Part shown: piece by piece, positions 1-64,000 of the stretch
How positions within the stretch are numbered: position 1 is the first letter of the stretch
Layout: every line of letters begins with the position of its first letter
NCBI GenBank assembly: GCA_025350625.1
Contig: JANXXL010000116.1
Coordinates: 1-64,000, forward strand
Length of the DNA stretch: 64,000 bases
From: Bryobacterales bacterium
GTDB taxonomy: Bacteria; Acidobacteriota; Terriglobia; Bryobacterales; Bryobacteraceae
Reading direction: 5' to 3'
Program-made: the position numbers and the translations under genes
The notes under the pieces: model-generated
What the model was told of the DNA's origin: nothing
The model's database searches: none
The model's input: the letters and a program-made list of their open reading frames with translations, nothing else

Positions 1-1
1 G

Positions 2-127
2 TTTCAAGACGGCAAGCCCGTCTACATGCTCCACCGCAGCGATATCGAGCGGCGCGATGCCACCCAGATCGCGCAGCTATTAACCCAAGCGTTCGACGAA
101 TTCTGCACGCCCGTTTCTCAGGGATAA
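2..127 (+). CDS. BrxA/BrxB-family bacilliredoxin, C-terminal fragment (5' end outside window)
   Basis: Frame from nt 2 reads FQDGKPVYMLHRSDIERRDATQIAQLLTQAFDEFCTPVSQG*, resembling the YphP/YqiW C-terminus. Confidence 0.75.
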   Translation, partial: FQDGKPVYMLHRSDIERRDATQIAQLLTQAFDEFCTPVSQG

Positions 128-149
128 CTTCCCGAGGGAGGTAGCCCCA

Positions 150-1568
150 GTGTTGCCGCTGGTATGCCGAGCGATGGTCTGGACCGCTGAAAAGCTGGTC
201 CCCGCCTCCTCTCGCGGCGAGTGGCGCGAAGAGCACTCCGGACAATTGTGGCAGTGGACTCTCGCAGCAGCAGCGGCCGGCACCGGCGATAGCCGCTTTG
301 CCCTGAGGGCCCACACCAAGCGCGCGGTTCGCGCTGCACTCAAAGCACGCTTTAGCCCCGAGCAATTGGGGAGCCCCGCCTTCTGCCTCTCCCTCGGAGC
401 TTCCATGATTCTGGTCCTGGCGCTCCTGAGCGGCGGATTCCGGGTCCTCCGCCACGTCGCGCCGGCTCTCTCTTATCGCGATCCGCAGCGAGTTGTGGTG
501 CTGGCCCAAGGCCCCCCCATCTTTGGAATCCGGCTCGGCTTCCGCGATCGCGATGCCGCTCTTTTCCGCAGCCGCTCGCATTCGCTCGAAGGCGTGGCCA
601 GTTACATGTGGAACACCACCGTATTCCGGTCCGCTCGTGGCTATCGCGAAATTCTCGCCGCCGAAACCGGTCCGCAATTCTTCGATGTGCTAGGCGTCGG
701 TCCTTCTCTCGGAACCCCGCTCGACGGGCCGGATTCCTTCCTCGCCAGCTACCAGTTTTGGAAGACGCAACTCGGCGGGAGCAGCGCCGCCATCGGACAG
801 CGTTTTGAAATTGGCGGACGCAGCCTGCGTCTAGCCGGTGTGATGCCGCGCAGTTTTTCGTTCCTCTCTGCGCCCATCGCGGTGTGGTTCGGCCCCTCCC
901 CGGAAACGCCGGTGTCGCCACGCCGCTGGTGGCTCGCGCTGCGCGGCGCAGTAGCGCGGCTCCGTCCGGGCGTCTCCCAAGCCGATGCCGAAAAAGAACT
1001 CCGCCAGCTTATGGTGCAGGCGCGCAGTGCCCGCCCCAATTTCACAGTCCGCGCGACGCCCATCGCCGACCTGGTGTACCGCCCGGCTTGGTCCTACGCC
1101 TTCGATCTCCTCTTGAGCACATCCCTAATCCTGCTGTGGGCCGGTTTTAACATCTTCCGCGACCGCTCGCGCGGCGCATCCTGGCAGATGACCCGCCGCT
1201 TCTGGGGCTTCTTCGTCGTGAAAACCATGCTCCCTCTGATCGCGCTATTCGTGCTGGTGTTCGAGTTCGGAGGTGTCACCCAGCTAGGCGTCACCGGCGG
1301 AGTCCGCCCCGGCACCGGACCTCTCGGAGCATGGTTCTTCTATTCCGGCATCGCCGTGATCTTTATCTGGGCCTGGCGCGACCAGCCCGGACGCTGCCGG
1401 GTTTGCCTCCGCCAGATGCGCCAGCCCCTGCGCATCGGCGTTCCCGGTCAGATTCTGCTCGAAACCGCCGGCCAGGAAGTAATGTGCCCGCAAGGCCACG
1501 GCTCCGTCTACACCACGGATTCGGTTCTCGGCGCGGAAATGTCGGACCGCTGGATGGGATTCCCCTAG
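150..1568 (+). CDS. MacB-like periplasmic-domain (ADOP permease-related) protein with a C-terminal Cys-rich segment
   Basis: 472 aa ORF; MacB_PCD-like segment (FFDVLGVGPSLGTPL...IGGRSLRLAGVMP); ends in CRVC...CPQGHG. Confidence 0.65.
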   Translation: MLPLVCRAMVWTAEKLVPASSRGEWREEHSGQLWQWTLAAAAAGTGDSRFALRAHTKRAVRAALKARFSPEQLGSPAFCLSLGASMILVLALLSGGFRVLRHVAPALSYRDPQRVVVLAQGPPIFGIRLGFRDRDAALFRSRSHSLEGVASYMWNTTVFRSARGYREILAAETGPQFFDVLGVGPSLGTPLDGPDSFLASYQFWKTQLGGSSAAIGQRFEIGGRSLRLAGVMPRSFSFLSAPIAVWFGPSPETPVSPRRWWLALRGAVARLRPGVSQADAEKELRQLMVQARSARPNFTVRATPIADLVYRPAWSYAFDLLLSTSLILLWAGFNIFRDRSRGASWQMTRRFWGFFVVKTMLPLIALFVLVFEFGGVTQLGVTGGVRPGTGPLGAWFFYSGIAVIFIWAWRDQPGRCRVCLRQMRQPLRIGVPGQILLETAGQEVMCPQGHGSVYTTDSVLGAEMSDRWMGFP

Positions 1569-1573
1569 CACCC

Positions 1574-2239
1574 TCACCACCCGGCCTTTTCCATCCGCGC
1601 CAAAATGATCGCGCTGTAGTCGTCCATCCGCGCCGGCCGCCATCTGCGTGGAGCAGGCAGAATCGCCGCCAGTCTCGCCGCTTGCTCGCGATCCAACCGC
1701 GACGCCGCCACATGGTAGTGATACTTCGCGCCCTCCTCGATTCCGTACACCCCCGCCGGACCCCACTCCACCACGTTCAGGTACAACTCCAACTCCCGCC
1801 GCTCACCCAGAATCGAATCCGCCATCGGCGCCAGCGTATACTCGAACGCTTTCCGCAGCGGATTGCGATGCTTGGTGAAAAAAAGGTTCTTCACCAGTTG
1901 CTGCGTGATGGTCGAAGCCCCGCGCATCAATTCGCCCTTCTCCTGACTCTCCTGCGCGACTTTCTCCGTCTCGTCCCAATCGATCCCATGGTGCCGATAA
2001 AAGCGCCCGTCTTCAGCCGAGATCACCGCATGCAAAACCTCCGGCGAAATCTTCGCCAACGGCACGAAAGTGTACCGTTTGCGGTAAGGAGTATGCCGAA
2101 TCCAAGATTCGATGCGCCGCTGCATTTGCACACCAGTCGTCGGCGGGTTCACCGATCGCAGCGCATAGAGCGATGCCGCCCAAAACAAGTACACCGCCGC
2201 GAGCATGCAGAACGCAAATATAAGGATTCGCCGAAACAC
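1574..2239 (-). CDS. mtgA: Monofunctional biosynthetic peptidoglycan transglycosylase
   Basis: 221 aa; EDGRFYRHHGIDW and RGASTITQQLVKNLFF glycosyltransferase-51 motifs, N-terminal TM. Confidence 0.93.
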   Translation of the reverse strand: MFRRILIFAFCMLAAVYLFWAASLYALRSVNPPTTGVQMQRRIESWIRHTPYRKRYTFVPLAKISPEVLHAVISAEDGRFYRHHGIDWDETEKVAQESQEKGELMRGASTITQQLVKNLFFTKHRNPLRKAFEYTLAPMADSILGERRELELYLNVVEWGPAGVYGIEEGAKYHYHVAASRLDREQAARLAAILPAPRRWRPARMDDYSAIILARMEKAGW

Positions 2240-2270
2240 TTCTCTTTAGTTTCCCGCTACACTGAAGCGA

Positions 2271-2753
2271 ATGTCCAAACAATACCCCAACCCGCCCGCC
2301 GTGGCGATCGATCCAAATAAGAAATACACCGTCACGTTCACCACTTCGCGCGGTCAAATCGTATGCGAATTGTTCGCGAAGGAAGCCCCCAAGACGGTCA
2401 ACAATTTCGTCTTTCTGGCGCGTGAAAAGTTCTACGACGGCACCATCTTCCATCGCGTCCTCGACAATTTCATGATTCAAGGTGGCGATCCCACCGGCAC
2501 CGGCCGTGGCGGCCCCGGCTATCGTTTTGAAGACGAATTCAAGGGCAACCCGCACAAGCACCAGGTCGGCTCACTCTCGATGGCCAATGCCGGACCCGGC
2601 ACCAACGGAAGCCAGTTCTTCATCACTCACATCGTCACCGATTGGCTCGACGGCAAGCATACCGTCTTCGGCAAGGTGCTCAAGGGGCAGGACGTCGTCA
2701 ATGCCACCAAGCAAGGCGACACGCTCACCAGCGTCACCATAGCCGAGGAGTAG
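2271..2753 (+). CDS. Peptidyl-prolyl cis-trans isomerase (cyclophilin)
   Basis: 160 aa; [33 protein letters not shown]. Confidence 0.95.
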
Positions 2754-2758
2754 CTCCT

Positions 2759-3619
2759 ATGGCGCGCACCATCTTAGTAACTGGAGCCACCGGCACTGTT
2801 GGCTCTGAAGTCCTGCGCCTGCTCACCGGACGCGAAGGCATTCAGGTCCGCGCCGCCGTCCGCGATCAGGCTAAAGGCGCAGCGCTGGCCGCGCCCAATG
2901 TCGAACCCGTCTGGTTCGATTACAACAAGCCTGAGAGTCTCTCGCCGGCATGCCGTGGCGCCGATTCCCTCTTTCTAGTCGCGCCCATGACGCCGGACGG
3001 CGTGCCCCAAGCGCTAGCCCTGTTACTTGCAGCCCAGGAGGCGGGCGTAAAACATGTCGTGAAGCTCTCCGTCACCAACGGCGTTCGCGATATAACCATC
3101 GGCCAATGGCACGCCGCCATTGATGACGCGCTCAAAAAATCCACCCTCGCGTGGACCATCCTTCATCCCGGCGGTTTCATGCAGAACTTCGTCGAAGGCT
3201 CCGCTCCTCAGCCCGATGGAGGCATCTACTTGCCTGTCGGCAGCGCCAAGGCCGTTTTCATCGATACGCGGGACATCGCCGCCGTAGCCGCCAAAGCGCT
3301 CACCGACCCCGGTCATAGGGCCAAGGAATACGAGCTGGCCGGACCCGAAGCCCTCTCCCACTCGGAAGTAGCCGCCATCATGAGCGAAGCTTCCGGCCGC
3401 CAGATTCATTTTGTGGATGTTCCCGAATCCGCCGCGCGCCAAGCCATGCTCGGCCAGCACATGCCCGATTGGCTAGTCGATCTCATCCTGGAACTCTGCG
3501 CCTGGAGCAAGGCTGGCGGTGCGAGCGAGATGAACAGCACAGTAGCGGACATCCTAGGCCGCCCCGCCCACACCTTCCGCGAATTCGCCCGCGATTACGC
3601 GGACCACTGGAAAGTGTGA
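2759..3619 (+). CDS. NmrA-like / SDR-family NAD(P)-binding protein
   Basis: MARTILVTGATGTVGSEVLRLL Rossmann motif; internal ATG of ORF 2642..3619. Confidence 0.88.
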   Translation: MARTILVTGATGTVGSEVLRLLTGREGIQVRAAVRDQAKGAALAAPNVEPVWFDYNKPESLSPACRGADSLFLVAPMTPDGVPQALALLLAAQEAGVKHVVKLSVTNGVRDITIGQWHAAIDDALKKSTLAWTILHPGGFMQNFVEGSAPQPDGGIYLPVGSAKAVFIDTRDIAAVAAKALTDPGHRAKEYELAGPEALSHSEVAAIMSEASGRQIHFVDVPESAARQAMLGQHMPDWLVDLILELCAWSKAGGASEMNSTVADILGRPAHTFREFARDYADHWKV

Positions 3620-3622
3620 CGC

Positions 3623-4531
3623 TCAGTGCCGTTTCCCGTACATCATCTCCCCCGCGGTCACCGCCAACGCCAAACGATTTTGCGGTAGCGGCAGCGGGCA
3701 CGTCGCGAAATCCGTGAACACACACGGCGGGTTCTCCGCTTTATTAAAGTCGAGCTCCACCATCCCGCTCTGCTTCACGCCGTTCTTAGGCATCGCCGCA
3801 TAGAGAAACCGCGATGCCCCGTAAGTAGTCTTACCGCTGGTCTGATCCCGCATGACGAACGATAGCTCGTTATCTTCCACCACCGGCTCCAGGCGATACT
3901 CTTTCCCGCCGCGCTCGAAGCTGACGTATCCCGGACTCTCGTCCTGCTCCTTAACCCCCGCCGCCGTATCGAAAGTCACCTTATGCGGCTTGTCCCACGG
4001 GACGAACTTCGCCTGCACGCGCCACGAAGGGTCTATCGGATACCACTTCATCCCTGTAAACTCCCGCCGCGCGGAGCTGTCATTGTCCTTGATCCTTACA
4101 CCGAACTTGTCCTCGCGCTGGATGATGAAAAACTTGACGCGCCCCACCGCCAGCCTATCGTAATTGGCATCGATATCCGGCTTGAGTGCAGTTTCCTTCG
4201 CGGGTACGCCGTTCATCGTCACCGCCACTCCCCTCTCAGGCCGGAACCGAACCTTCCCGGCCTTGAGCGTCAGCGTTCCCACTTTATCCGGAGCGGTCTT
4301 CGGCAGCCGCACCTCAAAGTTCGGATTCGAGCCCACCCGGTTGTCGCCTTCCTTCAGCCAGGTTAGACCCACCACCGTAAGCCATCCATCGTCGGCCTTC
4401 AACTTCGTCTCGCGCTCGGCCCGCCACTCGCTCACCATCCGCTGATAATTCGGAACAGGCTTATCCGCCGCAATCCCGGCCACAGCCATGAATCCGCCGA
4501 TCAACCAAACGCCGATCAACCTGGTGAGCAT
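3623..4531 (-). CDS. DUF1684-family protein
   Basis: 302 aa; WLTVVGLTWLKEGDNRVGS...; signal peptide. Confidence 0.8.
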   Translation of the reverse strand: MLTRLIGVWLIGGFMAVAGIAADKPVPNYQRMVSEWRAERETKLKADDGWLTVVGLTWLKEGDNRVGSNPNFEVRLPKTAPDKVGTLTLKAGKVRFRPERGVAVTMNGVPAKETALKPDIDANYDRLAVGRVKFFIIQREDKFGVRIKDNDSSARREFTGMKWYPIDPSWRVQAKFVPWDKPHKVTFDTAAGVKEQDESPGYVSFERGGKEYRLEPVVEDNELSFVMRDQTSGKTTYGASRFLYAAMPKNGVKQSGMVELDFNKAENPPCVFTDFATCPLPLPQNRLALAVTAGEMMYGKRH

Positions 4532-4582
4532 CGCAACCTCTCCCGCCGAAATTGTAACAGACCTTCGCCGCCCTCGCGTAAC

Positions 4583-4614
4583 TTCGATAGCTTCAATCGA
4601 ACCTTATCTATAAT
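4583..4614 (+). promoter_or_regulatory. Candidate promoter/operator of the metal-uptake cluster
   Basis: Perfect TATAAT at 4609-4614; inverted repeat TTCGAT-N7-ATCGAA at 4583-4601 where the -35 region would lie. Confidence 0.35.
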
Positions 4615-4671
4615 GAAATCGTACAGTTACCGGTACCACGCCGGGGCACAGCCTGCCCCACGGAGCATATC

Positions 4672-5916
4672 ATGATGAAACGGCTGAGCATTCTCACGCT
4701 GGCGGTGGCCATCGCGGGCCTCTCCCCGTCCGCCCTGCGAGCTCAAGACAGCTCCGAGATCCTGAATCGCATGAAAGCGATGGAGGATCGCATTCGCGCT
4801 CTCGAGGCCGAGGTCCAGTCGTTGAAAGGCGCACAAGCCGCGGTTCCAGCACCGCCCTCCGTACAAGCAGCAGCGCCGGTCGCGCCCGCCGAACCCCCCT
4901 CCGCGCCAAGCCAGGTAAATCTGGGTGGCGCAGGCGGAGCCGCATCCAAAGTTCTCAACCCCGACATCGCAGTCATCGGCGATTTCCTCGGAGCAGCCGG
5001 TAATCCCGCCGGTCGGCCCACTCCCGCGCTCGAAATGCACGAGAGCGAGTTAGCTCTCCAAGCCATTCTCGACCCCTACGCCCGCGCCGACTTCTTCATA
5101 AGTTTCGGGGAACAAGGCGTTAATCTCGAGGAAGGCTTCATCACTTTCCCCGCAGTACCCGGAGGCTTCCAGTTGCGCGTCGGAAAGATGAGGGCCGCGT
5201 TTGGTAAAGTGAACACCTTGCACAATCACGTACTCCCCTGGACCGACCGCCCCCTGGTCACCCGCAACCTGGTAGGCGGCGAAGACGGCATCAACGACGC
5301 CGGATTCGCCTTGAGCCGCCTTATCCCCGCGCCCAAAGGGCTCTTCCTCGAAGGCACCGCGCAGATTTTCCGCGGCGATTCCGACGATCTCTTCCACTCC
5401 TACCACCGCAGCGACGTCTCGACCGTCGAGCACCTGCGCGCTTACCGCGATATCACCGAATCCACCAATATCGATCTCGGCGCGTCTTATTCGCGCGGCC
5501 ACTCGACGCTCGGCCCCGAGGTGATCGATCAGCTCTATGGCGTCGATGCCACCGTGCGCTGGAAACCCTTGCGCCGCGCCATCTATCACTCTTTTGTGAG
5601 CCGCAGCGAATTCATCTGGAGCCGCATCGGACTCCCCACCGGCGTCACCACCCCCTTCGGTTATTACGTTTCAGGCGATTATCAATTCGCGCGCCGCTGG
5701 TTCGCCGGAGCCCGCTTCGATCGCTCCGACCGCCTGGTCAATCCGGCGCTCGAGCGCGACACCGGCGGCTCACTGGTTCTCACCTATTGGCCCAGCGAGT
5801 TCAGCCAGATCCGCGCCCAGCTTCGTCGCACGGCTTATGGCGACAATTTAACCGCCAACGAAATCCTGTTTCAATTCCAATTCTCCATCGGCGCCCACGG
5901 CGCCCACCCGTTCTAG
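4672..5916 (+). CDS. Putative outer-membrane beta-barrel protein with N-terminal coiled coil, linked to metal-uptake genes
   Basis: 414 aa; signal peptide, MKAMEDRIRALEAEVQSL coiled coil, barrel-like C-terminus ending in F; followed directly by the SBP gene. Confidence 0.7.
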   Translation: MMKRLSILTLAVAIAGLSPSALRAQDSSEILNRMKAMEDRIRALEAEVQSLKGAQAAVPAPPSVQAAAPVAPAEPPSAPSQVNLGGAGGAASKVLNPDIAVIGDFLGAAGNPAGRPTPALEMHESELALQAILDPYARADFFISFGEQGVNLEEGFITFPAVPGGFQLRVGKMRAAFGKVNTLHNHVLPWTDRPLVTRNLVGGEDGINDAGFALSRLIPAPKGLFLEGTAQIFRGDSDDLFHSYHRSDVSTVEHLRAYRDITESTNIDLGASYSRGHSTLGPEVIDQLYGVDATVRWKPLRRAIYHSFVSRSEFIWSRIGLPTGVTTPFGYYVSGDYQFARRWFAGARFDRSDRLVNPALERDTGGSLVLTYWPSEFSQIRAQLRRTAYGDNLTANEILFQFQFSIGAHGAHPF

Positions 5917-5934
5917 TTTGAAAGGTACCTATTC

Positions 5935-6867
5935 ATGACCACGTCGCACACGATAAAATTCTTAACCGCCGCCGCTCTGCTGATTGCGGCCGCCGGCGCC
6001 AGCCAAGCTGCGGGAAAACTCAACGTCATCACCAGCACCGAAGACCTGGCCTCCATCGCCAACGAGGTCGGAGGAGATCGCATCACCGCCGAAGCCATCG
6101 CCAAGGGTTACCAGGACCCCCACTTCGTCGAGCCCAAGCCCAGCTTCCTTCTAAAGCTCCAGAAAGCGGATGTGCTGGCGGTTGTCGGTTTGCAGCTTGA
6201 AATCGGCTGGCTGCCGCCGCTGATTACCCAGAGCCGCAATTCCAGAATCCAGGAGGGCAATCCCGGCTACCTCGATATGTCCCAATTCTGCGAGGTTCTC
6301 GAGATCCCTACCACCCAGGTAACCCGCGCCATGGGCGACGTCCACCCCTTGGGGAACCCCCACTATTGGCTTAATCCGGAGAACGGACGCCGCATGGCGA
6401 AAGCCTTCGAGACCAAGTTTGGCGAGCTTCGCCCCGCCGACAAAGCCTATTTCGCCCAGCGGGTCGCCGACTTTGACAAACGCCTTACCGAGGCCGAGAA
6501 ACGCTGGAACGATCAAATGGCTCCCTACCGCGGCCGCAAAGTCATCACCTACCACCGCTCCTGGCCGAACTTTTGCGAACGCTTCGGCTTAGTGGTAGTC
6601 GATTACGTCGAGCCTAAGCCGGGAATCCCTCCCACTCCCGTGCACACCCTCGAAGTGATCAACACCATGAAACGCGATAATATCAAACTGATTTTGGTGG
6701 AGCCGTACTTCGACCTGCGTACCCCCAACTCCATAGCGCAGGGAAGCGGCGGAACAGTCGCTGTGCTGATGCCTTCGGTAGGCGGCGCCAAAGAGATCAC
6801 GGATTACTTCAAGTTGTTCGATTATGATATTAACGTGCTGACCAGCGCCTTTGCGAAGACCAAATAA
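5935..6867 (+). CDS. Metal (zinc/manganese-type) ABC transporter substrate-binding protein, ZnuA/cluster A-I family
   Basis: 310 aa; LNVITSTEDLASIANEVGGD..., DPHFVEPKPS, NPHYWLNPENG. Confidence 0.88.
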   Translation: MTTSHTIKFLTAAALLIAAAGASQAAGKLNVITSTEDLASIANEVGGDRITAEAIAKGYQDPHFVEPKPSFLLKLQKADVLAVVGLQLEIGWLPPLITQSRNSRIQEGNPGYLDMSQFCEVLEIPTTQVTRAMGDVHPLGNPHYWLNPENGRRMAKAFETKFGELRPADKAYFAQRVADFDKRLTEAEKRWNDQMAPYRGRKVITYHRSWPNFCERFGLVVVDYVEPKPGIPPTPVHTLEVINTMKRDNIKLILVEPYFDLRTPNSIAQGSGGTVAVLMPSVGGAKEITDYFKLFDYDINVLTSAFAKTK

Positions 6868-6873
6868 CGCCTC

Positions 6874-7761
6874 ATGGACACCCTTACTTTTCTCCTGGCG
6901 CCTTTCATCGCCAGCCTGATATTGACCGGTATTCACGCCTATCTGGGTGTCCACGTAGTCGAACGCGGCGTCGTATTCGTGGATCTTGCGCTGGCCCAAA
7001 TCGCCGCACTGGGCACCACTGTGGCGGTCCTCTATGGTTTCGATCCGCACGGGCGCGGATCCTATTGGACCAGTCTCGCCTTCACGTTCCTGGGCGCAGC
7101 CATCTTCTCCATTATCAAGGCGCACAAAGCGCGCATCCCTCAGGAAGCCATCATCGGTATCAGCTATGCCGTGGCCTCCGCCGCCGCCATTCTGGCGATG
7201 AGCAAGTCCATCGCACAGACCGAACATTTGAAGGAAATGCTGGTCGGCAACATCCTCACCGTATCCTGGGCAGAGGTCCGCGTCACCGCCATGATTTACG
7301 GATTAATCGGCCTCTTCCACTACATCTTCCGCAAAAAGTTTCTACTGATCTCAATGGACCCGCGCCGAGCGGAAGCGGAGGGAGTCTCGGTCCGCTTCTG
7401 GGATTTTCTCTTCTACGCGTCGTTTGGACTGGTAGTCACGTCGTCGGTTGCTATCGCCGGCGTATTGCTGGTTTTCTGCTACCTGATAGTTCCCTCCGTC
7501 GCCGCCATGCTCTACGCCGAACGAATCGGCCCCCGTCTCGCGATCGGCTGGATCATGGGGACGCTGGTCTCGGGAATCGGCGTGTACCTCTCGCTCAAGA
7601 TCGATCTGCCGACGGGAGCCACGATTGTCTGTACCTTCGGCATCGCCTTAATCTTGATGGCAATATTCCGCGGCGTCGTCCGGCGGAGTTTAACTTCCGT
7701 CTACGGCCCAGCGCACGCAGCTACCGAGCCTGCCATTGAGAACGTGGGAAGAGCGAAATAA
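6874..7761 (+). CDS. Metal ABC transporter permease (ZnuB/ABC-3 family)
   Basis: 295 aa multi-TM; HAYLGVHVVERGVVFVDLALAQIAALG. Confidence 0.9.
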   Translation: MDTLTFLLAPFIASLILTGIHAYLGVHVVERGVVFVDLALAQIAALGTTVAVLYGFDPHGRGSYWTSLAFTFLGAAIFSIIKAHKARIPQEAIIGISYAVASAAAILAMSKSIAQTEHLKEMLVGNILTVSWAEVRVTAMIYGLIGLFHYIFRKKFLLISMDPRRAEAEGVSVRFWDFLFYASFGLVVTSSVAIAGVLLVFCYLIVPSVAAMLYAERIGPRLAIGWIMGTLVSGIGVYLSLKIDLPTGATIVCTFGIALILMAIFRGVVRRSLTSVYGPAHAATEPAIENVGRAK

Positions 7762-7769
7762 CCGTCCGG

Positions 7770-8534
7770 TCAGCGCGCGACCACGCCTTTTTTAACCAAC
7801 TGCTCGGTGAGCGCCGGATCCTGATTATTTTCCTCGCACACATATTCCTGCAGCCGCGTTCCCGGTCGCAACATGAGCTTGCTTTCGACCGACCAAGGCT
7901 TGGTGAGCGCCTTCGGATCTTCGACCTTCGCTTCGTACTTGATGGTGTTGTAATCCACCCTGGTGAAGCGTTCGGTAACGTGCATCGCATCCGTGTGTAT
8001 GCTCAAGCCCGTGAGTATTTCCTTGAACCCCGTTACATCCACCACTAAAGTGTCGCCCTCCCAATGCCCGGCGGCGTCGCCGAGGTAGCTAGGGTCGAGA
8101 TCGTCAGGATGCTTCGCATTCAGCGGAATCAGCCGGAAAACGTGGCGCGATTCGATCAGAATCACGATCAGTTGCGGAGTCTGCACAAACTGCCACGGAT
8201 ACAGAGAGCCTTCCGTTCCCCCCAAGTCCAATTGTGGAATGCAGCGCGTAAGCGGGCTATCGGCCGCGTGCTGTTTGTACGACTCCATCACCTTAGCGGC
8301 CGCCCAGGGTTGATAGGAAGGACGCTCCGCAAGCCGCGCCGTGTTCTTCCCCGGCTCCGCCACCCCGATTCCTTGATTGGCTTCCTCCCAAGTCCCCACC
8401 TTGTCGCTGCCCGGCTGCCATACGCCCGTCAAATCCGGCTTTCCATCGGCCGTGCGCGGTACAGCCTTCGTCTGCGCGCCTGCGTTGACCGCCATAAAAG
8501 CGGCCGCGCTCAATATGAGGATGTGCCTGGTCAC
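7770..8534 (-). CDS. Secreted protein of unknown function (TADGKPDLTGVW family)
   Basis: Likely GTG start (VTRHILILSAAAFMAVNAGAQ signal peptide); paralogous to 31710..32510. Confidence 0.7.
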   Translation of the reverse strand: MTRHILILSAAAFMAVNAGAQTKAVPRTADGKPDLTGVWQPGSDKVGTWEEANQGIGVAEPGKNTARLAERPSYQPWAAAKVMESYKQHAADSPLTRCIPQLDLGGTEGSLYPWQFVQTPQLIVILIESRHVFRLIPLNAKHPDDLDPSYLGDAAGHWEGDTLVVDVTGFKEILTGLSIHTDAMHVTERFTRVDYNTIKYEAKVEDPKALTKPWSVESKLMLRPGTRLQEYVCEENNQDPALTEQLVKKGVVAR

Positions 8535-8553
8535 GCCTGCCGCTCCCATACCG

Positions 8554-9021
8554 TCAAGGCCCCGCCACCGGAGGCGTACTGCCGCCGTCGCCATTTCCTG
8601 CCGGCGGTCCCGATTGCAGCTTCTTACCGGTTTTCGCGAAGGTTACCTCGCGCGAGTGCGCCCAGTTTGACCCGTCCCGCGCGCGCCACCCGAACACCGT
8701 CACGGTATCGCCCGGCCGCATGGTTTCGTCGCGCTTCCAGCCAATCCGGTTGAGCACGGTCGGAGGATAGCCCTCGAATTTCCAGTTCGCCACCTCGCCG
8801 TTCTGCCCCTTAACATCGATGAAGAAATAAAAGTGCGGATTCGTCCACTGCACATTTGTGACGACTCCGGTGAGCGTGACCGGCTTGTTGCCATCGTATT
8901 CCGCTCCGAAAGAATGGTGTGCCAGCGCGGGTATCGCAGCGAGCAAGAGGCTCGCGAATGCGAGGCTCACTTTCAATTCCGTGCCCCATCGTTTCATGTC
9001 ATCTCCTTGTTGCTCGCCCAA
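8554..9021 (-). CDS. DUF6152-like secreted protein
   Basis: 155 aa; AHHSFGAEYDGNKPVTLTGVVTNVQWTNPHFYFFIDV. Confidence 0.75.
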   Translation of the reverse strand: MGEQQGDDMKRWGTELKVSLAFASLLLAAIPALAHHSFGAEYDGNKPVTLTGVVTNVQWTNPHFYFFIDVKGQNGEVANWKFEGYPPTVLNRIGWKRDETMRPGDTVTVFGWRARDGSNWAHSREVTFAKTGKKLQSGPPAGNGDGGSTPPVAGP

Positions 9022-9265
9022 TTCACCCTGCCAAACCCACCCGCTGTCCAGTTTATAACAGGTTGCATCAAGCGGCCGATTCTCGACTGCAACATACCGC
9101 CCCCCCGGCTATAATGTCACAATATTGTTCGGGGGCCCGTCGCACGAAGCAGGCATTGCGAGTCTGAGGCTAGCGACGCGGGAATCCGGAAATGATAACC
9201 AATTCCAGCTGCCGTTTTGTAATTGGCGCGAATTCGATTTAGAAAAAAATAGCAGGAGACAGAAG

Positions 9266-9712
9266 GTGTTCCAAACAGAAATCCGAGAACCCTCTCTTGG
9301 CGCCTTCGTAGGGCAACAAATGGGACTGTTGGTCGGATCGCTACTATGGTGCCTTTTGACCGTATCGCTGCCAATCTGGTTTAGTGACGTAACACGTCCG
9401 GTGGGGCGAATACTGGAATCGTTAAGCATTATTTTCTTGGCTGGGGTGCCGTTCTTCTTTTTGGGTCGTTTTGTTCAATACCGATTCCCTGGCCTCGCCC
9501 TTTCCGGAAGGTGGGTTTGGGTTTTGCCTGCCCTCGGATTCATGGCGGTACTGATATCATCTCTAACTGCCGGTCATTCCGCATTCTCCGATCTCTTCTC
9601 CCCACCTGGTGAAGGTGAAGCTTGGTGGGGTGTATTAATCTTCACCTACCCGACACTCGGCTCCATCGGTTATTCGCTCGGACTGCGTTTGAACGCACAC
9701 GACTCGCAGTAA
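9266..9712 (+). CDS. Small integral membrane protein, unknown
   Basis: GTG start after AGGAG; about 4 hydrophobic segments; ORF 9125..9712 extends upstream. Confidence 0.5.
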   Translation: MFQTEIREPSLGAFVGQQMGLLVGSLLWCLLTVSLPIWFSDVTRPVGRILESLSIIFLAGVPFFFLGRFVQYRFPGLALSGRWVWVLPALGFMAVLISSLTAGHSAFSDLFSPPGEGEAWWGVLIFTYPTLGSIGYSLGLRLNAHDSQ

Positions 9713-9742
9713 CGCGCGCCTAGCCTGGGCCACCCATAAACA

Positions 9743-11896
9743 TCAAAACTTAAGACGAATCCCCGCGTTGAGAACCCGCCCGTCGAGAGGCGCCCAAGCA
9801 TCCACCGTCCAGCGGCCATCGACGCCGCGATCCGGACGCAGCAGCGGGTCCCATCGAGTCTGCCGAACATTCCCCAGGTTTTCCACATTTACGAAAAGCC
9901 GGAAGTGCCCAAAAGTGCGCTCCGCCAGGAGACCGAAGAGAACGTACGCCTTCGACTCGCTGCGGTACGAATTGTCCTCCAGCCGTTGGTGTCCCGTGTA
10001 GTAGCTTTCAACCCCGATCCGGCCCATTCGCTCTTTTTCCCACATCCCCACAATCCCGAAGCTCTGGCGCGGAGTCAGCGGGCTATCGAGCCGTTCACCG
10101 AATTCAAATTGGCGGGAGTAAACATAGGTGTAGCTGGCGGTGGCCGAGAACGGCGCCTTCCGCAGCGTGCCGAGAAATTCGAGACCCCGGTTATTGGTGG
10201 GCCGCGCCAGATTGACAAGTTGGTACCCCTCCCTGCGCTCCACATTTATAGCGTGGCGCACGCTCGAATCGAATAACGTTACTGTGAACGACGCGGGACC
10301 GATACTGCGCGTGAGATCAAACGAGGCGCTTCGCCCGCGTTCCGCAATCAGAGGGTGAGGGATCGTCAGACGGGTTAATCCCGCGGCTTCGGTTTCCTCA
10401 GTCAACGGCGTGGGAGCAAAGAACCCCTGTCCCGCCGAGACGCGGCTGGTCCAGCCATGCCAGCGAAACAGTGCGGAAATTCGCGGACTGAAAAACGTGC
10501 CGTATTGGCTTTGGAAATCGGCTCGGCCGCTCGCCGAAACGGAAAGCCAGCGGGCGATCTCGATGTCGTCCTGCAGAAACACTCCTGGCGTAGTGTACCG
10601 GTACGTAAACTGAGAAACATCGCGAGGCAGATAGACCTCGCGCTCGGCAGCAACGCCCGCCACCCAGGTATTGCGGCGAAACGTGCCCCGAGCCGTGACT
10701 TCTCCGAAAAGCAGTTCATGGCGATCGCGTTCCCGCACGTCTCCGAAGCGATGATCGTGGTCCTGCAAGGACGCTGCGAACCGTGCGGTGATCACGTAGT
10801 CCTTCCGGACAACGAACTGTAGATTTCCGCCGCCATCGTAGCGCCGGGTATTGAGCGCCTCAGTATAAGGTGCACCCGTCGCCGGCAGAACCGCCCCCGG
10901 CAGCGTTCCACCGTCGCGATTCTCATAAGTAAAGCCGCCGGTGAGGAAACCCGTTCGCCCGCTGCCGCCGTCCCAGAAGAATCGCGGACGCACGATGCCG
11001 CGCGAATACGCAGCCACGTCCGCCCAGCCGTCATGGTTTACGTCCTTATGCTCCTGCCAATCGCCGCTGCCTAGAAAAGATGCACCCCAGTGCTGCGTCA
11101 GTTGCGACGCGACGAAAACCGAAGCATCGGTAGCACCCAAAGTGGACCGGTTGAAAAGAATCTCATGAACCGGTTCCGGACCCGGCCGCCGCGAGATCAA
11201 ATTCACCACGCCCGCCATCGCCCCCGCGCCATAGAGCGCCGAAGAGACGCCCTTGATCACTTCCACCTGGCCCAGATCCACCGGAGGAATCTGCAACAAC
11301 CCCAGCCCACCCCCCTGCTGCCCGAAAAGAGGAAGCCCATCGCCCAGGAAGGCTGTGTAGCGCCCGCGCATTCCCTGGATGCGCACACTCGCCGCGCCCA
11401 GCGAAGGCGAAGTGCTTTGCACCCGAAGCCCGCCCATTTCGTTGAGCATCATGACGATGTCGCCCGGAGTCATCATCGTCTTTTCGTCAATCTCATCCGG
11501 TCCCAGCACCTCGACTCGAATCGGCAAGTCCTGGAGCCGCGTCTCCGTGCGCGTAGCGTAAACCGTGACTTCGTCTTCTCTCTGCTCTTGCCGCTGAAGA
11601 TCAAAAGCGATCTGCCACTCCCGAGCCTCATCGACTTGAAGCGTTGCCTGAGCGGGCAGGAACCCTTCCCTGGATACGCTCACTTCCACCTTGCCCAGCG
11701 GCAGTGTAGTTATCGCGATGCCGCTTTGGTCCGTTTGGATAGAGGTGCCGTTCAGCGTCACCACTGCTCCAGCAACCGCAGCAGCCCCGCTTCTTGCCTC
11801 CACCCGGATCGTGGCGCGCGGTGGCTCTTGCGAAATCGCTGGAACTAACGTGGCAATCAGCGCGAGCAGCGTAAGCGCGATTCGGCGAAAGGTCAA
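9743..11896 (-). CDS. TonB-dependent receptor
   Basis: 717 aa; signal peptide, CarboxypepD_reg-like N-terminus, plug domain (RIQGMRGRYTAFLGDGLPLFG), C-terminal GIRLKF. Confidence 0.92.
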   Translation of the reverse strand: MTFRRIALTLLALIATLVPAISQEPPRATIRVEARSGAAAVAGAVVTLNGTSIQTDQSGIAITTLPLGKVEVSVSREGFLPAQATLQVDEAREWQIAFDLQRQEQREDEVTVYATRTETRLQDLPIRVEVLGPDEIDEKTMMTPGDIVMMLNEMGGLRVQSTSPSLGAASVRIQGMRGRYTAFLGDGLPLFGQQGGGLGLLQIPPVDLGQVEVIKGVSSALYGAGAMAGVVNLISRRPGPEPVHEILFNRSTLGATDASVFVASQLTQHWGASFLGSGDWQEHKDVNHDGWADVAAYSRGIVRPRFFWDGGSGRTGFLTGGFTYENRDGGTLPGAVLPATGAPYTEALNTRRYDGGGNLQFVVRKDYVITARFAASLQDHDHRFGDVRERDRHELLFGEVTARGTFRRNTWVAGVAAEREVYLPRDVSQFTYRYTTPGVFLQDDIEIARWLSVSASGRADFQSQYGTFFSPRISALFRWHGWTSRVSAGQGFFAPTPLTEETEAAGLTRLTIPHPLIAERGRSASFDLTRSIGPASFTVTLFDSSVRHAINVERREGYQLVNLARPTNNRGLEFLGTLRKAPFSATASYTYVYSRQFEFGERLDSPLTPRQSFGIVGMWEKERMGRIGVESYYTGHQRLEDNSYRSESKAYVLFGLLAERTFGHFRLFVNVENLGNVRQTRWDPLLRPDRGVDGRWTVDAWAPLDGRVLNAGIRLKF

Positions 11897-11905
11897 ACCG
11901 CTGAC

Positions 11906-12670
11906 CTAGCGAACGCGTCTCACGCGGTAATCTTCCACCGCCGGCATGTTCACCACCCGGCACATCTCATGCAATCGCGACCTTGCGCGAGTGCCGATCA
12001 TCTCCGCCAGCGTCCTCTCGCGAATGGTTTTCTTCTCGCCACCCGGCATGGCGAAGTCCCTCACCCGTTCCTCGTCGGTAAGGTTGGTTGTGGCAATCAG
12101 CGGCTTCTTCTGATTGCAGCGATGAGTGATGATCGCCGTCACCGTATCCTCCACCCAATCCGTGACGCGGTGCGCGCCCAGATCGTCGAGTAGCAGGACT
12201 TCAACATCCAGCGCCGCACGATACGCTTCACGATCCGCAGCCCCCGACGCCGCATCGTAACCCGAGCGAATGCGGTCCAGCAGATTCTGGTAATCGTAAA
12301 ACAGGCACTCGTGGCCCTTATCGAGGAGCGCGCGCATCGCCGCCACCGCCAGGTGAGTTTTGCCGGTACCCGGCTCACCGATCAGCAGCAGCCCCGGCCG
12401 GGTCTTCGTAGGGAACTCGCGCGTAAAACTGCGAACCTGCATCAGGACCGTCCCCAGCCCCTGCCGCGCCACCGGATTGTCGGCCGGCATCTGAAAATTA
12501 TCCAGCGATGCCTGCTCGTAATTCGGCGGAATGTTGGAGCTTTCCTTCAGGTCGCGCGCCCGCGTCGCCGCCGCGCACACGCAGCGTTCCGCGCCCGAAA
12601 GCCCCGCGCGCTCGACAATCTTCCAGCCTGTGCCATCGCAAACCGTGCAGGTGCTTTCCATCGTAGTCAT
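11906..12670 (-). CDS. DnaC/IstB-like ATP-binding protein with N-terminal zinc ribbon
   Basis: 254 aa; CTVCDGTG, Walker A GEPGTGKTHLAVA, Walker B LLLDDLG. Confidence 0.85.
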   Translation of the reverse strand: MTTMESTCTVCDGTGWKIVERAGLSGAERCVCAAATRARDLKESSNIPPNYEQASLDNFQMPADNPVARQGLGTVLMQVRSFTREFPTKTRPGLLLIGEPGTGKTHLAVAAMRALLDKGHECLFYDYQNLLDRIRSGYDAASGAADREAYRAALDVEVLLLDDLGAHRVTDWVEDTVTAIITHRCNQKKPLIATTNLTDEERVRDFAMPGGEKKTIRERTLAEMIGTRARSRLHEMCRVVNMPAVEDYRVRRVR

Positions 12671-13151
12671 TCGATCACCACCAATATGTCGCCCGCCGAA
12701 ACCGTCGCGCCCGCTGCCGATCTCACTTCCACCACCCGCCCTTTTCGCGGCGACTTTATCTCATTTTGCATCTTCATCGCCTCGACAACAACCAACCCCT
12801 GTCCCGCCTCTACATCCTGCCCCGACTCGACCAGTACTCGGATTACGCGCCCCGGCATCAGCGCCGCCACGGTTTGCGGTCCCGATCCCTCAGCGGCCGC
12901 GCGCCTACCGCGCAGACTGCGTGGATCGAACACCTCGACCTGAAACACCCGCCCGTTGACCGAAACCTCGCCCGCCCCCAGAAGTGTGACCGCGTAACTG
13001 CGACCCTCGATCAGCACCGACCATCGTGCTTCGCCGCACGGCGCCACCGAGTAATTCCGTTCCATCGCCGCGCCGGCCTCCGCCTGGTATTCGAGACGTC
13101 CCCCGCCGTCCAATAAACTAGCGGCCTTCCCGTCGATCACAATTTCGTACT

Positions 13152-13155
<4 letters not shown>
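12667..13155 (-). CDS. Biotin/lipoyl-attachment (BCCP-type) protein
   Basis: 163 codons from GTG at 13155; VVEAMKMQNEIKSP biotinylation motif. Confidence 0.88.
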
Positions 13156-14642
<1,487 letters not shown>

Positions 14643-14651
14643 GTTGCAACC

Positions 14652-15995
14652 CTACCGCCGTTTTGTCCGGATCACAATCGGCGTCCCCGTGAAATCGAAG
14701 CGCTCGCGCAGCCGGTTCGCCAGGTACCGCTCCGCCGAGAAATGCAGCTTCCCGGCCTTGTCCGTAAACGCCACAAACGTGGGAGGGCGCACGTTCGCCT
14801 GCGTCATGTAGTAAATCTTCATATCGTATTCCCACTCAAGCGAAGCCACAAACCGGTTCAACTCGCCCGTCGTGATGCGCCGCGAAGCCGCCTCATAAGC
14901 CTTCTTGATCAGCGGAAACAACCCCCGCGTCCCCAGCCTCTTCTCCGCCGACACAAACGCAATCGGAGCATACTCCAGAAACTTCAAATTGTCGCGGATC
15001 TGCTCGATGAACTTGCTCTTGTTCTTGTCCTTCGATGCGTCCCACTTGTTCACCACCAGGATGATCGCGCGCCCCTCCTCGTGGGCGTATCCCGCGATAG
15101 TCGCGTCGAGCGCCAGCACACCTTCGCTCGCGTCCATTACCAGCAGCGCCACATGCGACATACGCAGATGCCGCCGCGCCATCACCACGCTGAGTTTTTC
15201 CGCCATCAGCTTAGTCTTGCCCTTGCGGCGGATGCCGGCCGTATCGACGAACACATACTCGGTGCCGTTGTCGGTGACTTTTTCGTCGACCGCATCGCGC
15301 GTGGTTCCCGCCACCGGCGACACAATCGCGCGCTCGGTCCCAGTCAGCGTGTTTAGCAGCGTCGATTTCCCTACGTTGGGCCGGCCGATGATGGCGATCT
15401 TGATCGGCAGCGTCCGCTCCTCTTCGGGCTCTGGCTCCGGACCCGCGTCTTCTCCGCGCACCTTCTTCCGCGCCACAGGCTCGGCCGCGAATCCCTCCGT
15501 CACGTGATCCAGCAGGTCCTCGAACCCCAGCCGGTGCTCCGCCGAAACCGGAAACAAATGTTTGAACCCAAGTCCATGAAATTCGTGCGCCAGCGCCTCG
15601 CGCTGGGGACTGTCGATTTTATTCACCGCCACCGACACCGGCTTCCCCAGCTTGTGCAGCATCCGCGCCAGGTCGCGATCGACACCCGTGATCTCACTGC
15701 GCCCGTCGATCAGAAATATGATATGCGCCGCCGTCTCGAACGCCATCCGCGCCTGTTTCAGAATCTGCGTCGGAATCATCTCGGCATCGTTCGGGATGAT
15801 GCCGCCCGTGTCGATCAGATCGAACTTGCGCCCGCGATAAGCCGCCTCGCCATAGATGCGGTCCCGCGTGATCCCGGGCTCGTTGCCGACAATCGAGCGC
15901 CGCTGCCCAATAATCGCGTTAAACAGCGTGGACTTGCCCACATTCGGCCGGCCGACAATGACCACAGAGGGGAGAGAAGACACTCCCTCTATCAT
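14652..15995 (-). CDS. der: Ribosome biogenesis GTPase Der (EngA)
   Basis: 447 aa; two GTPase domains (GRPNVGKSTLFN and GRPNVGKSTLLN), KH-like C-terminus. Confidence 0.97.
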   Translation of the reverse strand: MIEGVSSLPSVVIVGRPNVGKSTLFNAIIGQRRSIVGNEPGITRDRIYGEAAYRGRKFDLIDTGGIIPNDAEMIPTQILKQARMAFETAAHIIFLIDGRSEITGVDRDLARMLHKLGKPVSVAVNKIDSPQREALAHEFHGLGFKHLFPVSAEHRLGFEDLLDHVTEGFAAEPVARKKVRGEDAGPEPEPEEERTLPIKIAIIGRPNVGKSTLLNTLTGTERAIVSPVAGTTRDAVDEKVTDNGTEYVFVDTAGIRRKGKTKLMAEKLSVVMARRHLRMSHVALLVMDASEGVLALDATIAGYAHEEGRAIILVVNKWDASKDKNKSKFIEQIRDNLKFLEYAPIAFVSAEKRLGTRGLFPLIKKAYEAASRRITTGELNRFVASLEWEYDMKIYYMTQANVRPPTFVAFTDKAGKLHFSAERYLANRLRERFDFTGTPIVIRTKRR

Positions 15996-16124
15996 CGCTT
16001 AGCTCATCGTGCGGCTTTCGTGGTACGGTCGAAATGGGCTTAGAGTAGTGTCGGGAATTCTCATTCCTCTAACCGGCTGCGGGAAATCGCATGGACATGA
16101 CCGCAGCGGCCGACGTGAACGACC

Positions 16125-17207
16125 ATGGCCACGCGAAGAGAATTTATCAAAAGCGCCGCTCTTCCGGGCTTGGTTTCGACGAACGCGGCGTGCGCCGCCT
16201 CCGACCGGTATGGATTGACGCTGAGTGCGTTGCGTGCCCCGCTTCTCGAATCGGGGGATCAAGCGGCGCTACTGCGGGAAATGGTGCGCTGCGCCACGCT
16301 TGCCGCCAGCGGCCATAACACGCAGCCCTGGAAATTCGCTTTATCGCCGGGTGCGATTTCGATTCGCCCCGATCTCTCGCGTCGCACGCCAGTGGTCGAT
16401 CCGGATGAACATCATCTCTGGGTGAGCCTCGGCTGTGCGACCGAGAACCTGGTGCTTGCCGCCGCAGCGTTGGGCAAGCATGCCGGCGTCACATTCGATC
16501 GGCAGGAAGTGCATGTCGCTCTCGACAGCGCCGCGCCGGTGCGCTCCCCGCTGGTGGATGCGATATTCCACCGGCAGTGTACCCGCTCCGAGTATGACGG
16601 CCAGCCGATACCAAGCGACATGATCCAGGAAATGGCGCGGGCTGCCGACCGGAGCGGCGTCGGCCTCCTGCTGCTCACCGAGCGGACCAAAGTCGAAGGC
16701 GTGCTGGATTACGTCACGCAAGGCAACAGCGCGCAAATACGCGATGCGGCCTTCGTAAAAGAGCTCAAGAACTGGGTTCGCTTCAACCAGGCCGATGCGC
16801 TGGCCACCGGCGACGGATTGTTCTCGCGTTTGACCGGCAATCCGACATTGCCGCGCTGGCTCGGCAATGTGCTGTTCGGCATGGTTTTAAGCGACAAGAC
16901 TGAGAACGACAAATACGCCAGGCATCTGCGCTCATCGGCCGGTGTCGCGGTCTTTGTCGGGGACCGCGCCGACGCCGCTAGCTGGCTCGAAGTCGGCCGC
17001 TCCTACGAGCGTTTCGCACTTGCCGCGACCGCGCTCGGCGTACGTACCGCTTTCGTCAATCAGCCGATCGAAGTCCCGGCTTTGCGCACGCAGTTCGCTC
17101 AGTGGCTCGGACTGCGATCGCGGCGGCCGGACCTGGTGGTGCGCTTCGGCCACGGCCCGCAACTGCCGTATTCGCTGCGGCGTCCGCTGGCCGACGTGAT
17201 CGTGTGA
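16125..17207 (+). CDS. Acg-like FMN-binding nitroreductase-fold protein with Tat-type signal
   Basis: 360 aa; TRREFIK Tat motif; CATLAASGHNTQPWKF. Confidence 0.8.
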   Translation: MATRREFIKSAALPGLVSTNAACAASDRYGLTLSALRAPLLESGDQAALLREMVRCATLAASGHNTQPWKFALSPGAISIRPDLSRRTPVVDPDEHHLWVSLGCATENLVLAAAALGKHAGVTFDRQEVHVALDSAAPVRSPLVDAIFHRQCTRSEYDGQPIPSDMIQEMARAADRSGVGLLLLTERTKVEGVLDYVTQGNSAQIRDAAFVKELKNWVRFNQADALATGDGLFSRLTGNPTLPRWLGNVLFGMVLSDKTENDKYARHLRSSAGVAVFVGDRADAASWLEVGRSYERFALAATALGVRTAFVNQPIEVPALRTQFAQWLGLRSRRPDLVVRFGHGPQLPYSLRRPLADVIV

Positions 17208-17300
17208 CCACGGCGCTCATCGCCGGGAACCCGCTCTATCATCGCTACGACGATTCCCAAAAGGCTGCATAGCGGTGTACAATTTCACAGGAGAGAAAAA

Positions 17301-18350
17301 ATGAAAAAATCACCCGCGATATTATCGACCCTGTTCGTCGCATTCGCGCTGGGAGCCACGGCTCAAGACAAGCCCCCCCTTAAGCTGATCGCCACCACAC
17401 CTCTACCGAAGTTAGTAGGCGACCTGGAATTTTTCGCTCCCGACATCAAGGGCAACCGCCTGTTTATGTGCGCCGAGAACAGCGGAACCGTCGAAGTCCT
17501 CGACCTCCACACCGGCAAGTGGCTGCGCAGCATCCCCGGATTCAAGGCGCCCCATGACATTGTTTATCTTCCCGAAACCAATAATCTGGTCGTCAGCGAC
17601 GGCGACGATGACTTCGGGTGGGCCTATCTGTTGAGCGGTTCAACCTACAAGATCATCGACAAGATAAAATTGCCCAACGACGTGGATGAGGCAGTATTCG
17701 ATCCCAAGCAAAAGCTTTTCTACATCGAGAGCGGTCCCGCGCAGCCCGACGGCGGCAAGACTCACTTGATCAACATCATAGACACCAAGAATTTTAAACT
17801 CGTCGGGACCATCTCCCTGCCCGGCAAAAGCTCCAGCGCCATGATCGTAGACCGCGCTGCCGAGAAGCTTTACGTCAATAACTCGGGGACCAGCGAGATC
17901 CTCGTTGTCGACCTTAAGACTCGCAAGGTGATTTCCAAGTGGCCCCTGGCGGGCGCTAAGAACCTGAATGGGCTCGGCCTCGACGAAGCGAATCATCGCT
18001 TGTTCAGCGCTACCCGCATTCCCGCAAAGTTTTGGGTTCTTAACACCGACACCGGCAAAGTGGTCACGACCCTCCCTTGCACGAATTTCAACGACCACAT
18101 GATCTTTGACGAGCCGCACAAGCGTATCTACATCACCGGGACCGAAACCGCCACCGTCATCGAACAGCGCGATGCGGATCATTACACCGTCCGGGCAGAA
18201 GTCCCCACCGGCTACCGCGCGAAGACCTCGATTCTCGTCCCCGAAGTGAATCGCCTTTTCGTCGCCTTGTCGGCGAAGGACATGAGCGGGAAGCCGCTGG
18301 TCAAGCCAGGAACACAAAACGCGGTTAAGGTCTATGAGGTGCTCCCCTAG
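17301..18350 (+). CDS. Secreted YVTN-type beta-propeller protein
   Basis: 349 aa; signal peptide, repeated propeller strands; paralog of 36733..37755. Confidence 0.75.
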   Translation: MKKSPAILSTLFVAFALGATAQDKPPLKLIATTPLPKLVGDLEFFAPDIKGNRLFMCAENSGTVEVLDLHTGKWLRSIPGFKAPHDIVYLPETNNLVVSDGDDDFGWAYLLSGSTYKIIDKIKLPNDVDEAVFDPKQKLFYIESGPAQPDGGKTHLINIIDTKNFKLVGTISLPGKSSSAMIVDRAAEKLYVNNSGTSEILVVDLKTRKVISKWPLAGAKNLNGLGLDEANHRLFSATRIPAKFWVLNTDTGKVVTTLPCTNFNDHMIFDEPHKRIYITGTETATVIEQRDADHYTVRAEVPTGYRAKTSILVPEVNRLFVALSAKDMSGKPLVKPGTQNAVKVYEVLP

Positions 18351-18356
18351 ACCGGC

Positions 18357-19559
18357 TCAGCGCACGTTCTTCTCAATCCAGCTTTGAAGATATTTAGCGA
18401 TGCCGGCGCTGTTCTTTTCCGACATCATCTGGTGCCCGTTACCGCGCAATCCGACGTCTTCCAAGTTCACAAACGTGGTTTTCACGCCCGCCTGATTCAG
18501 CCACTTGGCCATGCAGTGGGCATAGGGACGGTGATAGCTCGCCTCCGCCGTCACATTAAGGACCGGAACCGCCTGCAGGTTCGCCATCTTGTGTGCAGGC
18601 TCCTTTTGAATCCAGCAAGCATGCAGGTCCGCCCCATCCGGCTGCTCCTGGCGAACGATCTGCAATTCGGAGGCTTCCTTGATCGGCGGATCGTAATGAA
18701 CCGGCAGATTGGTCACGCCCCACAGCCGCGCCGGACCAGTCGATCCTCTTTCCGCATTGACGATCGGAGGAGCCACCGGCTCCACCGCAACAATCCCCTT
18801 GACGAACTTCGACCGTGCGTCTGCCACTACCCAGCCCGTCGATCCCATCCCAGAATTCAGCAGCAGAACCACCGGCTGGCCGATCATATCGATCAATTGC
18901 ACAATCGCGTCCACGCTGCGCTGTTCCTGGTTTGGACTCGCCACGGTCTGCAGCTCGGTCTTCGCGAAATAATCGAACACCGGATCGCCCATTTTGCCCT
19001 TGTTCGGAGCATCGCTCGGCCATTGCGAATACTTCTTGTACTGCGGCCAGGTGCTGGCCGGAGTCGCGGGCGGACGGCCACCGGTCCAGATCTCCTCCAT
19101 GAGCGGGCCCGAGCGCGGAGGCAACAGGTTGCCATCGATGGCCGGGTGGTACGCGGAACGCCCCTGTCCTGGATAATCCAACATGTAGACGGTGTAGCCT
19201 TGATTGACGAAATCATACGCCCAGCCCGGCCGGCCATCGGGTGTTTGCATCAGGCTGTAGGCTCCTTGCCCACCGCCGCCGCTGATAAATACCATTGGAT
19301 ACGGGTGCCGGATCGTCTTCGGAACCCACACTTCCACGTACATCGCGCCGTCCATCACCTCTTTGCCAGGTTCGCCAGCCCAATGGCCGCCGACATAAAA
19401 ATGGCCTTGCCGTCCGATTTCCGCAGTGGAAAACGTGGGCACCGATGACGGAGGCGCGGCTCCGGCAGCAGCGGCCTTCTGGATATTTGCTCCAAACCAT
19501 CCGCCGGCGATAATTGCAGCCACCGCTGAGAGCCCGACAGTCGATACACGCTTGTTCAT
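18357..19559 (-). CDS. Secreted alpha/beta-hydrolase-like protein
   Basis: 400 aa; signal peptide, YMLDYPGQGRS, LLLNSGMGSTGW, C-terminal NGHQMM. Confidence 0.75.
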   Translation of the reverse strand: MNKRVSTVGLSAVAAIIAGGWFGANIQKAAAAGAAPPSSVPTFSTAEIGRQGHFYVGGHWAGEPGKEVMDGAMYVEVWVPKTIRHPYPMVFISGGGGQGAYSLMQTPDGRPGWAYDFVNQGYTVYMLDYPGQGRSAYHPAIDGNLLPPRSGPLMEEIWTGGRPPATPASTWPQYKKYSQWPSDAPNKGKMGDPVFDYFAKTELQTVASPNQEQRSVDAIVQLIDMIGQPVVLLLNSGMGSTGWVVADARSKFVKGIVAVEPVAPPIVNAERGSTGPARLWGVTNLPVHYDPPIKEASELQIVRQEQPDGADLHACWIQKEPAHKMANLQAVPVLNVTAEASYHRPYAHCMAKWLNQAGVKTTFVNLEDVGLRGNGHQMMSEKNSAGIAKYLQSWIEKNVR

Positions 19560-19701
19560 CTCGTCTCCTTTGACGTTTTTTCCACTTAGAGTTTATAACT
19601 ATGTTGCATGGTTAGCTAGGGCGGCAGGAAATAGCGGACAGACCTACTAGCGGGAAATTCGAGGAGCGGATTATCCCGCCCCTCGAACTTGGAGAACACA
19701 A

Positions 19702-22700
19702 CTAGAAGTTGATTTTCAACCCGAGCTGGACCGCGCGAGAGCTTCCCGAACCCAGCAGTGAATTGCCGGCCGCGCCGTCAGGCGTTGCGCACCCGCAGCC
19801 AAACGTGTTCTGCGCGCCTCCGGGATCGTTACCAACACCCCAACCGTTCACTGAGCCGAACGGATTGGCGATATTGGGGTGGTTAAGAATGTTGAAGAAC
19901 TCGGCCCGGAACTGGACGTTCAACCGCTCCTTGTAGGCGAAGGTTTTGAATATAGAAAAATCCAAATTCTTGTAGCCCGAATCGCGGAAGGTGTTCCGCC
20001 CCATGGTGCCGAAGGTTCCCGCTTTGGGAGGAGCCATCACCGATTTACCGGATACGTAGCAGCCACCAGTGTTCAGCGTACTGATGTCAGGAGAGACCGC
20101 TGTGCACTGCGCCCACATCGCGTTCGAAGCGGCGGCCGAAAGGTTGGTCTGAATGTTGGAGACGCCGCTGGTAATACTGCAACCGCCTGCCCCAGGGCCA
20201 GTGCAATAAGGAATGGAACTCGAGCCGGACTTGAAGTCACTCGGGTTCCCATAGAAATTCCAGCGATCCGCGGTATCTCCGCTTCCGCTGAAATCGTTCG
20301 CGGTGTCATTCACCAGCCACGGTTGGCCGGTCTGAAGGCTCAAGATGGAGTTGAGCTTCCAGCCTTCCAGCATCTGGCCAAAACCTTTTTTCCCGGGTAG
20401 GTTGTAAGTGGCCGTGAAAGTGAATCGGTGGCGAATATCGAAATCGCCGCTCGCATACTCCGCCCCCGGATTCTTGCTGTCTTGCGGTAGAAATCCCTGG
20501 CGATTGAGTGACCCGTTATCGAGGCCGTGACCATAGGTATATCCCGCAGTGAAGGAAACCCCGTGCGAAAGCCGCTTGGTCAGGGTAGACTGCAGGCTGT
20601 TGTAGTTGGAATGCGAATCGTTCGACATCTGGTCGATGAACTTTAGGTAGGGAAATTTCGCCGCGTACGGACGAACGCCGGTGACCGGATCAATCTGGTT
20701 GATGTCGCGAAAACCCGTCAGCCTGCTCCCGTGATTACCGACATAGCCAACCTCCAGCGAAAGGTTCCCGCTGAAAGCGTGCTGGACACCCAAATTCCAA
20801 TTCGTGACGTATGGGATCTTCAGATTCGGATCGACCGCCAGGATGTTGCACGGTCCTGACTTGGTGCAGCTAACCCCGGCGCCCGCCGGAAAAACCACGC
20901 CATTCCAGTTGAGATTCGAGCCGGGGATGCTGGCTGAGGCGAGCTGGATGGTGCCCCCGAAAGTGGTCGGACAAGGTACGCCGACGGCTACCTTGGTGGT
21001 GCAACCGCCTGTCGGGACGGCCGCGAGGCTGAGCGACGTACTATTCTGGAGCCCTCCCTCCGCCAGGAACGGCGCCGCTGTGAGCGTCGAGTAAATGATA
21101 CTGGCCCCGGCGCGGATAATCGTGGTGCCCTTGCCTGTGACATCCCATGCAACACCCAAGCGCGGCGAGAAGTTCTTGCGATCGGGCTTCCACAGAGTAT
21201 CGCCTACGCCTGACTGGCCCTGCTGAACCAGTCCCACCGCTGGATCGAAGTTTCCCAGAAGATTGTTGGCTTCTTTAATCGGCGCGGTGTAGGAATAGCG
21301 CAGACCCAGATTGACCATTATTTTGGGGGTCAGATGCCAGTCATCCTGTATGAACCCTGCAATGGAATTCCACTTCATCTGGCGAAGCGGACTGCCTACG
21401 AGGAGAAATCCCCTCGACGGATTCCCAGCGAAAAAGTCTTCCAATGGCGTGGAGCATGATGTCGTTGGGTCATTTGGGCAAGTGAATTGGGAGAGCTTCC
21501 CGCCCTGGAAATCGATACGGCCCCGGCTGGTGTCTCCAGAGGCGGAATTCACCCAGATTTGCGCGAACTCACCGCCAAACTTAAAGGCGTGCTTGCCGCG
21601 CAAATACGAGACGTTGTCCTGAAAATGCGAATCGTAAGTGTGCCACTGATTGGGACGGTTGTGGAATGTGCCGATGCTGTTAAAACCTGTAATGTTGATA
21701 TTCGGCAGCCCACCCGATCCCGTAACGCCTGTGTTCACCGGGTAGCCCTTGCCATCGGCAAGAACATTGACGTCGTCAGGGCTAAAGACGAAGTTGGTGC
21801 GGTTGTATCCCACGCGGACTTCGTTCACCAGGCGGGAACCGGGGGTCCAAATCCAGTTGCCGACGGTGCTCCAGGTGCGTATTTTATTTGTGTCCTCGAA
21901 AATTTGGTTCACGAACGGGTGATCCTGTCCATCGCCGCTGTAGTTGCCGAAGAGCAAGAAGCCATTCACCATGTGCTTGTTGCTAAGGCGGTAATCGACC
22001 TTAGATACCACGTTGTCACTCACACTCGTAATTGGGAAACTGCTGGTATAGCTGGTGTTGTTCGCAGAGGCCCCTTGGATCAGGCCGCCGGTGCAAGTGG
22101 GGGCCAAGGTGCAGCCCAATAAATTCAGACTGATAGGATTGGGCGTTATCCCGGCCTTCTGCAGCGCTTTGATGGCATCCACCATGCTGCGTTTCGGATC
22201 CGGGGTGGCCTGTCCGGCGAGTGCCGGAGTGTTAGTGCCAAACGCAGTGCCTACCAGCGACCGGAGGCCCTCATAGCCTCCAAAGAAAAAGAGTTTGTCT
22301 TTAATGATTCGACCGCCTACCACCGACCCGAACTGCTCCAACTCTGTCGCCAGCTTCGGGTTTGGAGGGGGGTTGAACAGGTTGCGTGCGTCCCAGTCTA
22401 CGTCGCGGCCAAACGCGTAAGCCGAACCGTGAAGCGAGTTGGTTCCGGACCGGATGCCGACGTTCACCACCGCGCCGGGCTTCCAGCCGAACTCCGCTTT
22501 AGGATTTTCCGCGAGGTTGAATTCCTGAATGGCATCGATGGGCAATATCGTCGCCCCATCGTTGAACGGACTCGGCATGTTAGCAATCGGCCGCGAGTCG
22601 TAGAAATTGGCACTCAGAATCCCATCCACCATCCATGCCGATTCATCGGGACGAATGTTATTGGTGCTTTGCGTCCACGGTCCGCCGCCCGGCTGCACCG

Positions 22701-23241
22701 CCACGCCCGGCCGCAAGGACAGCAGGTTCTGATAATTGCGTCCATTCAACGGCATATCGTTGATTTCCGAATTGCTAAGCGTGCCGCCCAGCGTAGCGCT
22801 GGTTGCATCCACCAGCGGGATCGCTTCGCTGACGGTAACGGTCTGCGTTTGGTCTCCCGGTTGAGGAGTCAAGTCAACTCGAATTTCCTTGCCTACCTCG
22901 AGAGCAACATTCCGCCGGTCCAGGACCTTGAACCCTTTCGCCTCGACCCGCACAGTATATGTTCCCGGAGTCAGGGTGGGCGCGTTATATTCGCCCGCTT
23001 CATCCGTGGTCAGAGTTCGCGCCAAGCCTCTCTCAGTGTCGATCACGCTCACCGTGGCGCCCGCTATAACCGCGCCGGTTTGGTCGGTAACTGTTCCGAG
23101 AATACGGCCGAAATTGGCCTGCGAGAACAGCGGTAAAGTGAATAACGCCATAGCCATGAACGGTATGAACACCCGCATGGATATAGCCCAAGTAGTTTTA
23201 GACGTAACCGATTTCATAGTGCACCCCATTCTTTGTAACAA
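19702..23241 (-). CDS. Oar-like TonB-dependent receptor with CarboxypepD_reg-like N-terminus
   Basis: 1179 aa; GRILGTVTDQTGAVIAGATVSVIDTERG...; plug NDMPLNGRNYQNLLSLRPGV; C-terminal LGLKINF. Confidence 0.93.
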   Translation of the reverse strand: MLQRMGCTMKSVTSKTTWAISMRVFIPFMAMALFTLPLFSQANFGRILGTVTDQTGAVIAGATVSVIDTERGLARTLTTDEAGEYNAPTLTPGTYTVRVEAKGFKVLDRRNVALEVGKEIRVDLTPQPGDQTQTVTVSEAIPLVDATSATLGGTLSNSEINDMPLNGRNYQNLLSLRPGVAVQPGGGPWTQSTNNIRPDESAWMVDGILSANFYDSRPIANMPSPFNDGATILPIDAIQEFNLAENPKAEFGWKPGAVVNVGIRSGTNSLHGSAYAFGRDVDWDARNLFNPPPNPKLATELEQFGSVVGGRIIKDKLFFFGGYEGLRSLVGTAFGTNTPALAGQATPDPKRSMVDAIKALQKAGITPNPISLNLLGCTLAPTCTGGLIQGASANNTSYTSSFPITSVSDNVVSKVDYRLSNKHMVNGFLLFGNYSGDGQDHPFVNQIFEDTNKIRTWSTVGNWIWTPGSRLVNEVRVGYNRTNFVFSPDDVNVLADGKGYPVNTGVTGSGGLPNINITGFNSIGTFHNRPNQWHTYDSHFQDNVSYLRGKHAFKFGGEFAQIWVNSASGDTSRGRIDFQGGKLSQFTCPNDPTTSCSTPLEDFFAGNPSRGFLLVGSPLRQMKWNSIAGFIQDDWHLTPKIMVNLGLRYSYTAPIKEANNLLGNFDPAVGLVQQGQSGVGDTLWKPDRKNFSPRLGVAWDVTGKGTTIIRAGASIIYSTLTAAPFLAEGGLQNSTSLSLAAVPTGGCTTKVAVGVPCPTTFGGTIQLASASIPGSNLNWNGVVFPAGAGVSCTKSGPCNILAVDPNLKIPYVTNWNLGVQHAFSGNLSLEVGYVGNHGSRLTGFRDINQIDPVTGVRPYAAKFPYLKFIDQMSNDSHSNYNSLQSTLTKRLSHGVSFTAGYTYGHGLDNGSLNRQGFLPQDSKNPGAEYASGDFDIRHRFTFTATYNLPGKKGFGQMLEGWKLNSILSLQTGQPWLVNDTANDFSGSGDTADRWNFYGNPSDFKSGSSSIPYCTGPGAGGCSITSGVSNIQTNLSAAASNAMWAQCTAVSPDISTLNTGGCYVSGKSVMAPPKAGTFGTMGRNTFRDSGYKNLDFSIFKTFAYKERLNVQFRAEFFNILNHPNIANPFGSVNGWGVGNDPGGAQNTFGCGCATPDGAAGNSLLGSGSSRAVQLGLKINF

Positions 23242-23436
23242 ATGCGTTAAGATTCCCGACCGTTCTTGTTTCGACCTCTGAATGCATCCTTCGTAGGAGA
23301 AGGATTTTTATACAAAGCTGGGAGCGAGCGTATCACTCTATCGCACGGAAGTCAACACATACTTTAAGCCTTGTCAACTGTCTTTTGGTACAAATTCAGG
23401 GCTAATTCAGGGAGCGTGTGTGATATCATCGCAGCG

Positions 23437-24171
23437 ATGTTTACGGTCGAGTCTGCGCAATTCCCACGGCTCGTGGTCCCCGTCTCGGATACCCAGATCG
23501 CTCCGCGGCACTCCCTGGCAGTCCGCCTCACTCATTGGATCAACACCGTCAGCTTTTTCGGCCTGCTGGTCAGCGGATTCGCCATTCTCCTCGCCCACCC
23601 GCGTTTTTATTGGGGAGAAACTGGCGCCCTGGGGACTCCCTCCATCCTCGATTTGCCCCTCCCCTTCATGAAGGGTGGCCCTTCGGGATGGGGCCGTAAT
23701 CTGCACTTCCTCTCTGCCTGGCTGTGCGTGTTGAATGGCGCTGTTTACGTCCTCTCCGGCATTCTCACCCAGCACTTCCGCCGGAATCTCGTGCCCGCGA
23801 AGTCCCAACTCTCGTGGGGCTCGATTGCACGGGTCGCTTCCAGTCACCTGCGCTTGAAACGCCCGGACGCGTCCGACTCGCTCGCCTATAACGTGCTCCA
23901 GCGGCTCACCTACCTCGCGGTGGTCTTTGTTGCGCTGCCACTGATGATCTGGACCGGCCTCGCGATGTCCCCAGCCATCGTCTCGGTGTTTCCGGCCATC
24001 GTCACTGCGCTCGGCGGCTACGAATCCGCACGCACCATTCACTTCTTTGCCGCCGGTTTCCTGGTTCTCTTTCTCCTGGTCCACATCGCCATGGTTTGTC
24101 TGGCCGGTTTCACGAGTCGCGTAGGCGCCATGATCGCCGGTCAGACTGCCGGCGGGGAGAAATACCCATGA
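23437..24171 (+). CDS. Cytochrome b561-type membrane subunit
   Basis: Internal ATG; H-rich TM segments (SLAVRLTHWINTVSFFGLLVSGFAIL), precedes molybdopterin protein with ATGA overlap. Confidence 0.8.
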   Translation: MFTVESAQFPRLVVPVSDTQIAPRHSLAVRLTHWINTVSFFGLLVSGFAILLAHPRFYWGETGALGTPSILDLPLPFMKGGPSGWGRNLHFLSAWLCVLNGAVYVLSGILTQHFRRNLVPAKSQLSWGSIARVASSHLRLKRPDASDSLAYNVLQRLTYLAVVFVALPLMIWTGLAMSPAIVSVFPAIVTALGGYESARTIHFFAAGFLVLFLLVHIAMVCLAGFTSRVGAMIAGQTAGGEKYP

Positions 24172-24941
24172 GCAACTTAGTCTCCCGCCGTAAACTCCTC
24201 ACTACCGGCTTGACCGCCGCCGCTGGGGCGTCCGGCTTGGCAATTGCCGCCCGCCTCGCCGAGCGCTACGGATTGGTCCCGCCCGATCATGGCGGAATCT
24301 ATGGTATCGGACAAACTCTGACCTATGCGACGCAGCGGCTTTTGACGTCCCACCATTCGCTGGCCCGCGAATTCGACCGCAGCCAAATCTCGAAAGTTGC
24401 CCCCGTGAACGGCGAGCCTCCCCCAACTGAGCTTTACCGTTCCCTCCTCGCAGGAGGATTCGCCGACTGGCGCCTCACCGTTGACGGCCTGGTCGAGCGT
24501 CCAGCGTCATTTTCTCTCGCGGAGCTGAAGCAATTCCCCTCGCGCAGCCAGATCACCCATCAAGCTTGCGAAGAAGGGTGGTCGTTCATCGCCGAATCCA
24601 CCGGCTTTCCGCTTGCGTATTTATTGAATCTGGTTGGCACCAGCCCTCGCGCCAGATACGTCGTATTCTTTCCTCTCCTTAGCCCCCGCCGCTACAAATG
24701 GGGCAGCCTGGACATGCTCGACGCCTGGCATCCCCAGACCTTGCTCGCCTACGGGATGAATGGCGAAGAACTGCCTTCCCGTCACGGAGCCCCGCTTCGC
24801 TTGCGCGTTCCCCGTCAGTTGGGATTCAAAAGCCTGAAACACCTTTCCCGCATCACCGTCGTCGAGTCCGTGAAGAACATCGGCAAAGGCCTCGGCTCCT
24901 CATCTCCCGAGAATGGCTTTTCCTGGTACGGCGGTATCTGA
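24168..24941 (+). CDS. Molybdopterin-dependent (sulfite-oxidase-like) oxidoreductase
   Basis: 258 codons; Tat-like SRRKLLTTG; TVDGLVERPASFSLAELKQFPSRSQITHQACEEGW. Confidence 0.85.
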   Translation: MSNLVSRRKLLTTGLTAAAGASGLAIAARLAERYGLVPPDHGGIYGIGQTLTYATQRLLTSHHSLAREFDRSQISKVAPVNGEPPPTELYRSLLAGGFADWRLTVDGLVERPASFSLAELKQFPSRSQITHQACEEGWSFIAESTGFPLAYLLNLVGTSPRARYVVFFPLLSPRRYKWGSLDMLDAWHPQTLLAYGMNGEELPSRHGAPLRLRVPRQLGFKSLKHLSRITVVESVKNIGKGLGSSSPENGFSWYGGI

Positions 24942-25150
24942 ACCAACTCGCCTTCAGCCGCGCAATAACCCTTCGCCGCCCCTGAATCCCGAACGCAACC
25001 ACTCCATGCATGTCAAGTGCGTTTCGGCAAGTCTTTGTGTAATCCATTGGCATGCGAATAAAGGACTTACATGAAGGTACAATTAGGTCAGACTTTGCTT
25101 AGCTAAGTCGCAATTCGAATAAAAATTACATTCAGGAGAGAAATTTCAAA

Positions 25151-25492
25151 ATGATGTTCAGGAAACTTGTGTTTGGTGTGGCTACAGTTGCGTTGGCAGT
25201 CGCGGGCGCAGCATCGTCGTCCTACAAGGTCACGCTGGACGCGCCCTTGTCGATCGGCAGCACAGAGCTGAAGGCCGGCGAATATAAAGTCGAAATGCAG
25301 GGCGGCAAGGCCGTATTCAAAACCGGCAAAACCGTCATCGAAGTCCCCGCCACCATGGGGAAGAGTGAGCACAAATACTATCGCACTGGGGTCGTGACCG
25401 AGGGTTCCAAGCTGCAAGAAATCGATTTCGGCGGCACCACCGAAAATATCCTATTCGAAGGCAAGGGCATCAGCGCCACCGGCACCAAGTAA
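25151..25492 (+). CDS. Small secreted protein, unknown
   Basis: 113 aa; signal peptide, SSYKVTLDAPLSIGSTELKAGEYKVEMQGGKAVF. Confidence 0.7.
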   Translation: MMFRKLVFGVATVALAVAGAASSSYKVTLDAPLSIGSTELKAGEYKVEMQGGKAVFKTGKTVIEVPATMGKSEHKYYRTGVVTEGSKLQEIDFGGTTENILFEGKGISATGTK

Positions 25493-25600
25493 TTACCGAC
25501 CGTAATTACAATCGTAAAGCGGGGCGCTTCCGGCGAACCCGCTTTTTGGCGGCGGTTTCCGCCCCCAATCGTTGTATACTGAGCCGAGCGAGGGACTCGC

Positions 25601-26362
25601 ATGCGCCCCAGGCTATTGGCACTCGTCGTTTCCGTCGTCACTGCCGGCATCCCGGCATGGGCGCAGCCCCAACCGGTCGACTGGCTCTCGCAAATGCCGG
25701 CCATCGCGTCCGCGCTCGGCGTCAGGTGCAACTATTGCCATACCGCCAAGCGCGGCAGCGGAGAGCCCGAGCCGAAGAAAGAAATCGCCCGGGCGATGAT
25801 GACCATGACCGACGAGCTCAACGCCCGCATCCGCACGGCCACGGGCAAGCAGTTGGGCGAGGCCACCGAAATCCGCTGCGCCTACTGTCATCGTGGAGTC
25901 ACCATCCCCAAGCCGATCACCGACATCGTATGGCAGACCACGCGGGAAAAGGGAGTCGACGCCGCCATCGAACAATATCGCGATCTGCGCAAGCAGTATT
26001 TCGGACGCACCACCTACGACTTCGGCGATGAACCGCTGGCCACCATTGCCCAATACCTTTCGAGCTTCCGCCCGGACGACGCCATCGCCCTCGCGAAACT
26101 GAATCTCGAATACTATCCCGAGTCGATCAACACCCTGGTGGCGCTCTCCGCCGCCCAGACCCGCAAGCGCGACGACGACGGCGCCATCGCGACGCTCGAA
26201 AAAGCGCTGGAGATCGATCCCTCAAACGGTTCCATCCGCGGACGTCTCGAGCAACTCAAAGGCTTTCACCGCCAGAAACGCCAGGCCCCCGAACGCCCAC
26301 CCCGAACACTCCGCGGCGCGATCGATTTACCGCAGACCCTTGATCGCGCCCCCTACGCCTAG
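25601..26362 (+). CDS. Di-heme c-type cytochrome (reaction-centre cytochrome-like) with TPR-like C-terminus
   Basis: 253 aa; two CxxCH motifs (CNYCH, CAYCH). Confidence 0.85.
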   Translation: MRPRLLALVVSVVTAGIPAWAQPQPVDWLSQMPAIASALGVRCNYCHTAKRGSGEPEPKKEIARAMMTMTDELNARIRTATGKQLGEATEIRCAYCHRGVTIPKPITDIVWQTTREKGVDAAIEQYRDLRKQYFGRTTYDFGDEPLATIAQYLSSFRPDDAIALAKLNLEYYPESINTLVALSAAQTRKRDDDGAIATLEKALEIDPSNGSIRGRLEQLKGFHRQKRQAPERPPRTLRGAIDLPQTLDRAPYA

Positions 26363-26507
26363 CCTCTTTCTCTTCCGCAGACCAACCGGGTGGCGCAGCA
26401 CGTCGAACAGATGATGTGGGATTCTTCGAGCCGCGCATGTTCCCGGAATCCGGATTCAGAATTGCGGCAATGCGCACGCCATCAGCGCGAGGTATCATAT
26501 ACCCCTG

Positions 26508-28913
26508 ATGAGAGTTCCGCTTCGGAGCGCCGTCCTCGCCCTTTGTTTTTTAGGGCCGGTTTCCGGCGCGGATCCGCGATGGATCCGGATTCCAGCAGCC
26601 GATTTTGAGGTCTACAGTAGCGCAGGTGAAAAAAATACCCGCGACACTTTGCAGTATTTTGAGCGCGTGCGAAGCTTTTTCGAGCAAACCATGGGCGCTT
26701 CTCCGGCCAAGCTCGATCCGATCCGAATTATCCTGTTCGGCTCCAAGAAGGAATTCGATCCTTACCGGCCGAATGAATCGACGGCGGCCTATTACACCCA
26801 AGTCGGAGCCAGAGACTACATTGTGCTCGGCAGCGCGAGTGCCGAAGTATTTCGAATCGTTACTCACGAATATTTTCATCTCATCGCGCAACACGCCGGC
26901 CTGAATCTTCCGCCATGGCTGAACGAAGGGCTGGCCGAGGTCTATTCTACTCTTACGCCTCTAGGCGATAAAGTCACCGTCGGGGCGGTAATTCCAGGCC
27001 ACCTGAAAGGCCTGGCGTTCGAGAAGCCGATTCCTCTATCCACCCTCCTCGCGGTGGATCAAGATTCGCCATATTACAACGAAAAGAATATGGCCGGAAC
27101 TTTCTATGATGAAAGCTGGGCTCTGGCGCACATGCTGCAGCTCAGTCCGCCCTACAATCCGAAGTTCTTAAAGGTTGTCGAAGCAATTCGTGCGGGAACC
27201 CCATCCCAGCAAACGCTCGAAACGGTCTATGGAAAGACTCTGAAGGCGATTGAAGACGACCTGCGGAGTTATATCGCGGGCAATAGCTTCCGTGGCGCCC
27301 TATTCCCGATCAAAATCGCAAACCGGACAGAACATACTGCCGCTGAGCCAGCCTCACCGTTTGACGTAAAGCTTGCTCTATTGGATCTAACAAACCGTTT
27401 GGGCAGGGAGGAGGAGACCAGGAAGCAACTGGAGGAGTTGGCCGGCAGCGATCCGAAACGGCCGGAACCGTACGTCGGCCTCGGCTATCTTGCCGTGCGC
27501 GGCTCGCAAATGGAGGATGCGCGTAGATACTTCGCGAAGTCGCTCGAACTAGGCAGCCGCAATCCAAACATGCTTTGGGACTACGGCCAAATCGCAGCGG
27601 AAACGGCGCCGGGTGAGTCGATCCGTGCCCTGGGTTTGCTACTGATCGATCAGCCGGACCGCGCAGATGTACGCCTGGTGCTGGCGCAAGTTCAAGTGAA
27701 TTCAAAACAATGGAGCGCAGCTCTCGATACGCTTCGTCCGATCCGGACGATTTCGATGGCAAACGCTCCCACCTATTTTCGGCAGACGGCTGTGGCGGAT
27801 TTGAATCTCGGAAATCCGGAAGGCGCACGCGCCGCGGTGCAACAGTGGGCGCGACATGCCAAGGATCCCGCCGACCGCGAGAATGCGGAGCAGTTTCAAA
27901 AGTATCTGGATTTGCCGGGGGCCGCGGCTTCGCAGCCGGCTCCCTCCACTCCTGAGCCGGCTCTCACCGTTTCCGGGTCCGCGCAGCCGGTCCCCGGACC
28001 GGAGGCGAACCCTGCTCCACCGCGGGCGCCGGTCGAGCCGGACAAGCCGACCTTTCGATCCGATGCCAACTTTATCTCGGTCGACGCGCAGGTGCTGGCG
28101 AAGGGAAAATCAGTGGCCGGACTCAAGCTGGAGGATTTCGAGATCTGGGACAACGATAGACTGCAACCCATTTCAAGCTTCGGCTCCGAAAATCAGCCAC
28201 TCGATTTGATTCTTCTGCTGGATTACAGCGATAGCACGCACTTGATCGAAACCAGAGTTAAAAGCACGGCTGCCGAGGCGATGGCAAACTTGCATTCCAC
28301 CGATCGGGTTGGCGTCATAGTTTTTGACACCGTGACCCGTCTGGTCGCTCCCCTGAGCTCGTACTTCCAACGGGTGGATGACTCCATCCGGGCAATCCCC
28401 TGGAACGGCCGCAATACCGAGTTAAATGGTACATTACTGAACGCCGTACGTTACCTTCGACAGCAGGGGCGCCCCGGGGCTCACCGGCATATCATTGTGC
28501 TTACCGATAATAAAGGTGATCTGGCGGTCAGTAACGAAACGGTGCGGGATGCTCTTTGGGAGTCGGACGCGGTCCTGAGCCTCATTCGATTCGACACGCG
28601 TGACCAAGCTTATATGCACCGCCTGGTCCATGCTGATCTCCGGCAATTCGTGACCGCCACCGGCGGGGATCTGCTGGACGACAGTCGAAAAGGGACAGGA
28701 CTCGTCGAGATGTTTCAACGGCTCCACGAGCGGTACGTGATCCTGTACCGGGCTCCGCAAGATAAACCCGGAAGCGTTCATAAGATTCGGGTGAATCTCA
28801 CCGAAAAAGCAAAGTCCGCGCTCGGGGATGTTCAGGTACACGCGCGCACTGGCTACCTCGAGGGTCAAGCGAATTCGGATGGGCGATCAAAGTTAGGCAG
28901 GTCGAGTCATTGA
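26508..28913 (+). CDS. Secreted multidomain protein: MA-like zinc peptidase + TPR + VWA domain
   Basis: 801 aa; THEYFHLIAQH (HExxH) with NEGLAEVYS; TPR-like region; MIDAS-like LLLDYSDSTH. Confidence 0.8.
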   Translation: MRVPLRSAVLALCFLGPVSGADPRWIRIPAADFEVYSSAGEKNTRDTLQYFERVRSFFEQTMGASPAKLDPIRIILFGSKKEFDPYRPNESTAAYYTQVGARDYIVLGSASAEVFRIVTHEYFHLIAQHAGLNLPPWLNEGLAEVYSTLTPLGDKVTVGAVIPGHLKGLAFEKPIPLSTLLAVDQDSPYYNEKNMAGTFYDESWALAHMLQLSPPYNPKFLKVVEAIRAGTPSQQTLETVYGKTLKAIEDDLRSYIAGNSFRGALFPIKIANRTEHTAAEPASPFDVKLALLDLTNRLGREEETRKQLEELAGSDPKRPEPYVGLGYLAVRGSQMEDARRYFAKSLELGSRNPNMLWDYGQIAAETAPGESIRALGLLLIDQPDRADVRLVLAQVQVNSKQWSAALDTLRPIRTISMANAPTYFRQTAVADLNLGNPEGARAAVQQWARHAKDPADRENAEQFQKYLDLPGAAASQPAPSTPEPALTVSGSAQPVPGPEANPAPPRAPVEPDKPTFRSDANFISVDAQVLAKGKSVAGLKLEDFEIWDNDRLQPISSFGSENQPLDLILLLDYSDSTHLIETRVKSTAAEAMANLHSTDRVGVIVFDTVTRLVAPLSSYFQRVDDSIRAIPWNGRNTELNGTLLNAVRYLRQQGRPGAHRHIIVLTDNKGDLAVSNETVRDALWESDAVLSLIRFDTRDQAYMHRLVHADLRQFVTATGGDLLDDSRKGTGLVEMFQRLHERYVILYRAPQDKPGSVHKIRVNLTEKAKSALGDVQVHARTGYLEGQANSDGRSKLGRSSH

Positions 28914-29040
28914 GCGAAAGAATTGCTGCCGGGCGGTTTCGATGCCAATTCCCGGTTGCCGGGAGCGAGGGACGATCCTCGCGTCCCGCATCTCGAAGGC
29001 AAGGCGCGCTCGATACCGCGCAGACTTCAAAATGGCCTCT

Positions 29041-29173
29041 CGGGCGCACCACCTGCGACTTCGGCGATGTGCCGCTGGCCAACATCGCGCAATCCCTTTC
29101 GAACTTCCGTCCGGATGACGCCATCGCGCTCGCGAAGCTGAATCTCGAACACTATCCCGAGTCGATCGACACC
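29041..29173 (+). pseudogene. Remnant/duplicate of internal part of the cytochrome c gene at 25601..26362
   Basis: 133 bp ungapped match to 26002..26134 with about 15 differences counted by eye; encodes GRTTCDFGDVPLANIAQSLSNFRPDDAIALAKLNLEHYPESI. Confidence 0.85.
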
Positions 29174-29263
29174 CGCAGCGAAATTTAAATTCAGATTTGA
29201 TCGAAGCCCCGACCTAACCTTGTCAAAATGCGTGGAGCGATAAACCGGTCCCTATTAACCCTC

Positions 29264-29437
29264 TCAGAATTTGATCCCCGCCTCGGTGTTCGCAGCGATC
29301 AGTGGGAATGTTCGCGCGTCTCCCGTAACCTGCTTCGTGGGGGTTTTGCTTGTCTGCGGAGGATCGCAACTCGGACATAACGGGACACCGCGATCGTATA
29401 ATTCGGTTTCTTTGTTGCATTGTGAACACTGTGCCAT
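29264..29437 (-). CDS. Small zinc-ribbon-like protein
   Basis: 57 aa; MAQCSQCNKETELYDRGVPLCPSCDPP, two CxxC pairs. Confidence 0.55.
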   Translation of the reverse strand: MAQCSQCNKETELYDRGVPLCPSCDPPQTSKTPTKQVTGDARTFPLIAANTEAGIKF

Positions 29438-29708
29438 AACCGGACTCCTTGAAATCGCTTGATAGAACAGTCCGGGCGTTTGCTGTGCGGCGACTCTATA
29501 AGCGGTTAGGATAACTCTGAGCAGCACCTGTGGTGCCGAATTAACCTTCACATTCTCAAAGAGAACATCTAAATGGTGGTGACGCGGGAGCGGCAGATGA
29601 CCATTGGTCGTCACGGATTTCTACCTTGCACCGCGGATTTAGATAGGATGAGAGGTACTACCGTGGCTTGTCGCCAACCGACCAAGTTAAAGATAGCCGC
29701 AAGCGAAA

Positions 29709-29763
29709 GTTGACCTTCGAGGAAGTTCAACCTTCCAGGAACCTTCCAGGAAGTCTTGAAGAC
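29709..29763. repeat. Cluster of short palindromes CTTCSAGGAAS
   Basis: GTTGACCTTCGAGGAAGTTCAACCTTCCAGGAACCTTCCAGGAAGTCTTGAAGAC: three CTTCnAGGAAn units plus terminal GTCTTGAAGAC, upstream of 29848 CDS. Confidence 0.6.
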
Positions 29764-29847
29764 CCTGATCGCAGTGTGATACGATTTCAGCCGAATTAGT
29801 TTCTGCATCGGTTGCGAGAAATTTCTGACTAATACCGGGAGGGCATT

Positions 29848-30411
29848 GTGAAAAAAGCGTTGCAGGTAGGGGGATCGATACTGGCCGGCTTGCTGGTGGT
29901 GCTTGCTGTGCTGCGTGTGACGGGCTTCGAACCTCGGTTGTGCTACCACTCAGCCGATTCTTGGACCTGCAAAGTACCCGGCTTGTGGCTTGCGGGAAAC
30001 GTGGTTACCACTCCAGTCAGCGACTGGTCGTTCGTCGATAAATATCCCGAGATCAAAATTCAGACCCAAACCAGCTATCTGCTGCCTCTCTCCGTGACCA
30101 CTTATTGCATGACCAATAACGGCCAGCTTTATGTAGAGTCCACCTACAACAAAAAGGGAAATGAGTATCCCACGTATCCGCACGGCAGAGTCTGGAACGA
30201 GAATGTGGCCCGCGATCCCCACGTGCGCCTGAAAATAGGCGATCAGTTGTATGACCGCACTTTGGTCCTCGTCACCGACCCTGCCGAGCAGGAAGCCGCC
30301 ATCAAAGCCAAGGCGGCAAAATACGCCCCTGGCGCGAAAGAGAATTGGGGTGACTGGAAAGTTCCGCCGCCGGACGCCCCCGCCATCGTCTATCGGGTAG
30401 TTTCTAGTTAG
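29848..30411 (+). CDS. Hypothetical membrane-anchored protein
   Basis: 187 aa; N-terminal TM/signal; coding-like composition. Confidence 0.65.
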   Translation: MKKALQVGGSILAGLLVVLAVLRVTGFEPRLCYHSADSWTCKVPGLWLAGNVVTTPVSDWSFVDKYPEIKIQTQTSYLLPLSVTTYCMTNNGQLYVESTYNKKGNEYPTYPHGRVWNENVARDPHVRLKIGDQLYDRTLVLVTDPAEQEAAIKAKAAKYAPGAKENWGDWKVPPPDAPAIVYRVVSS

Positions 30412-30896
30412 CCGAAAATCGCCCACATTCCGCGCCTCGGCGCTCGGGCTACCCCCGGGATCTCAGCTTCGACCAGTTTCGCCAGAAGAATAAGCGATTC
30501 TTGCCAACCGAGGTAACATGCCTCAGCAGGAATGATGTCAGGCACTCCTTCCTGTACAATGTTCAACTCGGTCCCTACAGAAACCTTCCTGAGAGTTATA
30601 GTGACCTGCATTTCTCCGGGCAGATTCGGGTCGTCGAATCTATCGGTGTACCGAATGCGCTCGTACGGTGCCAATTCAACATATTCGCCGCCGAAGGAAT
30701 GGCTCTGCCCTGTGGTGAAATTTGTGAACGACATCTTGTAGGTGCCACCGACCTTTGCTTCCAAGTGATGGACCTTGCCGGTGAAGCCGTTCGGCGGCAG
30801 CCATTTCGCCTTTGCGTCCGCATCGAGGAACGCCCGATAAATCCTCTCCGGAGTTGAACGGAGGACGCGATGAAGACGGATGGTATTTGTGGACAT
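30408..30896 (-). CDS. SRPBCC / AHSA1-like domain protein
   Basis: 162 aa; IRLHRVLRSTPERIYRAFLDADAKAKWLPPNGF. Confidence 0.9.
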   Translation of the reverse strand: MSTNTIRLHRVLRSTPERIYRAFLDADAKAKWLPPNGFTGKVHHLEAKVGGTYKMSFTNFTTGQSHSFGGEYVELAPYERIRYTDRFDDPNLPGEMQVTITLRKVSVGTELNIVQEGVPDIIPAEACYLGWQESLILLAKLVEAEIPGVARAPRRGMWAIFG

Positions 30897-31102
30897 GTTT
30901 TCCTTTCATAATTGTTGCCCAGAAACTCTTCTCAATGCAATTGGTGCGGCGGAGGATTTACACGGGTAGCGCGCTACACGTCAATTGGATAACCGCCGGA
31001 TGCACCATCAGTCAGGACTTGGGCACGTAATCGAGTAAACTGAGCTAAATCGAGCCTATGCCGCTTTCTGTGGCCGACAAATTTGCAAACGAGGAGAACA
31101 AC

Positions 31103-31417
31103 ATGAAATACATAATCAGCTGGTTCGAACGCCCGCAAGGTTCGCCTATCGAGTATGAGAATGCCCAGAAGCGAATCCTCGAAGTGTTTGGCCAATGGAA
31201 GGCGCCGGCCAATTTCAAGATCGAGTTTTTCGTGATTCGGGTGGGCGAGTGGGGTGGGCACATGTTGGTCGACTGCGACGACCCACTAACCATTCACAAG
31301 TTTTGCTCCATGCTCCCCGCATTTGTATTCCAGGTGCACCCGGTAGTCAGCGTCGAGGACGCCGTCCGCGGCGAACTGGAAGTAATCGCCTGGCGCGACG
31401 GACTGAAAGGCAAGTAA
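31103..31417 (+). CDS. DUF3303-like protein
   Basis: 104 aa from internal ATG: MKYIISWFERPQGSPIEYENAQKRILEVFGQWKAP... Confidence 0.65.
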   Translation: MKYIISWFERPQGSPIEYENAQKRILEVFGQWKAPANFKIEFFVIRVGEWGGHMLVDCDDPLTIHKFCSMLPAFVFQVHPVVSVEDAVRGELEVIAWRDGLKGK

Positions 31418-31709
31418 ACACCCTTCGCGGGGTCACTTCCAACTTCCGCTGCGCGCCGTAACTCAGGACCTATCCAATTCCCGAGGCGAACGCCCGCAAC
31501 TTTGAATGCAGATGCATAGACTATTCGATCTAACGGAGCCCGCCGCACTAGAATACGTCGAAGTGGGACGACCGCGCCACTCGGTCGTGTGGTCGGCAAA
31601 CCACCGAAGTGGAATGCCGTCTCCCTTTCCACCCAACAACCAGATCAGCCGTATCCGCATTAGCCGCCCCAGTTTCGCGCGGTTCCTGATTTGGAGTATA
31701 CTTTGGCCC

Positions 31710-32510
31710 ATGGCAAGTCCAGAGATGACTTCATTTCGATGCTTACGGGAAGTGCATCTAAGTTCCGCACTAGCCCTGATCCTTGTGACCGCGACCCACC
31801 TCAACGCCCAGTGGGTGAAGCCGCCGACGCCCGGTGCGCCGCACACGCCAGACGGCAAAGTGGATCTGCGCGGTCCAGCCCCGCGCACGGCCGATGGCAA
31901 GCCGGATCTCTCCGGCATGTGGCTATCGAGCGCCAAGTTCAATACCAACCTGGCAGCGGATTTCAAGGGCGAAGTGCCCATGACCGCCTGGGGCAAAGCC
32001 TTATACGATGAGCGCCGAGCCAACGATAGCCGCGACGACCCCGACACCTATTGCCTTCCCGACAGTGTCCCGCGCATCACCGCCGCAGGCGCTCTTCCCA
32101 ACCGCATCGTTCAAACCCCCTTCATCGTAGCCATCCTCCACGAAAGGGGACTCTTCCGCCAGATCTTCATGGACGGCCGCACGCTCAAAAAAGATCCGGA
32201 TCCCACTTGGATGGGCTATTCCGCCGGCGTCTGGGAAGGCGATGCGTTAGTCGTCAGAAGCAGCGGCTTCAATGACAAGACCTGGCTCGACGACGTGGGC
32301 CACCCCCATTCGGAATCTTTAAAAGTGATCGAGCGCTACCGCCGTCCCGACTATGGACACCTGCTGCTCGAAATCACCATCGAAGATGAAAAAGCTTATA
32401 CGCACCCGTGGACCGTCACCCAGGAACTGCGCTTGGATCCCACCGGCGACCTGATCGAATACGTCTGCAATGAAAACGAACGCGACGCGAAACACCTGTT
32501 GGGGAAATAA
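31710..32510 (+). CDS. Secreted protein of unknown function (TADGKPDLSGMW family)
   Basis: Paralog of 7770..8534; shared TADGKPDL[ST]G[MV]W, WEGD[AT]LVV, EYVCxEN. Confidence 0.7.
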   Translation: MASPEMTSFRCLREVHLSSALALILVTATHLNAQWVKPPTPGAPHTPDGKVDLRGPAPRTADGKPDLSGMWLSSAKFNTNLAADFKGEVPMTAWGKALYDERRANDSRDDPDTYCLPDSVPRITAAGALPNRIVQTPFIVAILHERGLFRQIFMDGRTLKKDPDPTWMGYSAGVWEGDALVVRSSGFNDKTWLDDVGHPHSESLKVIERYRRPDYGHLLLEITIEDEKAYTHPWTVTQELRLDPTGDLIEYVCNENERDAKHLLGK

Positions 32511-32536
32511 AAGACGCAATTCTAGACCTTTCCTAT

Positions 32537-33271
32537 ATGAAACACCCCACATCAAAATGGATGCCGTTGTTTTCCGCGGCCGTCGTCGCGATGTTCGCAG
32601 TGCAGCCCGTCGCGGCGGAGCTGCTGGAGAAGACCACCAAGGTAGCCGGCGTCACCGTCCGCTATAAAGTCGTTCTTCCCAGCGGATACGATCCGGCGAA
32701 GACTTATCCCGCGATCCTCGCTTTCGGCGGAGGCCCGCAAAACATGACTACAGTCGACACTGTTCTCACCCGCAACTTCCGCGCGGAGGCTGAAAAACGG
32801 GGCTACATTGTAATCGCTCCCGCCGCACCCGACGGTGAGTTGTTCTTTGAGGACGGGGCACGCATCTTCCCCGAATTTCTAAAAATGATCCTGGCGGATT
32901 ATAAGATCCAAGACAATAAGTTCCATATCGCGGGACCATCCAACGGCGGCATCGCCGCCTTCCACGTCGCCGCCGCGAATCCCAAATACTTCTTGTCGGT
33001 TACCGCCTTTCCTGGATATATGTGGGAGCCCAGCCCGGCCAAACTCAATGCTATTTCAAAAATGTGCGTCTTCATGTACGTCGGCGAGAATGACGAATAC
33101 CGATGGCATCCTGAGATGAAGAGGGAAGCCGAACTGCTGCGCACCATGGGCACGACTGCCCGTTATACCGTCGAGAAGGGCCAGCCCCACCGCATGGAAA
33201 CGCTGGCAGGCGCCTATGCCGGGCGCTTATTCGACGGATTTGAGGAAACCAAAAACGGTTGCAGTAAGTAA
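32537..33271 (+). CDS. Secreted alpha/beta-hydrolase (esterase/PHB depolymerase-like)
   Basis: 244 aa; signal peptide; FHIAGPSNGGIAAFHVA nucleophile region; EKGQPHRME. Confidence 0.75.
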   Translation: MKHPTSKWMPLFSAAVVAMFAVQPVAAELLEKTTKVAGVTVRYKVVLPSGYDPAKTYPAILAFGGGPQNMTTVDTVLTRNFRAEAEKRGYIVIAPAAPDGELFFEDGARIFPEFLKMILADYKIQDNKFHIAGPSNGGIAAFHVAAANPKYFLSVTAFPGYMWEPSPAKLNAISKMCVFMYVGENDEYRWHPEMKREAELLRTMGTTARYTVEKGQPHRMETLAGAYAGRLFDGFEETKNGCSK

Positions 33272-33369
33272 GGACGCGGTCCCGGCCCCAGCCCGAATAC
33301 CGGTTGACACGGTGGCGATTTTGCGACACCATGTTGCGGTTGATATAACCATTTCACGGGGAGAAAATT

Positions 33370-34641
33370 ATGGATTCCAATCGTTCTGACCGGCGGCGGT
33401 TTCTAAGAAGCGCTGCCTTGGCTGGTTTGGCCGTAGGAGCAGAACGTTCCGCCGGCGCCCAGGGCCTGACCGACACGTCCGCTCCCGGAGCGCCACCGAA
33501 CACCCACGCCCACGGCCAGCTCGCCCCGCACGCGGCGCCGGAGGGACGCGGCGTTACCAAGTCCATCACGCATACCACCTACTACACTCCACTGGCGGAT
33601 TCCGTCGGCATCATCACGCCGTCCTCGTTGCACTTCATGCAGTCCCACTCCCGCCTGCCCGAAATCGATCCCGCGAAATACAGCTTCATCATTCACGGCC
33701 TGGTGGAGCGCCCTCTCGCATTCAATATGGACGATCTGAAGCGCCTGCCATCCGTATCCAAAATCCGCTTCCTGGAGTGCCTGGGCAACACCTCTCCGCG
33801 GCGCCACGAGACCGAAGGAAAGCCCAACTCGACCCCGGTGACGGTACAGTTTACGCACGGCATCATGAGCTGCAACGAATGGGGCGGGGTACCCTTGTCG
33901 GTCCTGTTAAAAGAGGTGGGCGTCAAGAAAGAGGCTACCTGGCTAGTGGCCGAAGGGGGGGACGGAAGCAAGTACACCTACGCGATTCCCTTGACGAAAG
34001 CCCTGGATGACTGCATGGTGGCCTACATGCAGAATGGCGAGCCGTTGCGCCAGGAACAAGGTTTTCCGGCGCGCTTGTTCGTCCCCGGCTTTGGAGCCAA
34101 CCACAGCGTGAAATGGCTGCGCCGCCTCATGATTGTGGATGAGCCCTACTTGACCTGGGATCAAAGCGTGCACCACGCCGCCGCGCGCGCGGACTTAGGT
34201 TACAAATCGCGCTGGTTCAATTTCGTGTGGCCGCCGAAATCGGTCATCACGCGTCCCTCCGCCGGCCTCAAGCTGAACGCGCCCGGCTATTACGAAATCA
34301 CCGGCTTGGCATGGTCGGGCTGGGGCAAAGTCCGCAAAGTCGACATCTCGCTCGATGGCGGCAAATCCTGGAAGGAAGCCAAACTCCAGGACCCGATCCT
34401 GCCTATGGCGCACACCCGCTTCAATTTCGACTGGACCTGGACCGGAGAAGACACCGTGATCATGTCCCGCTGCACCGATGACCAGGGCGAAGTGCAACCG
34501 ACCCTCGCCGAGTTGAACCGGAACTGGGGCCGCACGGAGAAGGATCGCCTGGAGCCAAGAAGTAACACTCACTACTGGAATGCCATTCAACCCTGGAAGA
34601 TCGCCAAGGATGGGAGCATCACCGATGTCCTATTCGCTTAA
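33370..34641 (+). CDS. SoxC-like sulfite/sulfane dehydrogenase molybdopterin subunit
   Basis: 423 aa; Tat signal DRRRFLRSAAL; FLECLGNTSPRRHET; C-terminal Mo-co dimerisation domain. Confidence 0.85.
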   Translation: MDSNRSDRRRFLRSAALAGLAVGAERSAGAQGLTDTSAPGAPPNTHAHGQLAPHAAPEGRGVTKSITHTTYYTPLADSVGIITPSSLHFMQSHSRLPEIDPAKYSFIIHGLVERPLAFNMDDLKRLPSVSKIRFLECLGNTSPRRHETEGKPNSTPVTVQFTHGIMSCNEWGGVPLSVLLKEVGVKKEATWLVAEGGDGSKYTYAIPLTKALDDCMVAYMQNGEPLRQEQGFPARLFVPGFGANHSVKWLRRLMIVDEPYLTWDQSVHHAAARADLGYKSRWFNFVWPPKSVITRPSAGLKLNAPGYYEITGLAWSGWGKVRKVDISLDGGKSWKEAKLQDPILPMAHTRFNFDWTWTGEDTVIMSRCTDDQGEVQPTLAELNRNWGRTEKDRLEPRSNTHYWNAIQPWKIAKDGSITDVLFA

Positions 34642-35197
34642 ATTCTTCGCGCCATTAATCCTGCTAGCGGCGTCCGGAGCAGGGCAATCGCCACGCGCCT
34701 ATAGCAATGTGGGCCGCACGCCGACCCCGGAAGAAATCCAGAACTTAGGCGTGATCGTCGACCCGTCCGGAAAAAACCTTCCGGCTGGCAAAGGAACCGT
34801 CAAAGAAGGCCAGGAACTCTACGCCAAGCAGTGCGCGGCCTGCCACGGCAAGACCGGCGAAGGCGGTGTTGCCGATCAGTTAGTGATGGGCAGCCCCGGC
34901 AACCCTCATAAAGGAACCTTCAAAGACACCGACCGGCACCCGGTATCCTTCTTCGCCTATTCGACCACGGTGTGGGATTATATCAACCGCGCCATGCCCG
35001 CCAATCGCGGCGGCTCGCTCAAACCCGACGAAGTTTACGCGGTGGTCGCATATCTGTTCTACATGAATGGCATCATTCAGGAGACCGACGTCATGGACGC
35101 CACCACCTTGCCGAAGGTGAAGATGCCCAACCACGATAACTTCGTGCCCGCCAAGCCGGTGTGGCCGCCAAGCCCCAAAAAACCCAGTTGGTACTGA
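34625..35197 (+). CDS. SoxD-like c-type cytochrome
   Basis: 191 codons; signal peptide, CAACHGKTGEGG; adjacent to soxC-like gene. Confidence 0.83.
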   Translation: MSYSLKFFAPLILLAASGAGQSPRAYSNVGRTPTPEEIQNLGVIVDPSGKNLPAGKGTVKEGQELYAKQCAACHGKTGEGGVADQLVMGSPGNPHKGTFKDTDRHPVSFFAYSTTVWDYINRAMPANRGGSLKPDEVYAVVAYLFYMNGIIQETDVMDATTLPKVKMPNHDNFVPAKPVWPPSPKKPSWY

Positions 35198-35321
35198 GGG
35201 GATAGCCTGCTGACTGCCTAGGCCGCTTAAAGGTTGCCCATCTGCTCTATCAGAACAGCATCATTCAATCATTCAGGAGATGGAGCGAGTTCATCGACAT
35301 CGCGTGCGCCGCTAACTGCAA

Positions 35322-36497
35322 CTAACGGGTTGCTTCCGCAACTCTCAATCGCCCGTCGGTAGTGCGATCGACGAAATATCGCTTCACTCCATCGCCCTCG
35401 ACGACCGCCAACCCGAGTTCCGTCGCTGCCAGAATCTTCCCGCCAGCCCGGGTGATGCGCCAGACTATATCCGGGAGTTCGAACCGTCTCACCGCACCGG
35501 ACTGCCGGTCGTATCGGAGCAGCCCACCGCCCGATCCTCCCCACTCGCCATTCGATATCAACGCTATCCATACCGCGTCCGGTCCCACGTCAATCGCCGA
35601 TACGGACCAATCCGCAATCTCAGGCGTCGGGATCATGTGGAGTCGGCGTTCATTCATATCGAAATAGCCGAACCCACCTACACCTGTGTGCAACTCCCCG
35701 TCGTAGAAGGTCTTCCCAAACCAGATTCGTCCATTTTCCTGCTCCCAGGGACCCACGGATTCCTTGACCAGGGTGAACGCCCGTACTAATCCGTTTTCCA
35801 CGCTCCGCGGACGGGCCGCGGCAAACTGGTCATACGTAGTTTGCGGAAGCGGAGGAAACGTTTTCGGCGGTGGCGCACTGTCGGCAAAACTCCGGACTCG
35901 ATTTATCCACCGCCGCTCATCTGTCCCGCTGAGGACGCGAAAAGCAGGTTCCCGGTCTGTCTTGTATTCCACCGCGACCTGCCGCTCACTATTGGTGCCG
36001 ACAAAAACCGCCCCGTCGGCGCTCGCGAAACTGCGGTTCATCGCGTACGGCATATAGGAGAACTGTCCGAGCAACCTTTTCGCTCGCACATCGTAAACCC
36101 ACTTCTGGTGAGGATAGCGAGAGGATTTCTCGCCGAGGCAAGAAATTACCGTGTCTGTTGCGCTGACCCGCTCAATGTGACCGTCGCATTCCTCAAATCC
36201 TGACTTGATCCCGAGCGAATAGACCCGGTCCGGGCGCATCTTCTCCTGAAGGAACAATCCGATCTTCTTCTCTTCGCTCAACCCGATCCATGGCGCCGGT
36301 TCGGTCGGAAGCGGCGTCGGACTACCGATCATGATGACCAAATCAAGTTCTTCCGTGACGCCGGCTCGTTTCAACACCGCAAAATGCGCCAAGCCGCTAT
36401 CCGCCTGTTTGAAAACCAGCGAGACCGCCGAATCGGCCCGAGTCGCGGCGTGCACAAATGTGGCCCACAAGGTCAGGATGATGACGAAATAGACCAT
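35322..36497 (-). CDS. Hypothetical secreted propeller-like protein
   Basis: Start at MVYFVIILTLWATFVHA inside ORF 35322..36899. Confidence 0.55.
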   Translation of the reverse strand: MVYFVIILTLWATFVHAATRADSAVSLVFKQADSGLAHFAVLKRAGVTEELDLVIMIGSPTPLPTEPAPWIGLSEEKKIGLFLQEKMRPDRVYSLGIKSGFEECDGHIERVSATDTVISCLGEKSSRYPHQKWVYDVRAKRLLGQFSYMPYAMNRSFASADGAVFVGTNSERQVAVEYKTDREPAFRVLSGTDERRWINRVRSFADSAPPPKTFPPLPQTTYDQFAAARPRSVENGLVRAFTLVKESVGPWEQENGRIWFGKTFYDGELHTGVGGFGYFDMNERRLHMIPTPEIADWSVSAIDVGPDAVWIALISNGEWGGSGGGLLRYDRQSGAVRRFELPDIVWRITRAGGKILAATELGLAVVEGDGVKRYFVDRTTDGRLRVAEATR

Positions 36498-36732
36498 ACC
36501 AGTCCAGTGTATCCCCAGCTGCTGCCTCCTCGACTCGAAGACTTTGCAGTTATTCCTGCGCAACCGGCTCCTCGCGAATCGCCTTCCAGCTTTCGAACGC
36601 CGGCGCGTACGGCAGGGGATGGGGCGAGAATTGGAAAGAAAGGCCGGGCCCGCCTTTACGTCGCCAAACCAAGCACGCCCTGCAAGGAAGCAGCGCTGTG
36701 GGCTTAAACTGTTCAGGAGTGAGGAGATAAAA

Positions 36733-37755
36733 ATGAACCTGTTGCGGGCCATGTTCGTCATGATCGTGTTGCTGTTTTTTTCCGTCTGCGGAGCGGCGCA
36801 GGCGCTGCCGTCCGATGAGTCCGCGCCACTGGTACTGGTCCGCATTATCCCGATCCCAGGCGTTGCCGGCCGCTTCGACCACATGGCTGTCGATAACAAC
36901 GGCGGCCGTGTCTTCGCTGCCGTTTATGGCAATGACAGTATGGAGGTTGTGGATACGGCACGCGGCCGGCGGGACCGTAGCGTGCAGGAAGGCTTCGAAA
37001 AGCCGCAAATGGTGCTTTACATTCCCGAGCTAAACCGCATCGTGGTCTCGAGCGAAGGCGACGGCTCCTGCAAGATCCTGGATTCCAATACCTATAAGCT
37101 GCTCGATACCGTGAAGTTTTCCGACGATGCCGATCAACTGCGCTACGACGCCGCTGCGAAACGCGTCTACGTAGGTTACGGTGACGGCGCGATCGGCGTG
37201 TTCGATGCGACTACCAACAAGAAAATCGGAGAGGACTTCCAAGTGGGAGCCCATCCCGAATCTTTCCAACTCGAGGAGCACGGCCCGAAGATTTTCGTCA
37301 ACCTGGCATCCACAAGTCAAATCGCTGTCATTGACCGGAACACCCGCAAAATCGAGAAATGGAAACTGCAGAGTGCTGGCACGAATTTCCCCATGGCGCT
37401 CGATGAAACGCATCGCCGCTTGTTCGTAGCGGCGCGCAAACCGGCGCGCTTATTGGTGCTGGACATGGATACCGGCAAGGAAATCGCCAGCCTCCCCGGC
37501 GCAATCGACACCGACGATATGTCCTACGATCCCGACCGCAAGCGCATTTACGTTACCAGCGGAGAAGGCTTCCTATTCGTTTACCAGCAGATTGATCCTG
37601 ACCGCTACCAGCGCATTGCGAAAATCCCAACGGCCATCGGCGCCCGCACCAGCGCCTATACCGGACAGGTCGGGAAACATAACAGTTTCTACTTAGCCGT
37701 CCCCGCCCGTGCCGATCGCGGTGCGGAGTTGTGGGTTTACGAAACTCGGGATTGA
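36733..37755 (+). CDS. Secreted YVTN-type beta-propeller protein
   Basis: 341 codons from ATG 36733; propeller repeats; paralog of 17301..18350. Confidence 0.75.
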   Translation: MNLLRAMFVMIVLLFFSVCGAAQALPSDESAPLVLVRIIPIPGVAGRFDHMAVDNNGGRVFAAVYGNDSMEVVDTARGRRDRSVQEGFEKPQMVLYIPELNRIVVSSEGDGSCKILDSNTYKLLDTVKFSDDADQLRYDAAAKRVYVGYGDGAIGVFDATTNKKIGEDFQVGAHPESFQLEEHGPKIFVNLASTSQIAVIDRNTRKIEKWKLQSAGTNFPMALDETHRRLFVAARKPARLLVLDMDTGKEIASLPGAIDTDDMSYDPDRKRIYVTSGEGFLFVYQQIDPDRYQRIAKIPTAIGARTSAYTGQVGKHNSFYLAVPARADRGAELWVYETRD

Positions 37756-37925
37756 AGGCTACCGGCTTCGATACCCCGGCAACCAGCCGTATTGGTGCAT
37801 TTCTCTATGGTGTAGAACGCGACCACGATGCGTGTGGACGTCAGCCAATGCGGCGCCGAATCAACTGCAACTCAGCTACCGGCCTCCGGAGGCTGCGGAG
37901 GTTCAATCCCCTGCCGCAACTCGAT

Positions 37926-38132
37926 TTACCGGAGCCGTCCTTCAACGATATTCACGCGGCCGGGGAGTGTTGCACCCAGGTTCGACTGATCCGCTTCAAC
38001 CTTGCGTAGCCGGATCGTCTGACCCTCTGAGAACGCCGCGAAACCGCGTAGCAATTCGGTTTGCATGTCACGCATCTTCTCGACAAGCCGCTCCTCCATC
38101 GCTTCGAGGTATTGCTTTAGATCAGCGTCCAT
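37926..38132 (-). CDS. Small coiled-coil protein, hypothetical
   Basis: 68 aa MDADLKQYLEAMEERLVEKMRDMQTELLRGF... Confidence 0.45.
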   Translation of the reverse strand: MDADLKQYLEAMEERLVEKMRDMQTELLRGFAAFSEGQTIRLRKVEADQSNLGATLPGRVNIVEGRLR

Positions 38133-38258
38133 ATCCGTTGTATACCACCCTTCCCTGAAACGTGGTCAATCGCACGGCTGAGCTTCCTTATCTAGTTTGG
38201 CATGTTCAAACGCCCACTGTCCTAGGTTTGAGGCAAACTAGTATCCAGGACCCAAACC

Positions 38259-38435
38259 ATGACTCGTAAGTTCTCGCTCGTCATCGAAGGCGATCCCACC
38301 GGCTACAGTCCTTTCGTGCCGGAACTCCCCACCATTCTCGTGACCGGGCGATCCGTGGAAGAGCTGACCGACCGCGCGGCTGAAGCAATCCGCCTTTATT
38401 GGGAGAGCGTGCACCGCACCAAAGCGCTAAACTAG
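38259..38435 (+). CDS. HicB-like antitoxin-type protein (no HicA next to it)
   Basis: 58 aa MTRKFSLVIEGDPTGYSPFVPELPTILVTGRSVEELTDRAAEAIRLYWE...; read directly, not in ORF track. Confidence 0.75.
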   Translation: MTRKFSLVIEGDPTGYSPFVPELPTILVTGRSVEELTDRAAEAIRLYWESVHRTKALN

Positions 38436-38450
38436 TAAAAGATCGCCGCC

Positions 38451-38681
38451 ATGACCAAGGATCGCCTCACCCGCATCACCATCGACGACGCCCAGTGCGG
38501 CGGCCGTCCGTGTGTTCGCGGCATGAGAATCCGCGTGACCGACATCCTCGAATTGTTGAGCGCCGGAGCCAGCATTGAAGAAATTCTACAGGACTATCCC
38601 GGCCTTGAACGCGAAGACATCCTTGCGTCAATTGAGTATGCCGCCCACCAGACCGATCACGCTATCCTCCTGTCCGCGTGA
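38451..38681 (+). CDS. DUF433-family antitoxin-like protein
   Basis: 76 aa; CGGRPCVRGMRIRVTDILELLSAGASIEEILQDYP. Confidence 0.9.
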   Translation: MTKDRLTRITIDDAQCGGRPCVRGMRIRVTDILELLSAGASIEEILQDYPGLEREDILASIEYAAHQTDHAILLSA

Positions 38682-39007
38682 AGTTCCTCGTCGACAATCA
38701 ACTCCCTCCGGCACTGGCCCGCTTCATCTCCGAAGAATTCCGGACCGAAACGATGCACGTAGTTGACGTCGGTCTTCGAGAAAGTAGTGACGCAGACGTG
38801 TGGGGCTATTCTTCCCTGAATGGCTTCGTACTGATTTCCAAGGACGATGACTTCGCGACTCTATACTCAAAGAGTCCTTCAGCCGGGCTGCTTTGGGTCC
38901 GACTGGGAAACTGTCGGCGAGTCGTCCTGTTGAAAGTCTTCAAGGAGCAGTGGCCGAGAATTCTAGAGCGATTCGAGAACGGCGAGAGGTTCGTCGAGCT
39001 TCGTTGA
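38678..39007 (+). CDS. DUF5615 PIN-like toxin
   Basis: 109 aa; MKFLVDNQLPPALARFISEEF...; ATGA-type overlap with DUF433. Confidence 0.88.
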   Translation: MKFLVDNQLPPALARFISEEFRTETMHVVDVGLRESSDADVWGYSSLNGFVLISKDDDFATLYSKSPSAGLLWVRLGNCRRVVLLKVFKEQWPRILERFENGERFVELR

Positions 39008-39077
39008 GCGTGACGAAAAATGTTGCGGACTACCAAAACGAGCACCAAAAGGTTTCTGTAAGCCGTTCTCTCGCTTT

Positions 39078-40325
39078 TCAGTCAGCAAGAGACGCCTTTT
39101 TTAGTCGCTCCATCGCACGGGCCTGTTCTTCTAGCCGTCCGCGCTCCTCCATTAAGCGCTGTAAGTTTAGGCGCTCCAGTTCCTCCCCTTTCTCTTTGAG
39201 AGATTTGCGATACTCCCGATTCGTCGAGGCGACCCATTCCCGAACCATTTGTGCGACTTCAACCACTATGTCCTCGTTTGAGGGAACCGTTGCTGTTTTG
39301 TCTGAAACCATTTCCACACGTACGGGCTCCGCCAGCCCAACGTATGAACGATAATCCCCGAGAGCGTAAAGGATCCCTACCCATGTTGCAGGCGGTGCTG
39401 GTTCAAAGCGGAAACCTAAGCGCCCAGGCGTATATGAGAAGTTGGCCGCCGTCACATCTCTCCCGCCCAAGGGATCTTCAGGCGAACTAGCGGGAACAAC
39501 CATCTTTCGAACGGAATCTAGTTTTTGTCGCGTGACAAATTCGAAGCCGCTCGTAATCATTTGATCCTTGACTGCGACAAGTGAAGAGGGTCTTCGCGCT
39601 GGGTCCTGGCGGATCATCCGCTCAATGATTGAATCAAGGTACGCAAATTGAGGAGTCACAGAGCTGACCAATTTGTATTCGCTCCCTTGGGGAACTTCTC
39701 CGGTGAACATTTCATTGAGGATCAGTCCCAAGGCGTATACATCAGCACGGTAGTCCACTTGGCGGCCGAGCGCTCGTTGCTCCGGAGCAGAATATCTATA
39801 GTTTGCAAGTCTGTCGTGGGCACGAGTCTCGACCGCTGTCAGGAGATCCTCCTCTTCGAAGTGGGCCACTCCAAAGTCGGCAACGACGACACGCCTCTCA
39901 GGTATTCCCACGAGTAAATTTTCGGGTTTCAAATCTCGGTGAATAACACCTTGGAGATGCGCGGCCTCAACGCCGTCCAGAACATCGCGAAATAAAACTG
40001 GGACGTCGTCATGAGAAAGATTGTTATTCATCAACTTTCGAAGCGTCATTTCGTACAAGGGCATGACATAAAAGGGCAGACGCGTTGAACCTTCGTGCAG
40101 GATACCCTCGTCTAGCACTTTGATGATCCGTTCGTGTTGATTTTTTCGGCAGAACGCCAGTTCGTTCTTGAAACGCTTACGCTTGCTGGAGGTAGTCTCT
40201 CGCAGTAGCTTCAAAGCGAAAATAACGCCGTCATCGTCGGTGACCTGAAAGACGGTTCCGCAGCCGCCGTTACCGATCACGGGCCCCTCGGTGTATCTGT
40301 TCGTAACGGTCTCAAACAATCTCAC
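39078..40325 (-). CDS. Serine/threonine protein kinase
   Basis: 415 aa; GNGGCGTVFQV, HRDLKPENLL, DFGVAHFEEED. Confidence 0.92.
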   Translation of the reverse strand: MRLFETVTNRYTEGPVIGNGGCGTVFQVTDDDGVIFALKLLRETTSSKRKRFKNELAFCRKNQHERIIKVLDEGILHEGSTRLPFYVMPLYEMTLRKLMNNNLSHDDVPVLFRDVLDGVEAAHLQGVIHRDLKPENLLVGIPERRVVVADFGVAHFEEEDLLTAVETRAHDRLANYRYSAPEQRALGRQVDYRADVYALGLILNEMFTGEVPQGSEYKLVSSVTPQFAYLDSIIERMIRQDPARRPSSLVAVKDQMITSGFEFVTRQKLDSVRKMVVPASSPEDPLGGRDVTAANFSYTPGRLGFRFEPAPPATWVGILYALGDYRSYVGLAEPVRVEMVSDKTATVPSNEDIVVEVAQMVREWVASTNREYRKSLKEKGEELERLNLQRLMEERGRLEEQARAMERLKKASLAD

Positions 40326-41193
40326 GATTTCTTATAGTTTACGCCGCCTTGCGATTACTCGGACTTATGCCCACTGGATAGGTTAGTTGCAAAAATTAAA
40401 GTCAATCTCTCCAACCTCCCTGCGCAATCACCCACCGCCCCACTCCCCATCCTCCGTGCATCCAACCACTTCCCCTCCGCACCACCTGTCGCCTCGCCCG
40501 TCGAACCCGCCACCCTCATTCCCAGAGTCCAAAAATGTCATCTCAAAATAAATCCGTCACCGCCCGCGCCAACGGCGCCAAATCCCGCGGCCCCGTCACC
40601 CCCGCCGGCCGCGCCCGCTCCTCCAAAAACGCCACCCGCCACGGCCTAGCCACCCGCACCGCCGCCCTCCCGCCCGCCTCCGTCGTGCTCCCCGACGAAT
40701 CCCGCGCCGCCTTCCAACGCCTCCTCGATTCCTATTTCGACCAGTTCTCCCCCGCCGGCCCCGTCGAAGTCGAATTGGTCGAAGCCATGGTCTCCGCCCG
40801 CTGGCGCCTGCGCCGCATCGCCGAAATCGAAACCGCCCTGCTCGGCAACGAAATCGTGCTCCAAACCGAGCGTATTGACGACGAGTTCGCCCAGCTCGAT
40901 CTCGCGCCCGAACCAATCGATCGCGTCGCCTACGTCTTCAAGCACCTCGCCTACGGCCAAAGTCTCAGCCTGCTGATCCGCTACGAAGGCGCACTCACCC
41001 GCTCCTACAGCCGAGCCTTCAAACACTTGCAGATCCTCCAATCCGCCCGCACGCGCGTACAACCAAACGAACCCAAGCCCGCCGCGTTGCCCGTAATTAC
41101 CGCGCCGCCTCGCCACCAAAACTCGCCCCGAAACCCAGCAAAACCCGGCCCGCCCCCCGCAACGTGCGACAATGAAGGTCTCCCCACGCATAA

Positions 41194-42987
<1,794 letters not shown>

Positions 42988-43079
42988 TTGTAGAATAAAA
43001 AGATCCCTGTTTTCAACAGTTTACATCCCTTAACCTTTCCATTGCTGGCATCCCCGTGCGATACTAGCCTTCAGCCGCC

Positions 43080-44432
43080 ATGAGCCAAGTGAGCGAGGCG
43101 ACAGCCCGTTATCACAAATTAATCGAAAGTGAACCGTACATTGACCTGGCATGGGCCGAGGCGCTGCAACAGCGCCTGCGCGCCGAAAAGCTAGTCAGCC
43201 GGCCCCTGTCACCGGTGCTGCGGCCCCACTTTCTAACCACCCGCGACTATGCCATCCTCGGCAAAGCCGCCGCGACGGTATTTTCCGCCATCGACCGCGC
43301 CGAGCAAATGATTCTGGCCACGCCCGCCTTGCTTACGCGCATGCAGTTGCTGCCCGCCGAGCGCATGCTGGCCGCAGTCGAGCCGGGCTATTCCTCGCAA
43401 GCCCTCTCCGGTTTGCTCGACGCGAACCTGCACAACGGCTCCACGCATTTCATCGGACACCGCGTGGGCGCGCCTTCGAGCGTCATCTACAGCGACCTGC
43501 TGGCCGACATCTATTACGACGCCCCGCCCGTCAAAGAATTCCGCAAGAAACATAAGCTCTCAAAACTCGGCGGCACTAAGGCACTCACGCAGGCGATTCT
43601 CAAAGCCTACAAGGAATTCGGCGGCAAAAACAAAAAACCGTCCATCGCGTTCGTCGAAACCCGCGCCCCTTTTCAGCCCGTCGATTCGAGCGAGAACGCC
43701 CTGCTAGCCGAACAGCTCCGCCGCGATGGATTTCAGGCGGATGTGGTATCGCCCGAACAGCTCGAATACAAGAACGGCCAGTTGCGCCGCGGCGATATGG
43801 TCATCGATATCGTCTACCGCTGCGTGCGCGTGCATGAATTCCTGGTGCGCTTCGACCTCAACCACGCCCTGGTCCGCGCTTATAAAGATCGCGCCGTGTG
43901 CATGGTAAACAGCTTCCGGTCTGAGGTAGCCGCCAAGCGCAGCATGTTCGATCTGCTGACCGACGACTCCGTCACCGCCAAGTTCCCCGCCATCGAGCGC
44001 AAAGCCATCAAGGATTTCATTCCCTGGACCCGCATGGTGCAAGCCGCCAAGACCACCTATAAGAACCACACCGTGGATCTGCCGGACTTCGTCATGAAGC
44101 ACCGCAATAAGCTGGTGCTGAAGCCCAACGACGAAACCTCCGATCAGAACACCTTCCGCGGCGCCGAGCTCGACGAACTAGGCTGGGAAAAAGCCCTGCG
44201 CCAGGCGATGCGCAGCCCCTACGTAGTGCAGGAAGTAGCCGACCCCGCGCGCGCGGTCTTCCCGCTGTTGCAATACGGCAGCCTGGTGATGAAGGAAATG
44301 CAAGTGGAGGTTCACCCGCATTTCTTCGGCGGCAAAATCCACGGCGCCTCGAGTTGGCTGCACGTGGCCGGCTCGTCCGGCTTTTCCACGCTCTCCGGCC
44401 TCGCCCCGACATTCCTGCTGGAATCGAAGTAA
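43080..44432 (+). CDS. Circularly permuted ATP-grasp-like protein
   Basis: 450 aa; NKLVLKPNDETSDQNTFRG, YVVQEVADPARA, C-terminal GFSTLSGLAPTFLL. Confidence 0.6.
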   Translation: MSQVSEATARYHKLIESEPYIDLAWAEALQQRLRAEKLVSRPLSPVLRPHFLTTRDYAILGKAAATVFSAIDRAEQMILATPALLTRMQLLPAERMLAAVEPGYSSQALSGLLDANLHNGSTHFIGHRVGAPSSVIYSDLLADIYYDAPPVKEFRKKHKLSKLGGTKALTQAILKAYKEFGGKNKKPSIAFVETRAPFQPVDSSENALLAEQLRRDGFQADVVSPEQLEYKNGQLRRGDMVIDIVYRCVRVHEFLVRFDLNHALVRAYKDRAVCMVNSFRSEVAAKRSMFDLLTDDSVTAKFPAIERKAIKDFIPWTRMVQAAKTTYKNHTVDLPDFVMKHRNKLVLKPNDETSDQNTFRGAELDELGWEKALRQAMRSPYVVQEVADPARAVFPLLQYGSLVMKEMQVEVHPHFFGGKIHGASSWLHVAGSSGFSTLSGLAPTFLLESK

Positions 44433-44462
44433 GCCCGCAGTCGCGTAATCCAAAGTGGCCAT

Positions 44463-44481
44463 TTTGTCTATAATAGACAAA
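44463..44481. promoter_or_regulatory. Palindromic operator overlapping a -10 box of the Phd-PIN module
   Basis: TTTGTCTA-TAA-TAGACAAA, perfect 8-bp arms; contains TATAAT at 44469-44474; followed by AGGAGG. Confidence 0.65.
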
Positions 44482-44499
44482 GGAGGCATTTTTGGATTT

Positions 44500-44745
44500 A
44501 TGCGCTATGTGACCGCCACAGATGCGAAGCAACAGCTCGCAGCGCTTCTCGACGCCGCCCAGCGCGAACCGGTGGTCATCCGCCGTCAGAAGCGCGATAT
44601 CGCGGTGATTCTTTCGGCGGAGGAGTACGACCGCTTGCGCGCTTTCAACGTCGCTGAGTTTAACCATTTCTGCGATCGCGTGGCGGGCAAAGCGGCGGCG
44701 CGCGGATTGACGGCGAGAAAGCTACAGCAGATTCTTCACGACTGA
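44500..44745 (+). CDS. Phd/YefM-type antitoxin
   Basis: 82 codons; MRYVTATDAKQQLAALLDAAQREPVVIRRQKRDIAVILSAEEYDRL. Confidence 0.88.
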   Translation: MRYVTATDAKQQLAALLDAAQREPVVIRRQKRDIAVILSAEEYDRLRAFNVAEFNHFCDRVAGKAAARGLTARKLQQILHD

Positions 44746-44756
44746 CGCCGAATTCC

Positions 44757-45167
44757 ATGGCGAAACGTGCGCGACGCATCGTGTTCGACACCAATGCGCT
44801 CATCAGCCGCCTGCTGCTTCCTCGGTCCGTCCCCGGCCATGCTGTTAGCAAGGCTGTCAACGCAGGCCAATTGCTGGTTTCCGAAGCGACTCTTGGCGAA
44901 TTGGCCGATGTGCTGGCCCGATCCAAGTTCGCTCCTTACGTCACGATCCAGGACCGGCAGCAGTTCATCCGCTTACTAGGCAGAGTGGCGGAGATGGTGC
45001 CCATCACACACACGATTCGAGCCTGCCGCGATCCGAAGGATGACATGTTCCTGGAACTTGCTGTAAATGGCGAAGCCCAGTTCATTGTCACCGCCGATAA
45101 GGACCTATTAGTTCTCAACCCGTTTCGTGAGATCCCGATCATTACGCCGGCCCAGTTGTTGAGTTAG
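44757..45167 (+). CDS. PIN-domain toxin
   Basis: 136 aa; RIVFDTNALISRLLLP, CRDPKDDMFLELA, DKDLL. Confidence 0.9.
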   Translation: MAKRARRIVFDTNALISRLLLPRSVPGHAVSKAVNAGQLLVSEATLGELADVLARSKFAPYVTIQDRQQFIRLLGRVAEMVPITHTIRACRDPKDDMFLELAVNGEAQFIVTADKDLLVLNPFREIPIITPAQLLS

Positions 45168-45182
45168 CATCCTGCGTGGCGC

Positions 45183-46133
45183 TCATAGCGTGTCGTCCTT
45201 CAGGGTCTCCACACTCACCTTTGCTCTAAGATTCGCCACGCCCGGAGTTCCTCGTTCATCGGCGACGGTGAACGCCACTGCATCGTCGAGCCAGTCGTGC
45301 GCGGTGCCATCGGGGTCGTGCGCAGCAAGGGTCAGCGTATAAGGCTGCGGACACAAGTCGCAGAGGAACTGGAAAACGACAGTCATCGTCTCACCCGCAG
45401 TCCGCGGACCCACTGTGACGTGTTCGAGCTCGGTATTGGTGCCGTATACTTCAAAGCCGATCTGCGTGCGGATCAGCATGCCGATCACCGGCTCGCTCAC
45501 CGGCTCGTGGAAGCGAACGGTGGCGCGGACGCTCACGTATTCGCCGCTCTTCCACACGATGGTGGGTTGGCCGTTGGCGCCCAGCGTCTCGATGGAGAGA
45601 ACTTCGGCGCGTCCGTCGCCGCGCCGCGAGGAGGGCGCGAAGCGCGGCGGTATGGTCTCGCCCCAAGTGCGCACCTGATCGGCCACGAAGCGCCGGTAGC
45701 GGGTCATGGTTTCGCGCGGATCGCCTTTGGCGGCGATCTCGCCGGCTTCGAGCCACCACACCTCGTCGCACAGCGTTTCGAGCAGGCGATCCTCGTGCGA
45801 TGCCAGCAAAACCGTGGTGCCGGCGCGGCGTAAGCGGTCGAGTCCAATGAGTGTCCGGGTGCGTACCAGCGCATCCTGCGTGGCCAGCGCCTGATCGAGC
45901 GCCAGCACGTCTGAAGGGGCGAGATTCAGCGGCTCGCCCAGCGCAACCAAGCGCCGCGCGGTTCCCGCTTTCACTTCGCCCTGCTCCGCCTGCATCACGC
46001 CGCCGGCCAGCTTGAGCAACTCGGTAACGCCGGAGTTCTTCCCTCCGATCACGCCAATGATCGCCCCCGCAGGTGCGCTGACGGTCACACCATTCAAAGG
46101 CCCCGCGGAGACGTTGCGAAATTCAATCGACAT
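45183..46133 (-). CDS. Degenerate Wzt-like ABC protein (pseudo-ATPase) with Wzt C-terminal-like domain
   Basis: 316 aa; Wzt-like order but Walker A is GGKNSGVT, signature/helical region missing, Walker B VLALDQ; C-terminal carbohydrate-binding-like domain. Confidence 0.75.
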   Translation of the reverse strand: MSIEFRNVSAGPLNGVTVSAPAGAIIGVIGGKNSGVTELLKLAGGVMQAEQGEVKAGTARRLVALGEPLNLAPSDVLALDQALATQDALVRTRTLIGLDRLRRAGTTVLLASHEDRLLETLCDEVWWLEAGEIAAKGDPRETMTRYRRFVADQVRTWGETIPPRFAPSSRRGDGRAEVLSIETLGANGQPTIVWKSGEYVSVRATVRFHEPVSEPVIGMLIRTQIGFEVYGTNTELEHVTVGPRTAGETMTVVFQFLCDLCPQPYTLTLAAHDPDGTAHDWLDDAVAFTVADERGTPGVANLRAKVSVETLKDDTL

Positions 46134-46210
46134 TCATCACTAAGGATACGCCACGGGAACAACACCTCAGCCGGAGCCTAACCGGCAGCGACGCTATTGC
46201 CGGTGCGCCT

Positions 46211-48823
46211 TTATTTCCTGAGCGCAGTTCGCCAGTTGACGACGATGTTGACCGGCGACGATGTCGCTTCTTCGAGCGCGGTGTTGATCAGGAAGCGCTG
46301 ACCGTCGAGGGACACGTCGTAGCGCCACGCAACGCTGGGGCCGCCGCCGGTGCCGCCCAGAATAGTGGTGCGGAACAAGGCTTGCGGAACACCCAACTGA
46401 AATGTCGAGGCTCCGGTGACGGGCACCGCCATCAGCGTCGTGTCAGGAGCGAAGTAAAACAGTTCCTTGCCATCGCGTCGCCAACGGGGCTGGCTGCCAC
46501 CGCCATTCGAGACCGGCCATTTCCCGCCGGAGGACATCGGAAACGGCCGCACATATACTTCCTTGGTTCCCGTCTCATCGGAGGTATAAACCACCCAGCG
46601 CCCGTCCGGCGAGAATTGGGCCTGACCCTCGGAAAAAGGCGTGACCAGGTAGGGGACCGGCTTGTGGTCACCCTCCATGGGAAGCACCCATAAATCGAGG
46701 CCGGTCCCGTTCCCGCGCTGCGAGAACAACAGGGAACGGCCGTCGTGGGACCAGTCCATGGGCGTCTTGGTTTCGGCTGAATGCAGCAGCAGTTCCGCTT
46801 GGCCTGCGCCATTCGCGGGCTTGCGAAAGAGATCCGCCGACTGCCCCCCGCCGGGAGCATAGGCGATCTGGGCGCCATCGGGCGACCAGGTGCCGTTGCC
46901 CGCGCCCGCTCCATCGAAGGTAAGCCGCGTGTTAGCGCCGCGCGCCAGATCGAGCAGCCACACCACCCAGGTCCCGCGTTCGTTCACGCGGCCTTCGGCC
47001 ACTCGCGTTCCATCGGGCGAGAGCGACAACTCGTCGCGCGCGGCAGGCTCGCCCGCGTGCCCGACGACTTTCCCCTGCCGGTCATACCACGTCAACTGGC
47101 GGCTGTTACCTCCCGTGACCGCATACGCCAGCAGGCCGTTGGCCGAGACCGAAAACAATCCGGCAAAAGTATCGGCGCTCACGCGGTCGGCAATTTGAGT
47201 TGCGCTTCCGGTCAATTCGAGGCGGCCAGCGTCGAACGGCTGGGCGAGCAGCGCCTCGCCCCGTTGAAACAGGAGATAGCCATCTGATGCGCCCGCCGGC
47301 GGGGCGTAAATGACTCCGGAAGGACTGGCTAATAAACGCTTCTTATCCTGCTCCGCCGGCTTGGCGTCCAGAGAGCCAAAGTAAATGCCGGTTCTGTCTT
47401 CGCTCCCCGCCAGGCGGTAATACAGAAAGTGTTTTCCATCGGGCAGGAAGAAGGGACGGCCCTGTCCCAGTTCAGACATTTGCGGATCGAGCGCGGTAAC
47501 TACCGACACATCGCCCCCGCCGGCCGGGACCCGCGACAAAGTGCCGTTGGTGCCGTAAAGAATTACGTCCTGAGGGCTCCAGGAAATTCCGGGTGCGGGA
47601 GGGGCGTAGGTCGCGAGCGTTTGCGGAGTTCCTCCGGCGATGTCGATCTTCTTGACATTGCCTTGCGCGAGAAAAGCCACATATTGGCTGTCAGGGGACC
47701 ACGCCACGTCCTGGTTCACGCCCTGGGTTCCGGGCAGCTCCCGCACCTGGAGCGAATCCATCATGCGCACCCACAGGGTGTTGCGTCCGTCCTGACCACG
47801 GGCATTGATCACCGCTTTGCGTCCGTCGGGCGACATGGTAAAGGTGTTGAGGGTGGTCTTGGGCGGTGGAAAGATTTCAAACCGCATCTGTTCGAGCGCG
47901 GCGGGCTTTTCGCGAAAGTGAATGAAGCCTAGCGCGGCGGTTGCGATCAGCAAGAGTGCAGCTACGGCGGGCCAGAGCCAATTCATTTTTGAGGAGGCCA
48001 CCGCCACCGGCTGCGCGGAGGGAACGCCGGCCGGGGGCACCTCCTCGAGCAACCTCCAGACATCGCCGATATCGCGCAGACGTTTTCGCGGATCTTTCTG
48101 CAGACAATCCGCGAGCAAACGCTGGACGCTGGAGGGCACATCGCTCAAGTCGGGCTGATCGCGGATCACCTTGGCCAGAATTTCGCCGACATCGTCGCCG
48201 CCGAAGAGGCGCTTGCCGGTGATCAGCTCATGCAGCACCACGCCGAAAGCGAAGATGTCGGCGCGCTTGTCGGTGTCCTTGCCGCGGGCTTGCTCGGGGG
48301 CCATGTAGGAGGCGGTGCCGAGGATCATGCCGGCTTCGGTCATGCCCATGGTCAGCGTGGGCGAATGTTCGGCGCTCGAGCCCGCAGCGGCGGTCACCTT
48401 GGCGAGTCCGAAGTCGAGCACTTTTACAGTGCCGTCGGGTTTCAGCTTGATATTGGCGGGTTTGAGGTCGCGGTGCGTGATGCCTCTTTCGTGCGCGGCT
48501 TCGAGCGCGTCGGCAATCTGGTGGGCGATGCGGAGAGCGGCGTCGAGAGGCATCGGGCCTTTGGGCGACTCACCCTCGATATACTCCATGACCAGGTAGT
48601 TCGGGCCGACATCGTAAATCTGGCAGATATTCGGATGATTGAGCGCGGCGATGGCTTTGGCTTCGCGCTCGAAGCGCTCAGAGAACTGGGCGGCGGAAAC
48701 CTTGATGGCCACGTCGCGATTCAAGCGCGGATCGCGCGCGCGGTAGACCTCGCCCATGCCGCCCGCGCCGATGGGCGAGAGAATCTCATAGGGTCCCAGG
48801 TGGTCGCCGGCGGAAAGGGACAT
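46211..48823 (-). CDS. Serine/threonine protein kinase with TolB/WD40-like beta-propeller
   Basis: 870 aa; GAGGMGEVYRARD, HRDLKPANIKL, multiple SPDG/SPDS propeller repeats. Confidence 0.95.
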   Translation of the reverse strand: MSLSAGDHLGPYEILSPIGAGGMGEVYRARDPRLNRDVAIKVSAAQFSERFEREAKAIAALNHPNICQIYDVGPNYLVMEYIEGESPKGPMPLDAALRIAHQIADALEAAHERGITHRDLKPANIKLKPDGTVKVLDFGLAKVTAAAGSSAEHSPTLTMGMTEAGMILGTASYMAPEQARGKDTDKRADIFAFGVVLHELITGKRLFGGDDVGEILAKVIRDQPDLSDVPSSVQRLLADCLQKDPRKRLRDIGDVWRLLEEVPPAGVPSAQPVAVASSKMNWLWPAVAALLLIATAALGFIHFREKPAALEQMRFEIFPPPKTTLNTFTMSPDGRKAVINARGQDGRNTLWVRMMDSLQVRELPGTQGVNQDVAWSPDSQYVAFLAQGNVKKIDIAGGTPQTLATYAPPAPGISWSPQDVILYGTNGTLSRVPAGGGDVSVVTALDPQMSELGQGRPFFLPDGKHFLYYRLAGSEDRTGIYFGSLDAKPAEQDKKRLLASPSGVIYAPPAGASDGYLLFQRGEALLAQPFDAGRLELTGSATQIADRVSADTFAGLFSVSANGLLAYAVTGGNSRQLTWYDRQGKVVGHAGEPAARDELSLSPDGTRVAEGRVNERGTWVVWLLDLARGANTRLTFDGAGAGNGTWSPDGAQIAYAPGGGQSADLFRKPANGAGQAELLLHSAETKTPMDWSHDGRSLLFSQRGNGTGLDLWVLPMEGDHKPVPYLVTPFSEGQAQFSPDGRWVVYTSDETGTKEVYVRPFPMSSGGKWPVSNGGGSQPRWRRDGKELFYFAPDTTLMAVPVTGASTFQLGVPQALFRTTILGGTGGGPSVAWRYDVSLDGQRFLINTALEEATSSPVNIVVNWRTALRK

Positions 48824-48889
48824 TGCAAATAAGTTTACTCGATCATGAGTCCCTTCAGATATTCACGGCTGGCGTGAGACAGGTCGAAA

Positions 48890-49345
48890 TCAATTGGTTA
48901 AGCCCAGACTCTGGGCGGGCATGGTCGCGACGATCGGCGCCAGCGTGTAAGACCCGGAAATGCCGGGAATCCAGGTAATGGCCGGGACACCCGATACCTT
49001 CACTTGCAAGCGATAGTCGGCCGTTCCGGAAGTGCCAAGAGTCTGGTAGGTCACCTGGGAGGTCTGCAGCCCCAAAAAACCAGCGCCCCCGCCGGTGGGC
49101 GCAGTGGTCGAGTTGTAGACCAGATAATTTTTGATGGCAGTAGCGCTCCAGTTGTTGACCACCGCGCTTCTCGCCGTGATGCGCGCCCGCTCGGTGATAA
49201 ATTGCTGAATCATTAATATCCGTCCCATGTCCATGATGAAGAGCACCATGCCGAGCACGGTGAGCAGAACCAACGCCGATTCGAGTATGTTGGCGCCCTT
49301 CTGATTTTTTCGCCGGCGGTTCTTGCAACTCAATTTCAAAGTCAT
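48890..49345 (-). CDS. TadE-like pseudopilin
   Basis: 152 codons; KGANILESALVLLTVLGMVLFIMDMGR. Confidence 0.75.
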   Translation of the reverse strand: MTLKLSCKNRRRKNQKGANILESALVLLTVLGMVLFIMDMGRILMIQQFITERARITARSAVVNNWSATAIKNYLVYNSTTAPTGGGAGFLGLQTSQVTYQTLGTSGTADYRLQVKVSGVPAITWIPGISGSYTLAPIVATMPAQSLGLTN

Positions 49346-49370
49346 TTCCTTGTCCTTATTAACCGGCGCT

Positions 49371-49820
49371 TTAACAACCCGAACAATTGATTTGCCCGTA
49401 ATACTTAGTGGTCGCCCCGGGCTTATTGGGCAAGGTGAAAGAGGTGAACAACGCATTGATCGTGTAACCGGTGATGTTGACCGTGATATAGCGCGGCATA
49501 CCGTTCGCATCCGGGTGGTAGTTTACATTCACGTTGCTGGCCGTCAGATTCGGCACCAGCGTCTTGGCGCCGGCGGTTTCATCGCCATAGAGCACCATAT
49601 TTTTCAGGGTGGTGGTAAAGGCGCTGGTATTGCCCGTGTCGAACGCCAGCCGTGAGCCCAGCGCCGCGGCGTTGGAGGTGGATTCCAGCATGACGTTGTA
49701 TAAATAGTAGGCGTAGCCGATCTGGTACAAGCCGGAAAACACCATCCACAGAATGGACCAGCCCAAGGCGAACTCCAGCATGGCGTTGCCGCGTTCAGAT
49801 TTCGATTGTAAGGGTTTCAT
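49371..49820 (-). CDS. TadE-like pseudopilin
   Basis: 150 codons; ERGNAMLEFALGWSILWMVFSGLYQIGYAYYLYN. Confidence 0.75.
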   Translation of the reverse strand: MKPLQSKSERGNAMLEFALGWSILWMVFSGLYQIGYAYYLYNVMLESTSNAAALGSRLAFDTGNTSAFTTTLKNMVLYGDETAGAKTLVPNLTASNVNVNYHPDANGMPRYITVNITGYTINALFTSFTLPNKPGATTKYYGQINCSGC

Positions 49821-49944
49821 ATTTGCTCGTTTATTGGTAGAGGACATCCGAATACACCTTGGTGCTATCCGTTCCGCCGGAGCTGTTTCCGGTCAGGTTC
49901 GCAGGACCGATGTAGGTTGCGCAGATCCCTCCGGAACTTCCTGA

Positions 49945-51120
49945 CTAGGAAGTATCCAGAAGGAAATTCGCGAAGCCAAGCACGGTGGTGTGGGCGTTGT
50001 TGCCGTTTCCGCTCCAGGTTGCTCCGATCGCGACCGTAACCACGCGACGCCCATTGCCGGTGCCGGACGCCTTATATTGCGTCCAGGTGGTAGAAACGTC
50101 GTCTGTGTCCTGAAGCGCCCGGGTATCGAGGGCGTCGAAGATGGAGGAGCCGCGGTTCCCTGGAACGCCGCCCAGCGTGTCTCCGCTTGAGACCGAGGAG
50201 GGGTTGGAGTTGGGATTCGGATAACCCCCGGAAATGATCGCGCTGCGAACGTTGCTATTACTATTCCCTTCACCAATGTCTACGAACCCGTGCTCAGAGG
50301 GAGGCGAGCCTGGCACGATGAAACCGGCGTCGCCCGCGCAGGGGCTGTTGCCGTTTTTGGGCCACTTCAGCGAGTATTCGATGCCGGGGGTTAAGCCAAA
50401 GTTCGTGAGGTCGGCTTGGGTGTGAGCGTCGGGGGCAAAAGGCAGCAAACCACCGTTTGCGATTGTGTCCCCCGGCGCCTGACCGGCGGTTGCCGATGCG
50501 GTGATGGTATAAGCGTTTGAAATTCCCGGAAGCATGGGAAGAAAATTCAAGGGGACGTTCGCCGAAGCAGCGACTTTGATGAACCGGTAAGAATTAGTTG
50601 CCGGTGAACTGGCGGTAGTGTAATTGTCGTAGGTGCCTGTGAAGCTGGTGGCGTAACTGGTGGCGACAGTTGAAACGGTGGTGGAGTCAAAGTTGTATTT
50701 ATTCGGATTGGTGGCGCCACTAGGGCCGGTCAGCGCGGTGGCATTGGCTCCTTGCAGGCCAGTTTGGGTGCCGTCCATCTGTGCCGCGGCAGCAAGGGCG
50801 GAGGCATCGGCGAAAGTCTGCAGCTCATTCTTATAAACGAACATCCGGCCGAGGTCAACCGCTAATCCCAGCATTCCAAGCATCACGAACAGCGAAAGGC
50901 TGAGCAGGATAAGGCTAAAGCCTCGCTCGGCGCGTTTCCGAATAGGATGCCTGCGGCCGGCGTGGGTAATTATCTCAGCGGTGGGGGCCGGTCTCCCATT
51001 GTCAAGCCGCAGACAAAAGCCGTTAGAGTGCGCCCGCCGAAAAGGGGCGCTATCCCCCTTCGGCGTGCATTTACAGACAAGCGGTGGCCCAAGGGGCCGC
51101 GGCTCAGGAAGCCTAATCAT
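49945..51120 (-). CDS. TadG-like protein (ends at an in-frame amber codon)
   Basis: 391 aa; GGAGG-AAAA-ATG start; ERGFSLILLSLSLFVMLGMLGLAVDLGRMFVYKNELQTFADASALAAA. Confidence 0.8.
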   Translation of the reverse strand: MIRLPEPRPLGPPLVCKCTPKGDSAPFRRAHSNGFCLRLDNGRPAPTAEIITHAGRRHPIRKRAERGFSLILLSLSLFVMLGMLGLAVDLGRMFVYKNELQTFADASALAAAAQMDGTQTGLQGANATALTGPSGATNPNKYNFDSTTVSTVATSYATSFTGTYDNYTTASSPATNSYRFIKVAASANVPLNFLPMLPGISNAYTITASATAGQAPGDTIANGGLLPFAPDAHTQADLTNFGLTPGIEYSLKWPKNGNSPCAGDAGFIVPGSPPSEHGFVDIGEGNSNSNVRSAIISGGYPNPNSNPSSVSSGDTLGGVPGNRGSSIFDALDTRALQDTDDVSTTWTQYKASGTGNGRRVVTVAIGATWSGNGNNAHTTVLGFANFLLDTS

Positions 51121-51456
51121 TTTTCCTCCGATGAAACTTGAAATAAGCTTACCCGTTGAAGCGTTGGTGAGCCATTAGTCATGTGCAGGCAAGTTGGTAC
51201 TTTTGTGTCCCTAGTAATGGCACCAGAAAACTCCTAGTACTATGCAACAGTCGATGCCAGTGTAAGGCGGCTTACGTCGCGGGGTAAAAACATCGGGTGC
51301 TCGCGTTCGAGGCGCTCAGTCTTCACGTCCACGTCGCAACTCAAAGGTTTAGGCGCTTTGGCACACGTAAAGTGGAGGAGACGACTTGCCGATGGTATGG
51401 GTCGTACTTCTATACTAGAAAAAGTGCAAGACGCCGGGTGCCCGGCAGGAGAATTC

Positions 51457-53613
51457 GTGCAATCAAAACAAATTACATCATTACTATTTGCCGCAGCTGC
51501 GTCTGTCTGGATGGCGGGAGCGGCTAGGGCGCAGACTTTGACGGTGACCTACCCGTCGGCCACCGCAGTGACGCCGCCGCTTTCGCAGTTGCCGGACGGC
51601 CCCAGGCCGCAAGGGAACACGGAACACATGCATCACCCGGTTCCTTCACACGCGGGTAAGGGCGGTGGGCAGGATACGGCGGTGCAAGGCTCTGCGGGGG
51701 CGCTGATCGCGGCTACCGGAGGGACCAGCTTCGATGGCCCGGGCGCAAACGGCTATGCTCCTTCGGATAACAATATGGCGGTGGGACCGAACCACATTTT
51801 CGCGGCGGTAAATTCGGTTTATCAGATCTTCAATAAGACCGGCGGATCGCTGCTGGGACCGAAGACTCTGAGTTCACTGTGGACGGGTGTTGGGGGTGGA
51901 TGCGCGAGCGCCAACGCGGGAGACGTGGTGGTGCAGTACGACAAGCTGGCCGACCGCTGGATACTCACCCAGTTATCCTCGCTTTCGAGCCCCTATGGGG
52001 AATGCATTGCGGTTTCAAAGACCAGTGACCCGACCGGGGCTTATAACGTTTACTACTACACGTTCAACTCAAACCTGCCGGACTATCCGAAATTTGGAGT
52101 GTGGCCCACGGCGACCAATGGGGCGTATCTGGCCACTTATAATCAGTTCGCCAATGGCTCGAGTTTCGCCGGCGCGGCGCTGTGCGCTTACGACCGGACC
52201 AAGATGCTGGCCGGGAACGCCAGTCCGGGGCAAATCTGCTTCACGCTTGCCAACGATGGGAACTATCTGCCGGCCGATCTGGATGGCTCGACGCCGCCCG
52301 CAGACGGGACGCCCGGATCGTTTCTGACCTACGAGACGCTTAGCAGCCTGCGCATCTGGCAGCTCACGCCCAATTTTGCGACGCCTGCATCCTCGACGCT
52401 GACGCAGGCGACTCCGGACCTGGCGGTGACTGCGTTTACCGAACTGTGCGGCGGCGGCACCTGCGTGCCGCAATCGGGAACCAGCAACCAGCTCGATTCT
52501 CTGGCGGACCGGCCGATGTACCGGCTGGCTTATCGCAACTTCGGCGACCATCAGGCGCTGGTGTTCAATCATTCGGTTACGGCCGGGCCGCGCTGGTACG
52601 AACTGCGCGCGGGTTCGGGCGCAGCGGCTGCATTCAGCGTTTATCAGCAGGGGACTTTTGCGCCGGATGCGACTTATCGATGGATGGGCAGCGCTGCGAT
52701 GGATCAGGCGGGCGACTTGGCTTTGGGGTATAGCGCGTCGAGCGGCAGCGTTCACCCGGCGGTCCGCTATAGCGGCCGGGTTCCCGGCGATCCGCTTAAC
52801 ACTCTCGAAAGCGAACTCAGCATCATCGAAGGCACGGGCTCGCAGACCAACGGGCTGCACCGCTGGGGCGACTACAGCTCTTTGCGCATCGATCCGTCGG
52901 ACGATTGTACTTTCTGGTATATCAACGAGTATCTGAAAGCGGATGGCGCGTTTAACTGGAGCACACGCGTCGGTTCGTTTAAGTTCACAGGATGCGGGAC
53001 TGCTGCGTCGCCGGATTTTTCGGTCTCCGCCAACCCGTCCCAGGTGAGCGTCACGCAGGGCAACGCGGCTAGTTCCACTATCACGGTGGCTTCGTCGGCG
53101 GGATATAGCAAAGCGGTAACTTTGTCGGTGCCGAATTGCCCCAGCAGCGCGCTTTGTAGCTTTGCATCGAATCCGGTTACCCCGCTCGCAAATGGATCCG
53201 GAACCTCCGCTCTTTCGATCACCGGCTTGCGGCCGGGAACTTATTCGCTGACGATTCAAGGCAACGATGGAACCGTCACACGTACTACTTCGCTGTCGGT
53301 GACCGTAAATGCCGCCGCCGGGGACTTCTCGATCGCGGCGCCTGCATCGGTTACGGTAAACCGCAGGTCGAGCAATTCCGTCACTGTAACGTTGACTGCT
53401 ATCGGAGCCAACAGCTCGGTTAATCTAAGTATTTCTGGGTTGCCTTCCAGAGTCTCGGCGGCGTTTGCGCCGAACCCGGCGACTGCCACCGGCAGTTCCA
53501 CACTGACTATTTCGGCGACCAAGAATGCTGCGCCAGGGACGTACTCATTAACCATTACAGGCTCTAATGGCAGCGCTACGCACACTGCTCCGTTGAGTTT
53601 GACGATTCAATAA
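51457..53613 (+). CDS. Secreted protein with C-terminal Ig-like/PKD-type repeats
   Basis: GTG start gives VQSKQITSLLFAAAASVWMAGAARAQ signal; repeated DFS[VI]xAxPxxVxV modules. Confidence 0.7.
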   Translation: MQSKQITSLLFAAAASVWMAGAARAQTLTVTYPSATAVTPPLSQLPDGPRPQGNTEHMHHPVPSHAGKGGGQDTAVQGSAGALIAATGGTSFDGPGANGYAPSDNNMAVGPNHIFAAVNSVYQIFNKTGGSLLGPKTLSSLWTGVGGGCASANAGDVVVQYDKLADRWILTQLSSLSSPYGECIAVSKTSDPTGAYNVYYYTFNSNLPDYPKFGVWPTATNGAYLATYNQFANGSSFAGAALCAYDRTKMLAGNASPGQICFTLANDGNYLPADLDGSTPPADGTPGSFLTYETLSSLRIWQLTPNFATPASSTLTQATPDLAVTAFTELCGGGTCVPQSGTSNQLDSLADRPMYRLAYRNFGDHQALVFNHSVTAGPRWYELRAGSGAAAAFSVYQQGTFAPDATYRWMGSAAMDQAGDLALGYSASSGSVHPAVRYSGRVPGDPLNTLESELSIIEGTGSQTNGLHRWGDYSSLRIDPSDDCTFWYINEYLKADGAFNWSTRVGSFKFTGCGTAASPDFSVSANPSQVSVTQGNAASSTITVASSAGYSKAVTLSVPNCPSSALCSFASNPVTPLANGSGTSALSITGLRPGTYSLTIQGNDGTVTRTTSLSVTVNAAAGDFSIAAPASVTVNRRSSNSVTVTLTAIGANSSVNLSISGLPSRVSAAFAPNPATATGSSTLTISATKNAAPGTYSLTITGSNGSATHTAPLSLTIQ

Positions 53614-53630
53614 CGCTGGGGGAATTGCCG

Positions 53631-55664
53631 CTACTTCTTGGTCCACTCACCGAGCCAATCGAGGACGGTGTGGTACCACAGCAGGCTGTTCTGCGGTTTT
53701 AGAACCCAGTGGCCTTCGTCGGGGAAGAGCAGGAGTTTCGACGGCACCTTCTGTTGCTGCAGCACGGTGAAGAGTTGCAGGCCCTGGCCGGTGACGTCGC
53801 GAAAGTCCTGCTCGCCGTGAATCACCAGCGTGGGGGTTTTGAACTCGCGGGCGTAGGTAGCCGGCGAAAACTTCTCGTAGAGATCGGGATTGTCGGCGGG
53901 GGTTCCCTTCATTTCCCAGAGTGGGAACCACTGCTCCTCGGTTTCGCGCGCCCAACTGGCGAGATCGAAGACGCCGCCATGCGACACGATGGCCTTGAAG
54001 CGGTTGGTGTGGCCGTTCATCCAGTTCACCATGTAACCGCCGTAAGACGCTCCGGCCACGGCCATGCGGGTGTTATCTATATAAGGTTGCGCGCCGACGG
54101 CGTCGACCACCGCCATGATGTCGTCGAAGGGTTTGCCGCCCCAGTCACCGTTGATCTCATCGATGAATTTCTGGCCGTAGCCGGTCGAGCCGCGCGGGTT
54201 CGGCTGCACTACGACGAAGCCGGCGGAGGCGAACACCTGGGCGTTCCAGCGGTAGGTCCACGATTCACCCCAGGCTCCTTGCGGGCCGCCGTGAATGAGA
54301 AATACCACCGGGTATTTGCGTGCGGGAGTGAAGTCGGGGGGCTTGGTGATGAAGGAATGCACGCGTGACCTGTCAGGGGTATCGACCCACATTTCTTCGA
54401 GCGGGGTGAGCGTGGCCGAGGCCAGCAGCGCGTCGTTCGTGTGGGTGAGCGGGATGCCGGCGCCGCCAGCCGAGGTCGCGCGGAAAATCTCCAGGGGACG
54501 CGAGCCGCTTTCTTCGGTATAGATCATGGTGCGGCCGTCGGCGGTGAACTGCACGTCGTCGAGACTCGATTGGCCGCTGATGATGCTGCGCACGCCGCCG
54601 CCGGTGGCCGAGATCATTTGGAGGCTGGTGCGGCCGCGGTCTTCGGTGGTAAAGAACAGGCGCGTCGAATCGGGGGACCAGGTGAAGCTTTCGACCCAGC
54701 GATCGAGCGACTCGGTCAGATTCGCGGTATGGCCGGAGGCGAGTTCGAGCACCAGCAGACGCCAGCGGTCGCTTTCATACCCGGCGCGGGGCTGCGAGCG
54801 GAATGCGAGATACTTTCCGTCGGGTGAATAGAGAGGGCTGTCGTCGGCGCCGGGGCCGGCGGTGATTTTACGGGCGTCGCCGCCGTCGATGGGGACCGTG
54901 TAAATATCGGAGTTGGTGCTGGCGGCGGGCACGGGGTCGAGGTTGACGACGAAGGCGAGCTCCTGCGAATCGGGCGAAATCGCGTAGCCATCGGGGCCGC
55001 CGAGCGAGAACGGCGGCACGTCATACTTGCCGGGCGTGAGGTCCTTGACGCCGGTGCCGTCGGTTGATGCGACCAGCAGGTGCTGGCGGCGGCGGGTTTG
55101 CCATTCGGTCCAATGACGGTAGAGCAGAGAAGTGTAGATGCGGGCTTTCGAAGGCGATTTGGCGTCGTAGTCCAGGTTTCTCTGATTACAGTTATTGTCG
55201 GCGCCGCACTCGGGATAGACGTTCGACTGGAACACAATCTTTTTTCCGTCGGGCGAGACCAGCAGGCCGCCGGCTTCGGTGGCGAGGCGGGTGATCAAGC
55301 GCGGGTGCTCGCCGTCGGCATCCATCACCCACACCTGCGACGATCCGCTGCGGCTGGAGATGAAGTAGATCTGTTTTGAATCCGGCGACCAACGCGGGCG
55401 CTGGTTATCGTCTCCATCGTGCGTCAGCAAGCGGGGGGCGCCGTTGTTTACCGGAACGACGTAGATCTGTCTATTTAGTTTGTTGTTGGAGAGGTCGGGC
55501 GTGGCCACGGTGTAGGCCACCAGTTTGCCGTCTGGCGAGAGCGCGGGTTCGCCGATGCGCTGGATGCGCAGCAGGGTTTCGACGTCGAAAGGGCGCTTCT
55601 GGGCGAAGGACGCGGGGGCGCAAAGGAGTGCTGCGCAGAGAAGCATGGAGGGAGGGCGGATCAA
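53631..55664 (-). CDS. S9-family prolyl oligopeptidase-like peptidase
   Basis: 677 aa; propeller, AVAGASYGGYMVNWM nucleophile, GEQDFRD, DEGHW. Confidence 0.94.
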   Translation of the reverse strand: MIRPPSMLLCAALLCAPASFAQKRPFDVETLLRIQRIGEPALSPDGKLVAYTVATPDLSNNKLNRQIYVVPVNNGAPRLLTHDGDDNQRPRWSPDSKQIYFISSRSGSSQVWVMDADGEHPRLITRLATEAGGLLVSPDGKKIVFQSNVYPECGADNNCNQRNLDYDAKSPSKARIYTSLLYRHWTEWQTRRRQHLLVASTDGTGVKDLTPGKYDVPPFSLGGPDGYAISPDSQELAFVVNLDPVPAASTNSDIYTVPIDGGDARKITAGPGADDSPLYSPDGKYLAFRSQPRAGYESDRWRLLVLELASGHTANLTESLDRWVESFTWSPDSTRLFFTTEDRGRTSLQMISATGGGVRSIISGQSSLDDVQFTADGRTMIYTEESGSRPLEIFRATSAGGAGIPLTHTNDALLASATLTPLEEMWVDTPDRSRVHSFITKPPDFTPARKYPVVFLIHGGPQGAWGESWTYRWNAQVFASAGFVVVQPNPRGSTGYGQKFIDEINGDWGGKPFDDIMAVVDAVGAQPYIDNTRMAVAGASYGGYMVNWMNGHTNRFKAIVSHGGVFDLASWARETEEQWFPLWEMKGTPADNPDLYEKFSPATYAREFKTPTLVIHGEQDFRDVTGQGLQLFTVLQQQKVPSKLLLFPDEGHWVLKPQNSLLWYHTVLDWLGEWTKK

Positions 55665-56209
55665 ACTACGAATAACTCCTCCACGCGGGCGGAAAATCCG
55701 GGCAGTAGCGCGGCGTCTTCTAGCAGGTCGCCCGCAACCAGGATGGCGGGATGGGAGGTGGCGCTATAGACGTGAATCTCGCGCATGGCGGTAACGAAAA
55801 TCCACACGGCGTGGGAGCCGGCGTCGAGATATTGCCGGGTCTTGCGGGCTAATTCGTCGAAGGTATTCGAAGGCGAAGTGATCTCGATGGCCAGCGCGGG
55901 GGAGAAGGGCTGGATGGGGCGCTCCGGTTCCAGCAGGGGAAGTTGCGATGGAGCGATCAGCGCCAGGTCGGGGGCGCGAACGGTATCGTCGCTTAGACGA
56001 AACCATTGTTCGGCTACCACTTCGCCCGGGTCCTTTTGAGCGTCCAGATGATTCATCAATCGCTGCATCAGACGGTCGCGAATGCGGTTGTGTAAATAGG
56101 TTGCGGAAGACACCTCGACCAGTTCTCCTTGGTCGAGCTCGTAGGAGACGTCGCCGGTCTCCGGGAGCCGCTCGAGGTGTTCGACGGTCAACAGCGTCTT
56201 TGCGCCCAT
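55661..56209 (-). CDS. Uma2-family (DUF820) endonuclease-like protein
   Basis: 182 aa; VVAEQWFRLSDDTVRAPDLALI, PALAIEITSPSNTFDELARKTRQYLDAGSHAVWI. Confidence 0.9.
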   Translation of the reverse strand: MGAKTLLTVEHLERLPETGDVSYELDQGELVEVSSATYLHNRIRDRLMQRLMNHLDAQKDPGEVVAEQWFRLSDDTVRAPDLALIAPSQLPLLEPERPIQPFSPALAIEITSPSNTFDELARKTRQYLDAGSHAVWIFVTAMREIHVYSATSHPAILVAGDLLEDAALLPGFSARVEELFVV

Positions 56210-56221
56210 GCTTGAATTCTA

Positions 56222-57640
56222 CTATCTTCCGGTCGCGGGGGGCCGCGAGGCCATGTAATCGCCGAGCCAGCGCAGGGCTTCTTCCGGCGTCGAAAAAGCG
56301 CCGTCGGCTTGCGCTTCGTAAGCGGCGTGGGTCACTTCGCCGATGTGGACGCCGGGGAGATCGTCGAAATAGGGGAGCACGTGGCGTCCCAGGATCAGCG
56401 GCGGCTGGGGGCGCGATTCGACGGCTTCGGATTCGGCGGCGTCTAGAATACGCGCGGCGGCGGGAGGCAACCCGGGTTCGAGCGGCGGGCGGCCGGAGGC
56501 GTCGGCTTCTATCAAGCGGACCAGTTGTGCGATAGAGGCCGGAGCAAGACGCATCGCTAGACGGCGCACGGCTCGCGGTGAGACTTCGCGGCCGATGCTG
56601 TGATGCGCCAGATGATTTTCGACTAGCGGGACTACTTGGTCGACAATGGCGCTCTTGATGCCGATGCGTTCGAGGAAGGCGCGCGCGAGAGGGCCGCCGG
56701 CGGGTTCGTGTCCCCAGGAAGTCCAGCGGGTGCGGCCTTCGCGCTCGCGGAGCTCGGTTGTCGCGGGCTTGGCGAAGTCGTGGGCGAGTGAGGCGAACAA
56801 TAGCACGGCGCGGTCGTCGGCGGGGAGCGCGTCGCGTGCGGCAATGCGCGCGGCGTGATTCAAGACGTGCATGGTGTGGATGCCGACGTCGCCTTCGGGG
56901 TGCCACTCGGGGTCCTGTGGCACGCCGAAGAGATTTTCGATTTCGGCGAAGTGCGCGATCCAGCCGGTGGCTTTGAGATATTCGCCGATGCGGCCGGGGT
57001 GTGTGCTTTTGACGGCCCACTTCATGAATTCTTCGGCCACTCGTTCGCGCGCCAGGGTCGCGTATTGGTTCGCGATGGAGCGGGACATGGCGGCGGTCGA
57101 CGGGTCGATGGTGAGATTGAAGCGGCAGGCGAACTGCATCCCGCGCAGGACGCGCAAGGGGTCTTCGGCAAAGGCATCGCTGGTGGCGCGCAGGATGCCG
57201 TGGTTAAGATCGACTTGGCCGCCGAAGAAGTCCCACACATCGCCGGTGAGCGGATCGAAACTCATGGCGTTGATGGTGAAGTCGCGGCGGGACGCGGCTT
57301 GGCGCGGCGTTATGGACGGATCAAATTGGGTTTGGAAATCGCGATGGGCGGGGCCGGTTTTACTGTCGCGGCGGGGGACGCTGAAGTCGCATGTGTCGAA
57401 GCCGAACCCGGAAAATTTCACGACGCCGAAACTCTTGCCTACCAGATCCACGCGGCCGCGGGTAGCCAGAAATGCGGCCAGATCATCGTAAGAAATACCG
57501 TAGACTTCGATATCGAAATCTTTGGGATCGAGGCCCAGCAGGGCATCGCGCACCGATCCGCCCACCACTACTGCCACAAAGCCCGACGCGTGCAGCTCGC
57601 GCACGATGGTTTCGAGCGCAACTGGTAGTGGAAGCACCAT
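56222..57640 (-). CDS. CCA tRNA nucleotidyltransferase/poly(A)polymerase-type protein with HD domain
   Basis: 472 aa; VVVGGSVRDALLGLDPKDFDIEVYG, RRDFTINAM, ASLAHDFAKP. Confidence 0.92.
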   Translation of the reverse strand: MVLPLPVALETIVRELHASGFVAVVVGGSVRDALLGLDPKDFDIEVYGISYDDLAAFLATRGRVDLVGKSFGVVKFSGFGFDTCDFSVPRRDSKTGPAHRDFQTQFDPSITPRQAASRRDFTINAMSFDPLTGDVWDFFGGQVDLNHGILRATSDAFAEDPLRVLRGMQFACRFNLTIDPSTAAMSRSIANQYATLARERVAEEFMKWAVKSTHPGRIGEYLKATGWIAHFAEIENLFGVPQDPEWHPEGDVGIHTMHVLNHAARIAARDALPADDRAVLLFASLAHDFAKPATTELREREGRTRWTSWGHEPAGGPLARAFLERIGIKSAIVDQVVPLVENHLAHHSIGREVSPRAVRRLAMRLAPASIAQLVRLIEADASGRPPLEPGLPPAAARILDAAESEAVESRPQPPLILGRHVLPYFDDLPGVHIGEVTHAAYEAQADGAFSTPEEALRWLGDYMASRPPATGR

Positions 57641-57657
57641 CCTGGTTAAGATTGTAC

Positions 57658-58422
57658 TTGGTAGACATTCACAGTCACGTGTTATACGGCATGGACGACG
57701 GCTCGAAAACGCTCGAGCAGTCGATAGAAATGCTGCAAATGGCGGCGGCGGCGGGGACTACGGAGCTGGTGTGCACGCCACATGCGAATCGCGATTTCAA
57801 GTTCGAGCCGCTGGTGATTCGGGAGCGCTTGAAGGAGCTCGAAGAAGGCATCGCCGGTGCGGTGCGGCTTTATACGGGGTGCGATTTCCATTTGAGCTAC
57901 GAGAATATTCAGGATGCGATTACGCATCCGCGCAAGTACACCATTAATCAGGATCGCTACCTGCTGGTGGAATTTTCCGAACTCATGGTGTTCCGCAATA
58001 CCGGCGAGATTTTTGGGCGGCTGCAGGAGGCGGGAATGATGCCGATCATTACGCATCCGGAGCGAAATCACCTCCTGCAAATGCGCCTGGAGGAGATTGC
58101 GCTGTGGGTCGAGGCCGGGGCGTACGTGCAGGTGACCGGGCAGAGCCTGCTCGGCGGCTTTGGAAAGAAGGCGGCGGAGTGCGCGCGCACGCTGCTCGAC
58201 CGGCGTCTGGTGCACTTCATCGCGAGCGATGGGCATGACCTGAAGTACCGGCCTCCCACCATGAATGAAGCGCACGCCTGGCTCGTGAAGAACTACGGGC
58301 AAGGGGTGGCGGATGCGCTGTGCATCGACAATCCGCGCGCGACGCTCGACGGGCATGCGGTGCATCTGCCGTATATGGAAATGGAGAATCGGGGGAAGAA
58401 ATGGTATCAGATCTGGCGGTAA
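57658..58422 (+). CDS. CpsB/YwqE-type PHP-family tyrosine phosphatase
   Basis: TTG start; VDIHSHVLYGMDDGSKTLEQSIEML, VCTPHANRD, THPERN, IASDGHD. Confidence 0.88.
   Translation: MVDIHSHVLYGMDDGSKTLEQSIEMLQMAAAAGTTELVCTPHANRDFKFEPLVIRERLKELEEGIAGAVRLYTGCDFHLSYENIQDAITHPRKYTINQDRYLLVEFSELMVFRNTGEIFGRLQEAGMMPIITHPERNHLLQMRLEEIALWVEAGAYVQVTGQSLLGGFGKKAAECARTLLDRRLVHFIASDGHDLKYRPPTMNEAHAWLVKNYGQGVADALCIDNPRATLDGHAVHLPYMEMENRGKKWYQIWR
58311..58420 (+). repeat. Direct repeat copy 1 (3' end of cpsB-like gene)
   Basis: 70 bp (58311-58380) matches 59321-59390 with 2 mismatches; then 19 bp tggtatcagatctggcggt also shared. Confidence 0.95.
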
Positions 58423-58442
58423 AGTAGACTAACGGGTAACTT

Positions 58443-58718
58443 ATGAAGCTTGCCTTCGAGCTTGAGCTTCCAGACGGCGCGGTGGACCAAATGGCCGAAG
58501 CTGAACTTGTACGTTCGGTCAAAGAACAAACCGTGCTAAAGCTTTACTCTGAAGAGCGGGTAACTACCGGCGAAGCGGCAGAGATGCTGGGGTTAACGCG
58601 GATCGAGTTCCTCGAACTCCTGGGGCGGAGCGGCGTCGGTTTTCAAGTGGAGATCGACGTCGAAGACTTGCAGATGCTCCGGCGTTGGCGTGAGGATGGC
58701 GCCGAGGGCGGGCGGTGA
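58443..58718 (+). CDS. UPF0175-family protein (antitoxin-like)
   Basis: 91 aa; LYSEERVTTGEAAEMLGLTRIEFLELLGRSGVGFQVE. Confidence 0.85.
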   Translation: MKLAFELELPDGAVDQMAEAELVRSVKEQTVLKLYSEERVTTGEAAEMLGLTRIEFLELLGRSGVGFQVEIDVEDLQMLRRWREDGAEGGR

Positions 58719-58843
58719 GTGCAGTTGTTTCCGACAGCAGCCATCACTTGCCCATCCTTTCTTCAACTTCCATCGTGGGGCCGCTGGCCGAATGTTTTTC
58801 ATACATTGGCTTCATTTTCTTGCCTAAACCGCCACCCATTTAG
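58715..58843 (+). pseudogene. Decayed DUF3368/PIN-type toxin remnant
   Basis: GTGA overlap with UPF0175 stop; VSAVVSDSS matches a typical DUF3368 N-terminus, then only 42 codons of unrelated sequence before TAG. Confidence 0.5.
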
Positions 58844-58861
58844 GACACCACTGCATACGCA

Positions 58862-59293
58862 ATGAATCCAAGGCAAGAATCGGAAACACTCATGAATGCA
58901 ATGCTGCCCCTTGCAGAAAAGATGCTGAGGCAGTATGGAGAGTTCTATCCGTACGGCGGCTATATGAAGGCGGACGGAGCCATTGTGGAAGTGGGTGCAA
59001 CCGTGCCCGATACAGATCGGCCAAAATCTAAAGATTTAATTTACATCTTGCGTAATTCCCTTCAAGATGCCGCACAACGGAACGAGTGCAAGGTTGTTGC
59101 AATGGTATTCGATGTGACAGTGACGTTGCCGAATTCCAATCGCAAGAGCGATGCTATTCAGGTTTCTGTTGAACATTCAAATCACTATTCTGTGGAAGTC
59201 TTTTTCCCGTACCAACTCATTGAGAACGATTTGGTTTATGGAGAGACATTTGCTCAATCGGGCAAGATTGAGGTCTTTGGCAGAGCTAGTTAA
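58862..59293 (+). CDS. Hypothetical protein
   Basis: 143 aa with plausible amino-acid composition. Confidence 0.55.
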   Translation: MNPRQESETLMNAMLPLAEKMLRQYGEFYPYGGYMKADGAIVEVGATVPDTDRPKSKDLIYILRNSLQDAAQRNECKVVAMVFDVTVTLPNSNRKSDAIQVSVEHSNHYSVEVFFPYQLIENDLVYGETFAQSGKIEVFGRAS

Positions 59294-59320
59294 GGAGCGT
59301 TTGGTCACACGTCACCGCCC

Positions 59321-59414
59321 GGATGCGCTGCGCATCGACAATCCGCGCGCGACGCTCGACGGGCATGCGGTGCATTTGCCGTATATGGAAGGAAGTGGTA
59401 TCAGATCTGGCGGT
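59321..59414 (+). repeat. Direct repeat copy 2 (orphan cpsB 3' end)
   Basis: 68/70 identity to 58311-58380, 16-bp deletion, then 19 bp identical. Confidence 0.95.
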
Positions 59415-59450
59415 GATAGCGTCCCAAATAATTGGTGTTAAGGTGAGATT

Positions 59451-59687
59451 GTGACGGCAGAGCAATGGTCGCGGCTGGATCAAATCGTGTGGGTCGATCC
59501 CGGCCGCATGAGTGGGACTGTTTGTTTTCGCGGCACTCGCGTGCCCGTCGAAACGCTGATCGACCACATCGAGGGAAACGCGACGCTCGATCAGTTTCTC
59601 GCCGGGTTCCCGTCCGTAAGCCGTGAACAGGCCATTCAATTTATTGAGCTAGCCAAAGAATCGCTGCTCGCGTGCGTATCCTCTTAG
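59451..59687 (+). CDS. DUF433-family antitoxin-like protein
   Basis: 78 aa; GRMSGTVCFRGTRVPVETLIDHIEGNATLDQFLAGFPSVSREQAI. Confidence 0.9.
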   Translation: MTAEQWSRLDQIVWVDPGRMSGTVCFRGTRVPVETLIDHIEGNATLDQFLAGFPSVSREQAIQFIELAKESLLACVSS

Positions 59688-60003
59688 ACGAATGTGTTCA
59701 CGCCGGCGTGCGTGTTGCATTCCTGGTCATTCTGTTTCGACCGTGAGTGAAGCTGGTTGGCGAAGCAGTAAAGACAACACTTTCCTGGGCCTTGCCGAAC
59801 GCGAGTTCGACGTCTTCGTGACTATAGACCGCAAACTTGAACATCAAATCGACCTGCGCAGGTTCGCGCTGGCCTTTGTCATGGTTCGCGTGACCAGCAA
59901 CACCCTCGCCGCGTATCTTCCGAGCTTTGATCGGCTGCGGCAAGCGGTGGAGACAGTGCGCAAGGGCGAAGTGATTCATCTGGATGCTCGCCCGCGCCAT
60001 TAG
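59672..60003 (+). pseudogene. DUF5615 PIN-like toxin, frameshifted
   Basis: GTG at 59672 reads VRILLDECV then runs to TGA; the rest (RRRACCIPGHSVSTVSEAGW...LAEREFDVFVTIDRKLEHQ) continues in the -1 frame. Confidence 0.8.
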
Positions 60004-60122
60004 CGCAATCCTCCCGAACCTATTCCCCGATTTCCCCTAAGTGCTGCTGAGACGAATTCGTCCCGATAGGCACAAATTGAGGTACGAATCGTTTTGAGAA
60101 AGGCTCCCCGCTGGGACTCACA

Positions 60123-60626
60123 ATGCGCGAGCTGTGCCCATGGTACGCACTTAGCGTGAAACATCAACATGAACGGGCGGTGCGATTGGCGCTTGAATTC
60201 AATGGGTTCGAGGCGCTGGCGCCCACCTATCGCGCGCGCCGGCGCTGGTCGGATCGGGTGAAGGAAGTAGACCTGCCGTTGTTTGCGGGATACGTGTTTT
60301 GCCGGTTTGCATTTTCTGAGCGGGTGCGGGTGATGGATGCACCTGGTGTGGCGAAAGTGGTCGAGTTTGGGGGCACTCCGGCGGAGGTTTCTGAGGCGGA
60401 GGTTGCGGCGATCCGGGCTGTGATGGATTCGAGGTTGCCGGTGCGTCCGTGGCCCTATCTGAAGTTGGGGGACCGGGTGCGCGTGGAGCATGGACCGCTG
60501 CGAGGGCTTGAAGGCACCCTGCTGCGGGAAGTGGTGCGGGAGCGATGGCAATTGGTGATTGGCGTCGAGATGCTACAGCGGTCGCTCGCGGTGGAGTTGG
60601 AACCGGAAATGGTGGCGGCGGTATGA
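60123..60626 (+). CDS. NusG-like (UpxY/RfaH-type) transcription antiterminator
   Basis: 167 aa; WYALSVKHQHERAVRLALEFNGFEALAPTYRARRRWSDRVKEVDLPLFAGYVFCRF; KOW-like RVEHGPLRGLEGTL. Confidence 0.85.
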   Translation: MRELCPWYALSVKHQHERAVRLALEFNGFEALAPTYRARRRWSDRVKEVDLPLFAGYVFCRFAFSERVRVMDAPGVAKVVEFGGTPAEVSEAEVAAIRAVMDSRLPVRPWPYLKLGDRVRVEHGPLRGLEGTLLREVVRERWQLVIGVEMLQRSLAVELEPEMVAAV

Positions 60627-61546
60627 GGATGATTGTTGCGGTCATCATATTGGCTCTGCGACTGATGGCGCAGACGGAACCGGCTTCGGCGAATCTGCCG
60701 GCCCAAGCTATCGGACCCATGGATTTGCTCGCGATCTCGGTTTACGGCGCGCCGGAGCTCACGCGATCCGTGCGGGTGAGCGACGAGGGACAGATCCGCC
60801 TGCCGATGGTGCGCCGGAAGATCGACGTGGGAGGTCGCATGCCGGTCGAAGTGGAGGAGCGGATCGCGGCGGCGCTGATCGAGGAAGACATTCTGGTGGA
60901 TCCTGCGGTTAGCGTTACCATCGCGGAGTATCATAGCCGGCCCATCAGCGTGGCCGGGGCGGTGAAAGCGCCGCTCACGTTTCAGGCAGTGGGCAAAACT
61001 ACGCTGCTCGAAGCCCTGACCCGCGCTCAGGGATTAAGTGAAGATGCGGGTCCGGAGATTCTGTTGACGCGGCCCGCGGCGGGGGGCGTCTCGCTGCCGG
61101 TGGAGCGCATACCTGTAAAGAAATTAATCGATGCCGCGGACCCTTCGTTCAACGTGGCGCTGGCAGGGGGCGAAGAAGTGCGCGTGCCCCAGGCGGGACG
61201 CGTGTTCGTGGCGGGAAACGTCAAGCATCCGGGGGGATTTCGTATTGATAACGGAGGCGAGACTACGGTGCTGAAGGCGATTGCCCTGGCCGAAGGGCTG
61301 GCGCCTTTCGCGACTAAAACCGCCTATATTTTCCGGGCCGGCGGGGAAGCAGGGCGTGCGGAGATCGCGATTGAGTTGGCCAAAATCATGGACCGCAAAG
61401 CGCAGGACGTGGCGCTGGCGGCGAACGACATCCTTTATATACCCGATAACCGCACGCGGCGCACTACCATGAGTGCGATCGAGAAGGCCATTGGTTTCGC
61501 GGCCGGCACTGCTTCGGGCGCTTTGATTTTGGGACTGAATCATTGA
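60623..61546 (+). CDS. Polysaccharide export protein (Wza-like, SLBB domains)
   Basis: 308 codons; IGPMDLLAISVYGAPELTRSVRVSDEGQIRLP; ATGA overlap with NusG-like gene. Confidence 0.9.
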   Translation: MRMIVAVIILALRLMAQTEPASANLPAQAIGPMDLLAISVYGAPELTRSVRVSDEGQIRLPMVRRKIDVGGRMPVEVEERIAAALIEEDILVDPAVSVTIAEYHSRPISVAGAVKAPLTFQAVGKTTLLEALTRAQGLSEDAGPEILLTRPAAGGVSLPVERIPVKKLIDAADPSFNVALAGGEEVRVPQAGRVFVAGNVKHPGGFRIDNGGETTVLKAIALAEGLAPFATKTAYIFRAGGEAGRAEIAIELAKIMDRKAQDVALAANDILYIPDNRTRRTTMSAIEKAIGFAAGTASGALILGLNH

Positions 61547-63738
61547 TGAATCGCAATGAGTCCGAGAGGCTGCCGGTGGTGGCGGATATGCAACGAGGGG
61601 TGTTGCCTTATTATCTGGCGCCTCCTTACCAGGGCGGAGAGGAGGAGGCTGAGGAGACTAAGCTTCCGCTTTCGCAATATCTGTGGATTCTGAAGCGTCA
61701 TCGCTGGCGGATCGGCGGATTTGTGGCAGCTGCGATGCTTGGGACGCTGCTGGTCTCGGCGCGGCTGACGCCGATTTACGAATCGACAGCCACGGTGGAT
61801 ATCGACCGCCAGTCGCCCGCAGGTGTGGTGGGCGAGGAGGCGGCGCGCAGTGCGCTCAACGACGCCGACCAGTTTATGGCGACGCAGATTAAGCTGGTCG
61901 AATCCGACTCAGTACTGCGTCCTGTCGATCAGCGGTTCGAATTGCGCAGGCTGGAGGGGCAGTCGGCGGCGCTGTCACCGCGCGGGGAGGCGGCTCCGGT
62001 GACGCTGAAGCAATTGAAGGTAGCGCGTCCGCCGAACACTTATTTGATGCAGATCGGCTACCGTTCGGCCAATCCGCAGCTGGCGGCCGATGCGGCCAAC
62101 GCCATTACGGAATCTTATCTCGAGCACCGCTATGAGATCCGCTTGCGCAGTTCGGCGGGCGTCGCCAGCTTCATGGAGCGGCAAATCGAAGAGCTGAAGG
62201 CCAAGATGGAGCGGTCGAGTCACGCATTGAACGGGTTTGAGCGGGAGCTCAACGTCATCAACCCGGAAGAGAAGACCAATATCCTGTCGGCGCGGCTGTT
62301 GCAACTCAATACGGAATTCACCAACGCACAAACCGAACGCTTGAAACAGGAGGCGGGGTATCAATCGGTGAGTGGAGGATCGTTTGAAGCGGCGCTGGCG
62401 GCACAGCAGGGCGAGGCGTTGCGGAAACTCGCCGATCATCGCAACGACGCGGCCGAGCACTTTGCGGAGATCCAGTCGCATTATGGTTCGAACCATCCGG
62501 AATATCGTAAGGCGCGAGCGCAGTTGGACCAGGTGGAGGCGTCGATCGCGGCTACGCGGAAGCAAATCGTCGATCGCGTCGAGATCGGCTACCGCGAAGC
62601 GCAACGGCGGGAGGCCATGGTGGGCGACGCGGTGACGGCCGCCAAAGCGGAGTTTGACCGGATGAATGCGAGGTCCTTCGAATACCAGGCGCTGAAGCGC
62701 GAAGCTGACGCGGACAAAAATCTTTACGAGCAACTGGTGCGCAAGATCCGGGAAGCGGGGATTAATGCGGGGTTTCAGAACAGTTCCATCCGCATCGCCG
62801 ACGCCGCGCGGCCGGCGCTGAGGCCGGTATATCCCAATCACATCTTGAATGTTCTCTTGGCGGGTTTGTTGTCGGCGCTCGCGGCGGTGGGGGCGGCGGT
62901 GGTGGGCGACCTGTTGGATAAAACGGTGCGCGATCCCGAGCAGGTGGCGCGCACTCTGCGGACTGAGGTGATCGGCAGTTTGCCGCTGATGAAAGACCGG
63001 CGCGCGGGTGCGCTTGCGGGGCTGAAGGATGGGGGCGGGGGCGGGCGCGATGAGCAGGACTTGTCGGGATTCCGGGAATCCGTGCGCACGCTGCGCAATT
63101 CCATTCTGCTCGGCAACTTCGACTGCCACTACCGTTCGCTGCTGGTGACCAGCGCGGCTCCGGGCGACGGCAAGACCACTACGGCGGCCAACTTGGCTGC
63201 CGCACACTCCGAACAAGGGCAACGCACGCTGCTGATCGACGGCGATCTGCGGCGTCCCAGCGTGCACCGTAATTTCAACCTGCCGGGGGTGGTGGGATTA
63301 TCGAACGCGCTCTTGGGGGAAATCGCCTGGCGCGATGCTCTGATCCAGACGGAAGCGCTGCCACATCTGTTTATTTTGCCGGCGGGGCCGCCGTCGAGGC
63401 GCGCTTCGGATCTGGTGGGGCGGGGGCTGATCGAGTTGCTCAAAGAAGCGTCGTCGGAATATGACCTGGTGATTCTGGACGCTCCGCCGCTACTGGGTTT
63501 TGCCGAGCCCCTGCAAATGGCGACGGCGGTAGATGGAGTAGTGGTGGTGGCGCGCGCGGCGCGCACCAGCCGCAAGGCGGTGGCGAGCGTGCTGGCGACG
63601 CTCACCCGGTTGCGGGCGAAGGTGGTCGGGTTAGTGCTTAACGAAGTGCATAAGGAACTGAGCGACAGCTATTACTATTACGGGCACTATCGTTCCTACT
63701 ATCGCCCGCGGGAAGAAGAGCGAGCCGGGTCTTCATGA
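61546..63738 (+). CDS. Wzc/GumC-like polysaccharide co-polymerase and BY-type tyrosine kinase
   Basis: Wzz-domain N-terminus; Walker A SAAPGDGKTTTAANLAAA, LLIDGDLRRPSVH; C-terminal Tyr cluster SYYYYGHYRSYY. Confidence 0.93.
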   Translation: MNRNESERLPVVADMQRGVLPYYLAPPYQGGEEEAEETKLPLSQYLWILKRHRWRIGGFVAAAMLGTLLVSARLTPIYESTATVDIDRQSPAGVVGEEAARSALNDADQFMATQIKLVESDSVLRPVDQRFELRRLEGQSAALSPRGEAAPVTLKQLKVARPPNTYLMQIGYRSANPQLAADAANAITESYLEHRYEIRLRSSAGVASFMERQIEELKAKMERSSHALNGFERELNVINPEEKTNILSARLLQLNTEFTNAQTERLKQEAGYQSVSGGSFEAALAAQQGEALRKLADHRNDAAEHFAEIQSHYGSNHPEYRKARAQLDQVEASIAATRKQIVDRVEIGYREAQRREAMVGDAVTAAKAEFDRMNARSFEYQALKREADADKNLYEQLVRKIREAGINAGFQNSSIRIADAARPALRPVYPNHILNVLLAGLLSALAAVGAAVVGDLLDKTVRDPEQVARTLRTEVIGSLPLMKDRRAGALAGLKDGGGGGRDEQDLSGFRESVRTLRNSILLGNFDCHYRSLLVTSAAPGDGKTTTAANLAAAHSEQGQRTLLIDGDLRRPSVHRNFNLPGVVGLSNALLGEIAWRDALIQTEALPHLFILPAGPPSRRASDLVGRGLIELLKEASSEYDLVILDAPPLLGFAEPLQMATAVDGVVVVARAARTSRKAVASVLATLTRLRAKVVGLVLNEVHKELSDSYYYYGHYRSYYRPREEERAGSS

Positions 63739-64000
63739 GCGCGGACGCAAACATAGTGTTGGGCGTCCACGACGGGCATAACGCTGCGGTGGCGCTGGTG
63801 CGGAACGGGCGCGTCGAATTCGCACTGCAGGAGGAGCGGATCACTCGTGTGAAGAATCAGGGCGATGTCCCTGCGAACGCCCTGAAGGCAGCGGTGGCCG
63901 GGGGAGCGGGAAGCAACGTGCGCGTGGCGCTGAACGGTCGTTATATGAATTACGGCCAGTGGCGGCGGGAGGACATTCTCGAGGACTATGGCCGCTCTTC
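63735..64000 (+). CDS. Carbamoyltransferase (NodU/CmcH-like), 5' part only
   Basis: MSADANIVLGVHDGHNAAVALVRNGRVEFALQEERITRVKNQGDVP; runs off window. Confidence 0.88.
   Translation, partial: MSADANIVLGVHDGHNAAVALVRNGRVEFALQEERITRVKNQGDVPANALKAAVAGGAGSNVRVALNGRYMNYGQWRREDILEDYGRS

Follow-up and report, generated by a model that had tools for sequence, protein, structure and literature searches.

Bacteria of the order Bryobacterales (Acidobacteriota) encode a descendant of Wzt, here called pseudo-Wzt, in which the carbohydrate-binding domain (CBD) has been kept and the ATPase engine dismantled. Because this engineless form is retained across the order, and almost always together with one methyltransferase gene, it points to a glycan-reading protein that has not been described before and not to a broken gene. 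The gene analyzed here lies in a stretch of 64,000 nucleotides from a Bryobacterales bacterium (GCA_025350625.1, contig JANXXL010000116.1, positions 1 to 64,000), hereafter the window. We propose, with a probability of about 0.5, that the protein descends from a Wzt that has turned into a soluble, non-hydrolysing reader of the (probably methyl-)capped end of a glycan.

A preliminary description, made from the sequence alone, had placed an intact frame of about 316 aa at 45,183-46,133. These coordinates are correct, and the strand, on which it was silent, is minus: the ATG is at 46,133, the stop codon occupies 45,183-45,185, and the 316 codons contain zero internal stops. The first 160 residues of the protein correspond to the core of an ABC nucleotide-binding domain (NBD) and the last 145 to a Wzt_C CBD. 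The latter (residues 168-311; 45,201-45,632, minus strand), which had been recognized earlier as an O-antigen-recognition domain in the C-terminal half, is matched by Pfam Wzt_C (PF14524) over residues 169-301 with 112.8 bits against a cut-off of 30.4 (E = 1.7e-32). For the N-terminal half, Pfam ABC_tran reaches 14.7 bits, under its 25-bit cut-off, and NCBIfam returns partial NBD matches (best 8e-14). The closest solved relative in a PDB sequence search is the Wzt of A. aeolicus (7k2t/8dku, 2e-20).

All of the individual motif states reported in the preliminary description are found in the protein (coordinates that follow are on the minus strand). The degenerate Walker A spans residues 27-41 (GVIGGKNSGVTELLK; 46,011-46,055) and reads GVIGGKNSGVTELL, with V36, followed by T37, at the GK[ST] lysine position that is K in 25/25 intact Wzts. 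At the excision junction (residues 64-75; 45,909-45,944), both alignments and the AlphaFold model show that the helical subdomain of ~80 residues is missing together with its YSSGM signature, the beta-strand at residues 60-63 leading through LGEPLNLAPS directly into the Walker B remnant VLALDQ (residues 76-81; 45,891-45,908). In this remnant D80 is kept and the catalytic Glu has become Q81. The H-loop Ser112-His113 (45,795-45,800) is retained within ASHE, its His being present in 72/83 rows of the family alignment, and the downstream motif WLEAGEIAAKGDP has survived as well. That every catalytic motif had been lost was therefore an overstatement, since the Walker B Asp and the H-loop His remain. 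Set against a Wzt ABC ATPase, the protein has the H-loop His (H113) and lacks a GxxGxGK[ST] Walker A, the helical subdomain with its signature and the catalytic Glu, and its gene has no cognate Wzm permease alongside; it lies outside the Wzt transporter ATPases and inside the Wzt_C domain family.

When 60 related genomes were searched, full-length orthologues with 63-79% identity were found in 20/22 other genomes of the same genus, and more distant pseudo-Wzts beyond the genus, elsewhere in the family and the order. The preliminary description had allowed that homologues of this architecture might not exist, or that the gene might be a private pseudogene or the product of a sequencing error; instead, related genomes share the architecture, and the same lesions recur in 20 of the 22 same-genus genomes and across an 83-row alignment. 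A scan of named genomes yielded 80 loci, with titles that are nearly all Bryobacterales, Bryobacteraceae, Solibacter or Acidobacteria/Terriglobia. Two titles look wrong: one locus (L072, CALQCC020000033.1) is labeled Bordetella parapertussis and has the content of a Bryobacteraceae-like MAG, and another (L124) is labeled Acidimicrobiia. When 297 genomes sampled across the phylum were scanned, only the window's genus gave full-length matches; all others lacked the first ~60 profile positions and, like intact Wzts, lay in larger open frames.

In the 83-row alignment the position of the catalytic Glu is occupied by H (40), Q (30), R (8) or other residues (5) and never by E, and the helical subdomain is absent from every member, while K is found at the Walker A position in 24 rows and GK[ST] in 13. 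The whole family has thus lost the helical subdomain and the catalytic Glu, whereas the loss of Walker A is not family-wide. In a control set of 25 intact Wzts of the phylum, K, D, E and H are conserved in 25/25. On a tree, pseudo-Wzts group in a single clade, with six intact Wzts outside it (SH-aLRT 99), and the Walker A lysine requires at least nine changes. Alignment and tree together make it most likely that the helical subdomain and the Glu were lost first and once, and that the P-loop decayed later and repeatedly. The clade also carries a motif of its own, DEVWW (residues 123-127; 45,753-45,767, minus strand), present as DE[VIL]WW or EEVWW in 82/83 members; as W126 occurs in 0/25 intact Wzts, the motif was apparently acquired within the pseudo-Wzt clade.

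The dN/dS comparison that had been suggested as a check was made with YN00 on ten close pairs within the genus, some of which gave an NBD value only. In the NBD remnant dN/dS is 0.02-0.11 and in the CBD 0.02-0.055, so that the remnant is under strong purifying selection. Further erosion is seen elsewhere in the order, where in about 27 of 92 members the match to the profile starts at position 51 or beyond, with no recognizable P-loop region. Twenty loci, mostly of this strongly eroded type, were read directly; their frames are open and their hinge and CBD well conserved, down to an extreme of 249 codons with no recognizable P-loop or Walker B. Along the protein, the mean top-residue frequency climbs from 0.60 through 0.64 and 0.68 to 0.73 in the CBD. 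The status of pseudo-ATPase, as predicted from sequence, is well supported: membership of one clade, open frames, low dN/dS, retention of the motifs by intact homologues and the lack of a permease neighbor all strongly favor this part of the preliminary proposal.

An AlphaFold2 model of the window protein, built from 28 sequences (mean pLDDT 89.8), was compared with A. aeolicus Wzt, as had likewise been suggested. The model lacks the helical subdomain, in place of which a short loop joins strands 60-63 and 76-80, and its best structural match in the PDB is full-length A. aeolicus Wzt (E 8.4e-23). The modeled CBD aligns with 8dky at a target-normalised TM of 0.79, and the isolated CBDs 8dky, 6o14 and 2r5o together give 0.72-0.79. 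In A. aeolicus Wzt, the NBD carries the CBD dimer on its hinge and H-loop helices, and the cap pocket comprises Asn313, His350, Leu300, Thr346, Ala348 and Trp362 (PMC9445017). By model and residue mapping, a hinge helix at residues 139-158 of pseudo-Wzt (45,660-45,719, minus strand) is the equivalent of the helix through which the NBD of that protein touches its CBD.

Among the pocket equivalents, N233, T268 and W281 are found in 83/83 rows and A270 and H272 in 81/83; the counterpart of Leu300, L220, is M or L among pseudo-Wzts, and A. aeolicus R302 corresponds to R222, present in 83/83. Of the six side-chain contacts that were mapped, five fall in the class with at least 97% conservation (P = 0.009 within the domain). 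As the mapped cap contacts are near-invariant, the pocket, as judged from the alignment, is retained under constraint, for a ligand that is putative. N233, A270 and W281 are common in intact Wzts too (n = 25), and much of the pocket is therefore inherited, not newly selected; the position of H272 is Q in 13/25 intact Wzts and H in 9/25. The trap loop of pseudo-Wzt is three residues shorter. A. aeolicus Tyr233, a glycan contact within the NBD, was considered as a further conserved contact and dropped, as it aligns to R147, which is not conserved.

The usual gene order in the genus is an S9 peptidase, a beta-helix protein and pseudo-Wzt, followed by a convergent ATP-grasp-like gene and TypA. The beta-helix protein (PF13229) has a lipobox-like N-terminus, and in the genus its gene often lies 16-65 bp upstream of pseudo-Wzt on the same strand; in other genera, the beta-helix gene and a gene for a SAM methyltransferase lie divergent from pseudo-Wzt. 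In the fetched flanks of the 80 named loci, the beta-helix gene is present in 58 and the methyltransferase in 47. No permease adjoins pseudo-Wzt in the window or in the syntenic loci read, as first reported for the window gene, and no glycan-synthesis operon surrounds the window gene. The beta-helix gene is absent from the window genome, where a protein kinase gene lies instead, 77 bp upstream of pseudo-Wzt. Together with TadE/TadG-like genes, this Ser/Thr kinase, which has PD40 repeats, fills, as if inserted, the interval held by the beta-helix gene in relatives (46,211-51,120, minus strand).

Several plus-strand genes lie on the other side. A Phd/YefM antitoxin and PIN_3 toxin, a type II toxin-antitoxin pair (44,455-45,167), are convergent with pseudo-Wzt and end 15 bp from it; the pair is not conserved at this position in relatives. 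A DUF433/DUF5615 (PIN-like) pair at 38,451-39,007 is a second likely toxin-antitoxin locus. Between them, 43,080-44,432 encodes a conserved uncharacterised protein of 450 aa with a weak match to a circularly permuted ATP-grasp (17.7 bits, cut-off 32), which is syntenic with pseudo-Wzt in 34 of the 80 named loci.

Pseudo-Wzt co-occurs with a two-domain methyltransferase that has a SAM domain (PF08241, 1e-19) and two C-terminal beta domains (model pLDDT 91.6). Across the window genome and 60 relatives, this methyltransferase is found in 31/32 genomes with pseudo-Wzt and in 0/29 others, and the beta-helix gene in 22/32 and 0/29, respectively; two members of the genus that lack pseudo-Wzt (G012 and G022, 95-96% complete) lack the methyltransferase too. 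Of 150 genomes of the order, 89 have both genes, 3 pseudo-Wzt only, 6 the methyltransferase only and 52 neither (Fisher P 1e-29, a statistic that ignores relatedness). Around the methyltransferase of the six methyltransferase-only genomes, on contigs of which several are short, no pseudo-Wzt remnant was seen. The type of Wzm permease that lies near some pseudo-Wzts does not follow this pattern of co-occurrence.

In the window genome the methyltransferase (L146) is on another contig, and at several loci of the genus (L147, L150 and L154 among them) the unlinked methyltransferase gene lies directly downstream of a gene with a Ysc84/SYLF domain. At three loci (L161, L162 and L154, in G003, G006 and G011), all in genomes without the beta-helix gene, the methyltransferase lacks the nearly invariant N-terminal segment WNxRAxEDAxYYVAFG; G010 and G013, also without the beta-helix gene, keep it. 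Two candidate assignments were rejected. The fold search lends no support to a WbdD-like methyltransferase, the best matches being small-molecule/peptide methyltransferases, and the beta-helix gene, missing from the window genome and several sisters, is a frequent partner only, not an essential one.

In O-antigen export, the methyltransferase-containing WbdD caps the chain end and the CBD of Wzt reads the cap (PMC3482155). We infer that the ligand of pseudo-Wzt is a glycan, that its cap is methyl and that the methyltransferase is the writer. Its ancestor would have been a Wzt, the ATPase/reader subunit of Wzm-Wzt exporters. The sequences show that the whole helical subdomain, carrier of the signature and of permease coupling, has gone along with the catalytic Glu, that the P-loop Lys was lost later and repeatedly, that the remainder is strongly constrained, and that the Wzt_C domain has been kept with its pocket side chains and with the hinge helix, which supports this domain in A. 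aeolicus Wzt. Working as a strand-swapped CBD dimer, pseudo-Wzt would bind a lipid-linked glycan in the cytosol at its non-reducing end, which would be capped and probably O-methylated. The co-inherited two-domain SAM methyltransferase would be the likely cap writer or a binding partner, and the co-encoded, exported beta-helix protein would likely act on the same glycan outside. Its task would be to gate or count completed chains, or to pass them on, without pumping, as a form of length or quality control. A writer-type gene and a reader domain are inherited together, but motor and permease coupling are gone; a cytosolic reader in chain-end quality control or hand-over is the most economical reading, and the glycan-cap sensor or adaptor role suggested at the outset is consistent with the conserved pocket residues and the methyltransferase co-occurrence. 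More tentatively, these genes may constitute an order-wide envelope module, in which the methyltransferase writes the cap, a Wzt devoid of its motor reads it and hydrolyses no ATP, and the exported beta-helix protein acts on the product, and in which erosion of the NBD could be traced step by step away from a CBD still under selection.

One alternative is that pseudo-Wzt serves in trans as a CBD subunit of an active Wzm-Wzt, either by a strand swap between its own CBD and that of an intact Wzt or as the CBD for a CBD-less Wzt, and so adds a second cap specificity. Separately expressed CBDs do act in trans, restoring export by CBD-less WzmWzt (PMC9445017); the window genome encodes an intact Wzt of 447 aa; and in one relative (L040) an NBD-only Wzt and a Wzm lie ~6 kb from pseudo-Wzt. 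We nevertheless consider this rather unlikely: several genomes with pseudo-Wzt (G000-G003, G008, G015 and G020) have no high-similarity match to this Wzm type, which is present in genomes that lack pseudo-Wzt (G012, G022 and G023), pseudo-Wzt is not genetically linked to a permease, and several pseudo-Wzt genomes (G000, G003 and G011 among them) do not have the closest intact Wzt, of ~400 aa. Supply of a CBD to the nearby NBD-only Wzt/Wzm was rejected, as that permease does not co-occur with pseudo-Wzt.

Exaptation for a role that does not involve glycans, such as a scaffold for the methyltransferase or a part in envelope lipid homeostasis, is a doubtful explanation. The clade-specific DEVWW, absent from intact Wzts, would suit it, as would the Ysc84/SYLF lipid-binding gene that adjoins the methyltransferase locus in the genus and an LpxA-like gene 31 bp upstream of pseudo-Wzt in one relative (L046), yet the pocket residues have stayed near-invariant while the NBD eroded. 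A nucleotide switch that binds ATP and does not hydrolyse it is very improbable: 13/83 rows keep GK[ST] and most keep the Walker B Asp and the H-loop His, but the lysine is lost in ~70%, with its repeated changes on the tree, the P-loop region is gone from the most eroded members, and no signature motif is left to complete a sandwich site. Finally, although catalytic motifs are lost and the N-terminus of some genera erodes progressively, an assembly error or a pseudogene in decay can practically be dismissed given open frames in dozens of independently assembled genomes, the low dN/dS across the genus and conserved synteny.

Among known systems, heterodimeric ABC exporters have degenerate NBDs whose catalytic Glu is inactive, like that of pseudo-Wzt, but these keep the helical subdomain, the signature and a membrane partner. 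Pseudo-Wzt resembles A. aeolicus Wzt (7k2t/8dku) in domain order, NBD core fold, hinge helix and a Wzt_C domain with cap-pocket residues, and differs from it in having no P-loop Lys, helical subdomain or signature, catalytic Glu or permease partner gene. It shares the jelly-roll cap-binding domain with isolated Wzt CBDs (8dky, 6o14 and 2r5o; TM as given above); those, however, are laboratory fragments, whereas pseudo-Wzt is a natural CBD on a gutted NBD. As with WbdD (PMC3482155), a methyltransferase is paired with a Wzt_C reader, but the one that accompanies pseudo-Wzt lacks a kinase domain, and its acceptor is putative. Neither motorless Wzts nor standalone Wzt_C proteins were found in the literature searched.

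The family splits the two jobs of Wzt, keeping the reading of the cap and discarding the drive for export, and provides a natural series that starts at intact Wzt, passes through an NBD devoid of the helical subdomain and ends at proteins that are almost CBD only. Annotation of such proteins by pipelines as 'ABC transporter ATPase' would be wrong. The methyltransferase is a named candidate partner in a poorly studied, abundant soil group, and the family offers a test of whether a cap reader by itself can control the length or quality of a glycan.
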